In this document: positions 1 through 64,000 of the stretch, piece by piece
Layout: each line of letters starts with the position of its first letter
Position numbering within the stretch: position 1 is the first letter of the stretch
NCBI GenBank assembly: GCA_029261165.1
Contig: JAJDBV010000042.1
Span: 1 to 64,000 of the forward strand
DNA from: Nitrospirota bacterium
Lineage (GTDB): Bacteria; Nitrospirota; Nitrospiria; SBBL01; JAADHI01
DNA length: 64,000 nt
Direction of reading: 5' to 3'
The notes under the pieces: model-generated
What the model saw: only the letters and a program-made list of their open reading frames with translations
Database searches by the model: none
Told to the model about the DNA's origin: nothing
Translations under genes and position numbers: made by a program

Positions 1-23
1 GGCTTGAAGGTATTCCTTTTTGG

Positions 24-134
24 ATCGTGGACTCACAATAGTACCCTCCTTTTATCGAAATCTTCGGGTAACATTTATTATGAGTCAACGATCCCTCCTC
101 AGAGCTCACTTCGGTAACATTTTATTTGAGTCAA
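24..134. repeat. Cluster of three related short repeats, possible IS end
   Basis: Three versions of one motif lie here. Positions 66-92 and 113-134 are direct copies sharing GGTAACATTT and GAGTCAA. Positions 24-46 carry an inverted version: its reverse complement begins GGGTA and ends TGAGTCCACGAT, against TGAGTCAACGAT in the second copy. Several repeated motifs at a terminus are typical of IS21-type ends, but no transposase is visible and the window begins here. The IS reading is therefore only inference; the sites could also be operators for the gene at 253. Confidence 0.4.
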
Positions 135-252
135 TTCGCCCGGATCAGCTTCATTGACTTTCTAAGAGGCCGTCCCCTATAATCGTACCGGCCTGAAACC
201 CCATGCCGTACCCTAAGATATAAATCAAGAGGGTCCTTCTCGTAGGATAACG

Positions 253-1620
253 ATGGCAGAACACCAACACCTCCAATTTTCAAAAAAAAGCGGACTGACC
301 ATCACGACGGTTGAGGAGGGCAGTATCGCGGAAGAAACCGGAATCGTCGCCGGCGACCGGCTGCTCACTCTCAACGGCCGGGAGATGAAGGATATTCTCG
401 ATTACCGTTTCCGGGCCGACGAGGAAAAAATTCTGCTGGAATTGATCAAACCGAACGGCGAGGTCTGGGAAGTCGATGTCGAAAAAGGCTACGACGAAGA
501 CATGGGGATCGGCTTTGAGGAGATGAAGATTCGCCAGTGCCCGAATAAATGTGCCTTCTGTTTTGTCGACCAGATGCCGAAAGGACAACGCAAAGGACTC
601 TACATCCGGGACGAAGATTACCGTTTTTCTTTTCTTTTCGGAAACTACATTACCCTGACCAACCTCAGCCGTAAAGACAAGGCCAGAATCTTTGAGCAAA
701 AAATGAGCCCGCTCTACATCTCAGTGCATACAACGGACCTGGAACTGCGCCGGGAACTCTTAAAGAACCGGCATGCGCGTGATATCCTTACTGAGATTAA
801 AGAAATGACCGATCATGGCATTGTCCTGCACACACAGGTCGTCCTTTGCCCAGGAGTCAACGACGGGGCTGCCCTCACAAAGAGCATAGAAGACCTTGCC
901 CGGTTTTACCCCGCAGTCGCTTCACTGGCCATTGTCCCGGTAGGGCTCACACGGCACCGCGAGGGGCTTCCTGAAATTGAAGAAGTCACCGTGGATTATG
1001 CAAAACGCTTCCTCGACGACTTGCCCGCCTGGCAGGAGCGCTTCCAGGGAGAACTCGGTACGCCCTTTCTCTTTGCCGCAGATGAATGGTTTGTAAAGGG
1101 GGGCGTTCCTTTTCCTCCTCTGGAGAGTTACCTGGACCTGGTTCAGCTTGAAAATGGCGTCGGAATGGTTCCGCTTTTTATGAAAGAATTTCAATCGCTT
1201 TCTTCCGAGTTACCAAAATCGTTCTCCGGACCATCCCGGATCTCCATCGCAACCGGGACTTCTTTTTCTTCCTATTTAGAAGATTGCGTCAACAGCCTTG
1301 ATCTGAATGGTCTGAACCTCGAAGTCGTCCCGGTTACAAACCACTTTTTCGGGGATTCCGTAACGGTAACCGGTTTACTCACCGGGGGTGATATCATCCA
1401 GGCGGTCAAGAACCGAAGGATGAACACGCTTTTGAGGTCGAGCGACGAGATTCTTCTGATCCCGTCGGTGGCCTTGAACGATGAAGGGCAATCTTTTCTG
1501 GATGGAACGACACCTCAGGACATTGCGGTAGAAATTGAATCACCCGTCCATGTGGTCCCATCTGATGCCGGAGGACTCATTAACTTTCTTCAAAATGTTC
1601 CTGAACTGCTCCACCAATAA
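253..1620 (+). CDS. DUF512 family protein with PDZ-like N-terminus and radical-SAM-type cysteine motif
   Basis: 455 aa. The N-terminus (about residues 12-75) looks like a PDZ-type domain. A Cys cluster follows, C96-x3-C100-x2-C103, inside a stretch reading CPNKCAFCF. This spacing matches a radical SAM [4Fe-4S] site. The rest matches the conserved DUF512 family, which is widespread in anaerobes and Gram-positives. The biochemical function of this family is not established. The gene is cytoplasmic, with no signal peptide or membrane segment. The ATG follows an AGGATAACG stretch. aroE starts 22 bp downstream, so the two are probably cotranscribed. The family call is secure; any reaction would be a guess. 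Confidence 0.88.
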   Translation: MAEHQHLQFSKKSGLTITTVEEGSIAEETGIVAGDRLLTLNGREMKDILDYRFRADEEKILLELIKPNGEVWEVDVEKGYDEDMGIGFEEMKIRQCPNKCAFCFVDQMPKGQRKGLYIRDEDYRFSFLFGNYITLTNLSRKDKARIFEQKMSPLYISVHTTDLELRRELLKNRHARDILTEIKEMTDHGIVLHTQVVLCPGVNDGAALTKSIEDLARFYPAVASLAIVPVGLTRHREGLPEIEEVTVDYAKRFLDDLPAWQERFQGELGTPFLFAADEWFVKGGVPFPPLESYLDLVQLENGVGMVPLFMKEFQSLSSELPKSFSGPSRISIATGTSFSSYLEDCVNSLDLNGLNLEVVPVTNHFFGDSVTVTGLLTGGDIIQAVKNRRMNTLLRSSDEILLIPSVALNDEGQSFLDGTTPQDIAVEIESPVHVVPSDAGGLINFLQNVPELLHQ

Positions 1621-1642
1621 ACATCTTTCCCCGTAGCGATCA

Positions 1643-2554
1643 ATGAACTTCTCAGAAACTGGAAATCAGAGAAAGACCTCCAAGCCGATCACGGGAAAGA
1701 CCCGGATTTTCGGAATCTTTGGACATCCGGTCACGCATACGCTTTCACCTCCTATGCAAAACGCCGCCTTTGAGGCAAACAATCTCGACGCGGTTTATCT
1801 TCCTTTTGGTATAGATCCCGCTCATTTAAAGAAAGCGGTGGCCTCGATACTCCCACTTGGCATCAAGGGGATCAATATTACCATTCCCCACAAAGAGACC
1901 ATCATCCCTTTCCTCGATTCCGTGGATGAGGAAGCCAGGAAGATCGGCGCCGTCAATACCATCGAGGTTTCCTCCGGGCGGCTGATTGGCCATAACACGG
2001 ATGGAAGAGGCTACGTCGCATCCCTCACCGCCTCGGACATTAATCTTGCGGGTCAAAGGGTTCTCATGATCGGTGCAGGAGGAGCAGCAAAAGGGGTAGC
2101 GGTTTCGGTCCTCTCTTCGGGAATATCGGAGCTAATCATCGTCGTCAGGCATCTCGATCGCGGGAAAGCCCTTGCAGAACACCTTACCTCCCTTTTTCCC
2201 CGTAAACCAATTGCGGTCGTGGGTATGAATGCCGAACGGCACACCTTTCAAAGAAAAGGCCGTGAGACACTTCTCATTAACTGTACGCCGCTCGGAATGA
2301 AGCAGGATGATCCCCTTCCCTTCCCTCTCTCCTGGATCGAGCCGCATTGGATTGTTTCCGACCTCGTCTATCGACCGGTCGAAACACCCCTGCTTTCCGC
2401 TGCGAAAAAAGTCGGCGCGCTTACCGTGTCCGGCATCGGCATGCTGCTCCACCAGGGGGCCCTGGCATTTGAAATATGGACCAGGGGAAAAGCCCCTCTT
2501 ACCGTCATGAAGGAAGCCCTGGAGGACGCGCTCTCTGCTCTAGACTCCAGGTAG
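1643..2554 (+). CDS. aroE: Shikimate dehydrogenase
   Basis: 303 aa, slightly longer than the usual 270-290. AroE reduces 3-dehydroshikimate to shikimate with NADPH in the chorismate pathway in the cytoplasm. Visible family features are the substrate-binding GHPVTHTLSP segment near residue 27, the NITIPHKE motif with the catalytic Lys, the NTDG motif, and the nucleotide-binding GAGGAAKG loop. The C-terminal SGIGMLLHQGA block is also typical. About 20 residues precede the first conserved strand, so a slightly later start is possible, but no better in-frame ATG with a ribosome-binding site is obvious. No other aro gene is in the window. Confidence 0.95.
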   Translation: MNFSETGNQRKTSKPITGKTRIFGIFGHPVTHTLSPPMQNAAFEANNLDAVYLPFGIDPAHLKKAVASILPLGIKGINITIPHKETIIPFLDSVDEEARKIGAVNTIEVSSGRLIGHNTDGRGYVASLTASDINLAGQRVLMIGAGGAAKGVAVSVLSSGISELIIVVRHLDRGKALAEHLTSLFPRKPIAVVGMNAERHTFQRKGRETLLINCTPLGMKQDDPLPFPLSWIEPHWIVSDLVYRPVETPLLSAAKKVGALTVSGIGMLLHQGALAFEIWTRGKAPLTVMKEALEDALSALDSR

Positions 2555-2891
2555 GCCTTTTTTATCCACACAAAAGCGACGAAACATTCCTCCGCTCAGA
2601 AAGATGTCCCGGGGACTATAAAGGGTATTTTCTGCCATACCAGCGATTTCAATGGGCAGAATCCCGTAATCTGTTGATGGAGAGTCTGTTGACAGAGTCC
2701 GGATCATCGGATAAAATATTGACATCATTAAGAATATTTATGCTGTCTTATGGTCGGGTTCGTTCGCATTTTCGCGAGAAAAATACCCGGCTGTGGAACC
2801 TCTCATCAGTGTGTTCGCACCCGAGGATAGATCTTAATCCCCTTTGGAACAGAAACGCACGTAGCCTTGACCTAGTAGAGGATCAATACCA
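2555..2891. other. Intergenic region upstream of the pil cluster
   Basis: These 337 bp have no credible gene; the overlapping reading frames lack family features. A perfect TTGACA hexamer lies at 2719-2724, but no convincing -10 follows at normal spacing. An imperfect inverted repeat runs from CGGGT (2755-2759) to ACCCG (2785-2789). The region presumably holds the pilB promoter. I could not identify a sigma-54 GG-N10-GC site for the nearby pilR product. Confidence 0.4.
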
Positions 2892-4691
2892 TTGATTGCG
2901 GAAAAACTTGGGAAAGTTATTCTCAACGCGAATCTCGTTACAGAAGATCAGCTTCAGAAGGCCTTGCTCACGCAGAAGAGAGAAGGTGGGCGGCTTGGGA
3001 CAATATTGATCCGCCTCGGATTTGTCGATGAACCCCACCTGCTTCAATGTTTGAGCGAGCAGTACGGCGTCACCCCGGTCGATCTCAGCAAGATTACAAT
3101 TGATCCGGCCGTGGCAAAGCTTGTTCCGGCCGAAATCGCCAAAAAACATCTTGTCATCCCTGTAAAACGCCTCGGTTCATCGCTGAGCCTGGCCATGGTC
3201 GATCCAAGTGATGTCTACGCGATTGACAATGTTAAATTTGCGACCGGCTATAACGTCGAACCGTATATTGCCTCTGAAACAACCGTCATTACCGCGATTA
3301 ACAAGTTCTATGGCGCCGGCATGGCAAATCGGAAGGCCTCATCCGCCATCGAAGCGAAGGATTACACCCTATCGGCGTCAGATGGCGCTCCGGTAGAAGA
3401 CCTTTTCACCGAAGATGCCCCAATGGTCTCTGTGGATGACTTTGATACGGTCGTCGGAGATGCCCTGGACGATATTGACGTCATTGAAGAACAGCCGGAT
3501 GAGCTCTTTGGAAAGGACGTTGAAGCCCCGATTGTCAAACTCGTCAACGGGGTTCTGGTCAATGCCATCAAGGTTGGGGCAAGTGATATCCATGTCGAGC
3601 CCTTTGAAACGGTCTTTCGTATCCGGTTTAGAATTGACGGGGTCATGAAGACCGTGATGAATTTACCCACCCGCATTAAAAACCCTGTCGTCGCCAGACT
3701 AAAGATCATGTCTAAACTAGACATTGCAGAACGTCGGCTTCCTCAGGACGGACGAATCAAGTTAAAGCTCGGAAGGAAAAAAGAGGTCGATTTTCGTGTC
3801 GCGACGCTCCCCTGCCTTTTTGGAGAAAAGGTAGTGATGCGTATTCTGGATAAAGGGAATCTGTCCCTCGACTTGACAAAACTCGGTTTTGAAGAAAAAG
3901 CCTTAGGCTATTTTCAGCAAGCCATCGTTTCACCCTACGGCATGGTCCTGGTCACCGGACCGACCGGGAGCGGTAAAACAACCACCCTTTACTCGGCCTT
4001 GAGCACAATCAACACACAAGAAATTAATATCATGACGGCGGAAGATCCGGTAGAATACAATCTCCTGGGAATCAACCAGGTACAAATGAAGGATTCAATC
4101 GGTCTTAATTTCGCGGCGGCGCTTCGCTCGTTTCTCAGGCAGGATCCGGACGTGGTCATGGTCGGTGAGATTCGTGATTTTGAAACGGCGGAAATCGGGG
4201 TTAAGGCTGCACTGACCGGACATTTGGTCCTCTCCACTCTCCATACAAATGATGCGCCCAGCACGATCAATCGCCTTTTAAACATGGGGGTCGAACCCTT
4301 CCTCGTCGCCTCTTCCGTCATATTAATCGTTGCACAACGACTCACCAGGAGAATATGTACCAAATGCAAGGAGGTCTTCCCGGTACAGGAAGATGTCCTC
4401 ATCCGGGCAGGGTTCAAAGGAGCAGACTTAAAAGGACTTACAGTTTATAAAGGGAAGGGCTGCGACTTCTGTAGCAGTACGGGCTACAAAGGGCGAGTCG
4501 CTCTATATGAGGTCATGCCCATCGGTGAGGCCATTCGCGATCAGATATTGCAAGGGGCCTCTGCGGATGATGTCAAGAAAAAGGCGATGGCGCTTGGGAT
4601 GAGGACCCTGCGAATGAGTGGGCTCGAAAAGGTGAAAGAAGGGGTCACCACACTTGAAGAAATTCTGAACAACACCTTCTCCGATTCCTAA
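2892..4691 (+). CDS. pilB: Type IV pilus assembly ATPase PilB
   Basis: 599 aa, close to the usual PilB size. PilB is the cytoplasmic hexameric ATPase that powers pilus extension. An N-terminal GspE/MshE-type domain spans about residues 1-150. An acidic linker follows, then the ATPase domain with Walker A GPTGSGKTTT, an Asp box and a His-box region. A tetracysteine zinc motif (CTKC, then CDFC about 50 residues on) separates PilB from PilT. The start is TTG at 2892, preceded by AGAGGATC; the protein begins exactly at the conserved N-terminal helix. It opens a pilB-pilT-pilC-pilS-pilR run. A type II secretion GspE is the alternative, but the PilT and PilC neighbours favour PilB. Confidence 0.93.
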   Translation: MIAEKLGKVILNANLVTEDQLQKALLTQKREGGRLGTILIRLGFVDEPHLLQCLSEQYGVTPVDLSKITIDPAVAKLVPAEIAKKHLVIPVKRLGSSLSLAMVDPSDVYAIDNVKFATGYNVEPYIASETTVITAINKFYGAGMANRKASSAIEAKDYTLSASDGAPVEDLFTEDAPMVSVDDFDTVVGDALDDIDVIEEQPDELFGKDVEAPIVKLVNGVLVNAIKVGASDIHVEPFETVFRIRFRIDGVMKTVMNLPTRIKNPVVARLKIMSKLDIAERRLPQDGRIKLKLGRKKEVDFRVATLPCLFGEKVVMRILDKGNLSLDLTKLGFEEKALGYFQQAIVSPYGMVLVTGPTGSGKTTTLYSALSTINTQEINIMTAEDPVEYNLLGINQVQMKDSIGLNFAAALRSFLRQDPDVVMVGEIRDFETAEIGVKAALTGHLVLSTLHTNDAPSTINRLLNMGVEPFLVASSVILIVAQRLTRRICTKCKEVFPVQEDVLIRAGFKGADLKGLTVYKGKGCDFCSSTGYKGRVALYEVMPIGEAIRDQILQGASADDVKKKAMALGMRTLRMSGLEKVKEGVTTLEEILNNTFSDS

Positions 4692-4775
4692 CAAGACAAC
4701 TAATAAAAAATACAACTGTGGAAAGGTGAGGAGTTCACTCGCAATCCATGTTCAATAATCCATGAGGGAGAGTTT

Positions 4776-5888
4776 ATGTCCAACTTGCAGCAGTTGCTCC
4801 AAACAATGGTCGAAAAAGGGGGTTCAGATCTGCATCTGACAACAGGCAGCCCCCCAAAGATCAGAAGCAATGGGAAACTTGTTTCTCTCAATTGCCCTGC
4901 CCTCACGGCAGCCGAAACCAAACAGCTTGCTTACAGTGTTTTAACCGAAGCTCAGAAACATCGCTTTGAAGAAGACAACGAACTCGACTTCTCATTCGGC
5001 CTGAAGGGTCTTAGCCGCTTCAGAGGAAACATCTTTATTCAAAGAGGGGTCGTTGCCGCTGCCATTAGAACCATTCCATTTGAGATCAAGTCTTTTAAAG
5101 ACTTGGGTCTCCCTGCGGTTGTCAGTGAATTGGTTAAGAAACCGAGAGGGCTGGTTTTGGTCACTGGCCCGACCGGAAGCGGCAAGTCGACAACACTGGC
5201 ATCGATGATTGATCAAATCAATGCCGACCGCCATGATCATATCGTTACGATTGAAGACCCGATTGAATTTCTTCATCCCCATAAAAACTGTATTGTAAAC
5301 CAACGTGAGGTCTCCTCCGACACAAAGTCCTTTCAAAACGCCTTAAAATATATATTAAGACAAGACCCGGATGTTGTTTTAATCGGTGAGATGCGGGATC
5401 TCGAAACCATTGAAGCCGCATTAAGAATTTCAGAAACGGGTCATCTGACCTTTGCAACACTCCACACCAATTCTGCACTTCAATCGATCAACCGGATTAT
5501 CGATGTTTTTCCGCCCCACCAGCAGTCACAGGTCCGCGCCCAGCTTTCTTTCGTTTTGGAAGGGGTTCTTTCTCAACAACTCATCCCCAAGATAAATGGT
5601 CGCGGAAGAGCCATGTCCATAGAGGTGATGATCCCCACCCCAGCCATTCGCAACCTCATTCGAGAAGATAAGGTGCATCAGATCTACTCTTCGATGCAGA
5701 CGGGCCAGGGGAAAAATGGAATGCAGACCATGAACCAGTCTCTCTATGATCTCTGTTCCAAGCGCCATATCTCAAACGAGGATGCGATTGCCCGGTCCAG
5801 CCAGCCGGACGAACTCACCACAATGCTAAATCGCGGAGGAAATCCCATGACGGGCCCTCGCGAGCCAGGAAGAATGGTGCGCCGGTAA
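4776..5888 (+). CDS. pilT: Type IV pilus retraction ATPase PilT
   Basis: 370 aa. PilT is the ATPase that depolymerises the pilus and produces twitching force. It lacks the N-terminal domain and zinc cysteines seen in the preceding PilB. Visible features are the N-terminal GGSDLHLTTG signature, Walker A GPTGSGKST, and the GEMRDLETIEAAL and TGHLTFATLHTN motifs typical of PilT. The ATG follows GGGAGAG. The C-terminal 40 residues are polar and variable. It lies 84 bp after pilB and 47 bp before pilC, on the same strand. Confidence 0.95.
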   Translation: MSNLQQLLQTMVEKGGSDLHLTTGSPPKIRSNGKLVSLNCPALTAAETKQLAYSVLTEAQKHRFEEDNELDFSFGLKGLSRFRGNIFIQRGVVAAAIRTIPFEIKSFKDLGLPAVVSELVKKPRGLVLVTGPTGSGKSTTLASMIDQINADRHDHIVTIEDPIEFLHPHKNCIVNQREVSSDTKSFQNALKYILRQDPDVVLIGEMRDLETIEAALRISETGHLTFATLHTNSALQSINRIIDVFPPHQQSQVRAQLSFVLEGVLSQQLIPKINGRGRAMSIEVMIPTPAIRNLIREDKVHQIYSSMQTGQGKNGMQTMNQSLYDLCSKRHISNEDAIARSSQPDELTTMLNRGGNPMTGPREPGRMVRR

Positions 5889-5935
5889 ACGTATCCGGAC
5901 AGAAATAGAGGACAAGCCTCAATAAGGAGTAATTT

Positions 5936-7138
5936 ATGGCAGCATTTACATGGGTGGGACGAACCAGACAGGGGACAGTCCAAAAAGGAGAACTGACGGC
6001 AAAAAATAAGGATGAAGTCATCAGCCTTCTCAGAAGAGACAATATTCTCGTCACCTCGGTTCGAAAAAAACCAACAGAAATGACAATCCCTGGATTAGGG
6101 AGGAAGGTGACCGATAAAGACATCGTGATCTTCACCCGCCAATTCGCAACCATGATCGATGCCGGACTCCCCCTGGTCCAATGCCTTGAAATCCTCTCTA
6201 ATCAGACGGAAAATCCTATTTTGGCAAAAACCATCAGTGAGGTTCGTACTGATGTTGAGGGTGGATCAACCTACGCCGACTCTCTCGCAAAACATCCGAA
6301 GGTCTTTGATGAGCTTTATGTCAGCATGGTGGCTGCTGGCGAGGCAGGGGGAATTCTCGATACCATTCTCAATCGCCTTGCGAAACATATCGAAAAAGCA
6401 ATGAAGCTCAAAAAACAGATCAAGTCTGCGATGGTCTATCCCTTGACCATTCTCAGTGTGGCACTCATCGTCGTGGTCATTCTCCTCGTCTTTGTCATTC
6501 CGATCTTTGCTAAAATGTTTACCGACTTTGGCGGCTCTCTCCCCGGACTGACCCAGATGGTCATCGATTTCAGCTATTTCATGCAGAAAAACTTTTTCTA
6601 CATCACAGGAGGACTCTTTGCTCTCTCCTTTGGTTTTAAAAAGTACTATCGCACCCCCGGAGGGAAGAAGACGATGGACAAACTCTCTCTGAAGCTCCCT
6701 GTGATTGGAGAACTGATCCGAAAAGCAAGCGTGGCCAAGTTCACACGGACCCTGGGAACGCTGATTTCGAGCGGTGTCCCCATACTGGAAGGACTTGGCA
6801 TTGTTGCAAAAACATCGGGGAACACAGTCATTGAACATGCACTGCTCGGCGCACGTCAAAGCATCAGTGAAGGAAAAACAATCTCAGATCCACTGGAGAG
6901 AAGTAAGGTCTTTCCCCCCATGGTCGTCCAGATGATCGCCGTAGGGGAAACGACAGGCGCACTCGACGGCATGCTGAGTAAGATTGCTGATTTTTATGAT
7001 GATGAAGTGGATGCCGCGGTGGCCGCCCTGACCTCTATGCTCGAACCCATGATGATGGTATTTCTGGGAATCACGATCGGGACCATAGTAATTGCCATGT
7101 ACTTACCAATTTTCGAGATGGCCGCCATCGTCGGATAG
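5936..7138 (+). CDS. pilC: Type IV pilus inner-membrane platform protein PilC
   Basis: 400 aa. PilC (T2SSF family) is the polytopic inner-membrane platform on which PilB and PilT act. Two T2SSF domains are visible, around residues 65-190 and 265-390. Hydrophobic segments lie near 165-190, 215-235 and 370-395. The motif VPILEGLGI and the closing MYLPIFEMAAIVG are characteristic of PilC. The start has a clear AAGGAG 7 nt upstream. The gene sits between pilT and a PilS-type kinase, as in many pil clusters. Confidence 0.95.
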   Translation: MAAFTWVGRTRQGTVQKGELTAKNKDEVISLLRRDNILVTSVRKKPTEMTIPGLGRKVTDKDIVIFTRQFATMIDAGLPLVQCLEILSNQTENPILAKTISEVRTDVEGGSTYADSLAKHPKVFDELYVSMVAAGEAGGILDTILNRLAKHIEKAMKLKKQIKSAMVYPLTILSVALIVVVILLVFVIPIFAKMFTDFGGSLPGLTQMVIDFSYFMQKNFFYITGGLFALSFGFKKYYRTPGGKKTMDKLSLKLPVIGELIRKASVAKFTRTLGTLISSGVPILEGLGIVAKTSGNTVIEHALLGARQSISEGKTISDPLERSKVFPPMVVQMIAVGETTGALDGMLSKIADFYDDEVDAAVAALTSMLEPMMMVFLGITIGTIVIAMYLPIFEMAAIVG

Positions 7139-7169
7139 AACGTGCAACACGACCGCCGGGATACGATAT

Positions 7170-8945
7170 ATGGATAAAGAACAAGCGATCCTGTTCGGTA
7201 AGATCAGATGGCTTATCATCTTCCGAGTGGTGCTGGTCACAGCGCTTCTCGGCCTACCGCTCCTTCTGGACCTGGAGACACTCCGGAAGGGATGGTCCAT
7301 CCCCACCTTCTATTTCCTTATCGGATCGACCTATTTTTTAACCATTCCCTACATCTTCATACTGCTCAGGAAAAAATCACTCCTGACGCTCACCCTCGTC
7401 CAACTCGCAATCGATCTCCTCTTTGAAACAGCTTTAATTGCAGTGACCGGAGGGATCACGAGTCCCTTTGTATTCCTTTATATCATCACGATTGTCTCGA
7501 GCAGCATCTTCTTCCGTCGAAATGGGGGTGTTCTGGTAGCCTCGGGCGCCACATTTTTATTCGGAACATTGATCAACCTACAATATTTCCAGATTTCTCC
7601 CTTTCAGTCTTCCACTGGTTTGATGGGAAAGGATCTCTACTATATCCTTTTTCTCTACATGATCACCTTTTTTACCGTCGGAACCTTAAGTGGTCGGCTT
7701 TCTAAAAAGCTGCATGAAAAGGAAGTCGGACTCTTGGACTTGCAAGCATTCCAGGAAGTCATTGTCCAGAGCATGCCGAGCGGCCTGATTACGACGGATA
7801 TGACGGGGAGAATTACTTCATTTAACCGGTCTGCAACCGAAATCACCGGGTTTGAATCTGACGAGGTCCTCGGCAAGATCTGGTGGGAGCAATTTTCATG
7901 GGACGACATCCAAGACCATTACCGCGATTTTGCCATCGCCGGAACGACACAGCGATTTGAAGGAGAGATCATTAATAAAAGAGGAGACCGATCCTTACTG
8001 GGCGTGACCATCTCTGCATTACGAAGTGAACAAGGCACACAGATCGGCATTATTGGAACCTTTCAGGATTTAACGCAGATCAGGAATCTGGAAGAAGCCA
8101 TCCAGGAAAAAGAACGTCTGGCCACAATTGGAGAAATGGCCGCAGGAATGGCACACGAAATACGAAACCCGCTTGCATCCCTGAGCGGGTCGATTCAAGT
8201 ACTCAATAAGGAGCTTCGCCTGGATGATGAAGAAAAAACACTCCTCAGGATCGCTGTCAAGGAAACTGAAAGGCTGAATACCATTATCACGCAATTCCTC
8301 CTCTACGCAAAACCCTTGCCTCCGCAACGTAAACGGGTCAATCTTTATACCCTGTTATCGGAAACATTGAAGTTGATCAAGAATAACCCCGAGTATAACG
8401 AACGGATTAACGTCATCCTGACGAATAGTACACCACTCATGATATTGATTGATCCGGATCAGATCAAGCAGGTCTTCTGGAACCTCGCAATTAATGCTTT
8501 TCAGGCGATGCCGCGTGGAGGGACACTGTCCATTTCGGCCCAACGATCCTCATCAAAAAAAATAAAATCATCTTATGCTCCAAAAGGAAGCAGCGCAAAG
8601 ATTCATGCCGATCCAGACCAAGTGGAAATTATCTTTAAGGACACCGGAGAGGGCATACAAAAAGAAAATTTCAACAAAATATTTTATCCCTTTTTCACAA
8701 CCAAAAACTCGGGTTCCGGTTTGGGACTTTCTATTGTCCTCCGTGTCATCGAAGAACATCTCGGAAAGATTGAGGTTCAAAGTCAAGCCAGTGGAACCTC
8801 GTTTCATATCGTTCTTCCACTTGATGAGATTTCCGCTCAGACGATATCGGAAACAGCGCATTCACTCTCCGGAGAGGTTCAAACTGAACACAGGGAAACC
8901 TTTCCCCCTCAAAGACATGCGAATGGGCAGGGGATGAGGGCTTAA
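7170..8945 (+). CDS. pilS: PilS-type sensor histidine kinase
   Basis: 591 aa from the ATG at 7170. An upstream in-frame start would overlap pilC by 47 bp and add residues without family character. About six hydrophobic segments fill residues 12-175, then a PAS domain (about 195-305). HisKA follows with the phospho-acceptor His329 in MAAGMAHEIRNP, and the HATPase_c domain has N and G boxes (FWNLAINAFQAM; GSGLGLSIV). The partner is the NtrC-type regulator encoded 105 bp downstream. In characterised systems PilS senses pilin in the membrane and tunes pilA transcription. That role here rests on architecture and location, and no pilA is visible in this window. The 70 C-terminal residues are low in conservation. 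Confidence 0.85.
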   Translation: MDKEQAILFGKIRWLIIFRVVLVTALLGLPLLLDLETLRKGWSIPTFYFLIGSTYFLTIPYIFILLRKKSLLTLTLVQLAIDLLFETALIAVTGGITSPFVFLYIITIVSSSIFFRRNGGVLVASGATFLFGTLINLQYFQISPFQSSTGLMGKDLYYILFLYMITFFTVGTLSGRLSKKLHEKEVGLLDLQAFQEVIVQSMPSGLITTDMTGRITSFNRSATEITGFESDEVLGKIWWEQFSWDDIQDHYRDFAIAGTTQRFEGEIINKRGDRSLLGVTISALRSEQGTQIGIIGTFQDLTQIRNLEEAIQEKERLATIGEMAAGMAHEIRNPLASLSGSIQVLNKELRLDDEEKTLLRIAVKETERLNTIITQFLLYAKPLPPQRKRVNLYTLLSETLKLIKNNPEYNERINVILTNSTPLMILIDPDQIKQVFWNLAINAFQAMPRGGTLSISAQRSSSKKIKSSYAPKGSSAKIHADPDQVEIIFKDTGEGIQKENFNKIFYPFFTTKNSGSGLGLSIVLRVIEEHLGKIEVQSQASGTSFHIVLPLDEISAQTISETAHSLSGEVQTEHRETFPPQRHANGQGMRA

Positions 8946-9050
8946 CGTACGAATAAAAGCTTTTTACAAAGAGGTTCCTTAAAAAATCTTCAGACAGTAA
9001 TGCCGTGAACATGTGGTATTCAGTCCTTACATATTGAGGTCGCCGTTAAT

Positions 9051-10505
9051 ATGGGAAAAATCTTAGTCGTTGATAATGAAACGAGTATGCGGGAATTCCT
9101 GGCCATTGTCCTGGGCAAGGAAGGATATTCTGTTTCTACGGCAGAAGACGGTAATCAAGCACTAAAAACCCTGGAGAAGGATGCCTTCGACCTGGTCCTC
9201 ACAGATATCAGAATGCCGAAAATGAGTGGCCTGGAACTCCTTAAAGCACTAAAAGTCGTCTCACCTGAAACAATTACCGTCATGATGACAGCCTATGCCT
9301 CAACTGAAACCGCAATCGAAGCGATGAAGGAGGGTGCTTACGACTACCTGACAAAACCGTTCCAGGTTGACGAAGTCAAGCTGATTATCAAAAATGCCTT
9401 GGAACGAAAAAAGCTTAAAAAGGAAAATACCCAGCTTCGGCGCGAGTTGAAAGGTCAATCGAGCTTCACGCAGATCATCGGAAAAAGTGAAAGAATGATG
9501 AAGGTTCTCGATCTGGTCATGAAGGTCGCCGACAGTAAAAGTAATGTCCTGATCTATGGCGAATCCGGAACGGGGAAGGAGTTGATTGCGCGGGCCATTC
9601 ATTACAACAGCGGGAGACAACATGCTCCATTTGTTCCTGTCAATTGCAGTGCCCTTCCTGAAACACTCTTAGAGAGTGAACTCTTCGGACATATGAAAGG
9701 GTCTTTTACCGGTGCCATCAGCAATAAGGAAGGGCTCTTTGAAATCGCCCACGAGGGGAGCATCTTTCTTGATGAAATTGGGGAAACCTCCTTATCGATC
9801 CAGGTAAAACTATTACGTGTGATTCAGGAAAAAGAATTTCGACGGGTTGGTGGGAGCAAAGACGTCAAGGTTGATGTTAGAATTATTGCCGCGACAAATA
9901 AAAAGCTCGAAAAGCTGGTCGAAGAGGGTCGGTTTCGCGAAGATCTTTATTATCGTCTTGATGTGATCCCCATCGTTCTGCCTCCCTTACGGGAGCGCCC
10001 TGAGGATATCCCGCTCCTGGTTGACTTTTTTCTCCAAAAGTTCAACCAAAGCATGGGAAAAGAGATTAAGAGAGTCGAGGCGGAGGCAATGCGACTCCTA
10101 GTCAATCAGGAGTGGAAAGGGAATGTCCGAGAGCTTGAAAATGTCATTGAACGAACTGTCGCCCTGTCGTCCAATACCATCCTAACAACCGAAGACTTCA
10201 GCAGTTGCTTCCTGAAACCCTCTCATTCAATTCCGATCCCGGCATCGATCCCTCAGGAGGGACTTGACCTGGAAGACTTGATCGACAAGGTTGAAAAAGA
10301 GCTCCTCTTAAAAGCACTGAAGGAAACACATTGGGTGAAAAAAGAGGCGGCAAAACTTCTCCACATCAATTTCCGTTCCTTTCGCTATCGACTGGACAAG
10401 CACGGCATCAAACGAAAGAGAGGCGAGGCAGAGACAGTCGACCCGGAAGATTCAGAAGGCCCAATGGAACAGGAAGAATACCCGGCATACCCGGCATTTG
10501 ATTGA
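9051..10505 (+). CDS. pilR: PilR-type sigma-54-dependent response regulator
   Basis: 484 aa in three domains. The receiver (1-120) has phospho-acceptor Asp52 in LTDIRMP. The AAA+ domain (about 145-380) carries Walker A GESGTGKE, a GSFTGA variant of the sigma-54-contacting GAFTGA loop, and the RLDVIPIVLPPLRER segment. A Fis-type helix-turn-helix lies near 435-460 (KEAAKLLHINFRSFRYRL). The protein ends in an acidic tail. It should activate sigma-54 promoters when phosphorylated by the adjacent PilS-type kinase. The targets are not visible here. The ATG at 9051 has only a weak upstream purine stretch. Confidence 0.9.
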   Translation: MGKILVVDNETSMREFLAIVLGKEGYSVSTAEDGNQALKTLEKDAFDLVLTDIRMPKMSGLELLKALKVVSPETITVMMTAYASTETAIEAMKEGAYDYLTKPFQVDEVKLIIKNALERKKLKKENTQLRRELKGQSSFTQIIGKSERMMKVLDLVMKVADSKSNVLIYGESGTGKELIARAIHYNSGRQHAPFVPVNCSALPETLLESELFGHMKGSFTGAISNKEGLFEIAHEGSIFLDEIGETSLSIQVKLLRVIQEKEFRRVGGSKDVKVDVRIIAATNKKLEKLVEEGRFREDLYYRLDVIPIVLPPLRERPEDIPLLVDFFLQKFNQSMGKEIKRVEAEAMRLLVNQEWKGNVRELENVIERTVALSSNTILTTEDFSSCFLKPSHSIPIPASIPQEGLDLEDLIDKVEKELLLKALKETHWVKKEAAKLLHINFRSFRYRLDKHGIKRKRGEAETVDPEDSEGPMEQEEYPAYPAFD

Positions 10506-10548
10506 CCCGTGTTGATGTCACCCCTCAAAAGAAGTGTTACCATGCCGC

Positions 10549-11439
10549 ATGACTAGATTTTCCATAAAGGCGCCTGCCAAGATTAACCTCTACCTCAAAG
10601 TTTTAAATAAGCGCAAAGATGGCTATCATAACCTCCTTTCTCTGATGCAGATGGTCGGACTCTATGATCATCTCACCTTTGAGGAAGCACCCTTCGGGAT
10701 CCATCTATGTGTTGAAAATTCCAAACTTCCATCCGACCATAAAAACCTCATCATTCAAGCGGCAGAATCACTCCAAAGAGAAATGACAACAACGCATAAA
10801 GGGGGGAAAGGGGGAGTAAGGATCACTTTGATCAAAAATATCCCGGTTTCCGCAGGCCTGGGAGGAGGAAGCAGTGACGCTGCCGCCACCTTAATCGGCC
10901 TCAATCGCCTCTGGTCACTCCATTGGTCCCGGAAAAAACTGGCAAAAATTGGAGAGCACCTGGGAAGCGACCTCCCCTTCTTCTTTTATGGTCCGACGGC
11001 CTGGGTCACCGGAAGAGGAGAGGAAGTCGAAAAGGTGAATGCCGTCTTTAATGGGTGGGCGGTTCTGGTCAATCCGAACATACCGGTTTCAACCGCAGAA
11101 GTTTTTAAAGACTTCTCAAAGACATTCGTGTTGACAAATAAGAAGTCAACTATTAGAATTGGAAATCTGAGTGGCCAAAAACCAGCAATAGAGGAAGTAT
11201 TTCGTAAGCCTTACAACAACTTAGAAAAAGTCACCTTAAAAAAACTTCCGGCATTGCTTGAGATTAAAAAGAAGCTTGAGAGCCTTGGCGGAAAAGAGGT
11301 CTTGATGTCCGGAAGCGGTCCAACCCTCTTTGCCCTTTTTCCAGGTTATGCGTTAGCAAAAAAAGCCGCGGCCTCTTTGAAGGAACAGTCCTCATTGCAG
11401 GTTTGGATGACAAAGGTTTTAAAGCGCTCACCCCTTTAA
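10549..11439 (+). CDS. ispE: 4-diphosphocytidyl-2-C-methyl-D-erythritol kinase
   Basis: 296 aa. IspE phosphorylates CDP-methylerythritol with ATP in the MEP isoprenoid pathway. It is a GHMP kinase. The opening KAPAKINLYL, the ATP loop PVSAGLGGGSSDAAA and the C-terminal MSGSGPTLFALF are all visible. I chose the ATG at 10549 because the protein then starts just before the conserved KAPAKINL. A GTG at 10534 adds five residues and cannot be excluded. A short run rich in Lys and Gly near residues 85-92 is unusual but in frame. tRNA-Gln follows 24 bp downstream. Confidence 0.95.
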   Translation: MTRFSIKAPAKINLYLKVLNKRKDGYHNLLSLMQMVGLYDHLTFEEAPFGIHLCVENSKLPSDHKNLIIQAAESLQREMTTTHKGGKGGVRITLIKNIPVSAGLGGGSSDAAATLIGLNRLWSLHWSRKKLAKIGEHLGSDLPFFFYGPTAWVTGRGEEVEKVNAVFNGWAVLVNPNIPVSTAEVFKDFSKTFVLTNKKSTIRIGNLSGQKPAIEEVFRKPYNNLEKVTLKKLPALLEIKKKLESLGGKEVLMSGSGPTLFALFPGYALAKKAAASLKEQSSLQVWMTKVLKRSPL

Positions 11440-11463
11440 AACAGGTACTTTCTTTGACTTTTT

Positions 11464-11538
11464 TGGGGCGTCGACAAGTGGCAAGTCACGAGATTTTGGA
11501 TCTCGCATTCCCAGGTTCGAACCCTGGCGCCCCAGCCA
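11464..11538 (+). tRNA. tRNA-Gln (TTG anticodon)
   Basis: The cloverleaf folds cleanly. The acceptor stem TGGGGCG pairs with CGCCCCA. The anticodon stem CGAGA/TCTCG holds the loop TTTTGGA, so the anticodon is TTG (Gln). The T arm carries GGTTCGAACC. The discriminator base is G, and CCA is encoded at 11536-11538. A possible promoter inside the end of ispE is TTGCAG (11395-11400), 17 bp, TTTAAA (11418-11423), but cotranscription with ispE is equally possible. Confidence 0.95.
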
Positions 11539-11648
11539 CTTTACTGTTTTGACTCCTTCTCTCGGGATCAAACAGATCATTTGTTATTAGGTTTTTTTGG
11601 TTTTAGTCAGATAAGGCATCGACGAAAGGACCAAGGCCCCGTATGTGG

Positions 11649-12665
11649 TTACAAGCCCGGATTTGTCATCCCGGCATTCACTTCTTGCTTCCCGACTGCG
11701 ATCTGATTCCGGCCGTTCTGCTTGGCTTGGATCAGCCCACCCTCCGCCTCGGAAATAACCTCTTCCCATGAATTTTTTTCAGTCATTCCAAGTTCTTCAG
11801 AACCGATACCGCCGCTGAGGGTGAGGACTCTGAAAGGGCTCTCGCAATTTGGAATCTCAAGTACGACAACACTTCTGATGATACGCCGCGCCAGAACGTC
11901 GGCCTGAGCACTCGCCGTCTCAGGAAGAAGGAGCAGAAAAGCTTTATCCCCGTAGCGGTAGAGCCGGTCCGAATGACGGATTAGCCCTTTTAGATGGCAC
12001 GTCACCTCCCTGAGAGACTTATCTCTCTCTGGCTTCCCGTAGGTATCGTTATATTTCCGAAAGTGGTCCACCTCAAAGAGAACAACCGAATAGGGGCGAT
12101 TATAGCGCACCGTCGTCTCATGCGTGTGCTGTAGGTCAACCTCCATGGCACGGCGATTTCCTATTCCGAGGAGGACATCTTCCAGCGCAAGCTCCTTAAG
12201 CTCATAGTTGGCCTTGTGTAATTCCTCCGTCCGCGAGATCACTGCGCGCTCTATGATCTCGCGCTGTGATTCAATGACATTGAAATGGGCCATGTCCAAA
12301 GCAGACCGGGTCACAAGACCAACGACCTCGCCTTCAGCATTAACCACGGGAAAGTGTCGAATGGTTCTGCTTCGTGCAATAGCGAGCGCCTTAAAAAGGG
12401 TGGCACTTAGATTGAGGACCACGGGGGGTGAGGACATGATTTCGGAGGCATCATTGATCGGTGATTGAGGTTGATCGAGCAGGTCCGCTAAAATAGGGAA
12501 CAAGTCACTTTCCGTGATCACCCCGATCGGCATATTCATTTCTGTCACGATCAGACACGAGCAGTCCTCCTGCCGCATCAAGCGAATCACTTCTTTCAGC
12601 TTTGCCCCAGAACTGACGCAGGTGATCTTCTCTGTCATCAGATGGGTGATTCGAATTTCCTGCAT
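11649..12665 (-). CDS. CBS-pair protein with degenerate GGDEF domain
   Basis: 338 aa from the ATG at 12665, which has AAGGAG 9 nt upstream. Two CBS motifs occupy about residues 3-125. A helical linker (130-160) leads into a GGDEF-family domain (160-325). The signature that should read GGDEF is GDKAF (239-243), and the usual GHxxGD reads GKPERD (210-215). The C-terminal AKQNGRNQI is normal for the family. CBS pairs usually bind adenine nucleotides. The changed catalytic motif predicts loss of diguanylate cyclase activity, so it may be a nucleotide-responsive effector or c-di-GMP/GTP-binding protein. No signal peptide. It is transcribed towards ispE and tRNA-Gln, which lie on the other strand. 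Confidence 0.85.
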   Translation of the reverse strand: MQEIRITHLMTEKITCVSSGAKLKEVIRLMRQEDCSCLIVTEMNMPIGVITESDLFPILADLLDQPQSPINDASEIMSSPPVVLNLSATLFKALAIARSRTIRHFPVVNAEGEVVGLVTRSALDMAHFNVIESQREIIERAVISRTEELHKANYELKELALEDVLLGIGNRRAMEVDLQHTHETTVRYNRPYSVVLFEVDHFRKYNDTYGKPERDKSLREVTCHLKGLIRHSDRLYRYGDKAFLLLLPETASAQADVLARRIIRSVVVLEIPNCESPFRVLTLSGGIGSEELGMTEKNSWEEVISEAEGGLIQAKQNGRNQIAVGKQEVNAGMTNPGL

Positions 12666-12836
12666 TGCCGCTTTCTCCTTCAACACAACTTTCGCCTAAT
12701 AGTATACCCGAAGAATCTAAACTGTGCCGCCTCAAGATGAAAAAATAGGTATTTTTATTTAATGTTTTCGAATGGTTCCAGCGGACCTGGAAGGAGAAAA
12801 AATAACCCAATTCGGAATAAAAAACTGGTCTTGTAT

Positions 12837-13874
12837 TCACTTTTTATGTGTGTTCAGCGGATGAACGGCTTGGCCCTCCAGGAAGGAGGAAAGAAAATTT
12901 ACTGCCCGAGACTCGGCCCAGTACACGGCTTTCCAAGGCCAACTGCCCTGCACAAACCCGACATGCCCTCCACAGGGAAGGATGTCTGCCTCCAGCCATT
13001 TTGATCGAAGGATTCTCTCTCTGGGAAGGCAATCTCCTGGAAGAAAGGGATCATCTTCTGCGTGGATGAGCAAGGTCCGGATCCGAATTTCGGAAAGAAA
13101 TTTTTGTGAACTGTTCTTACTCCAGTAGTCAAGCCCGCTTTTGAATTGATGAATGGGCGCTGTCACTTTATCATCAAATTCAGCAAATGATGTGATCCTC
13201 CGGACTGCATCAGGATCGATCAGGCCCGGATATTTCCTTTCTTTGAGAAGGGCTTTTTCTTTGAGCGTTTTTAAAAAGATCCTCCCATAGATCTGACTGA
13301 CGCCTCGATCGACCCGATGGGCCGCAACCTCCAGGTCAAACGGCACGGAAACTGCCACGGCCGCCTGAACCGCTGGAGGACATGCTTTCCCGTTTTCTCC
13401 AAGCCACTTTAAAAGAACATTTCCCCCCAACGAAAATCCGACAATAAAGAGGGGACTTTCCGGTCGGCGTTGATGCAATCGTCTGACAACCCAATCCAAA
13501 TCACTTGTCTCCCCGGAGTGATAGAATCGTTTCTGGCGGTTGACCTCTCCGGAACAAGATCTGAAATTAAGCGCTACGCCCCGCCAGCCCATCCGGCAAG
13601 CGCTTCGAAACATGCCCAGAATATACTCCGCTCTGGAAGAACCCTCCAGACCATGAAGCAAGAGAACGGTCGGGGACTGATTCAGCTTATTGTTTGAAGA
13701 GGATGGCTCAAGGAAGTCCAGATCGAGGAAATCATCATCCGGCGTCTCCCACCGCTCCCGTTTCAGCGGGAGCCTTGGCGTCTCGCCAAACAGCCTTCGC
13801 CAGACGGTCTGAAGGTGGTGCCCACGGCACCACCACGCCGGCACAAATCCGCAAAGTTCGGAATGATCCTCCAA
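12837..13874 (-). CDS. YheT-family alpha/beta hydrolase
   Basis: 345 aa. It resembles the UPF0017/YheT branch of alpha/beta hydrolases. The N-terminal WWCRGHHLQTVW block, the oxyanion-side LLHGLEGSS and the nucleophile elbow GFSLGGN are visible. A late Asp (HAEDDPFLP) and His (GGHVGFV) complete a plausible catalytic triad. Family members are thought to act on esters, with poorly defined substrates. It is cytoplasmic by sequence. The start is TTG at 13874 with GGGAGAAAGGG upstream. It stands 42 bp downstream of the zinc-ribbon gene on the same strand. Confidence 0.88.
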   Translation of the reverse strand: MEDHSELCGFVPAWWCRGHHLQTVWRRLFGETPRLPLKRERWETPDDDFLDLDFLEPSSSNNKLNQSPTVLLLHGLEGSSRAEYILGMFRSACRMGWRGVALNFRSCSGEVNRQKRFYHSGETSDLDWVVRRLHQRRPESPLFIVGFSLGGNVLLKWLGENGKACPPAVQAAVAVSVPFDLEVAAHRVDRGVSQIYGRIFLKTLKEKALLKERKYPGLIDPDAVRRITSFAEFDDKVTAPIHQFKSGLDYWSKNSSQKFLSEIRIRTLLIHAEDDPFLPGDCLPRERILRSKWLEADILPCGGHVGFVQGSWPWKAVYWAESRAVNFLSSFLEGQAVHPLNTHKK

Positions 13875-13916
13875 TGCCCTTTCTCCCGAATTGGAATGCT
13901 AATCTATAAATGAGGG

Positions 13917-14183
13917 CTATTTATTTTTTTGTTGTCTTGTCGACAGAGGAAGGTTTGGCATCCTTTGGGAGGTCACAACAGCGACCTTCGATGATGTCTT
14001 TTCTGTTTTAGAACCGACAGAACTTCCACATCCCTGGCAAAGATAATCGTAAAGTTCTCCATCCGGCAAGATGAGAAGCAGATGTTCCCAAACCGGCATC
14101 GCCCGGCCGCATTTATTGCAATAGAGGAGGGATGCTCTAAACTGGTCGTATGTCTTCTCCATAAAGCAGCCTTGTCTGGTCAC
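13917..14183 (-). CDS. Small zinc-ribbon protein, unknown function
   Basis: 88 aa. Four cysteines in two CxxC pairs (C22/C25 and C49/C52), each followed by Gly, look like a structural zinc ribbon. The Ser/Lys/Thr-rich tail has no recognisable domain. The GTG start overlaps the thiL stop by 4 bp (GTGA), so it is probably translationally coupled to thiL; an internal ATG at residue 8 is an alternative start. I do not recognise the family. No link to thiamine metabolism can be shown beyond operon position. Confidence 0.7.
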   Translation of the reverse strand: MTRQGCFMEKTYDQFRASLLYCNKCGRAMPVWEHLLLILPDGELYDYLCQGCGSSVGSKTEKTSSKVAVVTSQRMPNLPLSTRQQKNK

Positions 14184-15178
14184 CCTCCGCTTTGTTTAAA
14201 GTGATCATACCCCTGTGGCCCAATCCGCTGCAACTTCCCGTCACTCCTGTAAAAAAGACCCCGTTCTGTAATAGTGCCTATTCTTGTCGCGCGAATCAAT
14301 CTTTCCTGAAGGTGACACTCCAGCTTCCTGATTTTATTTTGAGGAACAGAGAACAGTAACTCATAATCTTCGCCACCATGGATTGCATACTCCACTGCAT
14401 TCCCCCCCGACTGTATTGCATAACGCCTGAGCGAAGGAGTCGTCGGGATCGTATTCAAGTCGAGTTCTGCCCCCACACCACTCTCTTCCGCCAGGTGATT
14501 CAGATCAGGAGCAAGACCGTCAGAGAGATCGATCATTGCTGAAGCGATCGCCTGCTTCGCCAAAAGCCTCCCCTCCCTCCAGCGGGCCTTCGGAGCCTGA
14601 TAACGGCGCACCAATTGCGGAAACAGTTTCGGAGAGATCCCCTTCTTGAGTATTTCCAGGCCAGCCGCAGCACCCCCCAATGTCCCGGTGACATAAAGGG
14701 CATCTCCCACCTTTGCCCCACTCCGCTTCACCACTTCTTTCCTCGGGACCTCGCCGACCATCGTCAGGGAGATAAAGAAAGGCCCCTTCGAGAAAGCGGT
14801 ATTCCCTCCGATGAGTTCTATTTCTGATTCTCTCGCCCCTTTCTTAATCCCCCGGTAAAGCCAATCCAGATCACTGACATCAACACGTTTGTTCAAACCC
14901 AGGGAGATGAGAAAATAACGAGGAACGCCGCCCATTGCCGCGACATCACTGACATTGACCGAAACTGCCTTATATCCGATCTGATAAAAACTTGAAAATG
15001 AGAGATCAAAATGGACGCTTTCAAGTAAAATATCGGTCGTTAAGAGGGTATAGGTATTCCTAGAGGAGAAAATGGCGGCCGTATCATCACCGATACCAAT
15101 AGGAACATTGTTGGGGAGGGGGAACTTTTTTCTGATTCTTCGGATGAAACCAAACTCACCGATCTCTTGAAGGTCCAT
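14180..15178 (-). CDS. thiL: Thiamine-monophosphate kinase
   Basis: 332 aa. ThiL phosphorylates thiamine monophosphate to the pyrophosphate cofactor using ATP. It belongs to the PurM/AIR synthase fold. Diagnostic segments are the opening GEFGFIRRI, the metal-binding IGIGDDTA, the SVNVSDVAAMGG block, and a later MIDLSDGLAPDL. The closing YELLF region is also typical. The ATG is 12 bp after the lon stop codon, so the order lon, thiL, zinc-ribbon, YheT is likely one transcript. No TPP riboswitch was seen upstream. Confidence 0.95.
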   Translation of the reverse strand: MDLQEIGEFGFIRRIRKKFPLPNNVPIGIGDDTAAIFSSRNTYTLLTTDILLESVHFDLSFSSFYQIGYKAVSVNVSDVAAMGGVPRYFLISLGLNKRVDVSDLDWLYRGIKKGARESEIELIGGNTAFSKGPFFISLTMVGEVPRKEVVKRSGAKVGDALYVTGTLGGAAAGLEILKKGISPKLFPQLVRRYQAPKARWREGRLLAKQAIASAMIDLSDGLAPDLNHLAEESGVGAELDLNTIPTTPSLRRYAIQSGGNAVEYAIHGGEDYELLFSVPQNKIRKLECHLQERLIRATRIGTITERGLFYRSDGKLQRIGPQGYDHFKQSGG

Positions 15179-15190
15179 CCCGATAAGCCG

Positions 15191-17578
15191 CTATTTTTTC
15201 TTCCTGGGTTTTGTTTTTTTTGAGGCAGGACTGCCGCGCAATGCTGTTTTCAGGACGGTATCCATGTGGTCTGCAAAAACAAATTTGAGCCCGCGCTGGA
15301 GATGGATGGGAACCTCATCAATGTCTTTTTCATTTCGCTTTGGAAGGATAATCGTCTTTATCCCGGCCCGCTTTGCCGCAAGGATCTTCTCCTTCAATCC
15401 GCCCACCGGAAGAATCCGACCTCGGAGGGTCACCTCGCCCGTCATCGAAACCTCATGCCGGAGCGGTCTTCCAGTAAAAACTGAAGCAAGGGCACTGGCC
15501 ATCGTGATCCCGGCGGAGGGGCCGTCTTTCGGAATGGCACCCGAAGGAACATGGATATGAATATCATTTTCTGAGAAAGTATCGGCATTGATCCGGAGCG
15601 TTTTTTCTTTAGATCGAATATAGGAGAGGGCGGCCTGAGCCGATTCTTTCATCACATCTCCGAGAGAGCCGGTGAGGGTCAGCCCACCCTTCCCTTTCAT
15701 CATCGTTGCTTCAACGCGGATGATGTCCCCGCCGGTCGGGGTCCAAGCCATGCCGGTTGCGAGTCCGACTTCATCCTTCTCCTGTTCCGCTTCAGGAATA
15801 AACTTGGGAATACCGAGAAAACGATGGACATTGGTCGGCGAAACCATGAAACGTTTCTTTTCTCCCTCAGCCATGCGGCGGGCGATTTTTCTGAGGATAC
15901 GGGCCACTTCCCGCTCTAATTGGCGAACACCGGCCTCGCGTGTATATTGTGATACAGTATGTGCTATGGCGGCATCACTAAATTTGACCTTCTTAGGCGG
16001 TGTGCCATGGTCAGTGATTTGTCGGGGAATGATAAAGTTTCGCGCAATGCCAACCTTTTCTTCTGTGGTATAACCGGCAATATTAATGATCTCCATACGG
16101 TCACGCAAAGGGGCCGGAATGGGATCGATCTGATTCGCCGTCGTGATAAACATGACCTTGGAAAGATCAAAAGGGACCCCGAGGTAATGATCTGAAAAGC
16201 CATTGTTCTGTTCCGGGTCCAGAACCTCCAGTAAGGCGGAGGAAGGGTCTCCACGGAAATCCATCCCAATTTTGTCAATCTCATCCATCATAAAGACCGG
16301 GTTACTCGTGCCGGCCTGCTTCATCCCCTGGATGATACGACCCGGCAACGATCCCACATAGGTCCGGCGGTGTCCTCGAATTTCTGCCTCGTCCCGAATC
16401 CCCCCCAGGGAAACCCTGACAAATTCCCGTCCAAGAGAACGCGCGATTGATTTTCCAAGCGAGGTCTTTCCCACACCGGGAGGCCCGACAAAACAGAGGA
16501 CCGGCCCTTTCGTTTTCTCATTCAGCTTTCGGACGGCAAGATATTCGAGGATCCGCTCTTTCACTTTTTCCAGATCGTAATGATCTTCATCCAGGACCTT
16601 TTTTGCGGAAATTGTGTCAAGATTGTCCTTGGTCGCAGTACTCCAGGGAAGTTCGACCATCCACTCGAGATAGGTTCGGACTGTGGAAGCCTCCGCCGAA
16701 TCAGGATGCATCCGCTCTAGGCGTTTGAGCTGTTTTTCCGCCTCCTTGGACACCTTTTCCGGCATCTTCGCCTCGGAAATCTTGGTGCGAAATTCCTGAA
16801 CCTCTTCCGCCCGCTCATCCGTTTCGCCCAGCTCCTTCTGGATCGCCTTTAATTGCTCTCGCAGGAAGTACTCTCTCTGGGTCTTGTCCATCTCTCCCTT
16901 GGCTTCTGTCTGAATCTTTTGCTGCATCGAAAGGACATCCAGTTCTTTTGTCAGAATGTCACTCACCTTACGAAGTCGCTGAACAGGGTCGAGCGTTTCC
17001 AAAACCTCCTGAGCGAGGGGAACTTTCAGCCCCAAATTCGAGACGACCAGGTCGGATAAACGCCCGGGATCCTCAAGGTTCTCAATCAGGGAAATCACAT
17101 CGGGAACCAGTAACTTTCCAAAAGCGATCGTCTTTTCCACCTGTTCCTTGACCATCCGGGTTGCCGCTTCCACCTCGAGAGAGGGTTTCATCTTCTTTCG
17201 TTCGACGACTTTCTTGATTTTAACCTGATAAAACGGGTCAAGACTGACAAACGATTCAATTTTAGCCTTCGCAAGGCCCTGGACCAAAATCTTCACCCTT
17301 CCGTCCGAGAGTTTCAGCATCCGAACAATCGTGCCGACCGTTCCCATCGAATAAATTTCTTCTGGTTGTGGAATCTCGACTTCCAGTAATTTTTGAGCGG
17401 CAAGGAAGACCATCTTGTTTCCAGAAACCGCCTTCTCTATCGCCTTAATAGAGGCCTTCCTCCCGACAAAAAGCGGAAGGACCATATGAGGGAAGACGAC
17501 GATATCCCTTACTGGGAGAAGCGGGAGCTTCTTGGGAATTTCAATTTCTTTTGCTTCTTGACCAATCGATCCAGACAA
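15191..17578 (-). CDS. lon: ATP-dependent Lon protease
   Basis: 795 aa, standard length. Lon is a homo-hexameric cytoplasmic AAA+ serine protease that degrades misfolded and regulatory proteins. The N-terminal substrate-binding domain begins at KKLPLLPVRDIVVFP. A coiled-coil-rich middle follows, then Walker A GPPGVGKTS. The C-terminal Ser/Lys dyad is visible in PKDGPSAGITM and GGLKEKILAAKR. The tail is short and very basic. The start is TTG at 17578, well supported by AAGGAG at 6-nt spacing. It lies 16 bp downstream of galU. Confidence 0.97.
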   Translation of the reverse strand: MSGSIGQEAKEIEIPKKLPLLPVRDIVVFPHMVLPLFVGRKASIKAIEKAVSGNKMVFLAAQKLLEVEIPQPEEIYSMGTVGTIVRMLKLSDGRVKILVQGLAKAKIESFVSLDPFYQVKIKKVVERKKMKPSLEVEAATRMVKEQVEKTIAFGKLLVPDVISLIENLEDPGRLSDLVVSNLGLKVPLAQEVLETLDPVQRLRKVSDILTKELDVLSMQQKIQTEAKGEMDKTQREYFLREQLKAIQKELGETDERAEEVQEFRTKISEAKMPEKVSKEAEKQLKRLERMHPDSAEASTVRTYLEWMVELPWSTATKDNLDTISAKKVLDEDHYDLEKVKERILEYLAVRKLNEKTKGPVLCFVGPPGVGKTSLGKSIARSLGREFVRVSLGGIRDEAEIRGHRRTYVGSLPGRIIQGMKQAGTSNPVFMMDEIDKIGMDFRGDPSSALLEVLDPEQNNGFSDHYLGVPFDLSKVMFITTANQIDPIPAPLRDRMEIINIAGYTTEEKVGIARNFIIPRQITDHGTPPKKVKFSDAAIAHTVSQYTREAGVRQLEREVARILRKIARRMAEGEKKRFMVSPTNVHRFLGIPKFIPEAEQEKDEVGLATGMAWTPTGGDIIRVEATMMKGKGGLTLTGSLGDVMKESAQAALSYIRSKEKTLRINADTFSENDIHIHVPSGAIPKDGPSAGITMASALASVFTGRPLRHEVSMTGEVTLRGRILPVGGLKEKILAAKRAGIKTIILPKRNEKDIDEVPIHLQRGLKFVFADHMDTVLKTALRGSPASKKTKPRKKK

Positions 17579-17594
17579 ATAAAACTCCTTCCAT

Positions 17595-18467
17595 TTACAA
17601 AGAAAGACTCTTCAAATACGTCTTGAATTCCTCTCCAAGATCTTTGTTTTTTAGACCCATTCTGACAGTCGCCTTAAGAAAACCCAACTTATCTCCGGCA
17701 TCATAACGGTTCCCCTGTATGACATATCCATACATGTTTCGTATTTTTGCCAATTCCTTGAGCGCATCGGTCAGTTGAATCTCATTTCCCTTCCCGGGTA
17801 CCGTTTTTTCAAGAAGCTCAAAGATCTCCGGAATGAGGATGTACCGGCCAATCACGGCAAGGTCTGAAGGAGCCTCCTTCAGTGAGGGCTTTTCAACCAT
17901 ACCATTTATTTTGTAGAGCCCGTCAAGGGCCGACTCAGAATCAAGTATACCATAGTGGTGTACGTCTGATGCAGGAACGCGCTGAACCCCGATGAGGGGT
18001 GCCTGATTCCTTTCGTAAATTTCGGCCATTTGCTGAAGTGCCGAGGTCTGATGATCGATGATGTCATCCCCCAGCAAGACCGCAAAAGGTTCATCCCCGA
18101 TCAGGTTTTTCGCACAAAGAATTGCATGGCCTAAACCACGGGCCTCACTCTGCCGGACATAACAGAAATCCGCCATTTCCGATATTTTCCTGAGATCTTG
18201 GCCGAGAGCTTCCTTTCCCTTCTGCTTGAGGGATTCTTCCAGTTCAAACGAAATATCAAAATGATCCTCAATGGCCCGTTTTCCTCGACCTGTAATAATA
18301 ATGATATGGGTAATCCCGGCAGAAACAGCCTCTTCTACGACGTATTGAATCAAGGGTTTATCGACAAGGGGAAGCATCTCCTTCGGGGAGGCCTTGGTCG
18401 CCGGAAGAAAACGGGTTCCCAGCCCGGCCGCCGGAATGACGGCCTTGGTGATCTGACGTGCCAGCAT
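17595..18467 (-). CDS. galU: UTP-glucose-1-phosphate uridylyltransferase
   Basis: 290 aa from the ATG at 18467, which has GGAGAG 5 nt upstream. A TTG four codons earlier is less likely because it lies inside that site. GalU makes UDP-glucose for surface polysaccharide and trehalose-type pathways. Visible features are the nucleotide-binding PAAGLGTRFLPATKASPKE, the DKPLIQYVVEEA segment, and the LLGDDIID metal site. The chain is typical in length. It is followed closely by lon; no glycan genes adjoin it. Confidence 0.96.
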   Translation of the reverse strand: MLARQITKAVIPAAGLGTRFLPATKASPKEMLPLVDKPLIQYVVEEAVSAGITHIIIITGRGKRAIEDHFDISFELEESLKQKGKEALGQDLRKISEMADFCYVRQSEARGLGHAILCAKNLIGDEPFAVLLGDDIIDHQTSALQQMAEIYERNQAPLIGVQRVPASDVHHYGILDSESALDGLYKINGMVEKPSLKEAPSDLAVIGRYILIPEIFELLEKTVPGKGNEIQLTDALKELAKIRNMYGYVIQGNRYDAGDKLGFLKATVRMGLKNKDLGEEFKTYLKSLSL

Positions 18468-18567
18468 TATTCTCTCCAAAAGTGAAGATTGTATTTAGGT
18501 GGTGGAACAAAGTCAAGCAAACTTCAGGGAAATGGCGCTTTACACAAGATCCGCTCGTGGAATGTCA

Positions 18568-18620
18568 GAGTCTGTCTATGGAATAAAACCGGCTACGACC
18601 CTATCTCTCCGACAGACTCC
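18568..18620. repeat. Short inverted-repeat element, deleted copy
   Basis: GAGTCTGTC (18568-18576) and GACAGACTC (18611-18619) are a perfect 9-bp inverted repeat. The right half, 18592-18620, matches 37743-37771 at 27 of 29 positions by eye. The copy at 37609-37772 has the same ends but about 110 bp more interior. The right end runs into coaE and supplies its last codons and TAG stop. There is no coding capacity. Confidence 0.75.
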
Positions 18621-19225
18621 TGGACGGCCCGAGCCCTAAGCCTAAGGTAGATTCTCCTAACCATCTCTTCAACTTTAGAAATGGGTTCCAGATTATTGAT
18701 GACCTCGTCCGCAAGGGGAAGCTTTTGATCGAGCGGCATTTGAGCCTCAATGCGGAGTACGGCTTCCGAACGGGTCAGGCCTTCCCGCTGTCTCAAACGG
18801 TCCACCTGCGTCATCCGGTCGACGTATACAAGGAGCAGCCAGTCCATCTCCTTGTAAGCACCCGTCTCAATCAAGAGCGCCGCATCAAAAACAATGACTG
18901 CGTGCGGGTATTTCCGTACAATGGCTTCCCTCTCAGACAAGGCGCTTTCAAAAACACCGGGATGAATGATCTGATTGAGCATCTGGCGTCGCTTGGAATC
19001 CTGAAATATTATTTCACCGAGTTTGACCCGGTTAATCTCGGCAAGGTCATCCAGGATTTCCTGACCAAAAGCGTCGATGACAGGCTGATAGGCCTGATTC
19101 CCTTTTTTTATGAGGTCATGCGCGATCTCATCGGCATCGATAATGAATGCCCCTGCTTGATGCAAAAACTGGGAAACGGTACTTTTCCCACTAGCAATAC
19201 CACCGGTCAAACCGACCCAAATCAT
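18593..19225 (-). CDS. coaE: Dephospho-CoA kinase
   Basis: 210 aa. CoaE catalyses the last step of coenzyme A synthesis, phosphorylating the 3'-OH of dephospho-CoA. The P-loop GLTGGIASGKST lies at the very start, followed by the DADEIAHDL motif. I chose the ATG at 19225 because it places the P-loop normally and has GAGGGCGG just upstream; the frame stays open to 19351 but adds non-family residues. The C-terminal residues ESVGEIGS and the stop are encoded by the end of a dispersed repeat, so the original tail was probably different. Confidence 0.94.
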   Translation of the reverse strand: MIWVGLTGGIASGKSTVSQFLHQAGAFIIDADEIAHDLIKKGNQAYQPVIDAFGQEILDDLAEINRVKLGEIIFQDSKRRQMLNQIIHPGVFESALSEREAIVRKYPHAVIVFDAALLIETGAYKEMDWLLLVYVDRMTQVDRLRQREGLTRSEAVLRIEAQMPLDQKLPLADEVINNLEPISKVEEMVRRIYLRLRARAVQESVGEIGS

Positions 19226-19528
19226 CCCGCCCTCATGACCTCGCGGAGCAAGCGCAATCCCCGCCCTTCTGGGCCGAGGTTCTCCAAAACTGTAAACATG
19301 ATAACATAATCTCCCCTGTACAAACATCATAACAAGGTCACAAATCTTCAACGCTCCTGAATGTGCTTCAGGGTAACCCTTGGTATGGATGTGGCGCTAC
19401 TTTTACAGGAGTCATTGAGCATTTAACCCATGATCCTCGGTAAATTTAGGAGCCTTCCACTTGCTAAAACATTCCCATTCCGTTAAGATTCTTCTCCGTA
19501 AGTAGCGATAACAAGGAGCCGAAAACCG
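19226..19528. other. Divergent intergenic region between coaE and dcd
   Basis: 303 bp between two divergent genes, without a credible coding frame. It should hold promoters for both. The best site for dcd is annotated separately at 19461-19489. AT-rich stretches near 19300-19310 could serve coaE, but no convincing pair of hexamers was found. No repeat element is present. Confidence 0.4.
19461..19489 (+). promoter_or_regulatory. Candidate sigma-70 promoter for dcd
   Basis: TTGCTA (19461-19466), a 17-bp spacer, then TAAGAT (19484-19489). Each hexamer matches consensus at four of six positions. The predicted start of transcription is about 30 bp before the dcd ATG, whose AAGGAG lies in between. 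Confidence 0.35.
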
Positions 19529-20686
19529 ATGTTCGAACAAACCGCCAGCCTCTTCCCTGAGCTCCAGAAGGATCTCATTTCATATACTAAAGGGGTCTTA
19601 CCTGTCCAAAGAATAAAGGCTTTGATTGAAGCTGGACATGTTTGCAGCGAGCACCCCATCTCGGAAGACCAGATCCAGCCGTCGAGTATCGACCTGAGAC
19701 TGGGAGCGGTCGCATACCGGGTACGGGCCAGTTTTCTCACAGGCAAGCATGCGCCTGTCGAGAAGAAAATTGAATCGCTCCAGATGCATCAAATTGATCT
19801 GACGAAGGCGGCCGTCCTGGAAAAGGGCTGCGTCTACATTGTTCCCCTCATGGAAGAACTTCGCCTCCCTCCCAAGATCTCAGGGAAGGCAAACCCAAAA
19901 AGTACAACGGGGCGACTGGATGTCTTCACGCGCTTAATCAGCGACTACGGTATGGAATTCGAGCGAGTTGAAGCCGGTTATAAAGGAAAGCTCTATGTTG
20001 AGATTGTGCCAAGAACCTTCAGCATCCTTGTAAGGGAAGGAACGAAGCTCAATCAGATGAGATTTGTTAAGGGGGTCGGTCCCCCACCAAATGATTCCAA
20101 ACTGGACAAACTAGACAAAGCAGAGACCCTCGTTTATTTATCAAATGATCTCCCACAAGATCCCTTGATCTCTGAAGGGATCCGCATATCGATTGATCTG
20201 GAAGGGAGACACGGATCTGAGATCATCGGGTATAAGGCAAAGCAACATGCCCCGCTCATAGATCTCAGCCAAGTCAATCATTATGATCCGCTTGAGTTTT
20301 GGGAACCAATCACCCGTCCAAAGGCAAAGAGTCTTGTCCTGAATCCGGACGACTTCTACATCCTGATCTCCAAGGAAAAACTTCGGATCCCCCCTGATTA
20401 TGCGGCGGAAATGGTTGCTTACGACCCCTCCGTCGGAGAATTTCGAATACACTATGCAGGCTTCTTCGATCCCGGTTTTGGTTATGGAGACAACGATATC
20501 AAGGGAACCCCTGCCGTCTTGGAGGTCCGCTCACACGAGGTCCCCTTTCTCCTTGAAGATGGACAGGTGGTCGGCCGCTTAATCTATGAAAAACTTCTGG
20601 AGCAGCCGGAGAAGATATACGGAGTCGGGATCGGCTCTTCATATCAATGCCAGGGCCTCTCTCTCAGCAAGCAATTTAAGCGGTAG
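19529..20686 (+). CDS. dcd: Long-form dCTP deaminase family protein
   Basis: 385 aa, about twice the length of the classical Dcd (about 190). The N-terminal half has the family signature IQPSSIDLRLG near residue 50 and a GKANPKSTTGRLDVFTR segment. The second half repeats the fold, with HYDPLEFWEPI and FDPGFGY. This matches the duplicated form annotated as 2'-deoxycytidine 5'-triphosphate deaminase in alphaproteobacteria and others. The expected reaction is dCTP to dUTP plus ammonia for dTTP supply. A clear AAGGAG precedes the ATG. It is followed by an ABC transporter pair on the same strand, with no evident functional link. Confidence 0.85.
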   Translation: MFEQTASLFPELQKDLISYTKGVLPVQRIKALIEAGHVCSEHPISEDQIQPSSIDLRLGAVAYRVRASFLTGKHAPVEKKIESLQMHQIDLTKAAVLEKGCVYIVPLMEELRLPPKISGKANPKSTTGRLDVFTRLISDYGMEFERVEAGYKGKLYVEIVPRTFSILVREGTKLNQMRFVKGVGPPPNDSKLDKLDKAETLVYLSNDLPQDPLISEGIRISIDLEGRHGSEIIGYKAKQHAPLIDLSQVNHYDPLEFWEPITRPKAKSLVLNPDDFYILISKEKLRIPPDYAAEMVAYDPSVGEFRIHYAGFFDPGFGYGDNDIKGTPAVLEVRSHEVPFLLEDGQVVGRLIYEKLLEQPEKIYGVGIGSSYQCQGLSLSKQFKR

Positions 20687-20777
20687 TTGTACCTATAATC
20701 GTCTCTGTCCAATTGAGACTTTCCTTTACACTCCAGAACCCCCTTGCCTTTTAGAGAGAGAAGAGGTTGACGAGACC

Positions 20778-21461
20778 ATGATCGAGATCTCCCAATTGAC
20801 AATGCGCCTGAGCAGCGGCGGGACACCGCTTACCATCCTCGACGGCATCAACCTTCAGATCCCTGCCAAGCAGTTTGTCGCGATTGTCGGCCCCTCCGGG
20901 AGCGGAAAATCGACCTTACTCGGCCTGATCGCGGGATTGGATCGCCCCACTTCTGGAAGCGTTACATTCAACGGAACCTCCCTTTCTGATCTTTCTGAAG
21001 ATGACCTCGCCCGCCTCCGCCGGAATAAGGTCGGGATGATCTTTCAATCTTTTCATTTAATCCCAACCCTGACCGCTGCGGAAAATGTTCAGGTCCCTCT
21101 GGAACTTCGGGGAGATTCAGAGGCCACCGATCAGGCCCGACGCTTATTAGACGCGGTCGGCCTTGCCGAGCGGCAGCATCACTACCCGGTTCAACTCTCG
21201 GGGGGGGAACAACAGCGGGTCGCCGTCGCGCGGGCCTACGCCGGAAGCCCGACACTCCTCCTAGCGGATGAACCGACCGGGAATCTTGATTCGGCAACCG
21301 GCCGCCGTGTGATCGATCTCCTCCTCCGTCTCCATCGCGAGCAAGAAAGTATCCTGATCCTGGTCACCCATGACCCCGCACTCGCCTCTCTCGCCGACCG
21401 GGTCATCTCTCTGCGAGATGGCCATATTGTCGAGGATAAACTGAGGGAATCGCGTGACTAA
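20778..21461 (+). CDS. ABC transporter ATP-binding protein, LolD/MacB-like class
   Basis: 227 aa from the ATG at 20778; the frame is open further upstream but only in sequence overlapping dcd. All nucleotide-binding motifs are present: Walker A GPSGSGKST, Q-loop MIFQSFHLIPT, signature LSGGEQQRVAVARA and Walker B LLLADEPTGNLD. The class is that of LolD, MacB and YbbA ATPases working with FtsX-type permeases. Its stop overlaps the next gene's GTG by 8 bp, so both are translated together. The substrate cannot be read from sequence. Confidence 0.93.
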   Translation: MIEISQLTMRLSSGGTPLTILDGINLQIPAKQFVAIVGPSGSGKSTLLGLIAGLDRPTSGSVTFNGTSLSDLSEDDLARLRRNKVGMIFQSFHLIPTLTAAENVQVPLELRGDSEATDQARRLLDAVGLAERQHHYPVQLSGGEQQRVAVARAYAGSPTLLLADEPTGNLDSATGRRVIDLLLRLHREQESILILVTHDPALASLADRVISLRDGHIVEDKLRESRD

Positions 21462-23973
21462 ATTCATCCTGCTTATGGTCTGGCGCGAAGCACGCGGTGC
21501 CTTGCACCGATTTCTTTTCTTTCTCATCTCAATCGCACTCGGCGTGGCCTCAATTGTCGGGGTTGGAAACATGGCCGCAAACTTCGACGCGATGACCCAT
21601 CTTGAGGCACGAAACCTCCTTGCTGCAGATGTGGAAGCCCGACTGATCAGCCCTCTTTCGGAGGAAGGAAAAGCGGTCCTGGCAGAGTTAACCCGAGAAG
21701 GTCTTTCATCGATCCGTATCACCGAATTAAAAGGGATGGCCATCAACGTCGCTTCCGGAGAGACGCAACTGGTCGAATTAAAGGCAATAGAATCCGGATA
21801 TCCCTTTTATGGCCGCCTTAAAATCGAACCGCCTCCAACCGAACTGTCGCTTGGGCCAAAAGAGGTCTGGGTAGAAAAAGGGCTCCTCATCCGTCTCCAC
21901 ATGCAGGTCGGGGATCAGCTCAAGATTGGAGAAGCCTCCTTTATGATCCGCGGGGAGATCCTAAAAGAACCGGATCGGGTCGTCGGACCTTTTCGCATCG
22001 GCCCACGAGTCCTTCTCTCTCAGGCGGGACTCCAGAAGGCCGAACTGATCCAGACCGGAAGCCGAATCCGGCACCGGCTTCTAATGAAGACCACATCGAG
22101 AACACCAGAGGCACTCAAGACCTTGCTCGACCAACGCTGGTCGGGAGAATCCGTCAGTATAAAGACCTATCGTGAGGTCCAACCCCGCCTAGGCCGTTTC
22201 CTGGGAAATTTCACGACCTACCTCGGCCTGGTCGGATTGATTACACTGATGATCGGCGGCATCGGCGTGGCAAGTCATATCCATGCCTTTCTGACAGAGC
22301 GCATTGAAACCATCGCGATCCTGAAGTCGCTCGGGGCCAGTGCGGCAATGCTCACCCTTATCTACCTTCTCCTTGCCCTTATCCTGGGCGGGATTGGCGC
22401 CCTGGGAGGCGTCCTCCTCGGATTGGGGATCACCTTCATTCTGCAATCGCTCATGGCCGGATTTCTGCCTCCCGCATTTGTCTTTCAAATGACAGTCACC
22501 CCCATTTTCCGGGGAATCACGATGGGGCTCTTGACCACCTTTCTCTTTGCGCTCTGGCCTCTGAGAATGGTCAGTTCGGTTCCCCCCTTCCGGATTTTCC
22601 GCCATGAAGTCGAAGCACGGGCCATCCAAATGACCGGAAAGAAATGGTTGAAGCAGGTTTTAATTGGCGGAAGCATGGCTGTCTGCTGGGTCGGGCTCTC
22701 GGTCTGGCAGGCCGGATCGTGGCGTTTGGGAATATGGGTGGTCATGGCAGTAGGGGTGGCCATTCTCCTTTTGATGGCCGGAGGAAAAGGCATGCTCGCC
22801 CTGGTTCGGAAGATCCCCCTCCCCAATTCATTAATCCTCCGTTATGGAATTAAAAATCTATACCGCCCGGGACGGCAAATCATGACCATCATCCTCTCAC
22901 TTGGGGTCGGCATCATGGTCCTTCTCACCCTGTTCCAGGTAGAAAGGCGTCTCATGGCCGAATTGGACCAGAACATCCCTGAAGACGCACCGGGACTCTT
23001 CTTCATCGACATTCAACCCGATCAGAAGGGACCCCTTGAGACGATGTTGAACGCACGCCGATTTGAGATCACCCCGGAATTGACCCCCTTAATCCGGTCG
23101 CGGCTCCACGCGGTCGATGGGAAAAAGATCTCTGAAATCGGGGTAGAGAACCGCCCGGACAGTTGGTATTTCACACGGGAATATGTCCTGACCTATCAGA
23201 AAAACCTTCCAGAACATAACATCATTCTGCGCGGACAATGGTGGAAAGAGGGCGAAACTGAAGCCCTGATTTCAGTCGATTCCGATGTCGCATACCATCT
23301 TGGGATTGATGTCGAGTCGAACGTCACCTTCGATATTCAGGGTGTTCAAATATCGGGCAAAGTGGCCAGTGTCCGGGAAGTTGACTGGGGGAGCATGACA
23401 ACCAATTTTTACTTTATCTTTACTCCCGCAGCCTTGTCCGGTGCACCGGAAACCTTCGTCGCGACGGTCACGACAGAACCTGAAAATGATCTCCCCGTTC
23501 AAAATGCCGTTATCGGAAAATTTCCAAACGTGACCGTGATCCCAATTCGTGAGTTCCTCGAAACAATCGCCCGCATTCTGATGGAGATCACGCGAACCGT
23601 TCAAGTCATGGCTTCCCTGGGTTTACTGGTCGGCCTGATCGTCCTCTCAGGGGCGATCGTCGCAACGCGTGCCAGACGCGTCCATGAGATGGTCCTCTTT
23701 AAAACGCTGGGTGCGACCCGCCCCGCCCTGATCGCCATCATGGCGGTGGAGTATAGCCTCCTTGGCATCGTATCTGCCATCGTGGGTGGAAGCCTATCCA
23801 TCGTGGTTTCCTGGGGAGTGGTCCGGTTTTTTCTCGATATCCCGTGGCAGGTCGAGTGGGGCGTCCTGCTCACGGGAACCAGCGGGACCGTCGCCCTCAC
23901 CCTCCTGACCGGCTTCCTGACCACCTACCGCATCCTGGGAGAAAAACCCCTTGCCATCCTACGTGCAGAGTGA
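21454..23973 (+). CDS. FtsX-family ABC transporter permease (YbbP-like)
   Basis: 839 aa. Two FtsX-type permease modules are visible. One is around residues 240-370, with a second ending at the C-terminus (about 720-835). An N-terminal membrane helix lies near 14-36 and a periplasmic region around 45-230. Total length and duplicated FtsX domains match YbbP, partner of the YbbA ATPase, rather than the shorter LolC/E or MacB. The start is GTG at 21454 within the ATPase gene. Such systems are thought to extract or move lipophilic or envelope substrates by mechanotransmission, but this one is not assignable further. Confidence 0.88.
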   Translation: MTKFILLMVWREARGALHRFLFFLISIALGVASIVGVGNMAANFDAMTHLEARNLLAADVEARLISPLSEEGKAVLAELTREGLSSIRITELKGMAINVASGETQLVELKAIESGYPFYGRLKIEPPPTELSLGPKEVWVEKGLLIRLHMQVGDQLKIGEASFMIRGEILKEPDRVVGPFRIGPRVLLSQAGLQKAELIQTGSRIRHRLLMKTTSRTPEALKTLLDQRWSGESVSIKTYREVQPRLGRFLGNFTTYLGLVGLITLMIGGIGVASHIHAFLTERIETIAILKSLGASAAMLTLIYLLLALILGGIGALGGVLLGLGITFILQSLMAGFLPPAFVFQMTVTPIFRGITMGLLTTFLFALWPLRMVSSVPPFRIFRHEVEARAIQMTGKKWLKQVLIGGSMAVCWVGLSVWQAGSWRLGIWVVMAVGVAILLLMAGGKGMLALVRKIPLPNSLILRYGIKNLYRPGRQIMTIILSLGVGIMVLLTLFQVERRLMAELDQNIPEDAPGLFFIDIQPDQKGPLETMLNARRFEITPELTPLIRSRLHAVDGKKISEIGVENRPDSWYFTREYVLTYQKNLPEHNIILRGQWWKEGETEALISVDSDVAYHLGIDVESNVTFDIQGVQISGKVASVREVDWGSMTTNFYFIFTPAALSGAPETFVATVTTEPENDLPVQNAVIGKFPNVTVIPIREFLETIARILMEITRTVQVMASLGLLVGLIVLSGAIVATRARRVHEMVLFKTLGATRPALIAIMAVEYSLLGIVSAIVGGSLSIVVSWGVVRFFLDIPWQVEWGVLLTGTSGTVALTLLTGFLTTYRILGEKPLAILRAE

Positions 23974-24232
23974 GATTCTTCTATGACCATCACGATAGGG
24001 GTAAGTGTGCTAAGGTCGCCGCGCCGGCCTTATCTTGTAGGCAACTTGGCGGTTTACCTGAAAGCCAATCTCAGATCTCTGATTCCCAACGGAACACCCC
24101 TTGCCACGGAAATTATGGTAACATATTAAAATAAACCTTCTTGGTATCTGAGAAAGGTTCTATACGGCATTCTCCGTTTTGCAGTCTTGATTTGGTAAGA
24201 CAGTGTCATGATTTAGTATTAGAGAGTGTCCC

Positions 24233-25534
24233 ATGCAGTCTTATCAGGAAACACTTGCGGTGATTGCCGGTTTCGGATTGGTTGCCCTTGCTTCCAAGCA
24301 GATTGGTCAATTTTTTGTCCAAATAAAACTTCCTTTGGTCAGTGGTTTCCTCTTTACCGGAATTATTGCCGGGCCCTCTATCCTCGGTTTGCTCCCTGTC
24401 GACGCTGCAAACGGTTTACGCTTTGTTGATGAAGTGTCTCTTGCCTTTATCGCTTTTGCCGCCGGAAGCGAACTCCACCTAAAAAAACTGAGAAAGCGCT
24501 TTAAGAGCATCACCTGGACAATTATCGGGCTGGTGATCAGCACCTTTACGCTTGGAAGTATGAGCACATTCCTATTGGCGGATTTCATTCCTTTTATGAA
24601 AGAGATGTCGGGCACAAATCGCGTCGCTATTTCTATTCTGGCAGGTGTTATCCTGGTTGCGCGCTCCCCTTCTTCCGCCATTGCGATTGTAAAAGAACTC
24701 CGCGCAAATGGGCCTTTTACGCAAACGGCTCTTGGCGTCACGGTCATTATGGATGTGGTGGTCATTATTTTCTTCGCCTTTAACTCTTCGGTGGCCGACG
24801 CACTTTTAACCAATCTGCCATTTAGTTCCGGCTTTATCTTTCTGGTCTTGACCGAACTGCTTTTGTCCTTGAGCCTTGGTTATGCGCTTGGAAAAAGCCT
24901 GCAGTTCATCGTCTCCCGCCGGATAGGCCGCAACCTAAAAACAGTCATTATCCTGATGGCGGGTTATGGTGTTTTCCTCTTCTCCGACATCATCCGAGAT
25001 TTGACGCACTCACGCTGGTCATTCGAAGTCCTTCTGGAACCGCTCCTTATCTGCATGATCGGCGGTTTTTTGCTATCGAACTACAGTCAATATCGGCATG
25101 AGTTCATGACAATCCTTCATCGTACCGGACCTCCGATTTACACCGCATTTTTTACACTCACAGGGGCTTCACTGATGCTGGACGTCCTGGCGGAGACCTG
25201 GATGATTGCGCTCATCCTTTTTTCCGTTCGTCTGAGCGGAATCTTTCTCGGTTCCTTTGGAGGTGGCATATTGGCGGGAGACCCGATGAGGCATACCCGG
25301 ATTGGTTGGATGGCTTATATTACCCAGGCAGGAATCGGACTCGGCTTGGCAAAAGAGGTTGCGGTTGCATTTCCAGGATGGGGAACAGCCTTCTCAAGCA
25401 TGATGATTTCGGTGATCGTACTAAACCAGATTGTCGGTCCTCCCTTTTTCAAATGGGCGATTTATTTGGCTGGAGAAGCACTTCCACGAGACGATACGCG
25501 TCAATTGGCGACCAAGATTCCTCCTGCACTCTAG
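24233..25534 (+). CDS. CPA2-family cation:proton antiporter (Kef-type), no RCK domain
   Basis: 433 aa, almost entirely membrane-embedded, with about 12-13 hydrophobic segments. The N-terminal PLVSGFLFTGIIAGPSILG and the FAAGSELHLKKLRKR region are typical of monovalent cation:proton antiporter-2 proteins. Unlike the second Kef-type gene at 41001 it ends after the membrane domain. It should exchange K+ or Na+ for protons at the inner membrane; the ion is not determinable. The ATG follows GAGAGTGTCCC. The 259 bp upstream hold no gene. Confidence 0.87.
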   Translation: MQSYQETLAVIAGFGLVALASKQIGQFFVQIKLPLVSGFLFTGIIAGPSILGLLPVDAANGLRFVDEVSLAFIAFAAGSELHLKKLRKRFKSITWTIIGLVISTFTLGSMSTFLLADFIPFMKEMSGTNRVAISILAGVILVARSPSSAIAIVKELRANGPFTQTALGVTVIMDVVVIIFFAFNSSVADALLTNLPFSSGFIFLVLTELLLSLSLGYALGKSLQFIVSRRIGRNLKTVIILMAGYGVFLFSDIIRDLTHSRWSFEVLLEPLLICMIGGFLLSNYSQYRHEFMTILHRTGPPIYTAFFTLTGASLMLDVLAETWMIALILFSVRLSGIFLGSFGGGILAGDPMRHTRIGWMAYITQAGIGLGLAKEVAVAFPGWGTAFSSMMISVIVLNQIVGPPFFKWAIYLAGEALPRDDTRQLATKIPPAL

Positions 25535-25637
25535 GGCCAATATTTTCGAGGCTCTGACAAAAATATCAGAGGGCTTAAAATGCGGTTTAAAAGACTTTAT
25601 GCTTAGTCATATTTTTACCCAAAGTTATGGATGAACG

Positions 25638-26888
25638 ATGAAGTTTGAAAAATATCATATCTCAGAAGAAATCAAAAAAAATCTGGAGCGTCTTGGCTTT
25701 AAGAGAACCACCGATATACAGTTTAAAGCCATTCCGTCGATTATGCAGGGAGAGGACGTGCTGGCCATCGCCCAGACAGGAACGGGAAAGACAGCGGCAT
25801 TTGCCATCCCTATTATTGATCGTATTCAAAAAGAGAAGCGAAGCAAGCGTTGGCTGGGCATCCAATGCATTGTCATGGTGCCAACGCATGAATTGGCCCA
25901 GCAGATCGGTGATGTTTTTAAAGGCATTGCCTTACAAACCAGGGTAAAAGCCTTCGCGCTTTATGGCGGAGTAGAACAGGCTCCGCAAATAAAAAAAATC
26001 ATGGATGGCATCGATATTCTGATTGCCACACCAGGGCGCTTGTTCGATCTGATCAGCCAGGGCTATATTCTTCTAAACAGTGTTAACACCCTGGTGCTTG
26101 ATGAAGCAGATCATATGCTCGACCTCGGTTTTATCAAGGATATTGAAGATATTAAAAGAAAGCTGACCCGAAAACACCAGACTCTTTTCTTTTCAGCAAC
26201 GATCAATAAAGAAATTAAAAAACTCGCGTATTCACAGGTGAAGGGGTCTGCTATCCGCATTCAGATTTCTCCGGAAAATCTCGTCTCAAAAAATGTGTCT
26301 CATTTTGTCATGTTTGTCGAGATGGACGACAAACGGTTTTTTCTGCAACGTTTCATCACAGATCATCCTGACGACAAGATTATTGTCTTTGTCAGAACAC
26401 GGGTCCGCGCCGAGAGAGTGAACAAGGCCATGGCAAGGGTCGAAATTAACACCGAAACGCTTCACGGCGAAAAAGACCAGGACGGCCGCTCTGAGGTCAT
26501 GCTTCACTTCAAGACAGGTAAATCAAAAATCCTCATTGCGACCGATATCAGCGCCCGCGGCATTGATATTCCAGATGTGAACTATGTCATCAACTACGAT
26601 CTTCCTGAAAAATCAGAGAATTATGTCCATCGTGTCGGACGCACCGGACGGGGCATGAACAAGGGCATCGCCATCTCCTTCTGCAGTCGAGACGAAAAAG
26701 TGCACCTTGAAGAAATCCAGGAATTTTTAGGGAAGGAAATTGAAGAAGTAAAGATCGGAAAAAAAGAATATACCCACGTCCTTGATCGCCCGAAGGCCGT
26801 CGACAACCTGAAAGAACTTATCGAAGACATTACGTATTGGGAAGAGAATAAGAAAAAGAAAAGGAAAAATAGAAAACCGAAGAAATAA
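25638..26888 (+). CDS. DEAD-box ATP-dependent RNA helicase
   Basis: 416 aa. All helicase motifs are visible: Q-motif GFKRTTDIQ, motif I AQTGTGKT, motif Ib TPGR, motif II DEAD, motif III SAT, and the C-terminal ARGIDIPDV and HRVGRTGR. The Lys-rich tail of about 30 residues resembles RhlE or CshA-type cold-shock helicases. It likely remodels ribosomal or messenger RNA in the cytoplasm. It is not clearly in an operon; an intergenic repeat element starts 8 bp after the stop. Confidence 0.95.
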   Translation: MKFEKYHISEEIKKNLERLGFKRTTDIQFKAIPSIMQGEDVLAIAQTGTGKTAAFAIPIIDRIQKEKRSKRWLGIQCIVMVPTHELAQQIGDVFKGIALQTRVKAFALYGGVEQAPQIKKIMDGIDILIATPGRLFDLISQGYILLNSVNTLVLDEADHMLDLGFIKDIEDIKRKLTRKHQTLFFSATINKEIKKLAYSQVKGSAIRIQISPENLVSKNVSHFVMFVEMDDKRFFLQRFITDHPDDKIIVFVRTRVRAERVNKAMARVEINTETLHGEKDQDGRSEVMLHFKTGKSKILIATDISARGIDIPDVNYVINYDLPEKSENYVHRVGRTGRGMNKGIAISFCSRDEKVHLEEIQEFLGKEIEEVKIGKKEYTHVLDRPKAVDNLKELIEDITYWEENKKKKRKNRKPKK

Positions 26889-26895
26889 AACCCTC

Positions 26896-27054
26896 GTAAC
26901 TATTCAGCATGACTGGATTTTTCTTAAGGGTAAGGCTCGAGGAGCGCAGAACCGCAAGGTATGTGTCTATACGTGAGGATTCGAGCACCACAGCAACGCA
27001 GCCCATGGAGGGATGGGTCTCGCGAAGCCAAAGATGGGTGTGCTGAGTTGTTAC
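26896..27054. repeat. Dispersed intergenic repeat with GTAAC/GTTAC ends, copy A
   Basis: 159 bp bounded by GTAACTATTCAG and CTGAGTTGTTAC, an imperfect terminal inverted repeat. The interior shares CGTGAGGATTCGAGCACCAC and GAGCGCAGAACC-like words with 57615-57755 in reverse orientation. It fills most of the space between the convergent helicase and pentahaem cytochrome genes. No reading frame; it looks like a MITE- or REP-like element. Confidence 0.8.
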
Positions 27055-27061
27055 AGTGAAA

Positions 27062-28555
27062 TTAGTCACCGAGTTTCAGTCGAACCTCAACCGACGCGAT
27101 CAAAGGCAGCCTTGCATCGTTATAGTCATCCAGACGGTCAAGATCATAGAAGAGCCTTGCATCGACTCTGTAATCCCCTGGTTGATCCCCCAGCTTTAAT
27201 CTGATTTTTTCGGTCACCTTGGCTCGAATGGCAGGATGAATATCTGCCTCCGGGGAAATTCCGGGATCGACAGTGTATATCGCCACGGGAGCCTCTTCGG
27301 TTGAGTCGGTTAGGACCTTTGCCTCCGGACCCACAATAGTGACATGAAGCAGGATCGCCCTTGGACCATAGCCGGTCGGGAGAGAATGGCCTGTACCGTC
27401 ATTCGTGATGCCAACATGGATCACCTGCGGGTCAGACGCATCTTGCTCGACCGACAAGGTCGCGGCCTTTCTCAACATTGAAACGGAATGTCCGCCTAAA
27501 AAAAGGTGTTTTCCGATGGCGCGCTTAGGCCGGTCGGGGAAAATCTCTGAAAGAAGCCGGACATCTTGCGGCATATGGCAATCCCGGCAGGTTCGGTCAT
27601 CCTGCGTGGCAAAATCCGTCTTCCATTCCAAAAAGGTTTGATGCTCAGGGGCCATTTCATCTGCCTGATGGCATACCGCGCAAATCTCAGCGGATCGCGC
27701 CGGGGTAAACAAGGGGTCCTGAACCGTGGGGTGCGGAGAAGAAACATCATATTTTCCATGAACATTCCCATCCCGGTCCAGATGACAACTCGCACAGGAG
27801 ACCCCATCCATCCGGTTCTTTTCACGCAGTTCGGGTCGTGCCGGGCGATCCCCACCCTGGAGAATCTGCGTGGGCGCATGACAGCGTCGGCAGGCATCCC
27901 GCTTATTTTCAGGCTGCCTGGCGATGGCCGCCACCGTAATCGGAGAGACATACGCAAGATGCACTGGAGAAGAATCCGGATAGAACTCATGGGACAAATC
28001 CTCCGGGAAATCGATCAATGATCCATCCGGGCCGGGCCACATGGAGGTATGAAAATCACTCCCCTCACCGCGCAGAAGCTCCATATAGATCTTTTTATGA
28101 CACGCGCTGCATATGATTGTCTTTGTCGCGTCCCCCTTCAGGAAAAGGGTCAGGGCTTTTTTCATCTGAATCGTAATCCGTGTTACAGCCTGGTTCCCTA
28201 TCCTGACAAAACCCGACGCGACAAAAGTTGAATGCCCATTGGCCTCGACGACCAGGTCATAAAGTCCCGGTGCAATGGAATCGAAACGAAAAGGCTCTCC
28301 TGCCGGGAGACGGATTTCATGTTTGACCTGTTCTGATTCTTTAATTTTAACTTTGTAGGTTTTTGCGTTCGCGCTGGGGTCCAGGAGAACAGACCCGATG
28401 AGCGTTCTTTCGGCATCGGCCACATTTGTCGAGACAACTTTTGAAACTGTTTCTTTTTGACCAGACGAAAGGGAGGGTCCTGGACTAACGACACCGACAG
28501 AGAGGATTGTCGAACAAAAGATAAGAGAATACTTTGAGAACATCTTATGACTCAA
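27062..28555 (-). CDS. Exported pentahaem c-type cytochrome
   Basis: 497 aa. A signal peptide covers about residues 5-30. A carboxypeptidase-regulatory-like beta domain (about 50-132) precedes five CxxCH haem sites: CSACH (149), CRRCH (222), CASCH (254), CAVCH (292) and CRDCH (323). The spacing and the C-terminal beta-rich region (about 370-497) resemble cytochrome c554/multihaem families. It should carry electrons in the periplasm or outer membrane. The TTG start overlaps the stop of the TPR lipoprotein gene (TTGA). An ATG at 28543 is a credible alternative. Cofactor content is read directly; the redox partner is unknown. Confidence 0.9.
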   Translation of the reverse strand: MSHKMFSKYSLIFCSTILSVGVVSPGPSLSSGQKETVSKVVSTNVADAERTLIGSVLLDPSANAKTYKVKIKESEQVKHEIRLPAGEPFRFDSIAPGLYDLVVEANGHSTFVASGFVRIGNQAVTRITIQMKKALTLFLKGDATKTIICSACHKKIYMELLRGEGSDFHTSMWPGPDGSLIDFPEDLSHEFYPDSSPVHLAYVSPITVAAIARQPENKRDACRRCHAPTQILQGGDRPARPELREKNRMDGVSCASCHLDRDGNVHGKYDVSSPHPTVQDPLFTPARSAEICAVCHQADEMAPEHQTFLEWKTDFATQDDRTCRDCHMPQDVRLLSEIFPDRPKRAIGKHLFLGGHSVSMLRKAATLSVEQDASDPQVIHVGITNDGTGHSLPTGYGPRAILLHVTIVGPEAKVLTDSTEEAPVAIYTVDPGISPEADIHPAIRAKVTEKIRLKLGDQPGDYRVDARLFYDLDRLDDYNDARLPLIASVEVRLKLGD

Positions 28556-30267
28556 GGGGTTTGGGACCTTACTTTCTTAAGGTTTGTTTCTACAGTTTTC
28601 GTGTTTGGATGATTTGGGCCCAATGCCGACTGAAATATTGTAAGCGCCTTTTGATAGGCCTCTGCCGCCTTTTTTAAGTTCCCGGACTTTCTCCACACCT
28701 CACCAAGGTTGTTGTAACTGATGGCAACATTGGGATGCTTTTCTCCAAAGATGGAGACAAAAATTTCCTGAACCCTCGTATAATACCGGATTGCCTGCTC
28801 CAAATCTCCCAAGGCATTCCACGCCGCCCCGAGATTGCTGTATGTGGCAATCACATTAGGGTGATTCTCTCCAAAAGCGCCTGAAATAATCTTCAGTGTT
28901 TTATCATAAAACTTGATCGCCTGCTTCATGTCTCCGAGCGCATACCAGGCCGCCCCCAGGGCATTATAACTGGAGGCCGTTTTAAGATGCCCTTCACCAA
29001 AGAGGGCTAAATTGACGGCAAGGGCCTTCTCATAATATCCCATCGCCCGTTTGAGGTCTCTGCGTTTTCTCCATGCGCCACCCAAGTCGTTGTATCGGAT
29101 CACAATCTCGGGACTATTTTCTCCATAAGCGACCAAATCAACCTCAAGCGCCTTTTCATAATATCTGATCACCTGCTCCATATCACCAACAGTGCTCCAG
29201 GCGAGGCCAAGCGTGTTGTATCGAATCGCAACCTTGGGGTGCTTCTCCCCGTAGACCGCCAAATCAACACCAAGGGCCTTCTCATAATATTCGACCGCCT
29301 TCTTGAGATTTCCGCGTTTTCTCCATGCGCCACCCAGGTTGTCGTATCGGGTGGCAATTGTAGGATGCTTTTCTCCAAAGACAGCCAAATCAGACTGAAG
29401 TGCCTTATTGTAGTACCCGAGTGCTTTATCCTTCTCTCCCAGTGCATTCCATGCCCGACCCAGATTGTCGTAACTGACTGCAATCTTTGCGTGTTCCTTT
29501 CCGAAAATGACTAAATCAACTTCCAGAGCTTTATCATAGTACCCCGCCGCCTTCTTCATGTCCCCGAGTCGGTCCCAGGCCAAACCCAGATGATGATAAC
29601 TCCTCGAAACATTGGCATGCGTCTCTCCAAACTCGGCCAAATCAATCTCCAAGGCCTTGTTGTAATATTCGACCGCCTTTGTTGAACCTCCCAAGAGGTC
29701 AGACACCAAGCCCAGTTGATACAGGGTGTCGCTATTTTCGGCTTCTAGTTCGACTGCCCGCAAGAAATAGTCGCGCGCTTCTTTATACTCCAACCTCAGT
29801 GCCTTGAGTGACCCCAAATCAAATGCATCTGCAGCGGCAGAAAACCTCGTTTCAGATAAGTTTTTTTCGTTTTTCTTTAGCGATGCACGTAAGTGTTTCT
29901 CCGCACCTTCGAGATCCCCTGCGACCAGATCTGCCCTTGCCTTTGCCGCGAGCTTATCCCCGGGAAGGCGCTTTTCAAGACGATCCGCCATCGCCCTGAC
30001 GCTCTCTGAAAGCTCTTGAAGCTTTTCATCGCGACGGCCAATAAAGACATCCTTTTCTTCGAGAATTTCAGACAATCGGAATCGGACTTCTTTTGAAATC
30101 TCATTTTCAGCAGATGCATCCCCACCTGCTGAAGCGCCAAGATGTGGACTGTCCGTGCGCGATAAAGGGGTACGACATCCTGCTAAAAGAAAGAATGCAA
30201 AGAAAACAACCCCATAAATAGTTGTAGGAGCAAATGTCGGGAACAGACCCCAATCTTTTTTAGACAC
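28552..30267 (-). CDS. TPR-repeat lipoprotein
   Basis: 571 aa. The N-terminus ends in the lipobox LLAGC (Cys31), so it is probably a lipoprotein. Residues about 50-165 are charged and helical. From about 185 to 562 nine consecutive 42-residue units follow the pattern YxxLGxAWxxxGxxxKAxxYYxKAL, ending in FGExHPxVA. These are kinesin-light-chain-type tetratricopeptide repeats that make a protein-binding superhelix. The GTG start at 30267 has AGGCAGGAT upstream. It overlaps the pentahaem cytochrome gene, suggesting a structural partner or assembly scaffold. A strong terminator separates it from the upstream monohaem cytochrome. Confidence 0.88.
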   Translation of the reverse strand: MSKKDWGLFPTFAPTTIYGVVFFAFFLLAGCRTPLSRTDSPHLGASAGGDASAENEISKEVRFRLSEILEEKDVFIGRRDEKLQELSESVRAMADRLEKRLPGDKLAAKARADLVAGDLEGAEKHLRASLKKNEKNLSETRFSAAADAFDLGSLKALRLEYKEARDYFLRAVELEAENSDTLYQLGLVSDLLGGSTKAVEYYNKALEIDLAEFGETHANVSRSYHHLGLAWDRLGDMKKAAGYYDKALEVDLVIFGKEHAKIAVSYDNLGRAWNALGEKDKALGYYNKALQSDLAVFGEKHPTIATRYDNLGGAWRKRGNLKKAVEYYEKALGVDLAVYGEKHPKVAIRYNTLGLAWSTVGDMEQVIRYYEKALEVDLVAYGENSPEIVIRYNDLGGAWRKRRDLKRAMGYYEKALAVNLALFGEGHLKTASSYNALGAAWYALGDMKQAIKFYDKTLKIISGAFGENHPNVIATYSNLGAAWNALGDLEQAIRYYTRVQEIFVSIFGEKHPNVAISYNNLGEVWRKSGNLKKAAEAYQKALTIFQSALGPNHPNTKTVETNLKKVRSQTP

Positions 30268-30322
30268 AATCCTGCCTCGTAAATTTAATTGAAGAACCCC
30301 ACCCTAGAAGTCTACAGCAATA

Positions 30323-30353
30323 AAAAAGGGGAACCGGAACGGTTCCCCTTTTT
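30323..30353 (-). terminator. Rho-independent terminator after the monohaem cytochrome genes
   Basis: A perfect 14-bp stem (30323-30336 with 30340-30353) closes a 3-nt GAA loop. The stem has a GC core GGGGAACCG flanked by A5 and T5 tracts, so it can act in both directions. It lies 21 bp beyond the stop of the cytochrome gene at 30374. Confidence 0.93.
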
Positions 30354-30373
30354 AGTACTTAATGGATACGCAG

Positions 30374-30823
30374 TTATTTTTTCTTTCCCAGGCTTCTTTC
30401 ATACAAAAGGACGAGCCATGCCTCGTCTTCGGTGATTACGCTGCCCACCATCGGCATCATCGCTGTTCCGGGTATACCCTCCCGGATCACCCAAAACAGT
30501 TCTCCGTCTGTCCTCATTCCATGAAAGCCAGCGTTTGTGAAGTTCCGGGGAGAGGGATCCAGGCCAGGTGCGGCCAGACCATCTCCTCTTCCCTCTTTCC
30601 CGTGACAGGTAAAGCAGGTTGCCTTTGTCTGATAAAGGGCCTTCCCCTTCGCGATGTTCTCAGAAGTCGCGCGATAGGGATTCTTTAAGGCCTGGGCCTC
30701 CTTCAACCTCTCTCTCGGCACCCGTATCTTCGATAATTCAGACTCCGCTCCATAAGAAAGCGAAAACATCAAGACAACCGAGAGTCCACACAAAACACCT
30801 TTTAACACCTTCGGCACATCCAA
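30374..30823 (-). CDS. Exported monohaem cytochrome c
   Basis: 149 aa. A signal peptide ends near SLSYGA (residue 25). One haem site, CFTCH (Cys70, Cys73, His74), is followed by GKEGRGDG, as in class I cytochrome c. A Met in GTAMMPM is the probable distal ligand. The C-terminal helix ends in ERSLGKKK. The protein is a clear paralogue of the product encoded 24 bp upstream. The start is TTG at 30823; later GTG codons are possible. It probably carries electrons in the periplasm. Confidence 0.9.
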   Translation of the reverse strand: MDVPKVLKGVLCGLSVVLMFSLSYGAESELSKIRVPRERLKEAQALKNPYRATSENIAKGKALYQTKATCFTCHGKEGRGDGLAAPGLDPSPRNFTNAGFHGMRTDGELFWVIREGIPGTAMMPMVGSVITEDEAWLVLLYERSLGKKK

Positions 30824-30847
30824 CGAACGACGATTCGTTTTAAAGGC

Positions 30848-31291
30848 TTACTTCAAAAGACTCATTTCAAAGAGGACGATCAGTGCAGCTTCTTCCTCTG
30901 AAACGATCCCCGGCGAATACGAAATCATCCCGGTTCCTTCAATACCGTTCTGGACAACCCACATGTATTCACCCGCCTGCCTATTCTTCATTAAGGGATT
31001 ATGGAAATCCCGTGGACCCGGATCAAGTGCCGCTCCCGCGATACCATCGCCTTTTCCCTCATTTCCGTGACAGGTAAAACAGGTCGCTTTACCCGTAAAG
31101 AGGGCTTTTCCCTTGGCAATATTCTCAGGGGTGGCGGGGAAAGGATTCTTCCACTCTCTGGCCTCTTCCATTTCATCGGCCGGAACACGGGCCTTGCCCA
31201 CGTCCGATTCCTTCCCCGGCTCAGACATGGCGACACTAACACTAAATAAAGTGGCAGTAAACAGGGCTAATGCTGTAATACCAAATTTCAT
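30848..31291 (-). CDS. Exported monohaem cytochrome c, paralogue of the neighbour
   Basis: 147 aa with a signal peptide ending around AMSEP (residue 23). CFTCH (Cys71, Cys74, His75) and GNEGKGDG mark one haem c. GTGMIS supplies a likely Met ligand. The region from VPADEMEEAREWKNPFPATPENIAKG onwards parallels the downstream paralogue almost residue for residue, so they arose by tandem duplication. The ATG has GGAGGTG at ideal spacing, and a strong promoter lies upstream (31424-31451). It is divergent from the NAD-domain kinase. Confidence 0.93.
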   Translation of the reverse strand: MKFGITALALFTATLFSVSVAMSEPGKESDVGKARVPADEMEEAREWKNPFPATPENIAKGKALFTGKATCFTCHGNEGKGDGIAGAALDPGPRDFHNPLMKNRQAGEYMWVVQNGIEGTGMISYSPGIVSEEEAALIVLFEMSLLK

Positions 31292-31383
31292 CTACACCTC
31301 CTCTATAATCTTGATTATCTCTACCAACACCTATATTAGATACATACAGTAACCCGTTACATATCCCAATCCTCCCTATAATC

Positions 31384-31405
31384 GATGTGAACAGGGATCT
31401 ACATC
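31384..31405. promoter_or_regulatory. Candidate operator palindrome in the cytochrome 5' leader
   Basis: A 22-bp imperfect dyad of the form GATGTnnA-N6-TnnACATC. It lies just downstream of the minus-strand cytochrome promoter, at about +12 to +33. The position suits a repressor or regulator site, possibly for the NarL-type regulator encoded nearby. Binding is inference only. Confidence 0.35.
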
Positions 31406-31423
31406 AGGATAGTGACCCTCACC

Positions 31424-31451
31424 ATATTATAGAGATTTGCAAAACTGTCAA
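31424..31451 (-). promoter_or_regulatory. Candidate sigma-70 promoter for the monohaem cytochrome operon
   Basis: On the minus strand a perfect TTGACA (31451-31446) is followed after 16 bp by TAATAT (31429-31424). An overlapping perfect TATAAT (31431-31426) lies at 14-bp spacing. The leader to the ATG at 31291 would be about 120 nt. Confidence 0.55.
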
Positions 31452-31563
31452 GTCTTTTTTTAATACCCATGTGGATACGATTGTGCCATCAAGGGCCCTC
31501 TGCGGAAGATAGGATGTGAAGATCAGGGGAAAGTTATTGACAAAATCGCAACCACACCGTGTA

Positions 31564-31593
31564 TTGACTATGGAACCAATTTAGACTAATAAT
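31564..31593 (+). promoter_or_regulatory. Candidate promoter for the small peptide-kinase operon
   Basis: TTGACT (31564-31569), 18 bp, AATAAT (31588-31593); each hexamer matches at five of six positions. A second option slightly upstream is TTGACA (31537-31542), 17 bp, TGTATT (31560-31565). The wider stretch 31292-31641 has no other gene. Confidence 0.45.
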
Positions 31594-31641
31594 CCGACAA
31601 TGCTTGTTTTCACAAACGCAGCCAAAAATAAGAAGATCGCA

Positions 31642-31743
31642 ATGAAACATTCGATGCTATTCTTAACCGGCCTTGCTGTCGGCACCGCAGCGGGTCCGGC
31701 GTTCGGACCAAGACCGGAAATGCGGATTGAGAGGCCGTCATGA
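31642..31743 (+). CDS. Putative small hydrophobic peptide upstream of the kinase
   Basis: 33 aa from the ATG at 31642, or 47 aa from an in-frame ATG at 31600. It reads as a short charged start, one hydrophobic stretch (MLFLTGLAVGTAAG) and a basic, Pro-rich tail ending ERPS. It would make a single membrane helix or an exported peptide. An AAGAAGATC purine tract precedes the later ATG. Its stop is 13 bp before the kinase ATG, so it could be a cotranslated small membrane partner. I do not recognise a family, and it may not be translated. Confidence 0.4.
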   Translation: MKHSMLFLTGLAVGTAAGPAFGPRPEMRIERPS

Positions 31744-31756
31744 TGTTGGAAAGTCC

Positions 31757-32791
31757 ATGTTGACAAAGGTGGCCATAATCGGTGCCGGTAAAGGAGGCCT
31801 GTCTCTCATAGAAATTCTTTATGACGATCCGCTGGTTCAGATTGTCGGCGTTGCCGACGTGGACAAGCATGCACCCGGAATCAGGCTCGCCAAAAAGTTA
31901 AAGATCCCTGTCACCCAGAATTATAAAAAATTACTCCAGTCCAAAAAAGCCGATCTGGTTATTGATGTCAGTGGGAATCAGTCGGTGGAAGAAACCCTTC
32001 ATGTGGCCATGCCTCCCGGGACAGCAATCATTGGAGGCCCTTCGGCAAAATTTATGTGGCAATTAATCGAAGAGCGAATAAAGAGCAAGGAGAGGATAGA
32101 ACAACATCTCCTGGAATATCAATCGCTCTATCGTCTCTACGTAAAAGAAGTCGAATTGGCCATCGCCGAAGAACGAACCCGGATTGCCTGCGACATTCAC
32201 GACGGCCTGGTGCAGACTCTGGTTGGACTCAGTTATCGACTTGATTACTGCTCCGATCAGATGGAGAAAAACCGCGCACGATCCATCGCATCTCTCCACG
32301 AGACAAAAAAACTGTTAAAGGAAGGGATCTCGGAGGCACGGGAAGTGATATTTAATCTACGCCCGATTTTGATTGACCAATCAGGTCTCTCCCGTTCTTT
32401 GGAAAATTATCTCAAAACCTATCACCGGCAATATCAGATTAAGACCACCTTGAAGACGGCGGTCAATGAGCGACTAATCGCATCCCAAACAAAAATCTTT
32501 GTTTTCCGAATCATCCAGGAAGCCCTGGCAAATGTGCAAAAACATGCGCGTGCCAAACGGGTCGACGTCAAGGTCAGCATTAAAAATGAAACGATGCATG
32601 TTTCCATCATCGATAATGGCGTCGGGTTTGATCAAGAGAAGGTAAAACGGGATCAGAATGGACAACGCTCATTCGGCCTTCAAGCCATTACCGAGCGGGC
32701 CCGTTTGCTGGGCGGACAGGCAAAAATAACAACACGACTGGGAAAGGGGACGCGTGTTGCTATTCAGATCCCGATAGGAAGCTCTGACTAA
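31757..32791 (+). CDS. NarL-type histidine kinase with N-terminal Rossmann NAD(P)-binding sensor
   Basis: 344 aa, no membrane segment. Residues 1-100 form a dinucleotide-binding domain: VAIIGAGKGG (Gly9, Gly11, Gly14), an acidic end of strand two (ADVD, 33-36) and ADLVIDVSGN (66-74) as in homoserine or acetaldehyde dehydrogenases. A coiled linker follows (102-140). The HisKA_3 box holds the phospho-acceptor His148 in RIACDIHDG. HATPase_c has the N-box QEALANVQKHA (Asn259) and DNGVGF. The ATG at 31757 is chosen because the Rossmann strand starts there. The NarL-type regulator downstream is the likely partner. The layout predicts sensing of NAD(H)/NADP(H) or a metabolite; the ligand is inference. 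Confidence 0.9.
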   Translation: MLTKVAIIGAGKGGLSLIEILYDDPLVQIVGVADVDKHAPGIRLAKKLKIPVTQNYKKLLQSKKADLVIDVSGNQSVEETLHVAMPPGTAIIGGPSAKFMWQLIEERIKSKERIEQHLLEYQSLYRLYVKEVELAIAEERTRIACDIHDGLVQTLVGLSYRLDYCSDQMEKNRARSIASLHETKKLLKEGISEAREVIFNLRPILIDQSGLSRSLENYLKTYHRQYQIKTTLKTAVNERLIASQTKIFVFRIIQEALANVQKHARAKRVDVKVSIKNETMHVSIIDNGVGFDQEKVKRDQNGQRSFGLQAITERARLLGGQAKITTRLGKGTRVAIQIPIGSSD

Positions 32792-32798
32792 GTCTGGG

Positions 32799-32922
32799 TT
32801 GAGTTTTTCAGGAGATAAAATGTTTCGATTCAAGGCAAAAATCGCAGAGGATGGTTCTCGCGAAGCCATAGCTCGCTATTGTTAAGATTTACAACGCAGA
32901 AGCGGGACATTTTTGCCCTCAA
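32799..32922. repeat. Possible third intergenic repeat between kinase and regulator
   Basis: 124 bp with imperfect inverted ends (TTGAGTTTTT at the left; the right end reads TTGAGGGCAAAAATG on the minus strand). It shares TCTCGCGAAGCCA with copy A (26896-27054) and has an ACAACGCAG word resembling its AGCAACGCAG. It may belong to a related family. The relationship is weaker than that between copies A and B. The 182-bp gap holds no gene. Confidence 0.4.
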
Positions 32923-32973
32923 AAAACAATGCATGACTTATTCAGAGCTTTACACACAGGAGATGACCACCCA

Positions 32974-33654
32974 TTGAAGAAGATCAAGGTTCTCATTGCA
33001 GATGATCATCGTGTGGTTCGTGAAGGACTGGGTGCCATACTCAAGACCAAGCGCGACATGAATGTTGTGGGGGAAGCCAAGAACGGCCTTGAAGCACTGC
33101 AGATGGCCAAAAAACTGAAACCGGAAGTCATTCTGATGGATATCTCCATGCCTGAAATGAATGGCATTGAAGCCACCCGCTTAATCAAGAAAGCCTTCCC
33201 GCACATCGGGATTGTCGCGCTGACCATGCATGACGATGATCAGACCATTTTCGAACTGGTTCGTTCCGGCATCAATGGATATCTCCTGAAAGACTCGGAG
33301 TCCGCAGATATTGTAAAGGCCATCCGATCAATCTACAAAGGAGAATCGGTCATTCATCCATTTATCGCAAAAAAAATCCTCGAAGAATTCACTCAAAAAG
33401 GGAACGTACGAGAAAAGAAAAAAGTCGGCAATCAATACAACTTGACTGAGAGAGAGATCGATGTTTTACAACGGGTCGCGACGGGGAAGACAAACAAAGA
33501 AATTGCGGTGGATTTAATGCTCAGTGATAAAACAATCAAGAACCATATTCGAAAAATATTTTACAAAATGAAAGTCGACGACCGAACCAAGGCTGCCATT
33601 CAGGGGATTAAGGACGGGATCATTGACCTGGATCAGGAAACGACAACCCCATAA
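32974..33654 (+). CDS. NarL/FixJ-family response regulator
   Basis: 226 aa from a TTG at 32974 with AGGAG 11 nt upstream. The frame opens at 32929, but the added 15 residues lie before the conserved first strand. The receiver has acidic pocket ADDH and phospho-acceptor Asp56 in LMDISMP. The LuxR-type helix-turn-helix (about 158-205) reads LTEREIDVLQRVATGKTNKEIA and SDKTIKNHI. It should bind DNA as a dimer after phosphotransfer from the HisKA_3 kinase immediately upstream. Likely targets are its own operon and the divergent cytochrome genes, but no NarL-type heptamer was identified with confidence. Confidence 0.93.
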   Translation: MKKIKVLIADDHRVVREGLGAILKTKRDMNVVGEAKNGLEALQMAKKLKPEVILMDISMPEMNGIEATRLIKKAFPHIGIVALTMHDDDQTIFELVRSGINGYLLKDSESADIVKAIRSIYKGESVIHPFIAKKILEEFTQKGNVREKKKVGNQYNLTEREIDVLQRVATGKTNKEIAVDLMLSDKTIKNHIRKIFYKMKVDDRTKAAIQGIKDGIIDLDQETTTP

Positions 33655-33707
33655 CGCGGGCCCCGGCCTACGCACTCCCCTGAAATTCCGGCAGATAAAA
33701 AAACGCC

Positions 33708-34025
33708 CTAGGACACCGGGTTCCTTTTGGCAAGATGGACGACAACCTCCTTCGCAACAAGTTGATCTTTGTGGGTCGTAAACGTCACAATCACGGTATC
33801 ATCCGTGTTGACTTTCCTAAGCAGTTCACCCGAGCTCAAAAAACGAATCGGTTTCTGGCTTTCCGCATCGATAATCACCAGAAGCCCGTTGACCTGATCG
33901 CTTTTTGTGACGACACCCACATGCTTTCCCGGCCCCATATTCAAACAAGCCCAGGCAATTGGCGCCGCCGCCAATAAACCGAAAACGAAGACAAACGTCC
34001 AAACCATTGATCTCATTTTTAACAT
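33708..34025 (-). CDS. Small exported protein, unknown function
   Basis: 105 aa. A Sec-type signal peptide runs to about residue 26 (AAPIAWA), followed directly by Cys, although the lipobox is not canonical. The mature part (about 80 aa) is beta-rich and reads like a small OB- or SH3-type barrel. I recognise no family. The ATG has GGGAGGGAAG upstream. It lies downstream of the response regulator but on the opposite strand, so the two are convergent. Confidence 0.65.
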   Translation of the reverse strand: MLKMRSMVWTFVFVFGLLAAAPIAWACLNMGPGKHVGVVTKSDQVNGLLVIIDAESQKPIRFLSSGELLRKVNTDDTVIVTFTTHKDQLVAKEVVVHLAKRNPVS

Positions 34026-34118
34026 ATCTCTTCCCTCCCCTATACAGGATAGCGTAAGTGATTTAAGCCCTGTGAGTCAACACTCAGCCGGCAAGCGCGC
34101 TCTCTCCGATAATATCGC

Positions 34119-34496
34119 TCACCCATCCGCAGCGGGTTGTCCCGCCTTTTTAAAGAGAGAAATCACATAGGCTCCCGTCAGTTGCAGGCTTCCCAGGGCG
34201 ACCAGATACATCCCCGGCCCTAATACATATTCATTACGTGAATAATCATAAAAAAGCATCGCAATCACGATAAACACAATAAAGCCGACGAGACCGGTGA
34301 CCCAGGCTAAGAGTTCCGTTCTGATGATGAGGTCGAATGAAGCCGCCAGGAAGCCGATGACCCCCAGACCGAAAACAAGCTTTCCATCAAAGGTTTCGAT
34401 TCCTTTTATGTTCGTGATAAAAATTTTCGGCTGTATCCACTGAAGGAAACAACTCGCGACGACAAGAGCTGTATTATAAAATATGAAAAACTTCAC
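34119..34496 (-). CDS. Small integral membrane protein, unknown function
   Basis: 125 aa with four hydrophobic segments (about residues 5-22, 42-60, 65-85, 95-115). The GTG start at 34496 is strongly supported by AGGAGGATGGG. It is transcribed away from the YgfZ-type gene, and the short space between their starts presumably holds both promoters. No family was recognised and no charged residues suggest transport of a known substrate. Confidence 0.65.
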   Translation of the reverse strand: MKFFIFYNTALVVASCFLQWIQPKIFITNIKGIETFDGKLVFGLGVIGFLAASFDLIIRTELLAWVTGLVGFIVFIVIAMLFYDYSRNEYVLGPGMYLVALGSLQLTGAYVISLFKKAGQPAADG

Positions 34497-34659
34497 CCCA
34501 TCCTCCTATAAACGACGATACGATATACCAAAAACTCAGAGAAATTGCAAAGTCCATCCTCCGACGAACCTCCCTGTTGAAGTCTTCCAGTTTGACCCTA
34601 AAGAAAAAGCCATGCTATACAATGTGGCAGAGTTCATTTCCCAGGGAGATCCTTACACG

Positions 34660-35745
34660 ATGCAAAAACTGAGACTGCGTGACGAACATCAACAAGCTGG
34701 AGCATGCTTCGCCCCCTATGGCGAATGGGAGCTTCCGGAAAACTATGGCGACCTGAACAAGGAATATCATGCTGTTCGGAACGGCGTCGGACTCGCGGAT
34801 CTTTCCTATCAGGGCCACTTCCTGGTGAGCGGATCGGACCATGTCCCCTTTATGCAAAAACTGATCAGCAACGACATGGCCCTTCTTTCAAAAGATCGGG
34901 GGATATATACCACCCTGTTAACGGCCAAAGGCAAGGTCTTATCCGAGTTCACATTGTATTCTTTATCCGATGGCTTGTTCATGGAGGTCGAATCATCGAA
35001 TGCCGTAAAGACGAAGGAACAGTTGCTCCGCTTTAAGTTACGCTCCCAGATTAAGATTGAAACGCTTCCCTGGGGAAGGCTCATGATATCGGGTCCGCGC
35101 GCGAAGACGATGCTCGAAAAATTTTTTGGGGCGCCCCTCCCGTCTATGGAAGAGAGATCCTTCTTTACGAGAGCATGGGAAGGTTTCTCTCTCCTCTGTA
35201 TCAAGCGATCGATCACAGGAGAAGAAGATTACCACCTTTATCTCCCTGGAGAGGGCCTCCCGCTATTCTGGGAAAAAATCTCATCAAGCGGAGAAAATCT
35301 TGGCCTGCGGCCCATTGGCCAGACAGCCTTGGAAATCCTTCGAATTGAAGCCGGAATCCCCCGCTACGGGCTTGAGATCGATGAAGATATTCTCCCTATT
35401 GAGGCGGGTTTGCAGGAAGAAGCAATCAGTTATACAAAAGGATGCTATCCCGGCCAGGAGGTTGTCGCCCGAATAAAGACCTACGGCCATGTGAACAAAA
35501 ACCTTTATGGATTGAGCCTGGAAGGGCCCGAACTTCCGGATCAAAAAAGTCAGATCTTTGTCGACGATAAAAAGGTGGGCTGGATTACCAGCACAACCCG
35601 GTCGCCTCTTACAGGAAAAGTTATTGCCATGTGTTATTTGCGCCCACAGTTTGCGGTTCCGGGTACAAGCCTTGAAGTGGACGTTGGCGGCACCCGGACA
35701 GCCGCCCAGGCGCGACCCTTTCCCATTAAAAGAAGCGCTGCGTAA
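34660..35745 (+). CDS. YgfZ/GcvT-family folate-binding protein
   Basis: 361 aa. The chain follows the aminomethyltransferase fold and carries the YgfZ signature KGCYPGQE with its conserved Cys. YgfZ-type proteins use folate in repair or assembly of Fe-S enzymes. Close GcvT would lack this signature. I chose the ATG at 34660 with GGAG 11 nt upstream. The open frame reaches 34483, but that would overlap the divergent gene's start codon and adds unconserved residues. A small thiamine-binding-type gene follows 9 bp downstream. Confidence 0.85.
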   Translation: MQKLRLRDEHQQAGACFAPYGEWELPENYGDLNKEYHAVRNGVGLADLSYQGHFLVSGSDHVPFMQKLISNDMALLSKDRGIYTTLLTAKGKVLSEFTLYSLSDGLFMEVESSNAVKTKEQLLRFKLRSQIKIETLPWGRLMISGPRAKTMLEKFFGAPLPSMEERSFFTRAWEGFSLLCIKRSITGEEDYHLYLPGEGLPLFWEKISSSGENLGLRPIGQTALEILRIEAGIPRYGLEIDEDILPIEAGLQEEAISYTKGCYPGQEVVARIKTYGHVNKNLYGLSLEGPELPDQKSQIFVDDKKVGWITSTTRSPLTGKVIAMCYLRPQFAVPGTSLEVDVGGTRTAAQARPFPIKRSAA

Positions 35746-35754
35746 GGAGCACCC

Positions 35755-36090
35755 ATGACCGATCAGAAAAGAGAGGATACCACGATCTTGTTAGAGTTTT
35801 CGATGTCCCCCATGACAGAGGGGCAGAGTGTGAGCAAATACGTCTCACGTTCTCTTGAGATCATTGATCAGAGCGGGCTTGAATATCGTCTCAACCCTAT
35901 GGGCACCGTTGTTGAGGGTCCGTGGGACGAGGTGATGGGGGTCGTAAAGGCTTGCTGGGAACGGATGAAGGAAGATTGCGACCGCGTCTCTACTGTGGTG
36001 AAAATCGATTACCGGAAAGGAAAAATGGGAAGACTCACCAGCAAAATCAAAAGCGTGGAGAAAAAACTCGGTCGGCGGTTACAGACCTAA
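35755..36090 (+). CDS. MTH1187-family thiamine-binding protein
   Basis: 111 aa, matching the small MTH1187/YkoF-like (DUF77) fold. The SMSPMTEGQSVSKYV opening and the YRLNPMGTVVEG segment are typical. Members bind thiamine-like ligands in structural studies, but the cellular role is unclear. AAGGAG precedes the ATG. The gene is 9 bp after the YgfZ-type gene and probably cotranscribed. It converges on radA. Confidence 0.87.
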   Translation: MTDQKREDTTILLEFSMSPMTEGQSVSKYVSRSLEIIDQSGLEYRLNPMGTVVEGPWDEVMGVVKACWERMKEDCDRVSTVVKIDYRKGKMGRLTSKIKSVEKKLGRRLQT

Positions 36091-36110
36091 GCTCCTGCGA
36101 AAGATTATGC

Positions 36111-37511
36111 TTAATTGGAAAAGAGAATCTCCAAGGCCTCTCCAATGTGAGAGACCCCGATTGTTTGGACTGAAGTATCAGCCCCCCCCTCCTTCCTCAA
36201 GGTCTCCTCATTCCTCTTGGGGAGAATACACCGCTTAAATCCTAGCTTTTCTGCCTCCCGGAGTCGCGAGAGGGCCTGCTGGATGCCGCGAATCTCCCCC
36301 GCAAGACCCACCTCACCAAAAAGGACCGTTTCCGCATCGATCGGTTTTTCCCGGAAGCTGGAGCTGACCGCCGCCAGGATTCCAAGGTCGATTGCCGGTT
36401 CACTGATCTGAATCCCGCTGACCACGTTGACAAAGATATCCTGGCCCGACAGTTGAAGTCCTACCCGCTTCTCCAGGATGGCCAGGAGCAAGGAGACCCG
36501 GTTGGCATCAACCCCAAGCGCCATCCGGCGCGCCGTTCCCAGATACGATGTGCTAACCAGAGCTTGAAGTTCAACCAGCATGGGCCGCGTTCCTTCCTGG
36601 GCGGCAACAACCACTGAACCGGAGGCATCCCTCGGTCGCTCAGATAAAAAAAGACCGGAAGGATTCTCCACCTCCATCAGGCCGGAGCCCTTCATTTCAA
36701 AGAGACCGAGCTCATTGACCGATCCAAAGCGGTTTTTCACCGCACGGAGAACCCGGTATGAATGGCTCTTGTCCCCTTCAAAGTAAAGAACCGTATCCAC
36801 AATATGTTCCAGGACGCGCGGGCCCGCGATCGCGCCATCCTTGGTGACATGTCCGATGATGAAGACCGCAACACCGGCCCGTTTCGCGTAAAACATCAAT
36901 TGGGATGCGGTCTCCCGAATCTGCGTCACGCTTCCCGGCGCGGAACTCAGCTGGCGGGTATAGATCGTCTGGATCGAATCGATGACAATCGCAACGGGCG
37001 CGAGTGCCTCCGCCTGACGGACAATGTCTTCCAGTGCGGTTTCTGCCAGGATGTAGAGATAGTCGGATGAAATCTCCAGGCGTTCTGCGCGAAGCTTGAT
37101 CTGCATGGGAGACTCCTCGCCGGAGACATAAAGAACCTTTCCCCGGCCCTTTCCGATCTGGTTGAGAGATTGCAAGATCAAGGTCGATTTTCCGATGCCG
37201 GGATCTCCGCCGATAAGTACCACCGATCCGGCGACGACGCCTCCTCCCAGCACGCGGTCGAACTCTCGCGATCCGGTCCTGGATCTCGGTTCTGATTCGA
37301 TATCGATCTCTGAAATCGGTTTCGGATCAGAACCCCCGCCATCGGAGCGTTCAACAGAAACCCAGCGGTCAACCGCCTGATCCGTTTTCTCAGGTTCAAC
37401 GCGCTCCTCAATAAGGGAATTCCACGTCCCGCAATCAGGGCATCGACCGAGCCATTTCGGCGTTTGATACCCGCAGTTCTGACAATAAAAGACAGTCTTG
37501 ATTTTAGCCAT
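36111..37511 (-). CDS. radA: DNA repair protein RadA (Sms)
   Basis: 466 aa from the ATG at 37511, supported by GAGGTGGT. Thirteen more in-frame codons upstream are not conserved. A C4 zinc motif (CQNCG, CPDCG) opens the protein. The RecA-like ATPase has Walker A GGDPGIGKST, then the RadA-specific KNRFG motif. The C-terminal third is Lon-like, without the protease Ser/Lys pair. RadA drives branch migration of recombination intermediates. A weak promoter-like pair (TTGCGT, 17 bp, TAAGAT) lies upstream on the minus strand. Confidence 0.96.
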   Translation of the reverse strand: MAKIKTVFYCQNCGYQTPKWLGRCPDCGTWNSLIEERVEPEKTDQAVDRWVSVERSDGGGSDPKPISEIDIESEPRSRTGSREFDRVLGGGVVAGSVVLIGGDPGIGKSTLILQSLNQIGKGRGKVLYVSGEESPMQIKLRAERLEISSDYLYILAETALEDIVRQAEALAPVAIVIDSIQTIYTRQLSSAPGSVTQIRETASQLMFYAKRAGVAVFIIGHVTKDGAIAGPRVLEHIVDTVLYFEGDKSHSYRVLRAVKNRFGSVNELGLFEMKGSGLMEVENPSGLFLSERPRDASGSVVVAAQEGTRPMLVELQALVSTSYLGTARRMALGVDANRVSLLLAILEKRVGLQLSGQDIFVNVVSGIQISEPAIDLGILAAVSSSFREKPIDAETVLFGEVGLAGEIRGIQQALSRLREAEKLGFKRCILPKRNEETLRKEGGADTSVQTIGVSHIGEALEILFSN

Positions 37512-38051
37512 ACCACCTCGTTTCCGACATCTTAGTGAATCCCTTATCAAAACGCAATCGTAACACCTCTATCCCTAGAATAGGCCCGAATACGGAGGTG
37601 GAGGAATTAGGAGTCTGTCGGAGAAATAAAGGATCTGCTGCGGTGATGGCAAATAGGCCCATTTTCCAGGTTATTTTCGTTAAATAGCCGGGCTATTCGC
37701 CTCAAATCACCCGCAAACTTGCCTCCATTTTCCACTCACCTCGCTACGATCCTATTTCTCCGACAGACTCCTTGGGCATGCGGGTGATGAGGCCAGACGG
37801 GCCTCATCGGTGTCAGGGATGCGGTAAGGGACGGCGCCCAGACCAACAAGTATATGTGTTATACCTCTATTCTCAGTTAATTAAATATAAGCAGCAACGG
37901 AACCTTCGTGTGAGGGCATTTGCTCAACGGGCACGTGGAAGAACTTGACCTCGACTGTCTTGTTTTTCATCCCGCGGGTGGGATACAATTAATAATATCC
38001 CAAGATCCAATCGTATATTGTGGTATAGACTCTCAAATTGGAGGTGACTTC
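37512..38051. other. Gene-free region containing a MITE-like element
   Basis: 540 bp between divergent radA and the aldehyde dehydrogenase gene. The repeat element at 37609-37772 occupies its middle. After it, 37773-38051 holds no convincing gene; a 44-codon extension of the dehydrogenase frame has no family character. A TGGTATAGA extended -10 (38021-38029) may belong to the dehydrogenase promoter, without a clear -35. Confidence 0.45.
37609..37772. repeat. MITE-like inverted-repeat element, full copy
   Basis: 164 bp bounded by a perfect 20-bp inverted repeat (37609-37628 and 37753-37772) with core GTCTGTCGGAGAAATA. The similarity continues inward with gaps (GGATC...GCG.GGTGA on both arms). 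AATAGCCGGGCTATT, a 15-nt palindrome, lies near the centre. There is no coding capacity. A deleted relative lies at 18568-18620. No clear target-site duplication was seen. Confidence 0.8.
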
Positions 38052-39542
38052 ATGGCTGAGAAGATTCGGAATTTTATCGGGGGAAAATGGGTCGATTCTG
38101 TTCGGGGCTTAACCTTTGAAAGTCGGAATCCGGCCGACACCTGTGAGCTCTTGGGCCTCATTCCCGATTCGGATGCGGTCGATGTCGATAAGGCGGTTAC
38201 CGCGGCACGGGCCGCTTTCCCGGCATGGCGTGACACCCCGGCCCCAAAGCGCGGAGAAATTCTCTATCGGGCCGCCGAACTCCTGGTGAAGCGAAAGGAT
38301 ACCCTGGGGGAGTTGGTCTGCCGCGAAATGGGGAAAATTCTCTCGGAATCGATGGGCGATGTCCAGGAGGCCATCGACATGACCTATTATATGGCCGGAG
38401 AAGGAAGACGTCTCTCCGGAGAGACCGTCCCTTCCGAGTTGCCCTATAAGGATGCCAAGTCTGTCCGTCTCCCCATCGGGGTATTCGCATTGATCACACC
38501 CTGGAATTTTCCGACGGCCATCCCTTCGTGGAAGATCACACCAGCCCTGATCGCCGGTAACACCGTTGTCTTCAAACCGGCAGAGGAAACGCCGATTGCC
38601 GCGACACACCTGGTTGAAATATTTGACGAAGCCGGTCTCCCTCCGGGGGTGCTTAACCTGGTACATGGATATGGAGAAACCGCGGGAGAACCCCTGGTGC
38701 GGCATCCCGATGTTGACGGCGTCTCATTTACCGGCTCCAACGAGGTTGGGGAGCGCTTGGCCGGCATCTGCGGGAGCACACATAAAGACTTCATGATGGA
38801 AACCGGCGGTAAAAATCCAATCATCGTTATGGATGACGCCGATCTCGATCTTGCCATCGAAGGCGCCCTTTGGGGCGGATTCGGAACCACGGGACAACGT
38901 TGCACCGCGTCAAGCCGGCTGATCATCCAGGAGGGAATCTTTGACCAGTTTTTAAAAACTTTTACCGTTCGGGCTTCGCAACTGAGGATCGGAAACGGCC
39001 TCGATCCCGAGACAGAGATCGGCCCGGTCATCAGCGACATTCAGTACCAGAAAATCTTGAAATATATCGAGACCGGAAAGGGTGAGGGGGCAACACTGAT
39101 CCTGGGCGGACGCGCTTACGAAAAAGGGGATTGCGCCAATGGCCTCTTTATCGAGCCGACCATGTTTGTCGACGTAAGGCCAAAAATGCGTATTGCCCAG
39201 GAAGAGATCTTCGGCCCTGTCGTCTCTCTCTTTCGCGTCAGAGATCTTACTGAGGCGATTGAAGTCGCCAATGATGTCACCTTCGGCCTCTCTGCCGCGA
39301 TCTACTCAAAAGATGTCAATAAGACCGCCATTGCCGAAAGGGATCTCGATACCGGCCTCGTCTATATCAACGCCTCAACGATTGGTGCGGAGATTCAGCT
39401 CCCCTTCGGAGGCACGAAACGAACGGGACTCGGTCCACGGGAGGCGGGCGGCCGAGGTGGGGCGCTCAACCTTTATACCAAATGGAAGGTCATCTACCGT
39501 GATTTCAGCGGCACCTTACAAAAAGCCCAGATTGACAATTAA
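38052..39542 (+). CDS. NAD(P)-dependent aldehyde dehydrogenase family protein
   Basis: 496 aa from the ATG at 38052, with GGAGGTGA at 5-nt spacing. It is a full-length ALDH. The cofactor region ITPWNFP, general-base Glu in METGGKNP and catalytic Cys in GQRCTA are visible. The closing PFGGTKRTGLG block is also typical. It oxidises an aldehyde to its acid in the cytoplasm. Best similarity by eye is to semialdehyde dehydrogenases (alpha-ketoglutaric semialdehyde or aminoadipic semialdehyde type), but the substrate is uncertain. Its end overlaps the lipoprotein start by 11 bp. Confidence 0.9.
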   Translation: MAEKIRNFIGGKWVDSVRGLTFESRNPADTCELLGLIPDSDAVDVDKAVTAARAAFPAWRDTPAPKRGEILYRAAELLVKRKDTLGELVCREMGKILSESMGDVQEAIDMTYYMAGEGRRLSGETVPSELPYKDAKSVRLPIGVFALITPWNFPTAIPSWKITPALIAGNTVVFKPAEETPIAATHLVEIFDEAGLPPGVLNLVHGYGETAGEPLVRHPDVDGVSFTGSNEVGERLAGICGSTHKDFMMETGGKNPIIVMDDADLDLAIEGALWGGFGTTGQRCTASSRLIIQEGIFDQFLKTFTVRASQLRIGNGLDPETEIGPVISDIQYQKILKYIETGKGEGATLILGGRAYEKGDCANGLFIEPTMFVDVRPKMRIAQEEIFGPVVSLFRVRDLTEAIEVANDVTFGLSAAIYSKDVNKTAIAERDLDTGLVYINASTIGAEIQLPFGGTKRTGLGPREAGGRGGALNLYTKWKVIYRDFSGTLQKAQIDN

Positions 39543-40902
39543 AAGAAAACGGCTCTCCATCCTCGCTCTCTTTCTCCTCTCATTGGCGGGATGCCTGGGA
39601 GAGAGCAATACAGCCCCGCCGACCCTCCCTCCCGGTGTGACAAATATTTCGAAGACCACTGCTGTCTCTCTTGCGCCATCAGCCGCTTCTATCGGAAGTG
39701 TTATCTACGTGGTCTGGGGAGAAGGCATTGATGCCGTGAACGACGAAATCTTCCTGGCCCGTTCGGACAATGGCGGCATGAGCTTCGGCACCCCGATCAA
39801 TGTGTCCAAATCACCTGATTTCTCAGGCAACCCGAAAATAGCCCTCTCCAATAACGGGACAAGTAATATCGTTCATGTTGTTTGGGAAGAACTTATCTCA
39901 AACCCGGGTTCAGGCGAGTTGGAATTTGATATCTTCTATAGCCGGGCGGTGGAAGGTTTAACAGGAAGCCTCACTTTTGAATCACCTCAAAACCTCTCCG
40001 CATCTCTACCGGTTTGTGGGCCATCCCAAGCGTCAGTTTTCCCGTGCCCTTCGCAGGTCCCTGCGATCACAACCTTTAATAACCATGTTTTCGTTGCCTG
40101 GATGGAATCCACATTTTATACACAACCAAACGCCAGTGATCCAAGCTCCACATTTCAGTTATTTAACTCCGACATACTGATGGTAAAGTCCTCCGACCAC
40201 GGGATCAACTTTAACAAAGCCAACCCAGAGGTTTTGTCTCTCCCCAGCATTTCCTTTAGCGGAACACAATCCCCTTCACAAAACCCAAGCCTTGCCGCCA
40301 CCGGTGGCCATCTTTTTATCGCATGGGAAGACACGCCACCGCCTGATGTTACAATTCCCAAGATCTTATTCCGGAGTTTAGAGATTGCTTCTTCGGTATA
40401 CACACCTCCAATAACGAGTCCAGGATTGCCCCTCTCCGATCAAATAGATCTAGTAGGGAAACCTGTAATTGCAAACTCCAACTTACCTGGAATTGCGGCG
40501 GAAGGGGACAACGTTTATCTCATTTGGGAGGGAACGGATCCAGATCCGAATGAGTCAGACTCAGAGATCTTTTTAAGACAGGCAGGAAATGTGAGTTCAG
40601 GATCACCATTTATTTTCTCCACAGCCAGAAACCTCTCCAACAATACCGGACGGTCAAAAAAAGGAAGAATCGCTATTTCGGGTCAAGATATTTTTATCGC
40701 TTGGGAAGATGCCAGCACCGGCCCGCTCGTCCTCTTCTCAAATTCGATAGATGGAGGGGTAACATTCGGCAATACACAAACCCTCATCTCCTCCAGCAGC
40801 ACCATCGGCAATACCGCCATCACCGCCTCTAACAATACCTTGTTTACATTCTGGGAAGATGCCCTTTTTGGAAACTTTGAAGTTTTTTCATCCCGCCAGT
40901 AA
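39532..40902 (+). CDS. Asp-box (sialidase-like) beta-propeller lipoprotein
   Basis: 456 aa from a TTG at 39532. A short basic start, hydrophobic stretch and lipobox LAGC (Cys21) indicate a lipoprotein. The mature region is beta-rich and Ser/Asn-rich. Three BNR/Asp-box motifs of the S-x-D-x-G-x-x-F type are visible (SDNGGMSF, SSDHGINF, SIDGGVTF). Recurrent VWEE or AWED words suggest propeller blades. Such propellers bind or cleave glycans, but sialidase catalytic residues were not identified, so a binding role is as likely. The start overlaps the aldehyde dehydrogenase stop, implying translational coupling without an obvious functional link. Confidence 0.75.
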   Translation: MTIKRKRLSILALFLLSLAGCLGESNTAPPTLPPGVTNISKTTAVSLAPSAASIGSVIYVVWGEGIDAVNDEIFLARSDNGGMSFGTPINVSKSPDFSGNPKIALSNNGTSNIVHVVWEELISNPGSGELEFDIFYSRAVEGLTGSLTFESPQNLSASLPVCGPSQASVFPCPSQVPAITTFNNHVFVAWMESTFYTQPNASDPSSTFQLFNSDILMVKSSDHGINFNKANPEVLSLPSISFSGTQSPSQNPSLAATGGHLFIAWEDTPPPDVTIPKILFRSLEIASSVYTPPITSPGLPLSDQIDLVGKPVIANSNLPGIAAEGDNVYLIWEGTDPDPNESDSEIFLRQAGNVSSGSPFIFSTARNLSNNTGRSKKGRIAISGQDIFIAWEDASTGPLVLFSNSIDGGVTFGNTQTLISSSSTIGNTAITASNNTLFTFWEDALFGNFEVFSSRQ

Positions 40903-41000
40903 TCATTTTCCCTCTTTTCTAGATATTGTACGATTCTACCCTGAGAATTATCTGCTAAAATTGAAATATAACGATTCATCGCACCCCTCCTGAGGCCCCT

Positions 41001-42758
41001 ATGCAAATGAACCTCCTGACGGGCATCGCCGTCAGCATCATCTTTGCGACCCTTTCCGCCCTCGTCGCAAAGAGATTCAAACAGCCGCTCATCCTCGGTT
41101 ATATCATTGGCGGGGTTCTTCTCGGCCACAACATGGGCTTCGGCATCATCTCGGATGAAGGCAGCATCGAGATGATCTCTGAGATCGGCCTGATCCTCCT
41201 CCTCTTCATTATCGGCCTCGAAATCAACGTGACAAAATTGCTCGATGCGGGAAAAATGGTCGGCATTGCGGGAACCGTCCAATTCTTCGGCTCAATCCTG
41301 CTCGGATACGGCTTCTTTCATTATCTTGGCTTTTCTTCTGGTATGACAAAGTTCAACATCGGCTACCTGGCCCTGGCCCTCTCCCTCAGCTCTACGATGA
41401 TCGTCGTCAAACTGCTTCATGACCAGCATGAAATCGACTCTCACTCCGGGCGCGTGACCCTCGGCATCCTGATTTTTCAGGATATCTGGGCGATTATCTT
41501 CCTGACCATCCAACCCAATCTTTTAAACCCTGAAATCATTGGTATTTTTAACTCTTTTCTCTCTGCAATGGGCCTCCTCTTCTCCTGTTTTTTGATCAGC
41601 AAGCACATCCTTCCGAAACTCTACACCTTCATTGCCAAGTCACCTGAGTTGATGCTCATCACATCGATCTCCTGGTGCTTTCTGATATCAGGCACTGCAA
41701 ATGCCGTCGGTCTTTCCAAGGAAATGGGCGCACTGATCGCCGGGCTTTCGATAGCCGCCTTTCCGTATAGCATCGACGTCATTGCGAAGATTACCGGAAT
41801 ACGGGATTTTTTCATCACCCTATTCTTTGTATCACTCGGATTAAGGGCCCCTTCGTTGACCCCAACCCTTGCCATCTTTGCGCTCTCCTTAACGGCCTTC
41901 GTCCTCGCCAGCCGCCTCCTCACGCTCCTACCGGCACTCCTTACCCTGAAGCTTGATCTGCGGACAGGACTTCTGACATCGATCAACCTTTCTCAGGTCA
42001 GCGAGTTTTCTATGGTGATCGTCACCCTCGGTTTTTCCTATGGACATGTCAGTGAGGAAGTTGTCCAAATCATCATCCTAAGCCTCGTCCTGAGTTCAAT
42101 TTTGTCAACCTATCTCATCCTCGCAAAGGAACACTTGGTCGGCTGGGTCGTCTGGCAAGTCAAAGGCCTTTCCAGGCATGATTCTGGAAAACCTTATCTT
42201 CACGCTCCAAAAGAGGCGAAGAAGGGGATTGTCCTCCTCGGATTTTTTAAAGAGGCGAGTCCTTTCCTCCATCGGATTAAGGAAGAGATGCCAACGCTCA
42301 AGGATCAACTGTTTGTGATCGATTTCAACCCGCAGACGCTGGCAATCCTCAAAAAGCACGAGGTTGCGTGTGTTTATGGAGATATCGCACATCCCGAAAC
42401 CTTAAGACACGCAGGGATCGAAGGGGCAAACTTGATCATCTCAACCATATCAGACAGTTTTCTGCAAGGGACCTCCAACCTGAAGCTGCTAAAACAAGTA
42501 AAAATGCTCTCCCCGGAAAGCCGTGTCATCGTGACATCGGACTCATTGCACGGCGCGCGCGCGCTTTATAATAGCGGGGCCGACTATGTCCTCCTCCCCC
42601 GCCACCTCTATGCAAGACACCTCTTCGACATTGTCCAAACCTATCTCGTGAATGGACTGGATGTAAGCCGCGAATCGCAAATCCTGGACATCTTCGAAAA
42701 TCCGGTGCCAGAATACCGCCCCACCACCGCTGTTCCAAAATACTCTGTCCCAAAATAA
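41001..42758 (+). CDS. Kef-type K+/H+ antiporter with C-terminal TrkA-N (RCK) domain
   Basis: 585 aa. A CPA2 membrane domain fills about residues 1-380, with PLILGYIIGGVLLG and LLFIIGLEI typical of the family. After a short linker a Rossmann-type RCK domain runs from about 405 (GIVLLGFFKEASPF) to 550, including VYGDIAHPETL. The glycine-rich GxGxxG motif of the RCK fold is altered here (GFFKEA), so nucleotide gating may be weakened. It exports K+ in exchange for protons in the inner membrane. The tRNA-Val promoter follows directly. Confidence 0.9.
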   Translation: MQMNLLTGIAVSIIFATLSALVAKRFKQPLILGYIIGGVLLGHNMGFGIISDEGSIEMISEIGLILLLFIIGLEINVTKLLDAGKMVGIAGTVQFFGSILLGYGFFHYLGFSSGMTKFNIGYLALALSLSSTMIVVKLLHDQHEIDSHSGRVTLGILIFQDIWAIIFLTIQPNLLNPEIIGIFNSFLSAMGLLFSCFLISKHILPKLYTFIAKSPELMLITSISWCFLISGTANAVGLSKEMGALIAGLSIAAFPYSIDVIAKITGIRDFFITLFFVSLGLRAPSLTPTLAIFALSLTAFVLASRLLTLLPALLTLKLDLRTGLLTSINLSQVSEFSMVIVTLGFSYGHVSEEVVQIIILSLVLSSILSTYLILAKEHLVGWVVWQVKGLSRHDSGKPYLHAPKEAKKGIVLLGFFKEASPFLHRIKEEMPTLKDQLFVIDFNPQTLAILKKHEVACVYGDIAHPETLRHAGIEGANLIISTISDSFLQGTSNLKLLKQVKMLSPESRVIVTSDSLHGARALYNSGADYVLLPRHLYARHLFDIVQTYLVNGLDVSRESQILDIFENPVPEYRPTTAVPKYSVPK

Positions 42759-42759
42759 G

Positions 42760-42788
42760 TTGACACCAACCCTTGATTTCTATACGAT
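42760..42788 (+). promoter_or_regulatory. Promoter of tRNA-Val
   Basis: A perfect TTGACA (42760-42765), 17-bp spacer and TACGAT (42783-42788). The predicted transcription start is about 14 bp before the mature tRNA, and the site follows the antiporter stop codon by 1 bp. Confidence 0.7.
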
Positions 42789-42808
42789 ATATCGGATTTG
42801 GACGACAT

Positions 42809-42883
42809 AGGCGCGTAGCTCAGGGGGAGAGCGCTTGCTTGACACGCAAGAGGTCGGCGGTTCGAAACCGCCCGTGCCTACCA
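42809..42883 (+). tRNA. tRNA-Val (GAC anticodon)
   Basis: The acceptor stem AGGCGCG pairs with CGTGCCT (one G-T pair). The D arm begins TAGCTCAG. The anticodon stem CTTGC/GCAAG holds loop TTGACAC, giving anticodon GAC (Val). The T arm has GGTTCGAAACC. The discriminator is A, and CCA is encoded at 42881-42883. It precedes thrS and a terminator hairpin. Confidence 0.95.
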
Positions 42884-42943
42884 TGACACCATCAGAACCG
42901 TCGCCCATCGGAGGCAACGCGTGCGATGCACAGAGGGACGAAG

Positions 42944-42977
42944 GGCATCAGAACGAAACAAGATGATGCCTTTTTTT
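42944..42977 (+). terminator. Intrinsic terminator or attenuator between tRNA-Val and thrS
   Basis: A 7-bp stem GGCATCA/TGATGCC (42944-42950 with 42964-42970) is followed by seven T residues. It ends the tRNA transcript. No separate promoter for thrS was seen in the 40 bp beyond it, so readthrough may control thrS. The word CATCAGAAC occurs twice (42890-42898 and 42947-42955), which would allow an alternative pairing. Confidence 0.75.
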
Positions 42978-43016
42978 ATTCCCCAACCTTCATTATTAGA
43001 ATAACAATCACTGAGA

Positions 43017-44942
43017 TTGCGTGTGGCAGAGGTTACCCTTAAATTTAAATCCGACGAAGAGAAAATGGTTGAGAAGGGAACCTCCTTTCTTGAAGTTCTC
43101 AAATCGCTTGGAAAGATAAAAGACGTGGTCGGCGTCCGCGTCAATGGCGAAGCAAAAGACCTTTCCTCAAAGGTTTTGAGGGATGCGGAGGTTGACCTTC
43201 TTACCTTTGACACCCCCGAGGGAGAAGAGATTTACCGGCATAGCTCCTCCCATCTGATGGCTCAGGCGGTCAAAGAGGTCTTTCCTTCGGCGCAGATGGC
43301 CATTGGTCCGCCCATTAAGGACGGTTTTTATTACGATTTTGATTTTGAACGCCCCTTTGCCCCAGAAGATCTCAAAAAAATAGAGAAAAAGATGAAGGAG
43401 ATCGTCAAGCGCAACCTTTCCATCTCCCGGATGGAGCTGACAAAAGAGGCGGCAATCCAGTTGTTTCGGGAACGAAAGGAACCCTACAAGGTAGAATTGA
43501 TCGAGGAACTGGAAGATGTTCAGATCTCGGCTTATCAGCAGGGAGACTTTATCGATCTCTGCACCGGTCCTCATGTTCCCTCCACCGGAAAAATCAAGGC
43601 GATTAAGCTTCTCTCCAGCGCCGGTGCTTACTGGCGCGGGAGCGAAAAAAACAAGATGCTGCAGCGGATCTACGGGACCTCCTTCTCCAGAAGGGAAGAC
43701 CTCGACGCGCATCTCAAAAACCTGGAAGAGATCAAGAAGCGTGATCACCGGCGGCTCGGAAAAGAGTTGGACCTCTTCTCTATTACGGATGAGATTGGTG
43801 CCGGGCTGGTGCTCTGGCATCCGAAAGGGGCCATCATTCGAAAGACGCTGGAAGATTTCTGGCGGGATGCCCATTTGAAAGCCGGGTACGAACTCGTTTT
43901 TACCCCCCATATGGCGAAGCTGGATCTCTGGAAACAGAGCGGCCACCTCGAGTTTTACAAAGAGAATATGTATTCGCCGATGGAAGTGGACAATATTCCC
44001 TACGAAATCAAACCGATGAACTGCCCCTTTCATATCCTGATTTATAAATCGCGCCTTCGAAGCTACCGGGAACTCCCGTTTCGTTGGGCAGAGCTGGGAA
44101 CCGTCTACCGCTACGAACGCTCCGGCGTGCTGCACGGCCTGCTGCGGGTTCGGGGCTTCACTCAGGATGATGCCCATCTCTTCTGCCGTCCCGACCAGAT
44201 TGAGGCAGAGATCCTGAAGGTACTTGATTTCACGACCCTTGTCCTGGGGACCTTCGGTTTTAAAGAATATGAAATCTATCTCTCTACGCGGCCCGACAAA
44301 TATGTCGGAAGCCTCGACCGCTGGGAGCAGGCCACCTCGGCGCTTGAAGGGGCTTTGAAGCAGAAGGAACTCCCCTATCAGATTGATCCGGGCGAAGGGG
44401 TTTTCTACGGACCCAAGATCGACATGAAGATTAAAGACGCCCTGGGGCGCTCGTGGCAATGCACGACAATCCAGGTGGACTTTAATCTCCCTGACCGCTT
44501 TGGAATGTCTTATCGCGGTGAGGACGGTCAGGCGCATCAGCCCATTATGATTCATCGGGCCTTGATGGGGTCGATTGAGCGCTTCTTTGGGGTTCTCATC
44601 GAACATTATGCCGGAGCCTTTCCAGCCTGGCTTGCGCCGGTTCAGGTAAAAGTCATTCCGATTACGGAACGCCAGAAAAAATATGCCGACAAGATCCAAG
44701 CCCGGCTTCATGAGGCCGGTATTCGGGTCGAAGTTGACCACCGGAATGAAAAAATGGGCCTAAAGATACGGGAAGCACAATTGATGAAAGTCCCATACAT
44801 GCTGGTTGTTGGAGACCGGGAGGAGGCGGATCAAACCCTTTCCGTTCGGACCCGGCAGGGAGAAAGCAGTCTCATGGCCGTCGATGCCTTCCTGAATCAA
44901 CTCCAGGAAGAAGCGTCAACACGAAAAGGCACCGGAACCTGA
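43017..44942 (+). CDS. thrS: Threonyl-tRNA synthetase
   Basis: 641 aa, full length. TGS domain (about 1-61), then the editing domain with HSSSHLMAQAV and a CTGPH Cys/His site that removes mischarged Ser. The class II catalytic core includes the MNCPFH zinc-binding Cys and RVRGFTQDDAH. The anticodon-binding domain closes the protein (about 540-640). The best start is TTG at 43017 or a GTG six bases on; neither has a strong Shine-Dalgarno site. It leads the thrS-infC-rpmI-rplT group. Confidence 0.97.
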   Translation: MRVAEVTLKFKSDEEKMVEKGTSFLEVLKSLGKIKDVVGVRVNGEAKDLSSKVLRDAEVDLLTFDTPEGEEIYRHSSSHLMAQAVKEVFPSAQMAIGPPIKDGFYYDFDFERPFAPEDLKKIEKKMKEIVKRNLSISRMELTKEAAIQLFRERKEPYKVELIEELEDVQISAYQQGDFIDLCTGPHVPSTGKIKAIKLLSSAGAYWRGSEKNKMLQRIYGTSFSRREDLDAHLKNLEEIKKRDHRRLGKELDLFSITDEIGAGLVLWHPKGAIIRKTLEDFWRDAHLKAGYELVFTPHMAKLDLWKQSGHLEFYKENMYSPMEVDNIPYEIKPMNCPFHILIYKSRLRSYRELPFRWAELGTVYRYERSGVLHGLLRVRGFTQDDAHLFCRPDQIEAEILKVLDFTTLVLGTFGFKEYEIYLSTRPDKYVGSLDRWEQATSALEGALKQKELPYQIDPGEGVFYGPKIDMKIKDALGRSWQCTTIQVDFNLPDRFGMSYRGEDGQAHQPIMIHRALMGSIERFFGVLIEHYAGAFPAWLAPVQVKVIPITERQKKYADKIQARLHEAGIRVEVDHRNEKMGLKIREAQLMKVPYMLVVGDREEADQTLSVRTRQGESSLMAVDAFLNQLQEEASTRKGTGT

Positions 44943-44964
44943 TCCCAATACAAGATCTTGGGGC

Positions 44965-44993
44965 TTGATCACAGAGCAGAAATCTACTATATT
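44965..44993 (+). promoter_or_regulatory. Candidate promoter for infC-rpmI-rplT
   Basis: TTGATC (44965-44970), 17-bp spacer, TATATT (44988-44993), four and five matches to consensus. Transcription would begin about 20 nt before the infC start codon, giving infC, rpmI and rplT expression independent of thrS. Confidence 0.55.
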
Positions 44994-45020
44994 GGATAGA
45001 ATTTTTAAAGGAGGTCTTTT

Positions 45021-45539
45021 ATCGCTTCTAGATTAAAAGTGAACAAACAGATCCGGGCGACTGAAGTCATGGTGATCGGGTCTGATGGAACACAACTGGG
45101 TGTCATGACGGTCCAGGATGGTATTAGCAAAGCGGAGGAGTCTGGTCATGACTTGGTAGAAGTTGCCCCGACCTCGCGTCCTCCAGTTTGCCGGGTGATG
45201 GACTACGGCAAGCACAAGTATGAGCAAAGCAGGAAAGATCGTGCCGTAAAATCCCACCAGAAGGGAGGCCACCTCAAAGAAGTCAAGTTCAGGCTTTTTA
45301 CGGGGGAACATGATCTCGACTTTAAGGTGAAGCACGCCCAGGATTTTCTGCAAGAGAGAAACAAGGTAAAGGTGACCCTCATGTTCCGCGGTAGGGAAAT
45401 GCCTTACCGTGAAAAAGGTTGGGCCATCATGACGAAGATCCAGGAAAAACTTCAGGAGGTGGGACAACCAGAATATCCGCCCAAGCTGGAAGGCCGGAAC
45501 ATGGTCATGATCATGGCCCCGAAATCGACAAAGGAGTAA
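45021..45539 (+). CDS. infC: Translation initiation factor IF-3, ATC start codon
   Basis: 172 aa. IF-3 binds the 30S subunit and proofreads the start codon and initiator tRNA. The first conventional start in frame is GTG at 45039, but it has no Shine-Dalgarno site. An ATC at 45021 has AAAGGAGGT exactly 5 nt upstream and gives the N-terminus ASRLKVNKQIRATEV, matching IF-3. Rare ATT/ATC/ATA starts are a known autoregulatory device of infC: excess IF-3 rejects its own start codon. The linker and C-domain (DLDFKVKHAQDFL, MFRGREM) are intact. rpmI starts 2 bp after the stop. Confidence 0.95.
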   Translation: MASRLKVNKQIRATEVMVIGSDGTQLGVMTVQDGISKAEESGHDLVEVAPTSRPPVCRVMDYGKHKYEQSRKDRAVKSHQKGGHLKEVKFRLFTGEHDLDFKVKHAQDFLQERNKVKVTLMFRGREMPYREKGWAIMTKIQEKLQEVGQPEYPPKLEGRNMVMIMAPKSTKE

Positions 45540-45541
45540 GC

Positions 45542-45745
45542 GTGAAGAATAAAATCAAGACGCATCGCGGCGCGGCAAAGCGGTTTAAAGTGACCGGGTC
45601 CGGAAAAGTCAGACGGAAGCAGGCCGGAACACAGCATCTGCTTGTTCACAAGAGCGCAAAACGAAGACGTAATCTTCGCGGGGCCGTGGCAGTGGACAAG
45701 GGAGAAGTAAAAACAATCAAAAGACTTATTCCATACGGTAATTAA
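45542..45745 (+). CDS. rpmI: 50S ribosomal protein L35
   Basis: 67 aa, the usual length. The sequence KIKTHRGAAKRFKVTGSGK is the L35 signature, followed by the HLLVHKSAKRRRNLR block. The start is GTG with AAAGGAG overlapping the infC stop. It is a small basic component of the large ribosomal subunit, coupled to infC. In E. coli this operon is repressed by L20, but no L20-binding pseudoknot was examined here. Confidence 0.97.
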   Translation: MKNKIKTHRGAAKRFKVTGSGKVRRKQAGTQHLLVHKSAKRRRNLRGAVAVDKGEVKTIKRLIPYGN

Positions 45746-45794
45746 ACCATACACCAATTGTAACGCAAGTTACGGATCATGAAGGAGAAGTAGA

Positions 45795-46154
45795 ATGCCA
45801 AGAGCAAAGGGAGGCCCTAAAACCAGGCATCGGCGCAACGACCGCCTCAAGATGGCCAAAGGATATTTCGGGGGCAAGAGCAAACTATATCGTTCCGCAA
45901 CAGAGGCCGTAGACAAATCGCTCCTCTATGCCTATCGGGACCGTCGCACAAAGAAGCGAAACTTCAGAAGATTGTGGATCGCGAGAATCAACGCGGCCGC
46001 ACGCAGCCACGGCATGACCTATAGCCGCTTTATTGAAGCATTGAAAAAGGCAGGGATCGCCCTCAATCGAAAGGTCCTGGCCGAAATTGCCGCGAGCGAC
46101 GCAGCCACCTTTACGCAAATCATCGAATCAGTCCAGGCAAAGGCAAAGGCTTAA
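45795..46154 (+). CDS. rplT: 50S ribosomal protein L20
   Basis: 119 aa, standard. The N-terminal arm begins [20 protein letters not shown], and the core [20 protein letters not shown] is typical. L20 is needed early in 50S assembly and is an autoregulator in many bacteria. A strong AAGGAGAAG precedes the ATG. It is the last gene of the group; the pheS and pheT genes that often follow are not here but lie beyond two lipoprotein genes on the other strand. Confidence 0.97.
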
Positions 46155-46234
46155 AAAGTTTACCCTGCCTTCCTCAAAGACGCAGACCCTATCTACTTCT
46201 GCGCACCGGGTAAGTTGCCCGGTAATCTCCCCGG

Positions 46235-47623
46235 TCATGGAAGGGTACGCCCCAGCACACGGTGGCTCAAGAACCGCTTCTCCCCCGTATTTACTGCGAC
46301 CTGGTATTCCTTCGATGCAATTAACTCTCCTTCATTTGCATAGTAGCTTACAGAAACCGTGTATGATCCGGGCGGGACGAACAGTCGGGCCATCCGAATC
46401 TTTCCTGGTAGGGTCCTCCAGCTTCGCTTATCAGATTGCTCTGACACAATAGAATAAAGATTCGTCCCCAAATCGGTTAATACCCTTGCCAGGGGATCCT
46501 TTTTGGTGTTTTCTCTAATTTTGTGTGCTGCAAGGTATTTGGTCGTCGCACGGGAAATTGCCTTGATCGTAATTCTGGCAATACGGTCGTCCAGATTTTT
46601 CGTTGCAATGGCATCAATATCCTCGACCAGGAAGGTCCGCTGAGAAACGGCCTCACCCCGAGGACCGATCAAACGGATCTTGGCATAGGCTAGGTCTGTC
46701 AACCGCCGGGTATACCGAGGAAGGGCCACACGGATGAGATAAATCCCTCCTTCACCATCCGGGACAGGGGCATCAATAAAAAAGTCCTCTTTTACCGGAG
46801 AGAGACCGTCATAACTGAGAAATACCACCTCGGCCTGCCGGTCACGGTCCTTCTGAGAGACCCATGTTACGTTTGGGAACCTCTCCCGATAGAATCGGAA
46901 CTCTTCGGTCAATCCGATTGCTTCGGCAACTCGGAGGAGGTCTCCCGGAAGCGTGGGGAGCAGGGCAGTGCCATAGTCTTCCCGGTAATCGTTATATGTT
47001 TCAAAGGCCTTCCTGTACGCAATAAAAGCATCATTCAGCTCTCCCTTGGCTTCATATAGGATACCGGAAAGGTAACGGGCGAAAGCATCTTCTTTATAGA
47101 TATTTCTCTTTTCATACTTATCATTCAACAGATTCAGCTTATGGTCGACCTTACGCATTTCCACAAGCGCATCGTCCAACTGACCAAGATAGGCGTAGTT
47201 GAGCCCTGAAATAACGTTGATCATCGCCTTTTCAAAGTCTTCGCCTTCGTATGGAAGCATATTGTCATTGGTGAGCATCGCCCCTGTTTCACCTGTAATG
47301 CTTTTTGTATACAACTGGTCGATCCGCCGTTCGGCCACATCGAGAAAGCGGTTGCTCTCCGTATACTTGCCCGCAAGATGCAAGGTCATGGCCCGATCCA
47401 GGTTATACAGCACAAAATTTTTCTTTCCATACCCTTCCCGGTTCTCTTCGATAAGAAGATCCGCCTCGTGATACTTTCCCTGAGCCAGATAATGATCCAC
47501 TCGAACATAGTGCCTGGTCACAGGGCCACAAGCAGAAAGGATCACCAATAAGGAACAAGAACAAACGAACCAAAACCCTTTAATTCTTAAATACCGAAAA
47601 GAAAACAAAATATCGCCATCCAT
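46235..47623 (-). CDS. COG3014-type lipoprotein
   Basis: 462 aa with a hydrophobic N-terminus ending in the lipobox ILSAC (Cys32). A TPR-like helical region lies at about residues 38-235 (repeated YLAQGKYHEAD, YAYLGQLDDAL, YEAKGELNDAF). The C-terminal half is beta-rich. This layout matches the COG3014 family, often encoded beside LpoB-like lipoproteins. It lies 30 bp downstream of such a gene and is probably in its operon. A role in envelope or peptidoglycan regulation is inference from that pairing. It converges on rplT. Confidence 0.8.
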   Translation of the reverse strand: MDGDILFSFRYLRIKGFWFVCSCSLLVILSACGPVTRHYVRVDHYLAQGKYHEADLLIEENREGYGKKNFVLYNLDRAMTLHLAGKYTESNRFLDVAERRIDQLYTKSITGETGAMLTNDNMLPYEGEDFEKAMINVISGLNYAYLGQLDDALVEMRKVDHKLNLLNDKYEKRNIYKEDAFARYLSGILYEAKGELNDAFIAYRKAFETYNDYREDYGTALLPTLPGDLLRVAEAIGLTEEFRFYRERFPNVTWVSQKDRDRQAEVVFLSYDGLSPVKEDFFIDAPVPDGEGGIYLIRVALPRYTRRLTDLAYAKIRLIGPRGEAVSQRTFLVEDIDAIATKNLDDRIARITIKAISRATTKYLAAHKIRENTKKDPLARVLTDLGTNLYSIVSEQSDKRSWRTLPGKIRMARLFVPPGSYTVSVSYYANEGELIASKEYQVAVNTGEKRFLSHRVLGRTLP

Positions 47624-47653
47624 ATCTCTTTATTCTTGAAAACCATCACGCTC

Positions 47654-48256
47654 TCAGAAGCCGAAACGTCTTTTTTTGACAAACTTTTTGATCTTCTTAT
47701 CTCCAAACCAGACCTTAATATTATCCTCAATATCGATCATTTCAAGCGTCACCTGGAAGTAAACCACCTTCCTTCCTCCCTCCTCATCCTGGATGCTGTT
47801 AATGCTTCCCTTCAACATGTAATCAGCACCAATCTCTCTACCAGGGGCTTTTACCGTATCCTTTCTCGAATGTTTCTTCTGCTCCGCACGTTCTTGACGG
47901 AGCTCTTCCCTTTCGCCCTTGGCAGCGACAAATCGGACCCTGCCCGAATTGGTCAGTTCACGCTCAAGATCCTTGGTAAATGTCTGAACATTGATGTGCT
48001 CATGGCTCCGATTAAGAATAGTCCCAACGATCACCGTCGGCGGTTTACTATTTTTGCTGACGAAGTTGTCCACCCATGGCCGGGTCAAGGCATCTTTCAC
48101 GACCGCTTCGGCCACCAAACGGGAATCCGTATCGTTCCAACGTCCGCTCAGGTCAATGATCTCATCGGGGCTGACGCGTTTCACACTTGTGGCGCAAGCC
48201 GTTAGTATACCGACCATACTTACGATACTTAAAAGAAAGATAATTTTTATTTTCAT
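47654..48256 (-). CDS. LpoB-like lipoprotein
   Basis: 200 aa. Lipobox LTAC (Cys21) follows a short hydrophobic segment. The mature part contains the CsgG/LpoB-type core: LSGRWNDTDSRLVAE, a VGTILNRSHEHINVQTFTKDLE block and the GADYMLKGSI strand. LpoB stimulates the synthase PBP1b from the outer membrane in E. coli. This protein has a longer charged insert (about 113-137) and a basic C-terminus. AAGGAG precedes the ATG. The COG3014-type lipoprotein gene follows. Confidence 0.82.
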   Translation of the reverse strand: MKIKIIFLLSIVSMVGILTACATSVKRVSPDEIIDLSGRWNDTDSRLVAEAVVKDALTRPWVDNFVSKNSKPPTVIVGTILNRSHEHINVQTFTKDLERELTNSGRVRFVAAKGEREELRQERAEQKKHSRKDTVKAPGREIGADYMLKGSINSIQDEEGGRKVVYFQVTLEMIDIEDNIKVWFGDKKIKKFVKKRRFGF

Positions 48257-48456
48257 GAAATTTTCTCCTTCCAGTGAAAGTGGTTCATGGTTTGGCTTTC
48301 AACGATCTTCCCTGCAGATCTCTCCGTCTTTGGATATCCTGATAAATATGAACCGGGTTGCCATGGAAAAAACCACGACACGGGTCGGAAAATGGTGATG
48401 GACGCAATGCTGAATCCAGGCGGTGTTGTCCTGCGAGGGGTGGGTAGAGTCCCTAA

Positions 48457-50175
48457 TCAGAGCTTTTCGATCTCAATCTCAAATGAGACGCATGGCATAC
48501 CAATCTGCCAGCGGGTCAGGACCTCGGGGTCGAGTTCACCGATCAGCCCGACCTCTTCTTTCTCTGAGAAAATATTCCCGGACCGGCCTTGAATAAAGCT
48601 CGGATGGATAATCGACTCCAAACGGCACCTCCCGGAAAAACTTAAGAACAGGGCTTCCAGTACGGCATGAAGCTCGGAGAAGGTGGCGTTGGGGTGGGCG
48701 ATCAATGCCGCCAGGTGGATGGATGTTGTCGTCGCCTCTTCCGCTTTTCTCTTTCCTGGACCAGGCGATGTCAGTCTGGCGATCTCACCGACCTCAAAGA
48801 CCCGATGAGGATAGAAAGCCTTTGAACTCGCGCCCTCAACACGCAAAAGGGAAGGGAGCAATGAGGAGCGTAAAAGAGAAAAGCGTTCGTTCATCGGATT
48901 CCCAATCTCGACGATCTTTGCTTCCGGCCTCGTCTTATCCAGTGCCGTGAGCTTCATGTTTTCGATGAAGTCCTGCCGCGAACCCAGAATATTTGAAACG
49001 ATCTCCTGGAATCCAAAACCCACCATCGCATCCCTCAAAAAATCAGAAAGGCTTTCGACCCGGGAAAGTGCCCCGACGGTAAAGGTAGACGGCATCTCCG
49101 GTTTGAAAGAGCCATAACCCCGGCAGATGGCAAAGTCCTCGATAACATCAATCGGGTGCATTGTGTCATCCCGATAGGGAGGTGCGGTGACTTTCAGGCT
49201 CTTCCCTTTCGTCTGAACAGTGTAGCCGTAGGCTGAAAGCTCTGCGACGGCCTCTTCCATCTTCACGGCTTCCCCCAGGACCTTTTCAAAAGCGTCTAGG
49301 TTTAGATCGATGCTACTTGAAAAATCATAAGGCATCCGGATGTCCTTCCCGTAATCCGTAAGATTCGAATATCGGATGGAAACCGGTTCAATGGCTGCGC
49401 CGCGATCCGCGAGGTTGCAGGCAAAAATATTCAGGGCCAGCATCACCATCCGCATGTCGGTTCCGGTGACTTCGACGAAAAGTTCCGTATCCCCGACCTT
49501 CACTTCGCCAACCTCACGGCTATTGATGATCGGAGGGAAAGAGAGGATCTCTTCTTTCGCGTCGATGAGGATGGGGTATTGCGTCGCCCCGAAGAGCGTA
49601 TCCGCATGCGCCATCCCCTTCGGATGGCGCGCAATGATCTCCTTCAAGGACATCGACTCGTTAAATCCCAAGGGAACAAAACGAGTGGTCTCCGGATCGA
49701 CCAGGTCATAACGAACCGGAAAGCTAATCTTCTGGAGACGATAGAGACCGATCGAAACGGTCTTCCGTTTCCGGCCAAAAGAATCCGCCAATTTTTCCTG
49801 AACCTGGATCAACTGCTCCAGGATCGGTTCGGTGATCACCATGCCACGGGCAATACAGGCAGCGAGATAGGGGCGAACCTTAGCGACCTCTTTTGAGACA
49901 ATCACCTCCCGATCCGACTTATTTTTCGGATCGAAAAAGGGATAAGGCGTCCCTGCTTTCGACTTCTTCAGGCGGATCTGCCGGGCGATCCCCTCGGGGG
50001 ACCAGAGATCAGGCCGGTTGGTGTCATTCAGTTCCACCTTGGCAATGTCCTGTGCCGGAAGAAACTCCTTCACCTCCCCCTTGACCTGCTCCAGAAGTAA
50101 CTCCAGACGGTCCTGGTCAATTTTCTCCTCCAGGAGAGATTCAAAATCGCTGATGGTCACTTCAATCGTCGGCAT
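48457..50175 (-). CDS. pheT: Phenylalanyl-tRNA synthetase beta subunit, archaeal/eukaryal type
   Basis: 572 aa, against about 800 for the bacterial beta chain. The N-terminus (MPTIEVTISDFESLLE; KVELNDTNRPDLWSPEG) is that of the archaeal form, without the bacterial tRNA-binding EMAP-like and C-terminal anticodon-binding domains. B3/4 editing and B5 domains are present (HPIDVIEDFAICRGYGSF). The gene overlaps pheS by 14 bp. The type, not just the product, is secure by eye; how it arrived (ancient transfer) is inference. Confidence 0.93.
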   Translation of the reverse strand: MPTIEVTISDFESLLEEKIDQDRLELLLEQVKGEVKEFLPAQDIAKVELNDTNRPDLWSPEGIARQIRLKKSKAGTPYPFFDPKNKSDREVIVSKEVAKVRPYLAACIARGMVITEPILEQLIQVQEKLADSFGRKRKTVSIGLYRLQKISFPVRYDLVDPETTRFVPLGFNESMSLKEIIARHPKGMAHADTLFGATQYPILIDAKEEILSFPPIINSREVGEVKVGDTELFVEVTGTDMRMVMLALNIFACNLADRGAAIEPVSIRYSNLTDYGKDIRMPYDFSSSIDLNLDAFEKVLGEAVKMEEAVAELSAYGYTVQTKGKSLKVTAPPYRDDTMHPIDVIEDFAICRGYGSFKPEMPSTFTVGALSRVESLSDFLRDAMVGFGFQEIVSNILGSRQDFIENMKLTALDKTRPEAKIVEIGNPMNERFSLLRSSLLPSLLRVEGASSKAFYPHRVFEVGEIARLTSPGPGKRKAEEATTTSIHLAALIAHPNATFSELHAVLEALFLSFSGRCRLESIIHPSFIQGRSGNIFSEKEEVGLIGELDPEVLTRWQIGMPCVSFEIEIEKL

Positions 50176-51760
50176 TTATGGCCTCACCTCGTTTTTCTAA
50201 GACAGTCTGTTTCTCACGGATCAGACCAAGGTCGGAGGAGAAAAGATCACGGATATCTGAAATTTCCAACGCGACCATGGCCATTCGATCCAAGCCAAGT
50301 CCCCAGGCAATGACTGGCACATTCACCCCCAGCGGTTCCGTCACTTCCGGTCGGAAAAGACCAGCGCCTCCCAACTCCATCCAACCGAGTTTGGGATGAC
50401 GAACGTGCATCTCGACCGAGGGCTCCGTAAAAGGAAAGTAAGCCGGGAGGAATTTAATCTCCTCAGCACGGGCCACCTCTTTGGCAAAGAGGGTCAGGAG
50501 CCCCAGCAAAGTCCGAAAATGAATTTCAGGACCGAGGACAATCCCCTCAACCTGAAAGAAGTCCGGGGCGTGGGTCGCATCGACCTGATCATAGCGAAAA
50601 CAGCGGGCAATCGAGAAATATTTTCCAGGGATATTCGCACCCTCGCCGAGCGTCCGAGCCGAAACAGAAGTTCCCTGACTGCGAAGGATCAAGCGGCGGG
50701 TCCGTTCCACATCAAAGGGGTAGCGCCAGCCGCGCGACCCGCTCTTCCCGCCATTCTGATGCGTCGCGGCAACACGGTCGATGGTCTCTTTTGAAATTGT
50801 CTGATCCTGAAGGTCGCCTTTGACAAAATAGACATCGTGAATCTCCCGGGCGGGATGAAATTGCGGCATGTAAAGCGCATCCATATCCCAGAACTCACTC
50901 TCCACCAGCGGCCCCCGCATCTCGCTAAAACCCATCGAAACAAATTTTGACTTTACCTGGTCGAGGAAACGCTTGTAAGGATGTTTTCGACCGCCGGTAA
51001 TCCGAGGAGGGAGGAGCTGGATGTTATATTTTCGAAATTGTTTCTCTCTCCAGTTTCCTTCTTTGAGCATCTCAGGCGTCAGGCCTCCGATCTCTTCCAC
51101 CGACCCGACTGCCATCATTTTCTGATAGATCGGCCCAAAGTCGTCGGTGGGCGCATAGGTCCGGTGGGCCCGTTCATCGACACGGAAGATCCCTTTTGCC
51201 TTGCCCCGTTTTCGATGGTGGGCCTCAATGGCTGCTTGATCTTCTGGCGGCAGGGTGGCCAGGGGGACGGCATCCTCCATCTTGCTGAGCTGTTCTATGA
51301 CACGCTGAAGGGACTCGAATTCGGACAGCTTCGACCGATCCGTCAGCTCAAGTTGCCCACCGGAAACAATCACCACGGCCCCGCACGCTTTGAGGGCTCC
51401 AATGGCGGAACTCTTTTCCTCCGGCTCCATATCGGTTCGTTTCTGTAGTTCACGGATCGGGACTTGCCCCTTGCTCTTGATTTCTTCCACCATACGCAGG
51501 AGAGGGATTTTTTCTTTTGCGTAAGCGGCACCGGTCGGGGTCAGGGAGACAAGGGCCTCAACCTTTTCTTCGACCACCTTCACAATTTCCTTCGTCAGAA
51601 GCCATCCAAGCGCCATGGAAAGCTGCGAGGCCTGCAATGAAGCATCCCGTTCAAGAATCGCATCTTCCGTCAGCTTATCCTGGTCGGAAAATTGGACCAG
51701 GACCTTTTTCTCAAGAGGATGAAGGCTCTCCGCCAGCTTTGTCAATACATCATCATTCAT
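50162..51760 (-). CDS. pheS: Phenylalanyl-tRNA synthetase alpha subunit, archaeal/eukaryal type
   Basis: 532 aa, against about 340 for bacterial PheS. Residues 1-220 form winged-helix-like domains as in archaeal and cytosolic eukaryal PheRS. The class II core starts at GGRKHPYKRFLDQVK, with FWDMDALYMPQFHPAREIHD, then DATHAPDFFQVEG and the closing GLGLDRMAM. The bacterial coiled-coil N-terminus is absent. It charges tRNA-Phe as an alpha2beta2 enzyme with the next gene. Its ATG overlaps the rpe stop (ATGA). Confidence 0.94.
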   Translation of the reverse strand: MNDDVLTKLAESLHPLEKKVLVQFSDQDKLTEDAILERDASLQASQLSMALGWLLTKEIVKVVEEKVEALVSLTPTGAAYAKEKIPLLRMVEEIKSKGQVPIRELQKRTDMEPEEKSSAIGALKACGAVVIVSGGQLELTDRSKLSEFESLQRVIEQLSKMEDAVPLATLPPEDQAAIEAHHRKRGKAKGIFRVDERAHRTYAPTDDFGPIYQKMMAVGSVEEIGGLTPEMLKEGNWREKQFRKYNIQLLPPRITGGRKHPYKRFLDQVKSKFVSMGFSEMRGPLVESEFWDMDALYMPQFHPAREIHDVYFVKGDLQDQTISKETIDRVAATHQNGGKSGSRGWRYPFDVERTRRLILRSQGTSVSARTLGEGANIPGKYFSIARCFRYDQVDATHAPDFFQVEGIVLGPEIHFRTLLGLLTLFAKEVARAEEIKFLPAYFPFTEPSVEMHVRHPKLGWMELGGAGLFRPEVTEPLGVNVPVIAWGLGLDRMAMVALEISDIRDLFSSDLGLIREKQTVLEKRGEAINADD

Positions 51761-52440
51761 GATTTCCCTATTGTGCTTCCTTTTTCTCTAATGGCCTTGA
51801 TTGTTTGTTCATAGTCCGGGCTCTGAAAAATGGCTGATCCGGCAACGAAAACATTCACTCCCGCCTTCGCCAGCACCTGCGTATTGTCCACCTTCACGCC
51901 GCCGTCCACCTCCAGGTTCATTTTAAGATTTTTTGCGTCAATCATCTTTCGTGCTTCTCTGATCTTATTAAGAGCACTTGGGATGAAACCTTGTCCGCCG
52001 AAACCGGGATTGACCGACATGATCAAAAGAAGATCGATCTCACCAAGGATCTCTTCCACCGATGAAATCGGCGTGGCCGGATTCAGAGACACCCCCGCAC
52101 GCGCCCCATGCTGTTTGATCATCTGGGTGGTCCGATGAAGGTGAGGACAGGCCTCAACATGGACGGTGACCGAGTCGGCCCCTGCTTTAATAAATTCAGG
52201 AATAAGGTGATCCGGCTCGACAATCATCAGATGCACATCAAGCGGCAGCGTCGTCACCTTTCGGACAGCTTCAACAATGAGCGGCCCGATGGTCAGATTC
52301 GGAACAAAACGCCCATCCATGACATCAATATGAATCCAGTCGGCACCCGCCGCCTCCACCGCCCTGATCTCTTCCCCAAGCCGGGAAAAATCGGCCGCCA
52401 AAATTGAGGGGGCGATCTTGACTGTATTGGATGATGTCAT
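51757..52440 (-). CDS. rpe: Ribulose-phosphate 3-epimerase
   Basis: 227 aa. Rpe interconverts ribulose 5-phosphate and xylulose 5-phosphate in the pentose phosphate or Calvin cycle. TIM-barrel features: the opening IAPSILAADFSRL, the catalytic WIHIDVMDGRFVPN, and the phosphate-binding MSVNPGFGGQ. A final VDGGV block carries the second catalytic Asp. The gene lies between rsmB and pheS and overlaps pheS by 4 bp; a metabolic reason for that pairing is not apparent. Confidence 0.96.
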   Translation of the reverse strand: MTSSNTVKIAPSILAADFSRLGEEIRAVEAAGADWIHIDVMDGRFVPNLTIGPLIVEAVRKVTTLPLDVHLMIVEPDHLIPEFIKAGADSVTVHVEACPHLHRTTQMIKQHGARAGVSLNPATPISSVEEILGEIDLLLIMSVNPGFGGQGFIPSALNKIREARKMIDAKNLKMNLEVDGGVKVDNTQVLAKAGVNVFVAGSAIFQSPDYEQTIKAIREKGSTIGKS

Positions 52441-52488
52441 CTTATCTCACCTAATATTCTCGAAATATCCTGTTTTCGAAGCAAAGCA

Positions 52489-53835
52489 CTAAGCCGTCCT
52501 TATCCATCGGACGGCGAAGAATCGGTCCATTCTATCCGAATTGAAGAGCGTTGTAAAATAACGTTTTTCGTTCAGATATTTTCTTGCGGCGGGGGGAAGT
52601 CCTTCGGATGGATCTTCTAGCTTTAGCTCCGGATGCGCCTTAGAAAAGGCTTCAGCAAGGACTTCATTCTCTTCCGGTTCTGTAGAACAGCTCGCATAGA
52701 TCAACCTGCCGCCGATCTTCAAATGATGTAGTGTCTTTTCCAGGATTTCAATCTGGATCTTTGCATAGGACTGTATGATCTCAGGCTTCTTCTGCCATTT
52801 TCCTTCAGGGATTCTTCGTAAAATCCCAAGTGCTGAACAAGGAGCATCCACCAATATCCGGTCGTATTTCCGCTCCGGGGCCATCGCCTTTTCCGGTGTT
52901 TCCCCCGAAACGCCCGGCGTCTGAAGACGTTTGACGTTTTCCCTCACCAAGGCCATCCGATCCGGGTTGATATCGGTCGCGACGACCTGCCCTTTTCCTT
53001 CCATCAGCTCCGCCAGATGGGTGGACTTTCCCCCCGGAGCCGCGCAGGCGTCTAAAATCTTTTCTCCCGGTTGAGGGTCCACCAGATTTGAAATCAACTG
53101 GGCCCCCTCATCCTGGACGTAAAAACGCCCTTGTTGATATGACGGGAGCGTTCGAAGCGGCACGCCGCTGATGGTAAGCCCAACCGGCGAAACAGAGGTC
53201 AGAGTGACGGTGGCCCCCTCCTCTTTCAATTGTTTGATCAGGCCCTCTCGGTCACTCTTAAGGCAATTGACCCGAAGCGTCATCGGCGGGACTGTGTTGT
53301 TCGAACGGCATAAATCAGCCGTCTTGTCCTGACCCCATCGATCGACCCATCGTCGAACCATCCAGGCCGGATGTGAATATCTGGCAGAAATAAAGGAAAC
53401 GGGGTCGCCCGGATCAGGTGACGGAAGCTCCTTTTCTCGACGGAGAACCGTCCTTAAAAGACCATTTACGAAACGGCTGGCTGCAATGCCTCCGGTCTCC
53501 TTGGACAATTCGACCGATGTATTAACGGCAGCAAAAGAGGGGATTTTATCCAAAAAGAGGAGTTGATAGAGTCCAAGGCGGAGAATATTTCTTATGGGTG
53601 CCTGGATATGGGGAACTTTAGAAAAGTGATTAATTTGCCAATCAAGATAAGCTCTCTGGCGGAAGATCCCATAGACCAACTCCGTCAGAAGAGCCCGTTC
53701 CTTCTGCTCCAGCCGATGGACCTGAAGGTAACGATCAAGGAGAAAGCTTAAATCCTCTCGACACTCTTCTCCCTCAGTCAAAAGAAACAAAGCCCCCTTT
53801 CTTGCAGATGGGGGCTTCCTCTTTACTTTAATCAA
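52489..53835 (-). CDS. rsmB: 16S rRNA (cytosine-967-C5)-methyltransferase
   Basis: 448 aa from a TTG at 53835. The frame extends to 53952, but that would overlap htpX by over 100 bp. An NusB-like N-terminal domain (about 1-140, with ALLTELVYG) precedes the SAM-dependent domain. Visible there are AAPGGKSTHLAE, the DAPCSALG active site and the ASCSTEPEENE motif. RsmB makes m5C967 in 16S rRNA. The first codons overlap a terminator-like hairpin (53790-53817). The start is inferred from homology at residues 10-40. Confidence 0.9.
   Translation of the reverse strand: MIKVKRKPPSARKGALFLLTEGEECREDLSFLLDRYLQVHRLEQKERALLTELVYGIFRQRAYLDWQINHFSKVPHIQAPIRNILRLGLYQLLFLDKIPSFAAVNTSVELSKETGGIAASRFVNGLLRTVLRREKELPSPDPGDPVSFISARYSHPAWMVRRWVDRWGQDKTADLCRSNNTVPPMTLRVNCLKSDREGLIKQLKEEGATVTLTSVSPVGLTISGVPLRTLPSYQQGRFYVQDEGAQLISNLVDPQPGEKILDACAAPGGKSTHLAELMEGKGQVVATDINPDRMALVRENVKRLQTPGVSGETPEKAMAPERKYDRILVDAPCSALGILRRIPEGKWQKKPEIIQSYAKIQIEILEKTLHHLKIGGRLIYASCSTEPEENEVLAEAFSKAHPELKLEDPSEGLPPAARKYLNEKRYFTTLFNSDRMDRFFAVRWIRTA
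53790..53817 (-). terminator. Terminator-like hairpin within the rsmB start
   Basis: On the minus strand AAGCCCCC pairs with GGGGGCTT across a 12-nt loop and is followed by TGTTTCTTTT. It lies 29 bp after the htpX stop and inside the first 20 codons of rsmB. It may partly terminate htpX transcription or attenuate rsmB. Confidence 0.45.
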
Positions 53836-53845
53836 CTTTTTTCTA

Positions 53846-54706
53846 TTATTTCTGACCGTAGACCATTCCTTCCAGGCGGGAAATTCGTTCCTCCATTGGA
53901 GGATGGGTTGAAAAGAGGGAACGCATGCCCCCTCCTCGCAAAGGGCTGACAATAAACATGTGGGCGGTCGCCGGGTTGGCAGCCTTCATCGGGACACGTC
54001 TGTTTGCGTTCTCCAATTTCCGCAGGGCCTCTGAAAGCCAGAGGGGATTTCCGCAGAGCTTTGCGCCGCCCGCGTCGGCCGCAAACTCACGGGAACGGGA
54101 GATCGCCATTTGGATTAGCATGGCCGCCATCGGTGCCACAATCATCATCACAATCATGCCCAGGAAACCGCCGCCATCATCATCGTCCGAGCGCCCCCCG
54201 AAGCCGCCAAAGATCATGGCCCACTGCGCCATATTGGCCAGCATCGAAATGGCCCCGGCCACCGTCGCGGCAATCGAGCCAATCAGGATATCCCGATGAA
54301 GGACATGAGACAATTCATGCGCCAGAACCCCGGTTAACTCCTCACGATTGAGAATCTGTACAATACCCGTGGTAACGGCAACGGCTGCATGGCTGGGGTT
54401 GCGCCCGGTGGCAAAGGCGTTCGGCGTGGCATTGTTGATGACATAAACCTTGGGCATCGGCATTTTGGCACGCATCGCCAGATCGGCAACGATGCCGTAG
54501 ACCAACGGCGCCTCCGCCTCGGTGACCGGTTGGGCGCGGTACATCTTCAAAACGATCTTGTCGGAAAACCAATAGCTGACCCCATTCATGACCAGGGCAA
54601 GGACAAAAGCAAACATCGCCCCCGCCTGACCGCCAAGGGCCTGACCGGCAAAGATCATCAAAAGCGTCATCAAGGTCAACAAAAAGGTTGTTTTCAACAT
54701 ATTCAT
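53846..54706 (-). CDS. htpX: Membrane zinc protease HtpX
   Basis: 286 aa. M48-family metalloprotease of inner-membrane quality control. Two N-terminal membrane segments (about 5-50) precede the zinc site [10 protein letters not shown] near residue 140. Two more hydrophobic stretches follow, with a Gly/Asp-rich loop ([11 protein letters not shown]) between them. The third zinc ligand is the Glu in [11 protein letters not shown]. It sits between fmt and rsmB, a common neighbourhood. The ATG has AAGGAGATAG upstream. Confidence 0.95.
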
Positions 54707-54784
54707 CGTCTATCTCCTTACTCTCTCTTGATCAATCCGCTTCGAAAACATTGGATAATGGCTGCACAGAGGTGGCTTCACATC

Positions 54785-55762
54785 CTATTCTTTTCTGGAC
54801 GACGAGAGGAAAGCCCCCTTGTCGATGTGATGGCCCACCGCATATTCACGCGGCGTCATCTTTCGTTTTCCCTCCGGCTGAAGTCCCTTTATTAAAATAT
54901 AACCCCTCCCTGCGGCCACTTCAAGGCCTTTCTCGGAGAGTTTGAGTACTTCTCCCGGCCCACCCCATTCCCCTTCAGCGTCCCCCACCTGCAAAGAGGC
55001 GATCTTCCAGCGATCAGATCCAAAGAATGTCATCGTCCCTGGCCAGGGCATCAGTCCCCGCCATCGGTTGTAGACAGCCTGCGCACTCCCTTCCCATCGG
55101 ATCAAACCGTCCTCTTTCTTTAAGAGCGGCGCCATCGTGGCCTTTGCTTCATCCTGCGCAACGGCCTTGAGTTTTCCCTCTTTTAAAGAGGCGACCGTTT
55201 CAAGCAGCAATGCGGCCCCGAGGTCGGCCAGGCGGGAGGAGAGCATGTCCGCCGTCTCATCGGGAGCAATCTGTAGGGACTGCTGCAATAGAATCGGACC
55301 GGTGTCCATCCCCGCATCCATTTGCATCGTCGTAACCCCCGTTTCCGCATCTCCCCGAACGAGCGCCCATTGAATCGGGGCGGCACCCCGGTATAAAGGC
55401 AAGAGTGACGAATGGACATTAATGCATGGATACTTGGGGATCTTCAAAATTACTTCAGGCAGAATCTGTCCGAAGGCGACGACGATGATCAGATCTGGAG
55501 ACAGATCAGAGAGGGTTTTCGTGAAATGAGGGTCCTTCTTCAGGCGTTCAGGCTGATAGACCGCGATGCCCTTCTCCAGGGCAGCCACCTTAATGGGTGG
55601 CGGGGTGAGGGTCCTGCCTCGACCCTTTGGACGGTCGGGCTGGGTGACCACCCCGATGACCTCTTCTGACTTACAGATCGCATGAAGAGAGGGAAGCGCA
55701 AAGTCGGGGGTTCCCATAAAAATGACGCGTTGCTTATCACGGGTTCGGGCATGCTTTGGCAT
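54785..55762 (-). CDS. fmt: Methionyl-tRNA formyltransferase
   Basis: 325 aa. Fmt formylates initiator Met-tRNA using 10-formyl-THF. Visible motifs are RVIFMGTPDFALPSL at the start, the catalytic-region NVHSSLLPLYRGAAPIQWA, and the DAGMDTGPIL segment. The C-terminal OB-type domain is present. Nine or so extra residues precede the first strand. It starts one base after the def stop, so def and fmt are coupled, as in many bacteria. Confidence 0.96.
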   Translation of the reverse strand: MPKHARTRDKQRVIFMGTPDFALPSLHAICKSEEVIGVVTQPDRPKGRGRTLTPPPIKVAALEKGIAVYQPERLKKDPHFTKTLSDLSPDLIIVVAFGQILPEVILKIPKYPCINVHSSLLPLYRGAAPIQWALVRGDAETGVTTMQMDAGMDTGPILLQQSLQIAPDETADMLSSRLADLGAALLLETVASLKEGKLKAVAQDEAKATMAPLLKKEDGLIRWEGSAQAVYNRWRGLMPWPGTMTFFGSDRWKIASLQVGDAEGEWGGPGEVLKLSEKGLEVAAGRGYILIKGLQPEGKRKMTPREYAVGHHIDKGAFLSSSRKE

Positions 55763-55763
55763 C

Positions 55764-56291
55764 TCACCATGTCCCTCCCCGTTTCATCCTTTTTTTTAAT
55801 TTCCGAAAGAAGATGTCCTTTTTCAGGCTGCTGAAATGGTCAACCATCATCACACCGTTGATATGATCCACCTCGTGCTGGAGCATTCTGGCGAACAAAC
55901 CTTCCGCTTCAATTCGGACCTCTTTTCCTTCACGATCCAGCCCCTTTAACTGAACACGCACGGCCCGCTTCACTTTTTCAAAATAGCCGGGAATAGAAAG
56001 ACAGCCTTCATCTCCAATCACTTCTCCTTCCATTTCGACGATTTCAGGATTCAAGATCGCAGCAGGCCCCTTTATTTCAGACGGTATCGTGTCAGATAGA
56101 GAAAGATCGTAAATAAAAAGGGCGAGCGGGTGACCCACCTGGGAGGCCGCCAATCCAAGCCCCGACACCGCGTAAAGACTTTCAAACATATCCTCGATCT
56201 TTCCCTGAAGCACCCCGTCAATTTCTGTGACCAGCTCTCCCTTTTTCTCCAAAACCGGCTCCGGATATTTGACAATCTCAATCACGCCCAT
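55764..56291 (-). CDS. def: Peptide deformylase
   Basis: 175 aa from the ATG at 56291; the frame runs to 56342 but the added residues are not conserved. Def removes the formyl group from nascent proteins. All three motifs are present: GLGLAASQVG, EGCLSIP and QHEVDHING, giving the Cys and two His metal ligands. It begins the def-fmt-htpX-rsmB-rpe-pheS-pheT run, in which every gap is 78 bp or less. Confidence 0.96.
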   Translation of the reverse strand: MGVIEIVKYPEPVLEKKGELVTEIDGVLQGKIEDMFESLYAVSGLGLAASQVGHPLALFIYDLSLSDTIPSEIKGPAAILNPEIVEMEGEVIGDEGCLSIPGYFEKVKRAVRVQLKGLDREGKEVRIEAEGLFARMLQHEVDHINGVMMVDHFSSLKKDIFFRKLKKRMKRGGTW

Positions 56292-56493
56292 CCCATGAAC
56301 TCTCCCATAAAAAAATCGATATTGTGACAAGAAAGCTAGCACAATCTCATGATGGAGGCAAGGCGCGTTTCACCGCGACCTCCAACTTGAACACTTCAAC
56401 ATAATATGGTAGCCTATAATACCAATTTTGGATGGAATCTCCTCTGAAAGGGCCTAAAATTTTACCCGTTTAATCTAATCAGCAAGGGTTTTT

Positions 56494-57615
56494 ATGACAT
56501 CCTCCCAAAAACGTTGTTGGTGGGTTGATAGACCTTCCATTCAAAAAGCCACATGTCTCGGCATCGCCCTCCTGGTCTCTCTGAGCCTAACATACGGTTG
56601 CGAAGAGAAGCCGAATGCCTCACCCCCTCCAACAGCAGAGAACCGCGTTGAGGTTTTTATCGTAACGCCGGAAACCGTTCAGGAAACTATTTCTTCATCC
56701 GCCGTGGCAGCACCCCACATGGAATACCGTGTAAGCATGCAGATCAGCGGGATGCTTGCTGTGCAGCACGTGGACCGCGGAGACTCCGTCAACAAAGGGG
56801 ATGTCCTCTTCGAGATTGATTCAGAGGCGTTTCAACTTCAGGTCAAGGATCGAAAGGCCAATCTTGCACGCGCTACAGCGCGACTTCACTTCATGGGAAA
56901 AGAGCAAAAGCGGAAAAAATCCCTTTATAAGGAAGGAACGCTTTCGGAAACGGCTTGGGATCAACACCAATTTGACCTCGCGCTTGCTCGTGCTGAAAGG
57001 GATCAGGCGCGTGTCGCGCTCGATCAGTCCGAACGTGATCTCCGTTTAACCACTCTTAGAAGCAGGCTTTCCGGAATGGTCCTGGAACGTTACCATGATC
57101 CCGGAGAAGTGCTTCCGGAGGGAACCGTCCTTGCCTGGATCGTCGATTCGACAGAGATCATCTTTGAGGTCGGGGTCTCAGATACAGCGTTAAGATACCT
57201 GCATCTGAAAGACCCTGTGAAAATCACCATTGACGCCTTTCCTGTAAAGTTTTTCAAAGGTCATGTGGTCCGGATCTCCGGAAATGCAAACCCGAAAACA
57301 GGAACCTTTGCGGTCGAGGTCAAGGTTCCCAATCGACAACTTGAAATCCTTCCGGGGATGATCGGTCGCCTTAAGCTTCTGGGAGAAACCCATCGGGATC
57401 AAATCGTCATTCCGCTCATGTCGGTACATCAAAAATTAGAAGGCCAGGTGGTCTATGTTGTGGAGGGAAACCGTATCTTAAAAAAACCGGTTCACCTGGG
57501 GAAGGTTCTGGGGGACCGGGTCGTTATTCAAAAAGGAATTGAAGCAGGAAACACGGTGATCCTCATGAGCCAGAGGCGACTAGCAGAAGGCAACACCGTC
57601 AAAATCATAAAATAG
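56494..57615 (+). CDS. RND efflux periplasmic adaptor lipoprotein
   Basis: 373 aa. The signal sequence ends in LTYGC (Cys36), so the adaptor is probably lipid-anchored. A lipoyl/hairpin region follows (about 70-190; HVDRGDSVNKGDVLFEIDSE), then the beta-barrel and membrane-proximal domains (GMIGRLKLLGE). It links the pump at 57786 to an outer-membrane channel, which is not encoded here. A perfect TATAAT at 56415-56420 could be its -10, but the nearest TTGAAC is at 22-bp spacing. The repeat element copy B begins at its stop codon. Confidence 0.92.
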   Translation: MTSSQKRCWWVDRPSIQKATCLGIALLVSLSLTYGCEEKPNASPPPTAENRVEVFIVTPETVQETISSSAVAAPHMEYRVSMQISGMLAVQHVDRGDSVNKGDVLFEIDSEAFQLQVKDRKANLARATARLHFMGKEQKRKKSLYKEGTLSETAWDQHQFDLALARAERDQARVALDQSERDLRLTTLRSRLSGMVLERYHDPGEVLPEGTVLAWIVDSTEIIFEVGVSDTALRYLHLKDPVKITIDAFPVKFFKGHVVRISGNANPKTGTFAVEVKVPNRQLEILPGMIGRLKLLGETHRDQIVIPLMSVHQKLEGQVVYVVEGNRILKKPVHLGKVLGDRVVIQKGIEAGNTVILMSQRRLAEGNTVKIIK

Positions 57616-57755
57616 TAACGATTCAGCCCACCCATCTAAGGCTCCATGGCGGCGTTACTGTGGTGCTCGAATCCTCACGTATAAACCATACGCTCCGGGT
57701 TCTGCGCGCCTCGTGCCTTGCCCTGAAGCCTTATCTAGGCAATCTGAACCGTTAC
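57615..57755. repeat. Dispersed intergenic repeat with GTAAC/GTTAC ends, copy B
   Basis: 141 bp, ends GTAACGATTCAG and CTGAACCGTTAC, in reverse orientation to copy A (26896-27054). The two share a run of about 26 identical bases around GGATTCGAGCACCAC and several flanking words. It separates the adaptor and pump genes by 170 bp without interrupting either. Confidence 0.8.
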
Positions 57756-57785
57756 AAAGTATGTCAAACAGAATGAGGAAGCATC

Positions 57786-60700
57786 TTGAGCATTGCACGA
57801 TTTTCAATTAACAACCGGGTGCCGGTAAACTTATTGCTCATCGTGATGGTGGCGGGTGGGATCATTGGATACGCTTCAATGCCGAGAGAGGTCTTTCCCG
57901 TTGTTTCGATCGACCGGGTCGCCATCTCCACGGTTTATTCAGGGGTTTCTCCTGAGGAGATCGAAAAAAATATCACGATACCCATCGAGAGGGCGATCAA
58001 GGGCGTCAAGGGTATCGAACATCTAGAATCGGCCTCCCTGGAGGGGACTTCATTGATCGAGGCTGAACTCGAACCGGGACACGATATGAAGCGGGTTGCG
58101 GAGGATATCCGCTCCCGGATCGAGCGGATGGAAACCCTCCCTGAAGAAGCCGATGACCCGCTCGTGATTGAAATTGAATTTGAGGCCCCTGTCGTCATGG
58201 TCGGGGTCAGCGGCCCGGTTCGTGAGTCCACACTTCGTGAAGTGGCCGATGCCTTGGAAGATCGAATCGAACAAATTGACGGGGTCGGATCGGTTCGATT
58301 AAGCGGTTATCGCGACCGGGAAATCTGGATTGAAGTCGATCCGGAGCGAATGTATCCCCTCGGAATCGGGATTCGCGAGGTCATTCAGGCACTCAAATCG
58401 CGTAATCTCGACCTTTCCGGGGGGCGACTCAAAGGGAAAACGGAAGAACTCCTTCTTCGAACGGTTGGTGAATTCCGTGATATTTCAGAGGTCAATCGGA
58501 TGGTCGTCCGAGAAAATCGAGCCGGACGCCATATTACACTTCAGGATATCGGAAACGCGCGGCTGACCTATGAAAATGAGGAGAACTATGGGCGGATCAA
58601 CAAGGAACGATCCATCACCCTGAATGTGACCAAGAGCGCTGACGGGGACGCGATCAGCATTATGGAGGCGGTCGAGGAAGCACGCGACCAACTTCAACAG
58701 GATCTCCCGGAGGATGTAGAGATCAGCATGACGCAAAACAGCGCCATATGGATTCAATCCAGACTTCGGACACTCTACTTCAACGGAGCAATCGGTTTCA
58801 CACTCGTCTGTTTGACCCTCTTCACCTTTTTGAACTGGCGGATGGCCCTTTGGACGGCCCTCGGGATCCCCGCCTCGTTCCTGGGCGCAATCTTCCTGAT
58901 GCCCCTCCTCGGTCAATCGATCAACATGCTTTCACTCTTCGCCCTCATTGTCGTCCTGGGAATGGTCGTGGATGATGCCATCATTGTCACGGAAAATGTC
59001 TACCGCTATATCAGTATGGGATACTCTCCCATCAAGGCTGCCATCATCGGAACAGAACAGGTTGTCAAACCGGTACTTGCAACCGTGGCCACGACCATCT
59101 CAGCCTTTGTCCCCTTGCTCATGATGACAGGGATTCTCGGAAAATTTATGAGGGTCATCCCAATTGTCGTCTCTCTGGTGCTTGTCATGTCTCTTCTGGA
59201 GGCCCTGGTGATCCTCCCTTCCCACCTGGCGGACTTCTCCCGTCCTTTGCCAACGAAATCACTGCCCTCCGACCATGATGGAAGATGGTTTATCCGCTTC
59301 AGACGACTCTACCAAAAAACACTTGTCATCACGCTGCGAAAACGCTACTGGCTTGTGGCCGGCGTGGTGGCGCTGACCGCCACACTCCTGACCACGGCCT
59401 ACCAAAGCGGGAAATTCGTCCTCTTCGGGGTGAAAGACATTCCCGGCTTTGTCATTATGCTGGAAACGCCGACCGGGACGAAACTTGAGGAAACATCAAG
59501 GAGAGTTGCTGAGATTGAACAGCGGGTCGCCACGCTTCGCGCCGAAGACATCAATGCCAGCGTTTCTCTGATCGGCCGGCAACTCGATCCGGAGACCAAC
59601 CGCATTAAGACTGGGAGTCACCTCGGCCAGGTTTATGTCGAATTGGCCGACTTTGACACGCCTGACCGTAGAAACGGCTATGAAGTCCTCTCCGAGATGC
59701 GGGAAAAGATCGTGGGGATTACAGGCTTGAAATCTTTAAAAGTAGAGGCGATACAGGGAGGACCGCCCGTCGGGGCAGCGGTTGAAATGAAGATCCGGGG
59801 AGAGGATCTGGGGCAACTGCAAAAGATCTCAGACGAAGTCCTTTATTTTTTGGAGGGGATACCGGGCGTCCGGGATATCCGTGATGACTATGCACGCGGA
59901 AAGAAGGAGATTCAATTTCAGGTTGATCCGGAAAGAGCCGCCCTGTACGGCCTCGATACGGCGGCAGTCGCAGCGGCAGTCCGTGCTTCTTTCCATGGAG
60001 AGACAGTCACACGAATCCGGCGTGATGATGAAACAATTGACATTGTCGTCAAGTTTGCCGAACCCACCCGAAATAATCTCCGCGCCCTGGATCAGCTTAA
60101 GGTGGCAAGCCCCACGGGCGTTCTCGTTCCGATCAAGAGTGTTGCTGTGCCGAAGTTATATGAGGGGGTAAACGCAATCAACCGAAAGGATCACCGGAGA
60201 ACCGTCACGGTTCTGGCCGATGTCGATACCGACATCATCACCTCCAGAGAAGTCGTCAAGAAGATCGAAGCAGAATTCGGAAACCTGGATCGACGCGTTC
60301 CGGGTTATGATTTTCACTTCGGGGGGGAAACCGAAGAGCAACGAAAATCCATGCGCTCTCTCTTGAAGGCCTTCACCATCACCGCCCTGATTATCTATAC
60401 CATCCTGGGAGGTCTTTTTAAATCCTTTCTTCAACCGGTTATCGTGATGTTTGCCGTCCCCTTCGGGATCATCGGAGTGATCATCGGTCATTTTGTCATG
60501 GGACAGTCATTAGGTCTCCTTTCCCTCATCGGCGTGGTGGCCCTTTCCGGCATCGTCGTCAATGATTCCCTCCTCTTGGTCGATTTCATCAACAAGGCGC
60601 GAGAAAAGGGAACACGACGCTGGCGGTCTATCGTGGTTTCAGGCAGGATCCGGATGCGCCCGATCCTGTTGACCACGCTGACGACGGTCCTCGGCCTCGC

Positions 60701-60884
60701 CATGCTTTCCTTTCAGACCACGGGGCAGGCCGGCTATCTTGCCCCAATGGCGATCTCAATCGTCTGGGGACTCCTCTTCGCGACCGGATTGACCCTCTTC
60801 CTCGTCCCCGCACTCTTCGCAATTGGAGATGACCTTCTCATCACATTGAAGCGGAGGAGGAGCGGAAAGGGTTCTGTGCACTGA
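57786..60884 (+). CDS. RND-family efflux transporter permease (HAE1/AcrB type)
   Basis: 1032 aa, standard size with 12 membrane helices and two large periplasmic loops. The N-terminal helix starts at NNRVPVNLLLIVMV. The proton-relay Asp pair is in LGMVVDDAIIV. The second half repeats the fold (SLIGVVALSGIVVNDSL). It exports small molecules by proton antiport; whether metals, drugs or lipids cannot be read reliably. The start is TTG at 57786, well supported by GAGGAAG 6 nt upstream. The stop overlaps the frame of a pentapeptide-repeat gene. Confidence 0.94.
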   Translation: MSIARFSINNRVPVNLLLIVMVAGGIIGYASMPREVFPVVSIDRVAISTVYSGVSPEEIEKNITIPIERAIKGVKGIEHLESASLEGTSLIEAELEPGHDMKRVAEDIRSRIERMETLPEEADDPLVIEIEFEAPVVMVGVSGPVRESTLREVADALEDRIEQIDGVGSVRLSGYRDREIWIEVDPERMYPLGIGIREVIQALKSRNLDLSGGRLKGKTEELLLRTVGEFRDISEVNRMVVRENRAGRHITLQDIGNARLTYENEENYGRINKERSITLNVTKSADGDAISIMEAVEEARDQLQQDLPEDVEISMTQNSAIWIQSRLRTLYFNGAIGFTLVCLTLFTFLNWRMALWTALGIPASFLGAIFLMPLLGQSINMLSLFALIVVLGMVVDDAIIVTENVYRYISMGYSPIKAAIIGTEQVVKPVLATVATTISAFVPLLMMTGILGKFMRVIPIVVSLVLVMSLLEALVILPSHLADFSRPLPTKSLPSDHDGRWFIRFRRLYQKTLVITLRKRYWLVAGVVALTATLLTTAYQSGKFVLFGVKDIPGFVIMLETPTGTKLEETSRRVAEIEQRVATLRAEDINASVSLIGRQLDPETNRIKTGSHLGQVYVELADFDTPDRRNGYEVLSEMREKIVGITGLKSLKVEAIQGGPPVGAAVEMKIRGEDLGQLQKISDEVLYFLEGIPGVRDIRDDYARGKKEIQFQVDPERAALYGLDTAAVAAAVRASFHGETVTRIRRDDETIDIVVKFAEPTRNNLRALDQLKVASPTGVLVPIKSVAVPKLYEGVNAINRKDHRRTVTVLADVDTDIITSREVVKKIEAEFGNLDRRVPGYDFHFGGETEEQRKSMRSLLKAFTITALIIYTILGGLFKSFLQPVIVMFAVPFGIIGVIIGHFVMGQSLGLLSLIGVVALSGIVVNDSLLLVDFINKAREKGTRRWRSIVVSGRIRMRPILLTTLTTVLGLAMLSFQTTGQAGYLAPMAISIVWGLLFATGLTLFLVPALFAIGDDLLITLKRRRSGKGSVH

Positions 60885-61391
60885 GACAGTCACCCACGAA
60901 AAGATGGACCGCCGGTTTTCTTTGGAGTGCCGGAATTTACATTGCCTTCTTTGGCATTGCTTTGCAAAGATATGAGGGCAGTATGGAGCGTTTCGAGGAG
61001 AAGGCCGAAAAAATTTACGCACAACTCCGTGAAAAGGAGACCAAGGAAACGCAGGGGCTTATACCAGACGCGCAGGAAATGGTCCGGCCAAGGGGCCCAG
61101 AACTACTCATTCCCAGTTCGGTCTTTTGTTCTTTCTTTTGTGTCGAAGGAACGGATTTGAAACGGAAGAAAACTTTGAAGGATACGATCGTATCCTTCAA
61201 AGACGATCTTTCTGGGGTCGATTTATCAACACTAGACCTTCGCGGTGCGGAGACAGATCTAAACGGTGCGAATCTAAGCGGACTTCCGCTACACGGATCT
61301 CAGCAACACAATCGGTCTCACGCACGATCAAATTGACCATATATTCTTCGACATCAGCACAAAATTTCCAGAAAGTCTTCCGAAGAAATAG
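60881..61391 (+). pseudogene. Pentapeptide-repeat membrane protein gene with frameshift
   Basis: Two frames together read as one protein. The first (from about 60881, CTG overlapping the pump stop) gives a hydrophobic segment AGFLWSAGIYIAFFGIALQ, a charged helix and pentapeptide units up to GANLS. After about 61277 the +1 frame continues ADFRY TDLSN TIGLTHDQID and ends at TAG 61389-61391, a typical family C-terminus. A loss of two or five bases at the junction would explain it. Taken alone the first frame ends at an out-of-frame stop (61336). It could be a genuine mutation or a sequencing error. Pentapeptide proteins are right-handed beta-helices of varied function. Confidence 0.65.
61173..61202. 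repeat. Perfect 30-bp palindrome inside the pentapeptide gene
   Basis: Fifteen bases starting CTTTGAAGGATACGA are followed immediately by their exact reverse complement. There is no loop. It lies in the region linking the N-terminal helix to the first repeats, encoding about ten residues. It could be an operator, a recombination scar or simply a structured coding segment. Confidence 0.85.
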
Positions 61392-61405
61392 TCCAGCAGG
61401 TCTTT

Positions 61406-61428
61406 TTATTCCACAAACTGTGGAATAA
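61406..61428. repeat. Hairpin TTATTCCACA/TGTGGAATAA
   Basis: A perfect 10-bp stem with a 3-nt AAC loop, 15 bp after the pentapeptide frame. It is AT-rich at the ends and not followed by a T tract on the plus strand, so terminator activity is doubtful; it could be a regulator site for the gene at 61539. Confidence 0.45.
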
Positions 61429-61538
61429 TTCCACGATTCTCAATACCATCTTATTTATAACCCATTGAAATAACAACATAAAAATAACACAAGACCGTTT
61501 AAACAAACGGCATCGTCTTTGCTCTGTATACGGGTGTC

Positions 61539-61781
61539 ATGAGCACGGCGGGACCCCGGAAAATCCTGAGACATTTAAGGTCAAAGCAGCAGGGAGGAGA
61601 GATTCATCGTGTGAGATGCGACCGCTGCAGGAGTCTTATGTCGTTTGAATGGTTTTCGAGCCGGGATGACGAGGGAGGCTATTGGAGTTTTCAGGGGTGG
61701 CACTGTATCTATTGTGGGGAGGTCATTGATCGCCTGATCGTTTCCAACCGGAGTAAACATAGGGTGCTTAGGGGGTTGTAG
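61539..61781 (+). CDS. Small zinc-ribbon protein, unknown function
   Basis: 80 aa. Two CxxC pairs (C27/C30 and C56/C59) frame a Trp-rich loop (EWFS, GYWSFQGWHC), a likely zinc ribbon. A basic N-terminus and tail flank it. The ATG lacks a strong Shine-Dalgarno site, so the start is uncertain. I recognise no named family; nucleic-acid or protein binding would be a guess. The next gene starts 78 bp downstream with its own ribosome site. Confidence 0.6.
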   Translation: MSTAGPRKILRHLRSKQQGGEIHRVRCDRCRSLMSFEWFSSRDDEGGYWSFQGWHCIYCGEVIDRLIVSNRSKHRVLRGL

Positions 61782-61859
61782 TCAGTATCTCTATCCAGAA
61801 GGTTCCATCCGTCAGGCTGGTTATTCATAAGGAACAAGCCTTAGAAAGGAGGTCTGGAC

Positions 61860-62468
61860 ATGAAATCCAAAACGACAAGACGATTCTTCAGATTAATCGG
61901 TGTGAGTATACTTCTTCTTTCAGGCCTGTTCCCATATGGTGCTGAGGCACAGACAGCGACGGTCTCTTCGGAAAAGGCCGTGAGTGATGAGGCGCTGTTC
62001 CGAGAAATTGGGCAGCAAAACGCGTCCGTGCCGCTTTTACAGGTTTCGAATATGACCTCTCAGGAAGTAAAGGCCGCGAAGTTGAATTGGGCAACCGCAG
62101 AGATGGGGAAAGCCCTGTTTGCTGCCGTCCGGGGTGAAGAAACGGCTCCGATCCCGGCCAACGCGATTTACATCGTCCAGTCAGAAGGAGGATTTGGACA
62201 TCTGGATGATTTTCGACTGGCCCTGACCCTCTTATCGGAAGAAAGAGGTCAGTCAATGACGCACCTCGTTCCAGGTCCACTCACCCCGAAACCTTCCAGG
62301 GCAAACAACTACACGGGTGCCGGATGGGGTGGTTTTGCGGAGTATGGCTTCTTCAGTCTCGTGGCCTTCGCCTACGTCATGTGGATGGCCTCTTGGGTTG
62401 CGATCGACCTTGAACGGCATGGCGTCAAGGAAGAAGAGAAACCCTACGAATATCCGATGGCGGCCTGA
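61860..62468 (+). CDS. Exported membrane-anchored protein, unknown function
   Basis: 202 aa with an excellent AAAGGAGGT before the ATG. A signal peptide ends near AEAQT (residue 31). The middle is a soluble domain (about 35-155, with NAIYIVQSEGGFGHLDDF). A C-terminal membrane helix (about 160-180, GFFSLVAFAYVMWMASWVA) is followed by a short charged tail. The topology suggests a periplasmic domain anchored at the end. No family was recognised. Confidence 0.65.
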   Translation: MKSKTTRRFFRLIGVSILLLSGLFPYGAEAQTATVSSEKAVSDEALFREIGQQNASVPLLQVSNMTSQEVKAAKLNWATAEMGKALFAAVRGEETAPIPANAIYIVQSEGGFGHLDDFRLALTLLSEERGQSMTHLVPGPLTPKPSRANNYTGAGWGGFAEYGFFSLVAFAYVMWMASWVAIDLERHGVKEEEKPYEYPMAA

Positions 62469-62607
62469 GGCGACAGAGGCGACAATAGAGACCCATCATT
62501 TAACAGCCTGTGGGGTTTTTCAGATCATATAACGGCGGGTCGCGGAAGAGGATTGGCCGCGGCCCGGGACGGCGTCGCTTGGTTTTCCTTGCGATTGCCT
62601 GTTGCTG

Positions 62608-63213
62608 CTAGATGACCACCCCTTCCAGAACGGTGAAGGTGTACGCCAGGAGGTTGCTCCGGTGTCCTGACGCGTCACGGACAAAAACTTCGAAATGATG
62701 AGCCACCTTTGCTGCAGTTTTAGGGACACGATCCTTCCCCGTGTAGATCCCATCACCCTTAGAAACATCACTATTGAGACCGTCATCATTGATAACGATC
62801 TCAATGGATTCCCTCCCCTCTCTCATCTGAAAGAGGGTCCTCATAATATCATCAGGTCCCTGTGGATCCGTAATCCGGAGGGTAATCGTAAAGGTTGTGC
62901 CAGCGGGGCCTTTTTTCGGGTGGATCTCCAGATTGGATATGACCGGCGAGAGATCTTCTCCCTTTGCGAACACCTGTGGCCCAAGATTGGCGATTGGATC
63001 TTGGGGTAAACCACCAAGTCTCCTGAAGGACAAGGCCAGAGGCCATAAGGGCGAGCGAGGCGTACTCATCTGTACGGTGAGGAGCCTGTTGGCCGATAAC
63101 GCAGTATATTCAGGAGAATCGGCGGTTCCTAATTCCGTAATCGCGGAATTAGGACACGGCGTTGCTATTGACAAGAAGAGTAACAGAAGAAAACTATTCC
63201 TCCGTGCAAACAT
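62608..63213 (-). CDS. Exported protein with Ig-like domain
   Basis: 201 aa from the ATG at 63213, supported by GGAG upstream; nine more codons upstream are optional. The signal peptide is ARRNSFLLLLFLSIATPCPN. The C-terminal half (about 100-200; ISNLEIHPKKGPAGTTFTIT, then DDGLNSDVSKGDGIYTG) looks like a bacterial Ig or choice-of-anchor-type beta domain with a possible Ca-binding Asp run. It is probably periplasmic or surface-exposed. No further function can be assigned. Confidence 0.7.
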   Translation of the reverse strand: MFARRNSFLLLLFLSIATPCPNSAITELGTADSPEYTALSANRLLTVQMSTPRSPLWPLALSFRRLGGLPQDPIANLGPQVFAKGEDLSPVISNLEIHPKKGPAGTTFTITLRITDPQGPDDIMRTLFQMREGRESIEIVINDDGLNSDVSKGDGIYTGKDRVPKTAAKVAHHFEVFVRDASGHRSNLLAYTFTVLEGVVI

Positions 63214-63299
63214 CCTCACGCTCCACGTTCCTCTATCCATGACAAAAAATCCCGGAAATTTCTAAGTTCCAATCTCGGAATGAGGGGAAATCGTGCTTT

Positions 63300-63328
63300 T
63301 TGACATTATCAGGGTTATAAACTATAAT
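63300..63328 (+). promoter_or_regulatory. Consensus sigma-70 promoter
   Basis: TTGACA (63300-63305), a 17-bp spacer and TATAAT (63323-63328): a full match to consensus at optimal spacing. Transcription would start about 17 nt before the ATG of the lipoprotein gene. Confidence 0.85.
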
Positions 63329-63351
63329 ACTTTCTTTATCAAGCGAAGGTG

Positions 63352-63939
63352 ATGAAAAGACTAATCTTATTCACAATATTACTGGCGGGGTGCGTCAGTG
63401 CATCTCCGACATTGATCCCGACGGCTGAAGGGCCGAGTGCTTCCGGCTCGGAAGTCATTCGGGTCTTTGTCAAACCAATAAGTACAGGGGGGATTGGCTC
63501 AGAGGACAAGTTGAAGTGGGGCATTGATCTTTCAGCCCATTTTACCGCGTTTGATGTCCGTGTCATAAATAATACCCCTAAGGATATCCTTTTTGAACCC
63601 TTGCACTCATTCCTGATAGACGATCAAAATCGGAAACATCCCCCTCTGGATAGAGAAGACAGTATTCGGTATTACACGGAGGGGAATCAGAGGTCACTCT
63701 TTACGCTTATTCCAAAATCACGATGGCAGCTTGCAAAAGAAACAGACAAAATACAAAGCAGGGTCATTACCGGGGGGATCATTCAGTCAGGACGACAAAA
63801 AGAGGGGCTTCTTCTTTTTAAGAAGATGAGTACTGATCAATGTCAGAAGGTGGTCTTAACCTTGAATGGAATTACAGTGGTTGAAACCAAGGAAGAAAAA
63901 CCCTTTGCGTTTCCATTGAGTTGTAAAGCGAGGGAATAG
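63352..63939 (+). CDS. Predicted lipoprotein, unknown function
   Basis: 195 aa from the ATG at 63352; a GTG immediately before it is possible. The lipobox LAGC puts the lipidated Cys at 14. The mature chain is beta-rich (HFTAFDVRVINNTPKDI) and reads like a small extracellular beta-sandwich. A charged stretch (RKHPPLDREDSIRYY) follows. GAAGG precedes the start, and a perfect consensus promoter drives it. It is the last complete gene; the remaining 61 bp hold none. Confidence 0.7.
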   Translation: MKRLILFTILLAGCVSASPTLIPTAEGPSASGSEVIRVFVKPISTGGIGSEDKLKWGIDLSAHFTAFDVRVINNTPKDILFEPLHSFLIDDQNRKHPPLDREDSIRYYTEGNQRSLFTLIPKSRWQLAKETDKIQSRVITGGIIQSGRQKEGLLLFKKMSTDQCQKVVLTLNGITVVETKEEKPFAFPLSCKARE

Positions 63940-64000
63940 GAATTCAGGTTGACCGGGCAAGACTTCGAAGCTAGGTGTGGGGAGCGGGAAGTCAAGCCGC

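Follow-up and report, generated by a model that had tools for sequence, protein, structure and literature searches.

The locus and its transcription

The window analysed here is a 64,000-nucleotide stretch of contig JAJDBV010000042.1 from a Nitrospirota genome (GCA_029261165.1) of 2.9 Mb in 89 contigs, apparently metagenome-assembled. Read along the minus strand, the locus carries two monohaem cytochromes, a hairpin, a TPR lipoprotein and a pentahaem cytochrome (Table 1). Both of the last two open reading frames, called by a first-pass annotation of the same DNA, are real, as are the features by which it named them: in the one, a lipobox together with nine units, each exactly 42 residues long, and in the other, five CXXCH haem sites.

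Table 1. Features of the locus, in the order in which the minus strand is read.
Feature	Positions	Strand	Remark
Monohaem cytochrome pair	30848-31291, 30374-30823	-	upstream of TPR gene
Terminator-like palindromic hairpin	30323..30353		14 bp, 3-nt loop; between monohaem cytochromes and TPR gene
TPR lipoprotein gene	28552..30267	-	571 aa, GTG start
Two extra TPR-like hairpins	29746..29955	-	residues 105-174 (~105-134, 137-174), before the nine units
Nine consecutive TPR_10/TPR_12-type units	28603..29736	-	residues 178-555, each exactly 42 residues
Pentahaem cytochrome gene	27062..28555	-	497 aa from TTG (493 from ATG at 28543)
N-terminal Ig-like domain	28163..28441	-	residues 39-131 of cytochrome
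Five CXXCH haem sites	27575..28111	-	Cys149, 222, 254, 292, 323
C-terminal Ig-like domain	27071..27478	-	residues 360-495 of cytochrome, with G-x-G-H-x-x-P-T-G motif
Dispersed repeat	26896..27054	.	imperfect terminal inverted repeats; convergent gap downstream of cytochrome
DEAD-box helicase	25638-26888		convergent neighbour of cytochrome

A TTG start for the cytochrome at 28555 gives a four-base overlap (TTGA) with the TPR gene, whereas an in-frame ATG 12 bases further on, at 28543, leaves an eight-base gap and no overlap; by eye, a convincing ribosome-binding site precedes neither. The overlapping codons reported earlier thus hold with the TTG start and disappear with the ATG. The fixed ratio of products that had been drawn from them does not follow, since the overlap is one of two start choices and implies coupling, not stoichiometry.

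The hairpin upstream of the TPR gene folds with z-scores of -6.3 and -6.0, none of 200 shuffles being equally stable on either strand, and it is not among the matches of a pattern scan for promoters and terminators. A consensus scan found promoter-like sites at chance level (4, compared to 5.0 in shuffles); one of them lies within the TPR gene (29186-29158) and none directly before it. Joint expression of the pair is likely owing to the common strand, the gap of at most eight bases and the terminator-like hairpin upstream. As judged from this arrangement, the two genes probably form one transcript, which the hairpin probably separates from the monohaem cytochromes.

The convergent gap between cytochrome and helicase is filled by the dispersed repeat, whose ends look like those of a MITE and whose other copies reach at most 94% identity in matches longer than 30 bases. 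A structured RNA at 26905-27055 was considered and rejected (folding z of -0.67 compared to shuffles, plus strand only), and Rfam gave no match at its gathering thresholds for this interval. Horizontal gain was likewise rejected on composition, GC near the pair (0.49–0.53) being ordinary for the window (0.44–0.56). A search of the same genome with TPR_10 gave ten matches, six within this TPR gene and four weak ones elsewhere; given that weakness, and the ceiling on identity among copies of the repeat, a false assembly join at the pair is unlikely, although in relatives several of the TPR matches lie at or near contig ends.

An eleven-hairpin TPR lipoprotein

The TPR protein has a signal sequence and, as read from the sequence, a lipobox LAGC at residues 28-31, with Cys31 and an arginine at +2, which makes it a predicted bacterial lipoprotein. 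Both TPR_12 (E 2.1e-84; 278.2 bits for a Pfam cut-off of 30.1) and TPR_10 (E 1.3e-55; 184.4 bits for 27.5) are matched well above threshold. An AF2 model with a mean pLDDT of 85.5 is helical over residues 59-569 and folds every 42-residue unit as a two-helix hairpin, so that with the two extra hairpins there are eleven in total, and one closing helix follows the nine units. The PDB structures matched by this model are TPR superhelices (SPINDLY, OGT, LGN and KLC1).

The near-uniform length of the units had been read as a sign of recent expansion, a reading that the divergence of the units does not support. Over the 36 pairs of the nine, protein identity is 33–64% (mean 44%) and DNA identity 45–75% (mean 56%), and Tandem Repeats Finder detects three copies only, at 65% matching (29019-29392). 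At sites where two units share a residue, they also share the codon in 292 of 632 cases (0.46) over all pairs and in 63 of 155 (0.41) for adjacent units, compared to the 0.37 expected from the codon usage of the window; the picture is similar when a tenth frame at residue 136 is added. The excess is modest, highest at unit separations of 3 and 5 (0.55 and 0.59), and far below the near-identity of a recent duplication. The uniform length is explained by 42 residues being native to this TPR type, not by youth of the array. The most alike pair (units 304 and 388) keeps the codon at 17 of 26 same-residue sites, perhaps the record of an 84-residue duplication or conversion of later date.

In other genomes of the family, TPR genes related to this one are scattered over different sites. 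An exported TPR gene in one relative (G005, L052:6685-8919) has a flavin oxidoreductase and an aromatic amino-acid lyase as neighbours, as does a contig-edge TPR fragment in another (G007). Judged by eye, a third relative (G006) has a related gene with a lipoprotein-like signal and two others (G002 and G004) have related genes with no evident signal; these are not the only ones. The exported protein of G005 is like that of the window in its 42-residue units and similar N-terminal module, with 37% identity, but it lacks the lipobox and its gene has no cytochrome neighbour.

A pentahaem cytochrome between two Ig-like domains

The cytochrome contains five CXXCH and no CXXCK, and has an export signal without a lipobox. 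Its model (mean pLDDT 59) is good solely for the two Ig-like domains, the haem core being unreliable, with pLDDT below 50 almost throughout residues 135-339. The N-terminal Ig-like domain weakly matches CarboxypepD_reg (15.9 compared to 32.3 bits) and occurs in all six aligned family sequences and in none of the 20 aligned class homologues. These 26 rows comprise the six of the family and 20 of the 24 class loci; one class locus at a contig end (L012) and three where overlapping ORFs were picked instead (L016, L019 and L027) were left out.

All five CXXCH are invariant in the 26 sequences, as are the non-motif histidines 275, 350, 356 and 390 and, if a one-column shift is allowed, His199; no other non-motif histidine is conserved throughout. 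With exactly five such histidines kept throughout the wider family, bis-histidine ligation is probable for every one of the five haems, and five haems with five conserved distal ligands suggest that the protein probably carries electrons and is not a catalyst. The ligands could differ within the family, given that His108, 404 and 440 are kept in its six members only.

The 26-sequence profile matches the penta-haem c552 of Thermochromatium tepidum (5ze8) with an E-value of 2.2e-16 and the selenoprotein MccSep (9wt8, labelled MccSep U325A) with 2e-8. The strength of the first match depends on the class homologues being added, the window protein alone giving 0.27 and the six-sequence family profile 0.014. 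The same structure is the top Foldseek match of the model (E 4.3e-7), and VIA-align superposes it on residues 331-493 with a Z of 12.6 over 144 residues (rmsd 5.1; next row Z 9.5). Most of the remaining VIA-align rows are beta-sandwich domains of a generic kind, from galactosidases and transglutaminases, and are silent on function. All 26 aligned members match the ExtKL model NF040886 at E-values up to 10, the best being 5.9e-21. These comparisons of sequence and model place the cytochrome, as a divergent member, in the pentahaem (PHC) family of T. tepidum c552 and Geobacter ExtKL.

Three other assignments were tried and rejected. ExtKL proper is not supported, as the window cytochrome scores 14.2 bits (E 0.012) for a cut-off of 250. 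The nitrite reductase NrfA fails for want of any CXXCK and on its score for NF008339 (20 compared to 595 bits); some NrfA lineages use CXXCH, and the rejection thus rests on the score. For OmcA/MtrC the protein has five haems instead of ten and 16 bits instead of 209.3 for TIGR03507; a Pfam MtrC/MtrF domain II/IV match at residues 252-331 (34.2 for a cut-off of 30) covers mainly the CXXCH stretches.

Distribution and gene neighbourhoods

Among the 58 genomes searched, 41 (this one included) match the cytochrome at E 1e-3 or better. Five genomes of a sister genus, Nitrospirota MAGs with labels that include ‘Candidatus Manganitrophaceae bacterium’ and ‘Nitrospira sp.’, match over nearly the full length with 58–64% identity, and in 35 genomes of the class the match is confined to the later haem core and the beginning of the C-terminal domain. 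Unmatched in this search were two other genomes of the family, all ten from other families of the same order, and five from the class. When contigs from 84,980 species were scanned with two patterns taken from the N-terminal domain, the genomes recovered were again those five of the sister genus, and in a sample of 295 genomes of the phylum three matched at E 1e-30, this one among them and each a member of this family. With so narrow a spread, the arrangement of Ig-like domain, five haems and Ig-like domain looks like a family-level variant.

The TPR gene does not accompany the cytochrome in the other genomes examined. It is beside none of the five orthologues in the sister genus and none of the 23 class homologues, and tblastn with the TPR lipoprotein gave no match at E 1e-3 in 39 cytochrome loci, among them these 5 orthologues and 23 class homologues. 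The family consists of eight genomes in three genera, with a single genome in the genus of the window, and linkage was judged outside that genus. The class loci cover 24 of the 35 matching class genomes and include about 1.0–1.5 kb upstream (at five places also about 8–9 kb), except L020, which has two bases upstream and was judged downstream only; L012, with no ORF of four or more CXXCH, is not counted among the 23. The orthologue in G005 is cut by a contig end after 186 bases downstream. The counts speak against a conserved operon, and the pairing looks local, not like a conserved machine; it is a one-genome observation as it stands. Of the extracytoplasmic electron-transfer module proposed in the first-pass annotation, the part that survives concerns the cytochrome itself, which fits such a role by its export signal, its five haems and a pentahaem c552 as its closest solved relative; the pair as a module is not supported, since absence of linkage in other genomes, which that annotation had named as its refutation, is what the genomes examined here show.

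In all five orthologues the upstream neighbour is transcribed divergently and is a homologue of one and the same HEAT-repeat protein (56–71% identical among the five; HEAT repeats identified by Pfam in the G002 copy). By eye all five are lipoprotein-like, with a hydrophobic stretch ending at a cysteine, and none matches a strict lipobox pattern within the first 60 residues. The orthologue in the window's genome (49–53% identity) is on another contig, and no CXXCH protein is encoded by the ORFs picked from 19.5 kb of that contig. Downstream, three orthologues are followed on the same strand by a small protein, 63–76% identical among the three and with a Pfam TPR match in the G002 copy; of the other two, G006 has a different gene there and in G005 the contig ends. 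The histidine kinase of the window is found in all eight family genomes, with its response regulator adjacent in all seven relatives, whereas its other flank, on the side of the pair, differs in all seven. The idea that the pair was inserted as a unit in an otherwise syntenic locus was considered and rejected, as this differing flank leaves an empty site undefinable.

Discussion

We favour, with a probability of roughly 45%, a two-gene envelope transcription unit in which the TPR lipoprotein docks the cytochrome encoded after it on the same transcript. It is a general rule that lipoproteins without Asp at +2 are sorted to the outer membrane, and the TPR protein would be placed there, facing the periplasm. 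The cytochrome would carry electrons in the periplasm, each of its five haems being bis-His ligated. Either the cytochrome itself or one of its partners would sit in the TPR groove, close to the outer membrane, at which an extracellular donor would deliver the electrons; the cyt579-like monohaem cytochromes are possible partners. Only in this lineage would the TPR gene have come beside the cytochrome, and any real docking role would thus be local and replaceable. If this is true, electron carriers at the outer membrane would be tethered by a solenoid lipoprotein that itself has no haem.

A serious competitor is that the two genes are neighbours by chance, the TPR lipoprotein being an envelope scaffold with a job of its own that came to be co-transcribed after a local rearrangement. 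The absence of linkage in the five orthologues and 23 class homologues agrees with this, as do the unrelated sites of the family's TPR genes (by the lyase and flavin oxidoreductase in two genomes) and the different gene that adjoins the histidine kinase in each of seven relatives. However, strand, spacing and the upstream hairpin all favour joint expression, and an exported binding scaffold that is likely co-transcribed makes a suggestive neighbour, for which reason we rate docking slightly above chance neighbourhood. The only feature beyond the ordinary is the HEAT/TPR swap beside the cytochrome, which hints at an exchange of solenoid neighbours and may be a coincidence. That this branch of cytochromes needs an exchangeable outer-membrane alpha-solenoid lipoprotein as a dock, with the HEAT lipoprotein replaced here by the TPR one and its gene surviving elsewhere, seems to us improbable.

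By analogy with NrfG and CcmI, TPR proteins that bind the C-termini of apocytochromes in System I according to PMC12285233 and PMC3884852, the lipoprotein could instead be a dedicated chaperone to which the pentahaem protein would be bound, still unfolded, for its haems to be attached. The genome probably uses System I, as CcmF_C is matched and ResB is not. Still, five ordinary CXXCH make a special lyase unneeded, the protein has a lipid anchor in place of inner-membrane helices, its 22.6 bits for TPR_CcmH_CycH (cut-off 42) do not support an NrfG/CcmI identity, and the orthologous cytochromes do without an adjacent TPR gene of this kind, which leaves such a chaperone unlikely. We give least credence, and very little, to polymerisation of the cytochrome into a periplasmic or extracellular wire anchored by the lipoprotein. 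The idea draws on a proposal given in PMC11976967, by which cable-bacteria PHCs and T. tepidum c552 share a structural relationship with AvECN, an archaeal nanowire protein. Five distal histidines for five haems make unneeded the ligand that a neighbouring subunit donates in OmcS and OmcE, though OmcZ wires also form without one (PMC12954529); in addition, Ig-like domains occupy both ends of the protein.

PilW and Tgl are also exported, lipid-anchored TPR proteins, with repeats of 34 residues, and the window protein scores 57.7 compared to 154 bits and 50.7 compared to 225 bits for them. In the open-access literature found, mostly titles and the beginnings of abstracts, the pairing of a TPR lipoprotein with a pentahaem cytochrome is not described, and that literature yielded no paper on MccSep. 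The cytochrome variant occurs in relatives of manganese-oxidising Nitrospirota, for which PMC9040806 describes parts of the electron route as still hypothetical.

The homologues in the wider class (about 420–450 residues, membrane-anchored) share with the window protein the haem core and the GxGHxxPTG domain at 23–28% identity, but have, by eye, an N-terminal hydrophobic anchor in place of its signal and Ig-like domain, and their haems 1 and 2 lie closer together in the sequence. With 5ze8, which has five c-haems by its title, it has in common the S-x-H distal histidine at the first haem, GGH, H-x-x-P-T-G and the C-terminal Ig-like domain; its five conserved distal histidines would be compatible with haem packing and axial ligation like those of that structure, the haem core being badly modelled. 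It differs by the extra N-terminal Ig-like domain, and identity is 22% over the 144 aligned residues. MccSep, as aligned, has no equivalents of His275 and His356, and the non-standard residue that it carries next to PTG is Tyr in the window protein, His in the five orthologues and Asp in the 20 class homologues, which rejects an ExtKL-type selenocysteine site here. The ORFs scanned around the pair, a subset of those in the window, include no porin of the kind of extI, the outer-membrane porin in the ExtKL gene cluster. According to PMC11976967, ExtKL, Gsu2801 and the cable-bacteria cytochromes form one pentahaem family, structurally homologous to T. tepidum c552, and the small and large forms count among cytochromes with at least one five-coordinate haem; the branch described here may differ from them in this respect. 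ExtKL, MccSep and the cable-bacteria sPHC combine, as the window cytochrome does, a PHC domain with an Ig-like domain, and the present variant would add a doubly Ig-flanked form to this c552/ExtKL family.

Genes near the pentahaem cytochrome and related loci elsewhere

Two tandem monohaem cytochromes upstream of the pentahaem cytochrome are possibly its periplasmic partners; the top NCBIfam match of both is cytochrome 579, at 128.6 and 100.6 bits, which does not reach the cut-off of 280. In all five sister-genus genomes that have the pentahaem cytochrome orthologue, it lies head-to-head with a HEAT-repeat lipoprotein-like gene, and the copy of this gene in the window's genome is not linked to the cytochrome. 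Relatives of the TPR lipoprotein are found elsewhere in the family beside a flavin oxidoreductase, assigned by Pfam for locus L052 only, and an aromatic amino-acid lyase, whose L052 ORF spans just the first half of the profile. The TPR protein is exported in L052 and is a fragment at the contig edge in L054.

The nitrate-sensor type kinase, which has an NAD-binding-like stretch at its N-terminus (a weak aspartate-dehydrogenase match, 23.7 bits), is present in all eight family genomes, and a response regulator adjoins it in 7/7 relatives. Close to this pair, four of the seven relatives carry a homologue of the 105-residue protein, for which Pfam gave no match.

Features and their coordinates (prefixed by locus where outside the window)
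Feature	Position	Strand	Remarks
Tandem monohaem cytochromes, two genes	30374-30823; 30848-31291	minus	NCBIfam
HEAT-repeat lipoprotein-like gene	L043:3784-5187; L044:2994-4457; L045:9723-11222; L046:8893-10296; L047:6469-7860		sister genus
HEAT-repeat lipoprotein-like gene	L070:9788-11212		copy of window's genome, another contig
TPR protein, flavin oxidoreductase, aromatic amino-acid lyase, side by side	L052:4626-8919; L054:1-3635		other family genomes
Histidine kinase, nitrate-sensor type	31673-32791	plus	response regulator adjoining
105-aa protein, probably exported	33708-34025	minus	
Intergenic repeat, 159 bp	26896-27054		imperfect terminal inverted repeats (GTAAC..TTCAGCA)

A dispersed repeat beside the cytochrome

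For the 159-bp repeat, Rfam gave no match at the gathering threshold and RNA folding nothing special. A diverged match lies at 57649-57668 in the window. BLAST found at least 44 matches in the window's genome (40 of 117 candidates scored), 0-4 per genome in the seven other members of the family and none in 23 further genomes searched; the repeat looks like a MITE expanded in the lineage.
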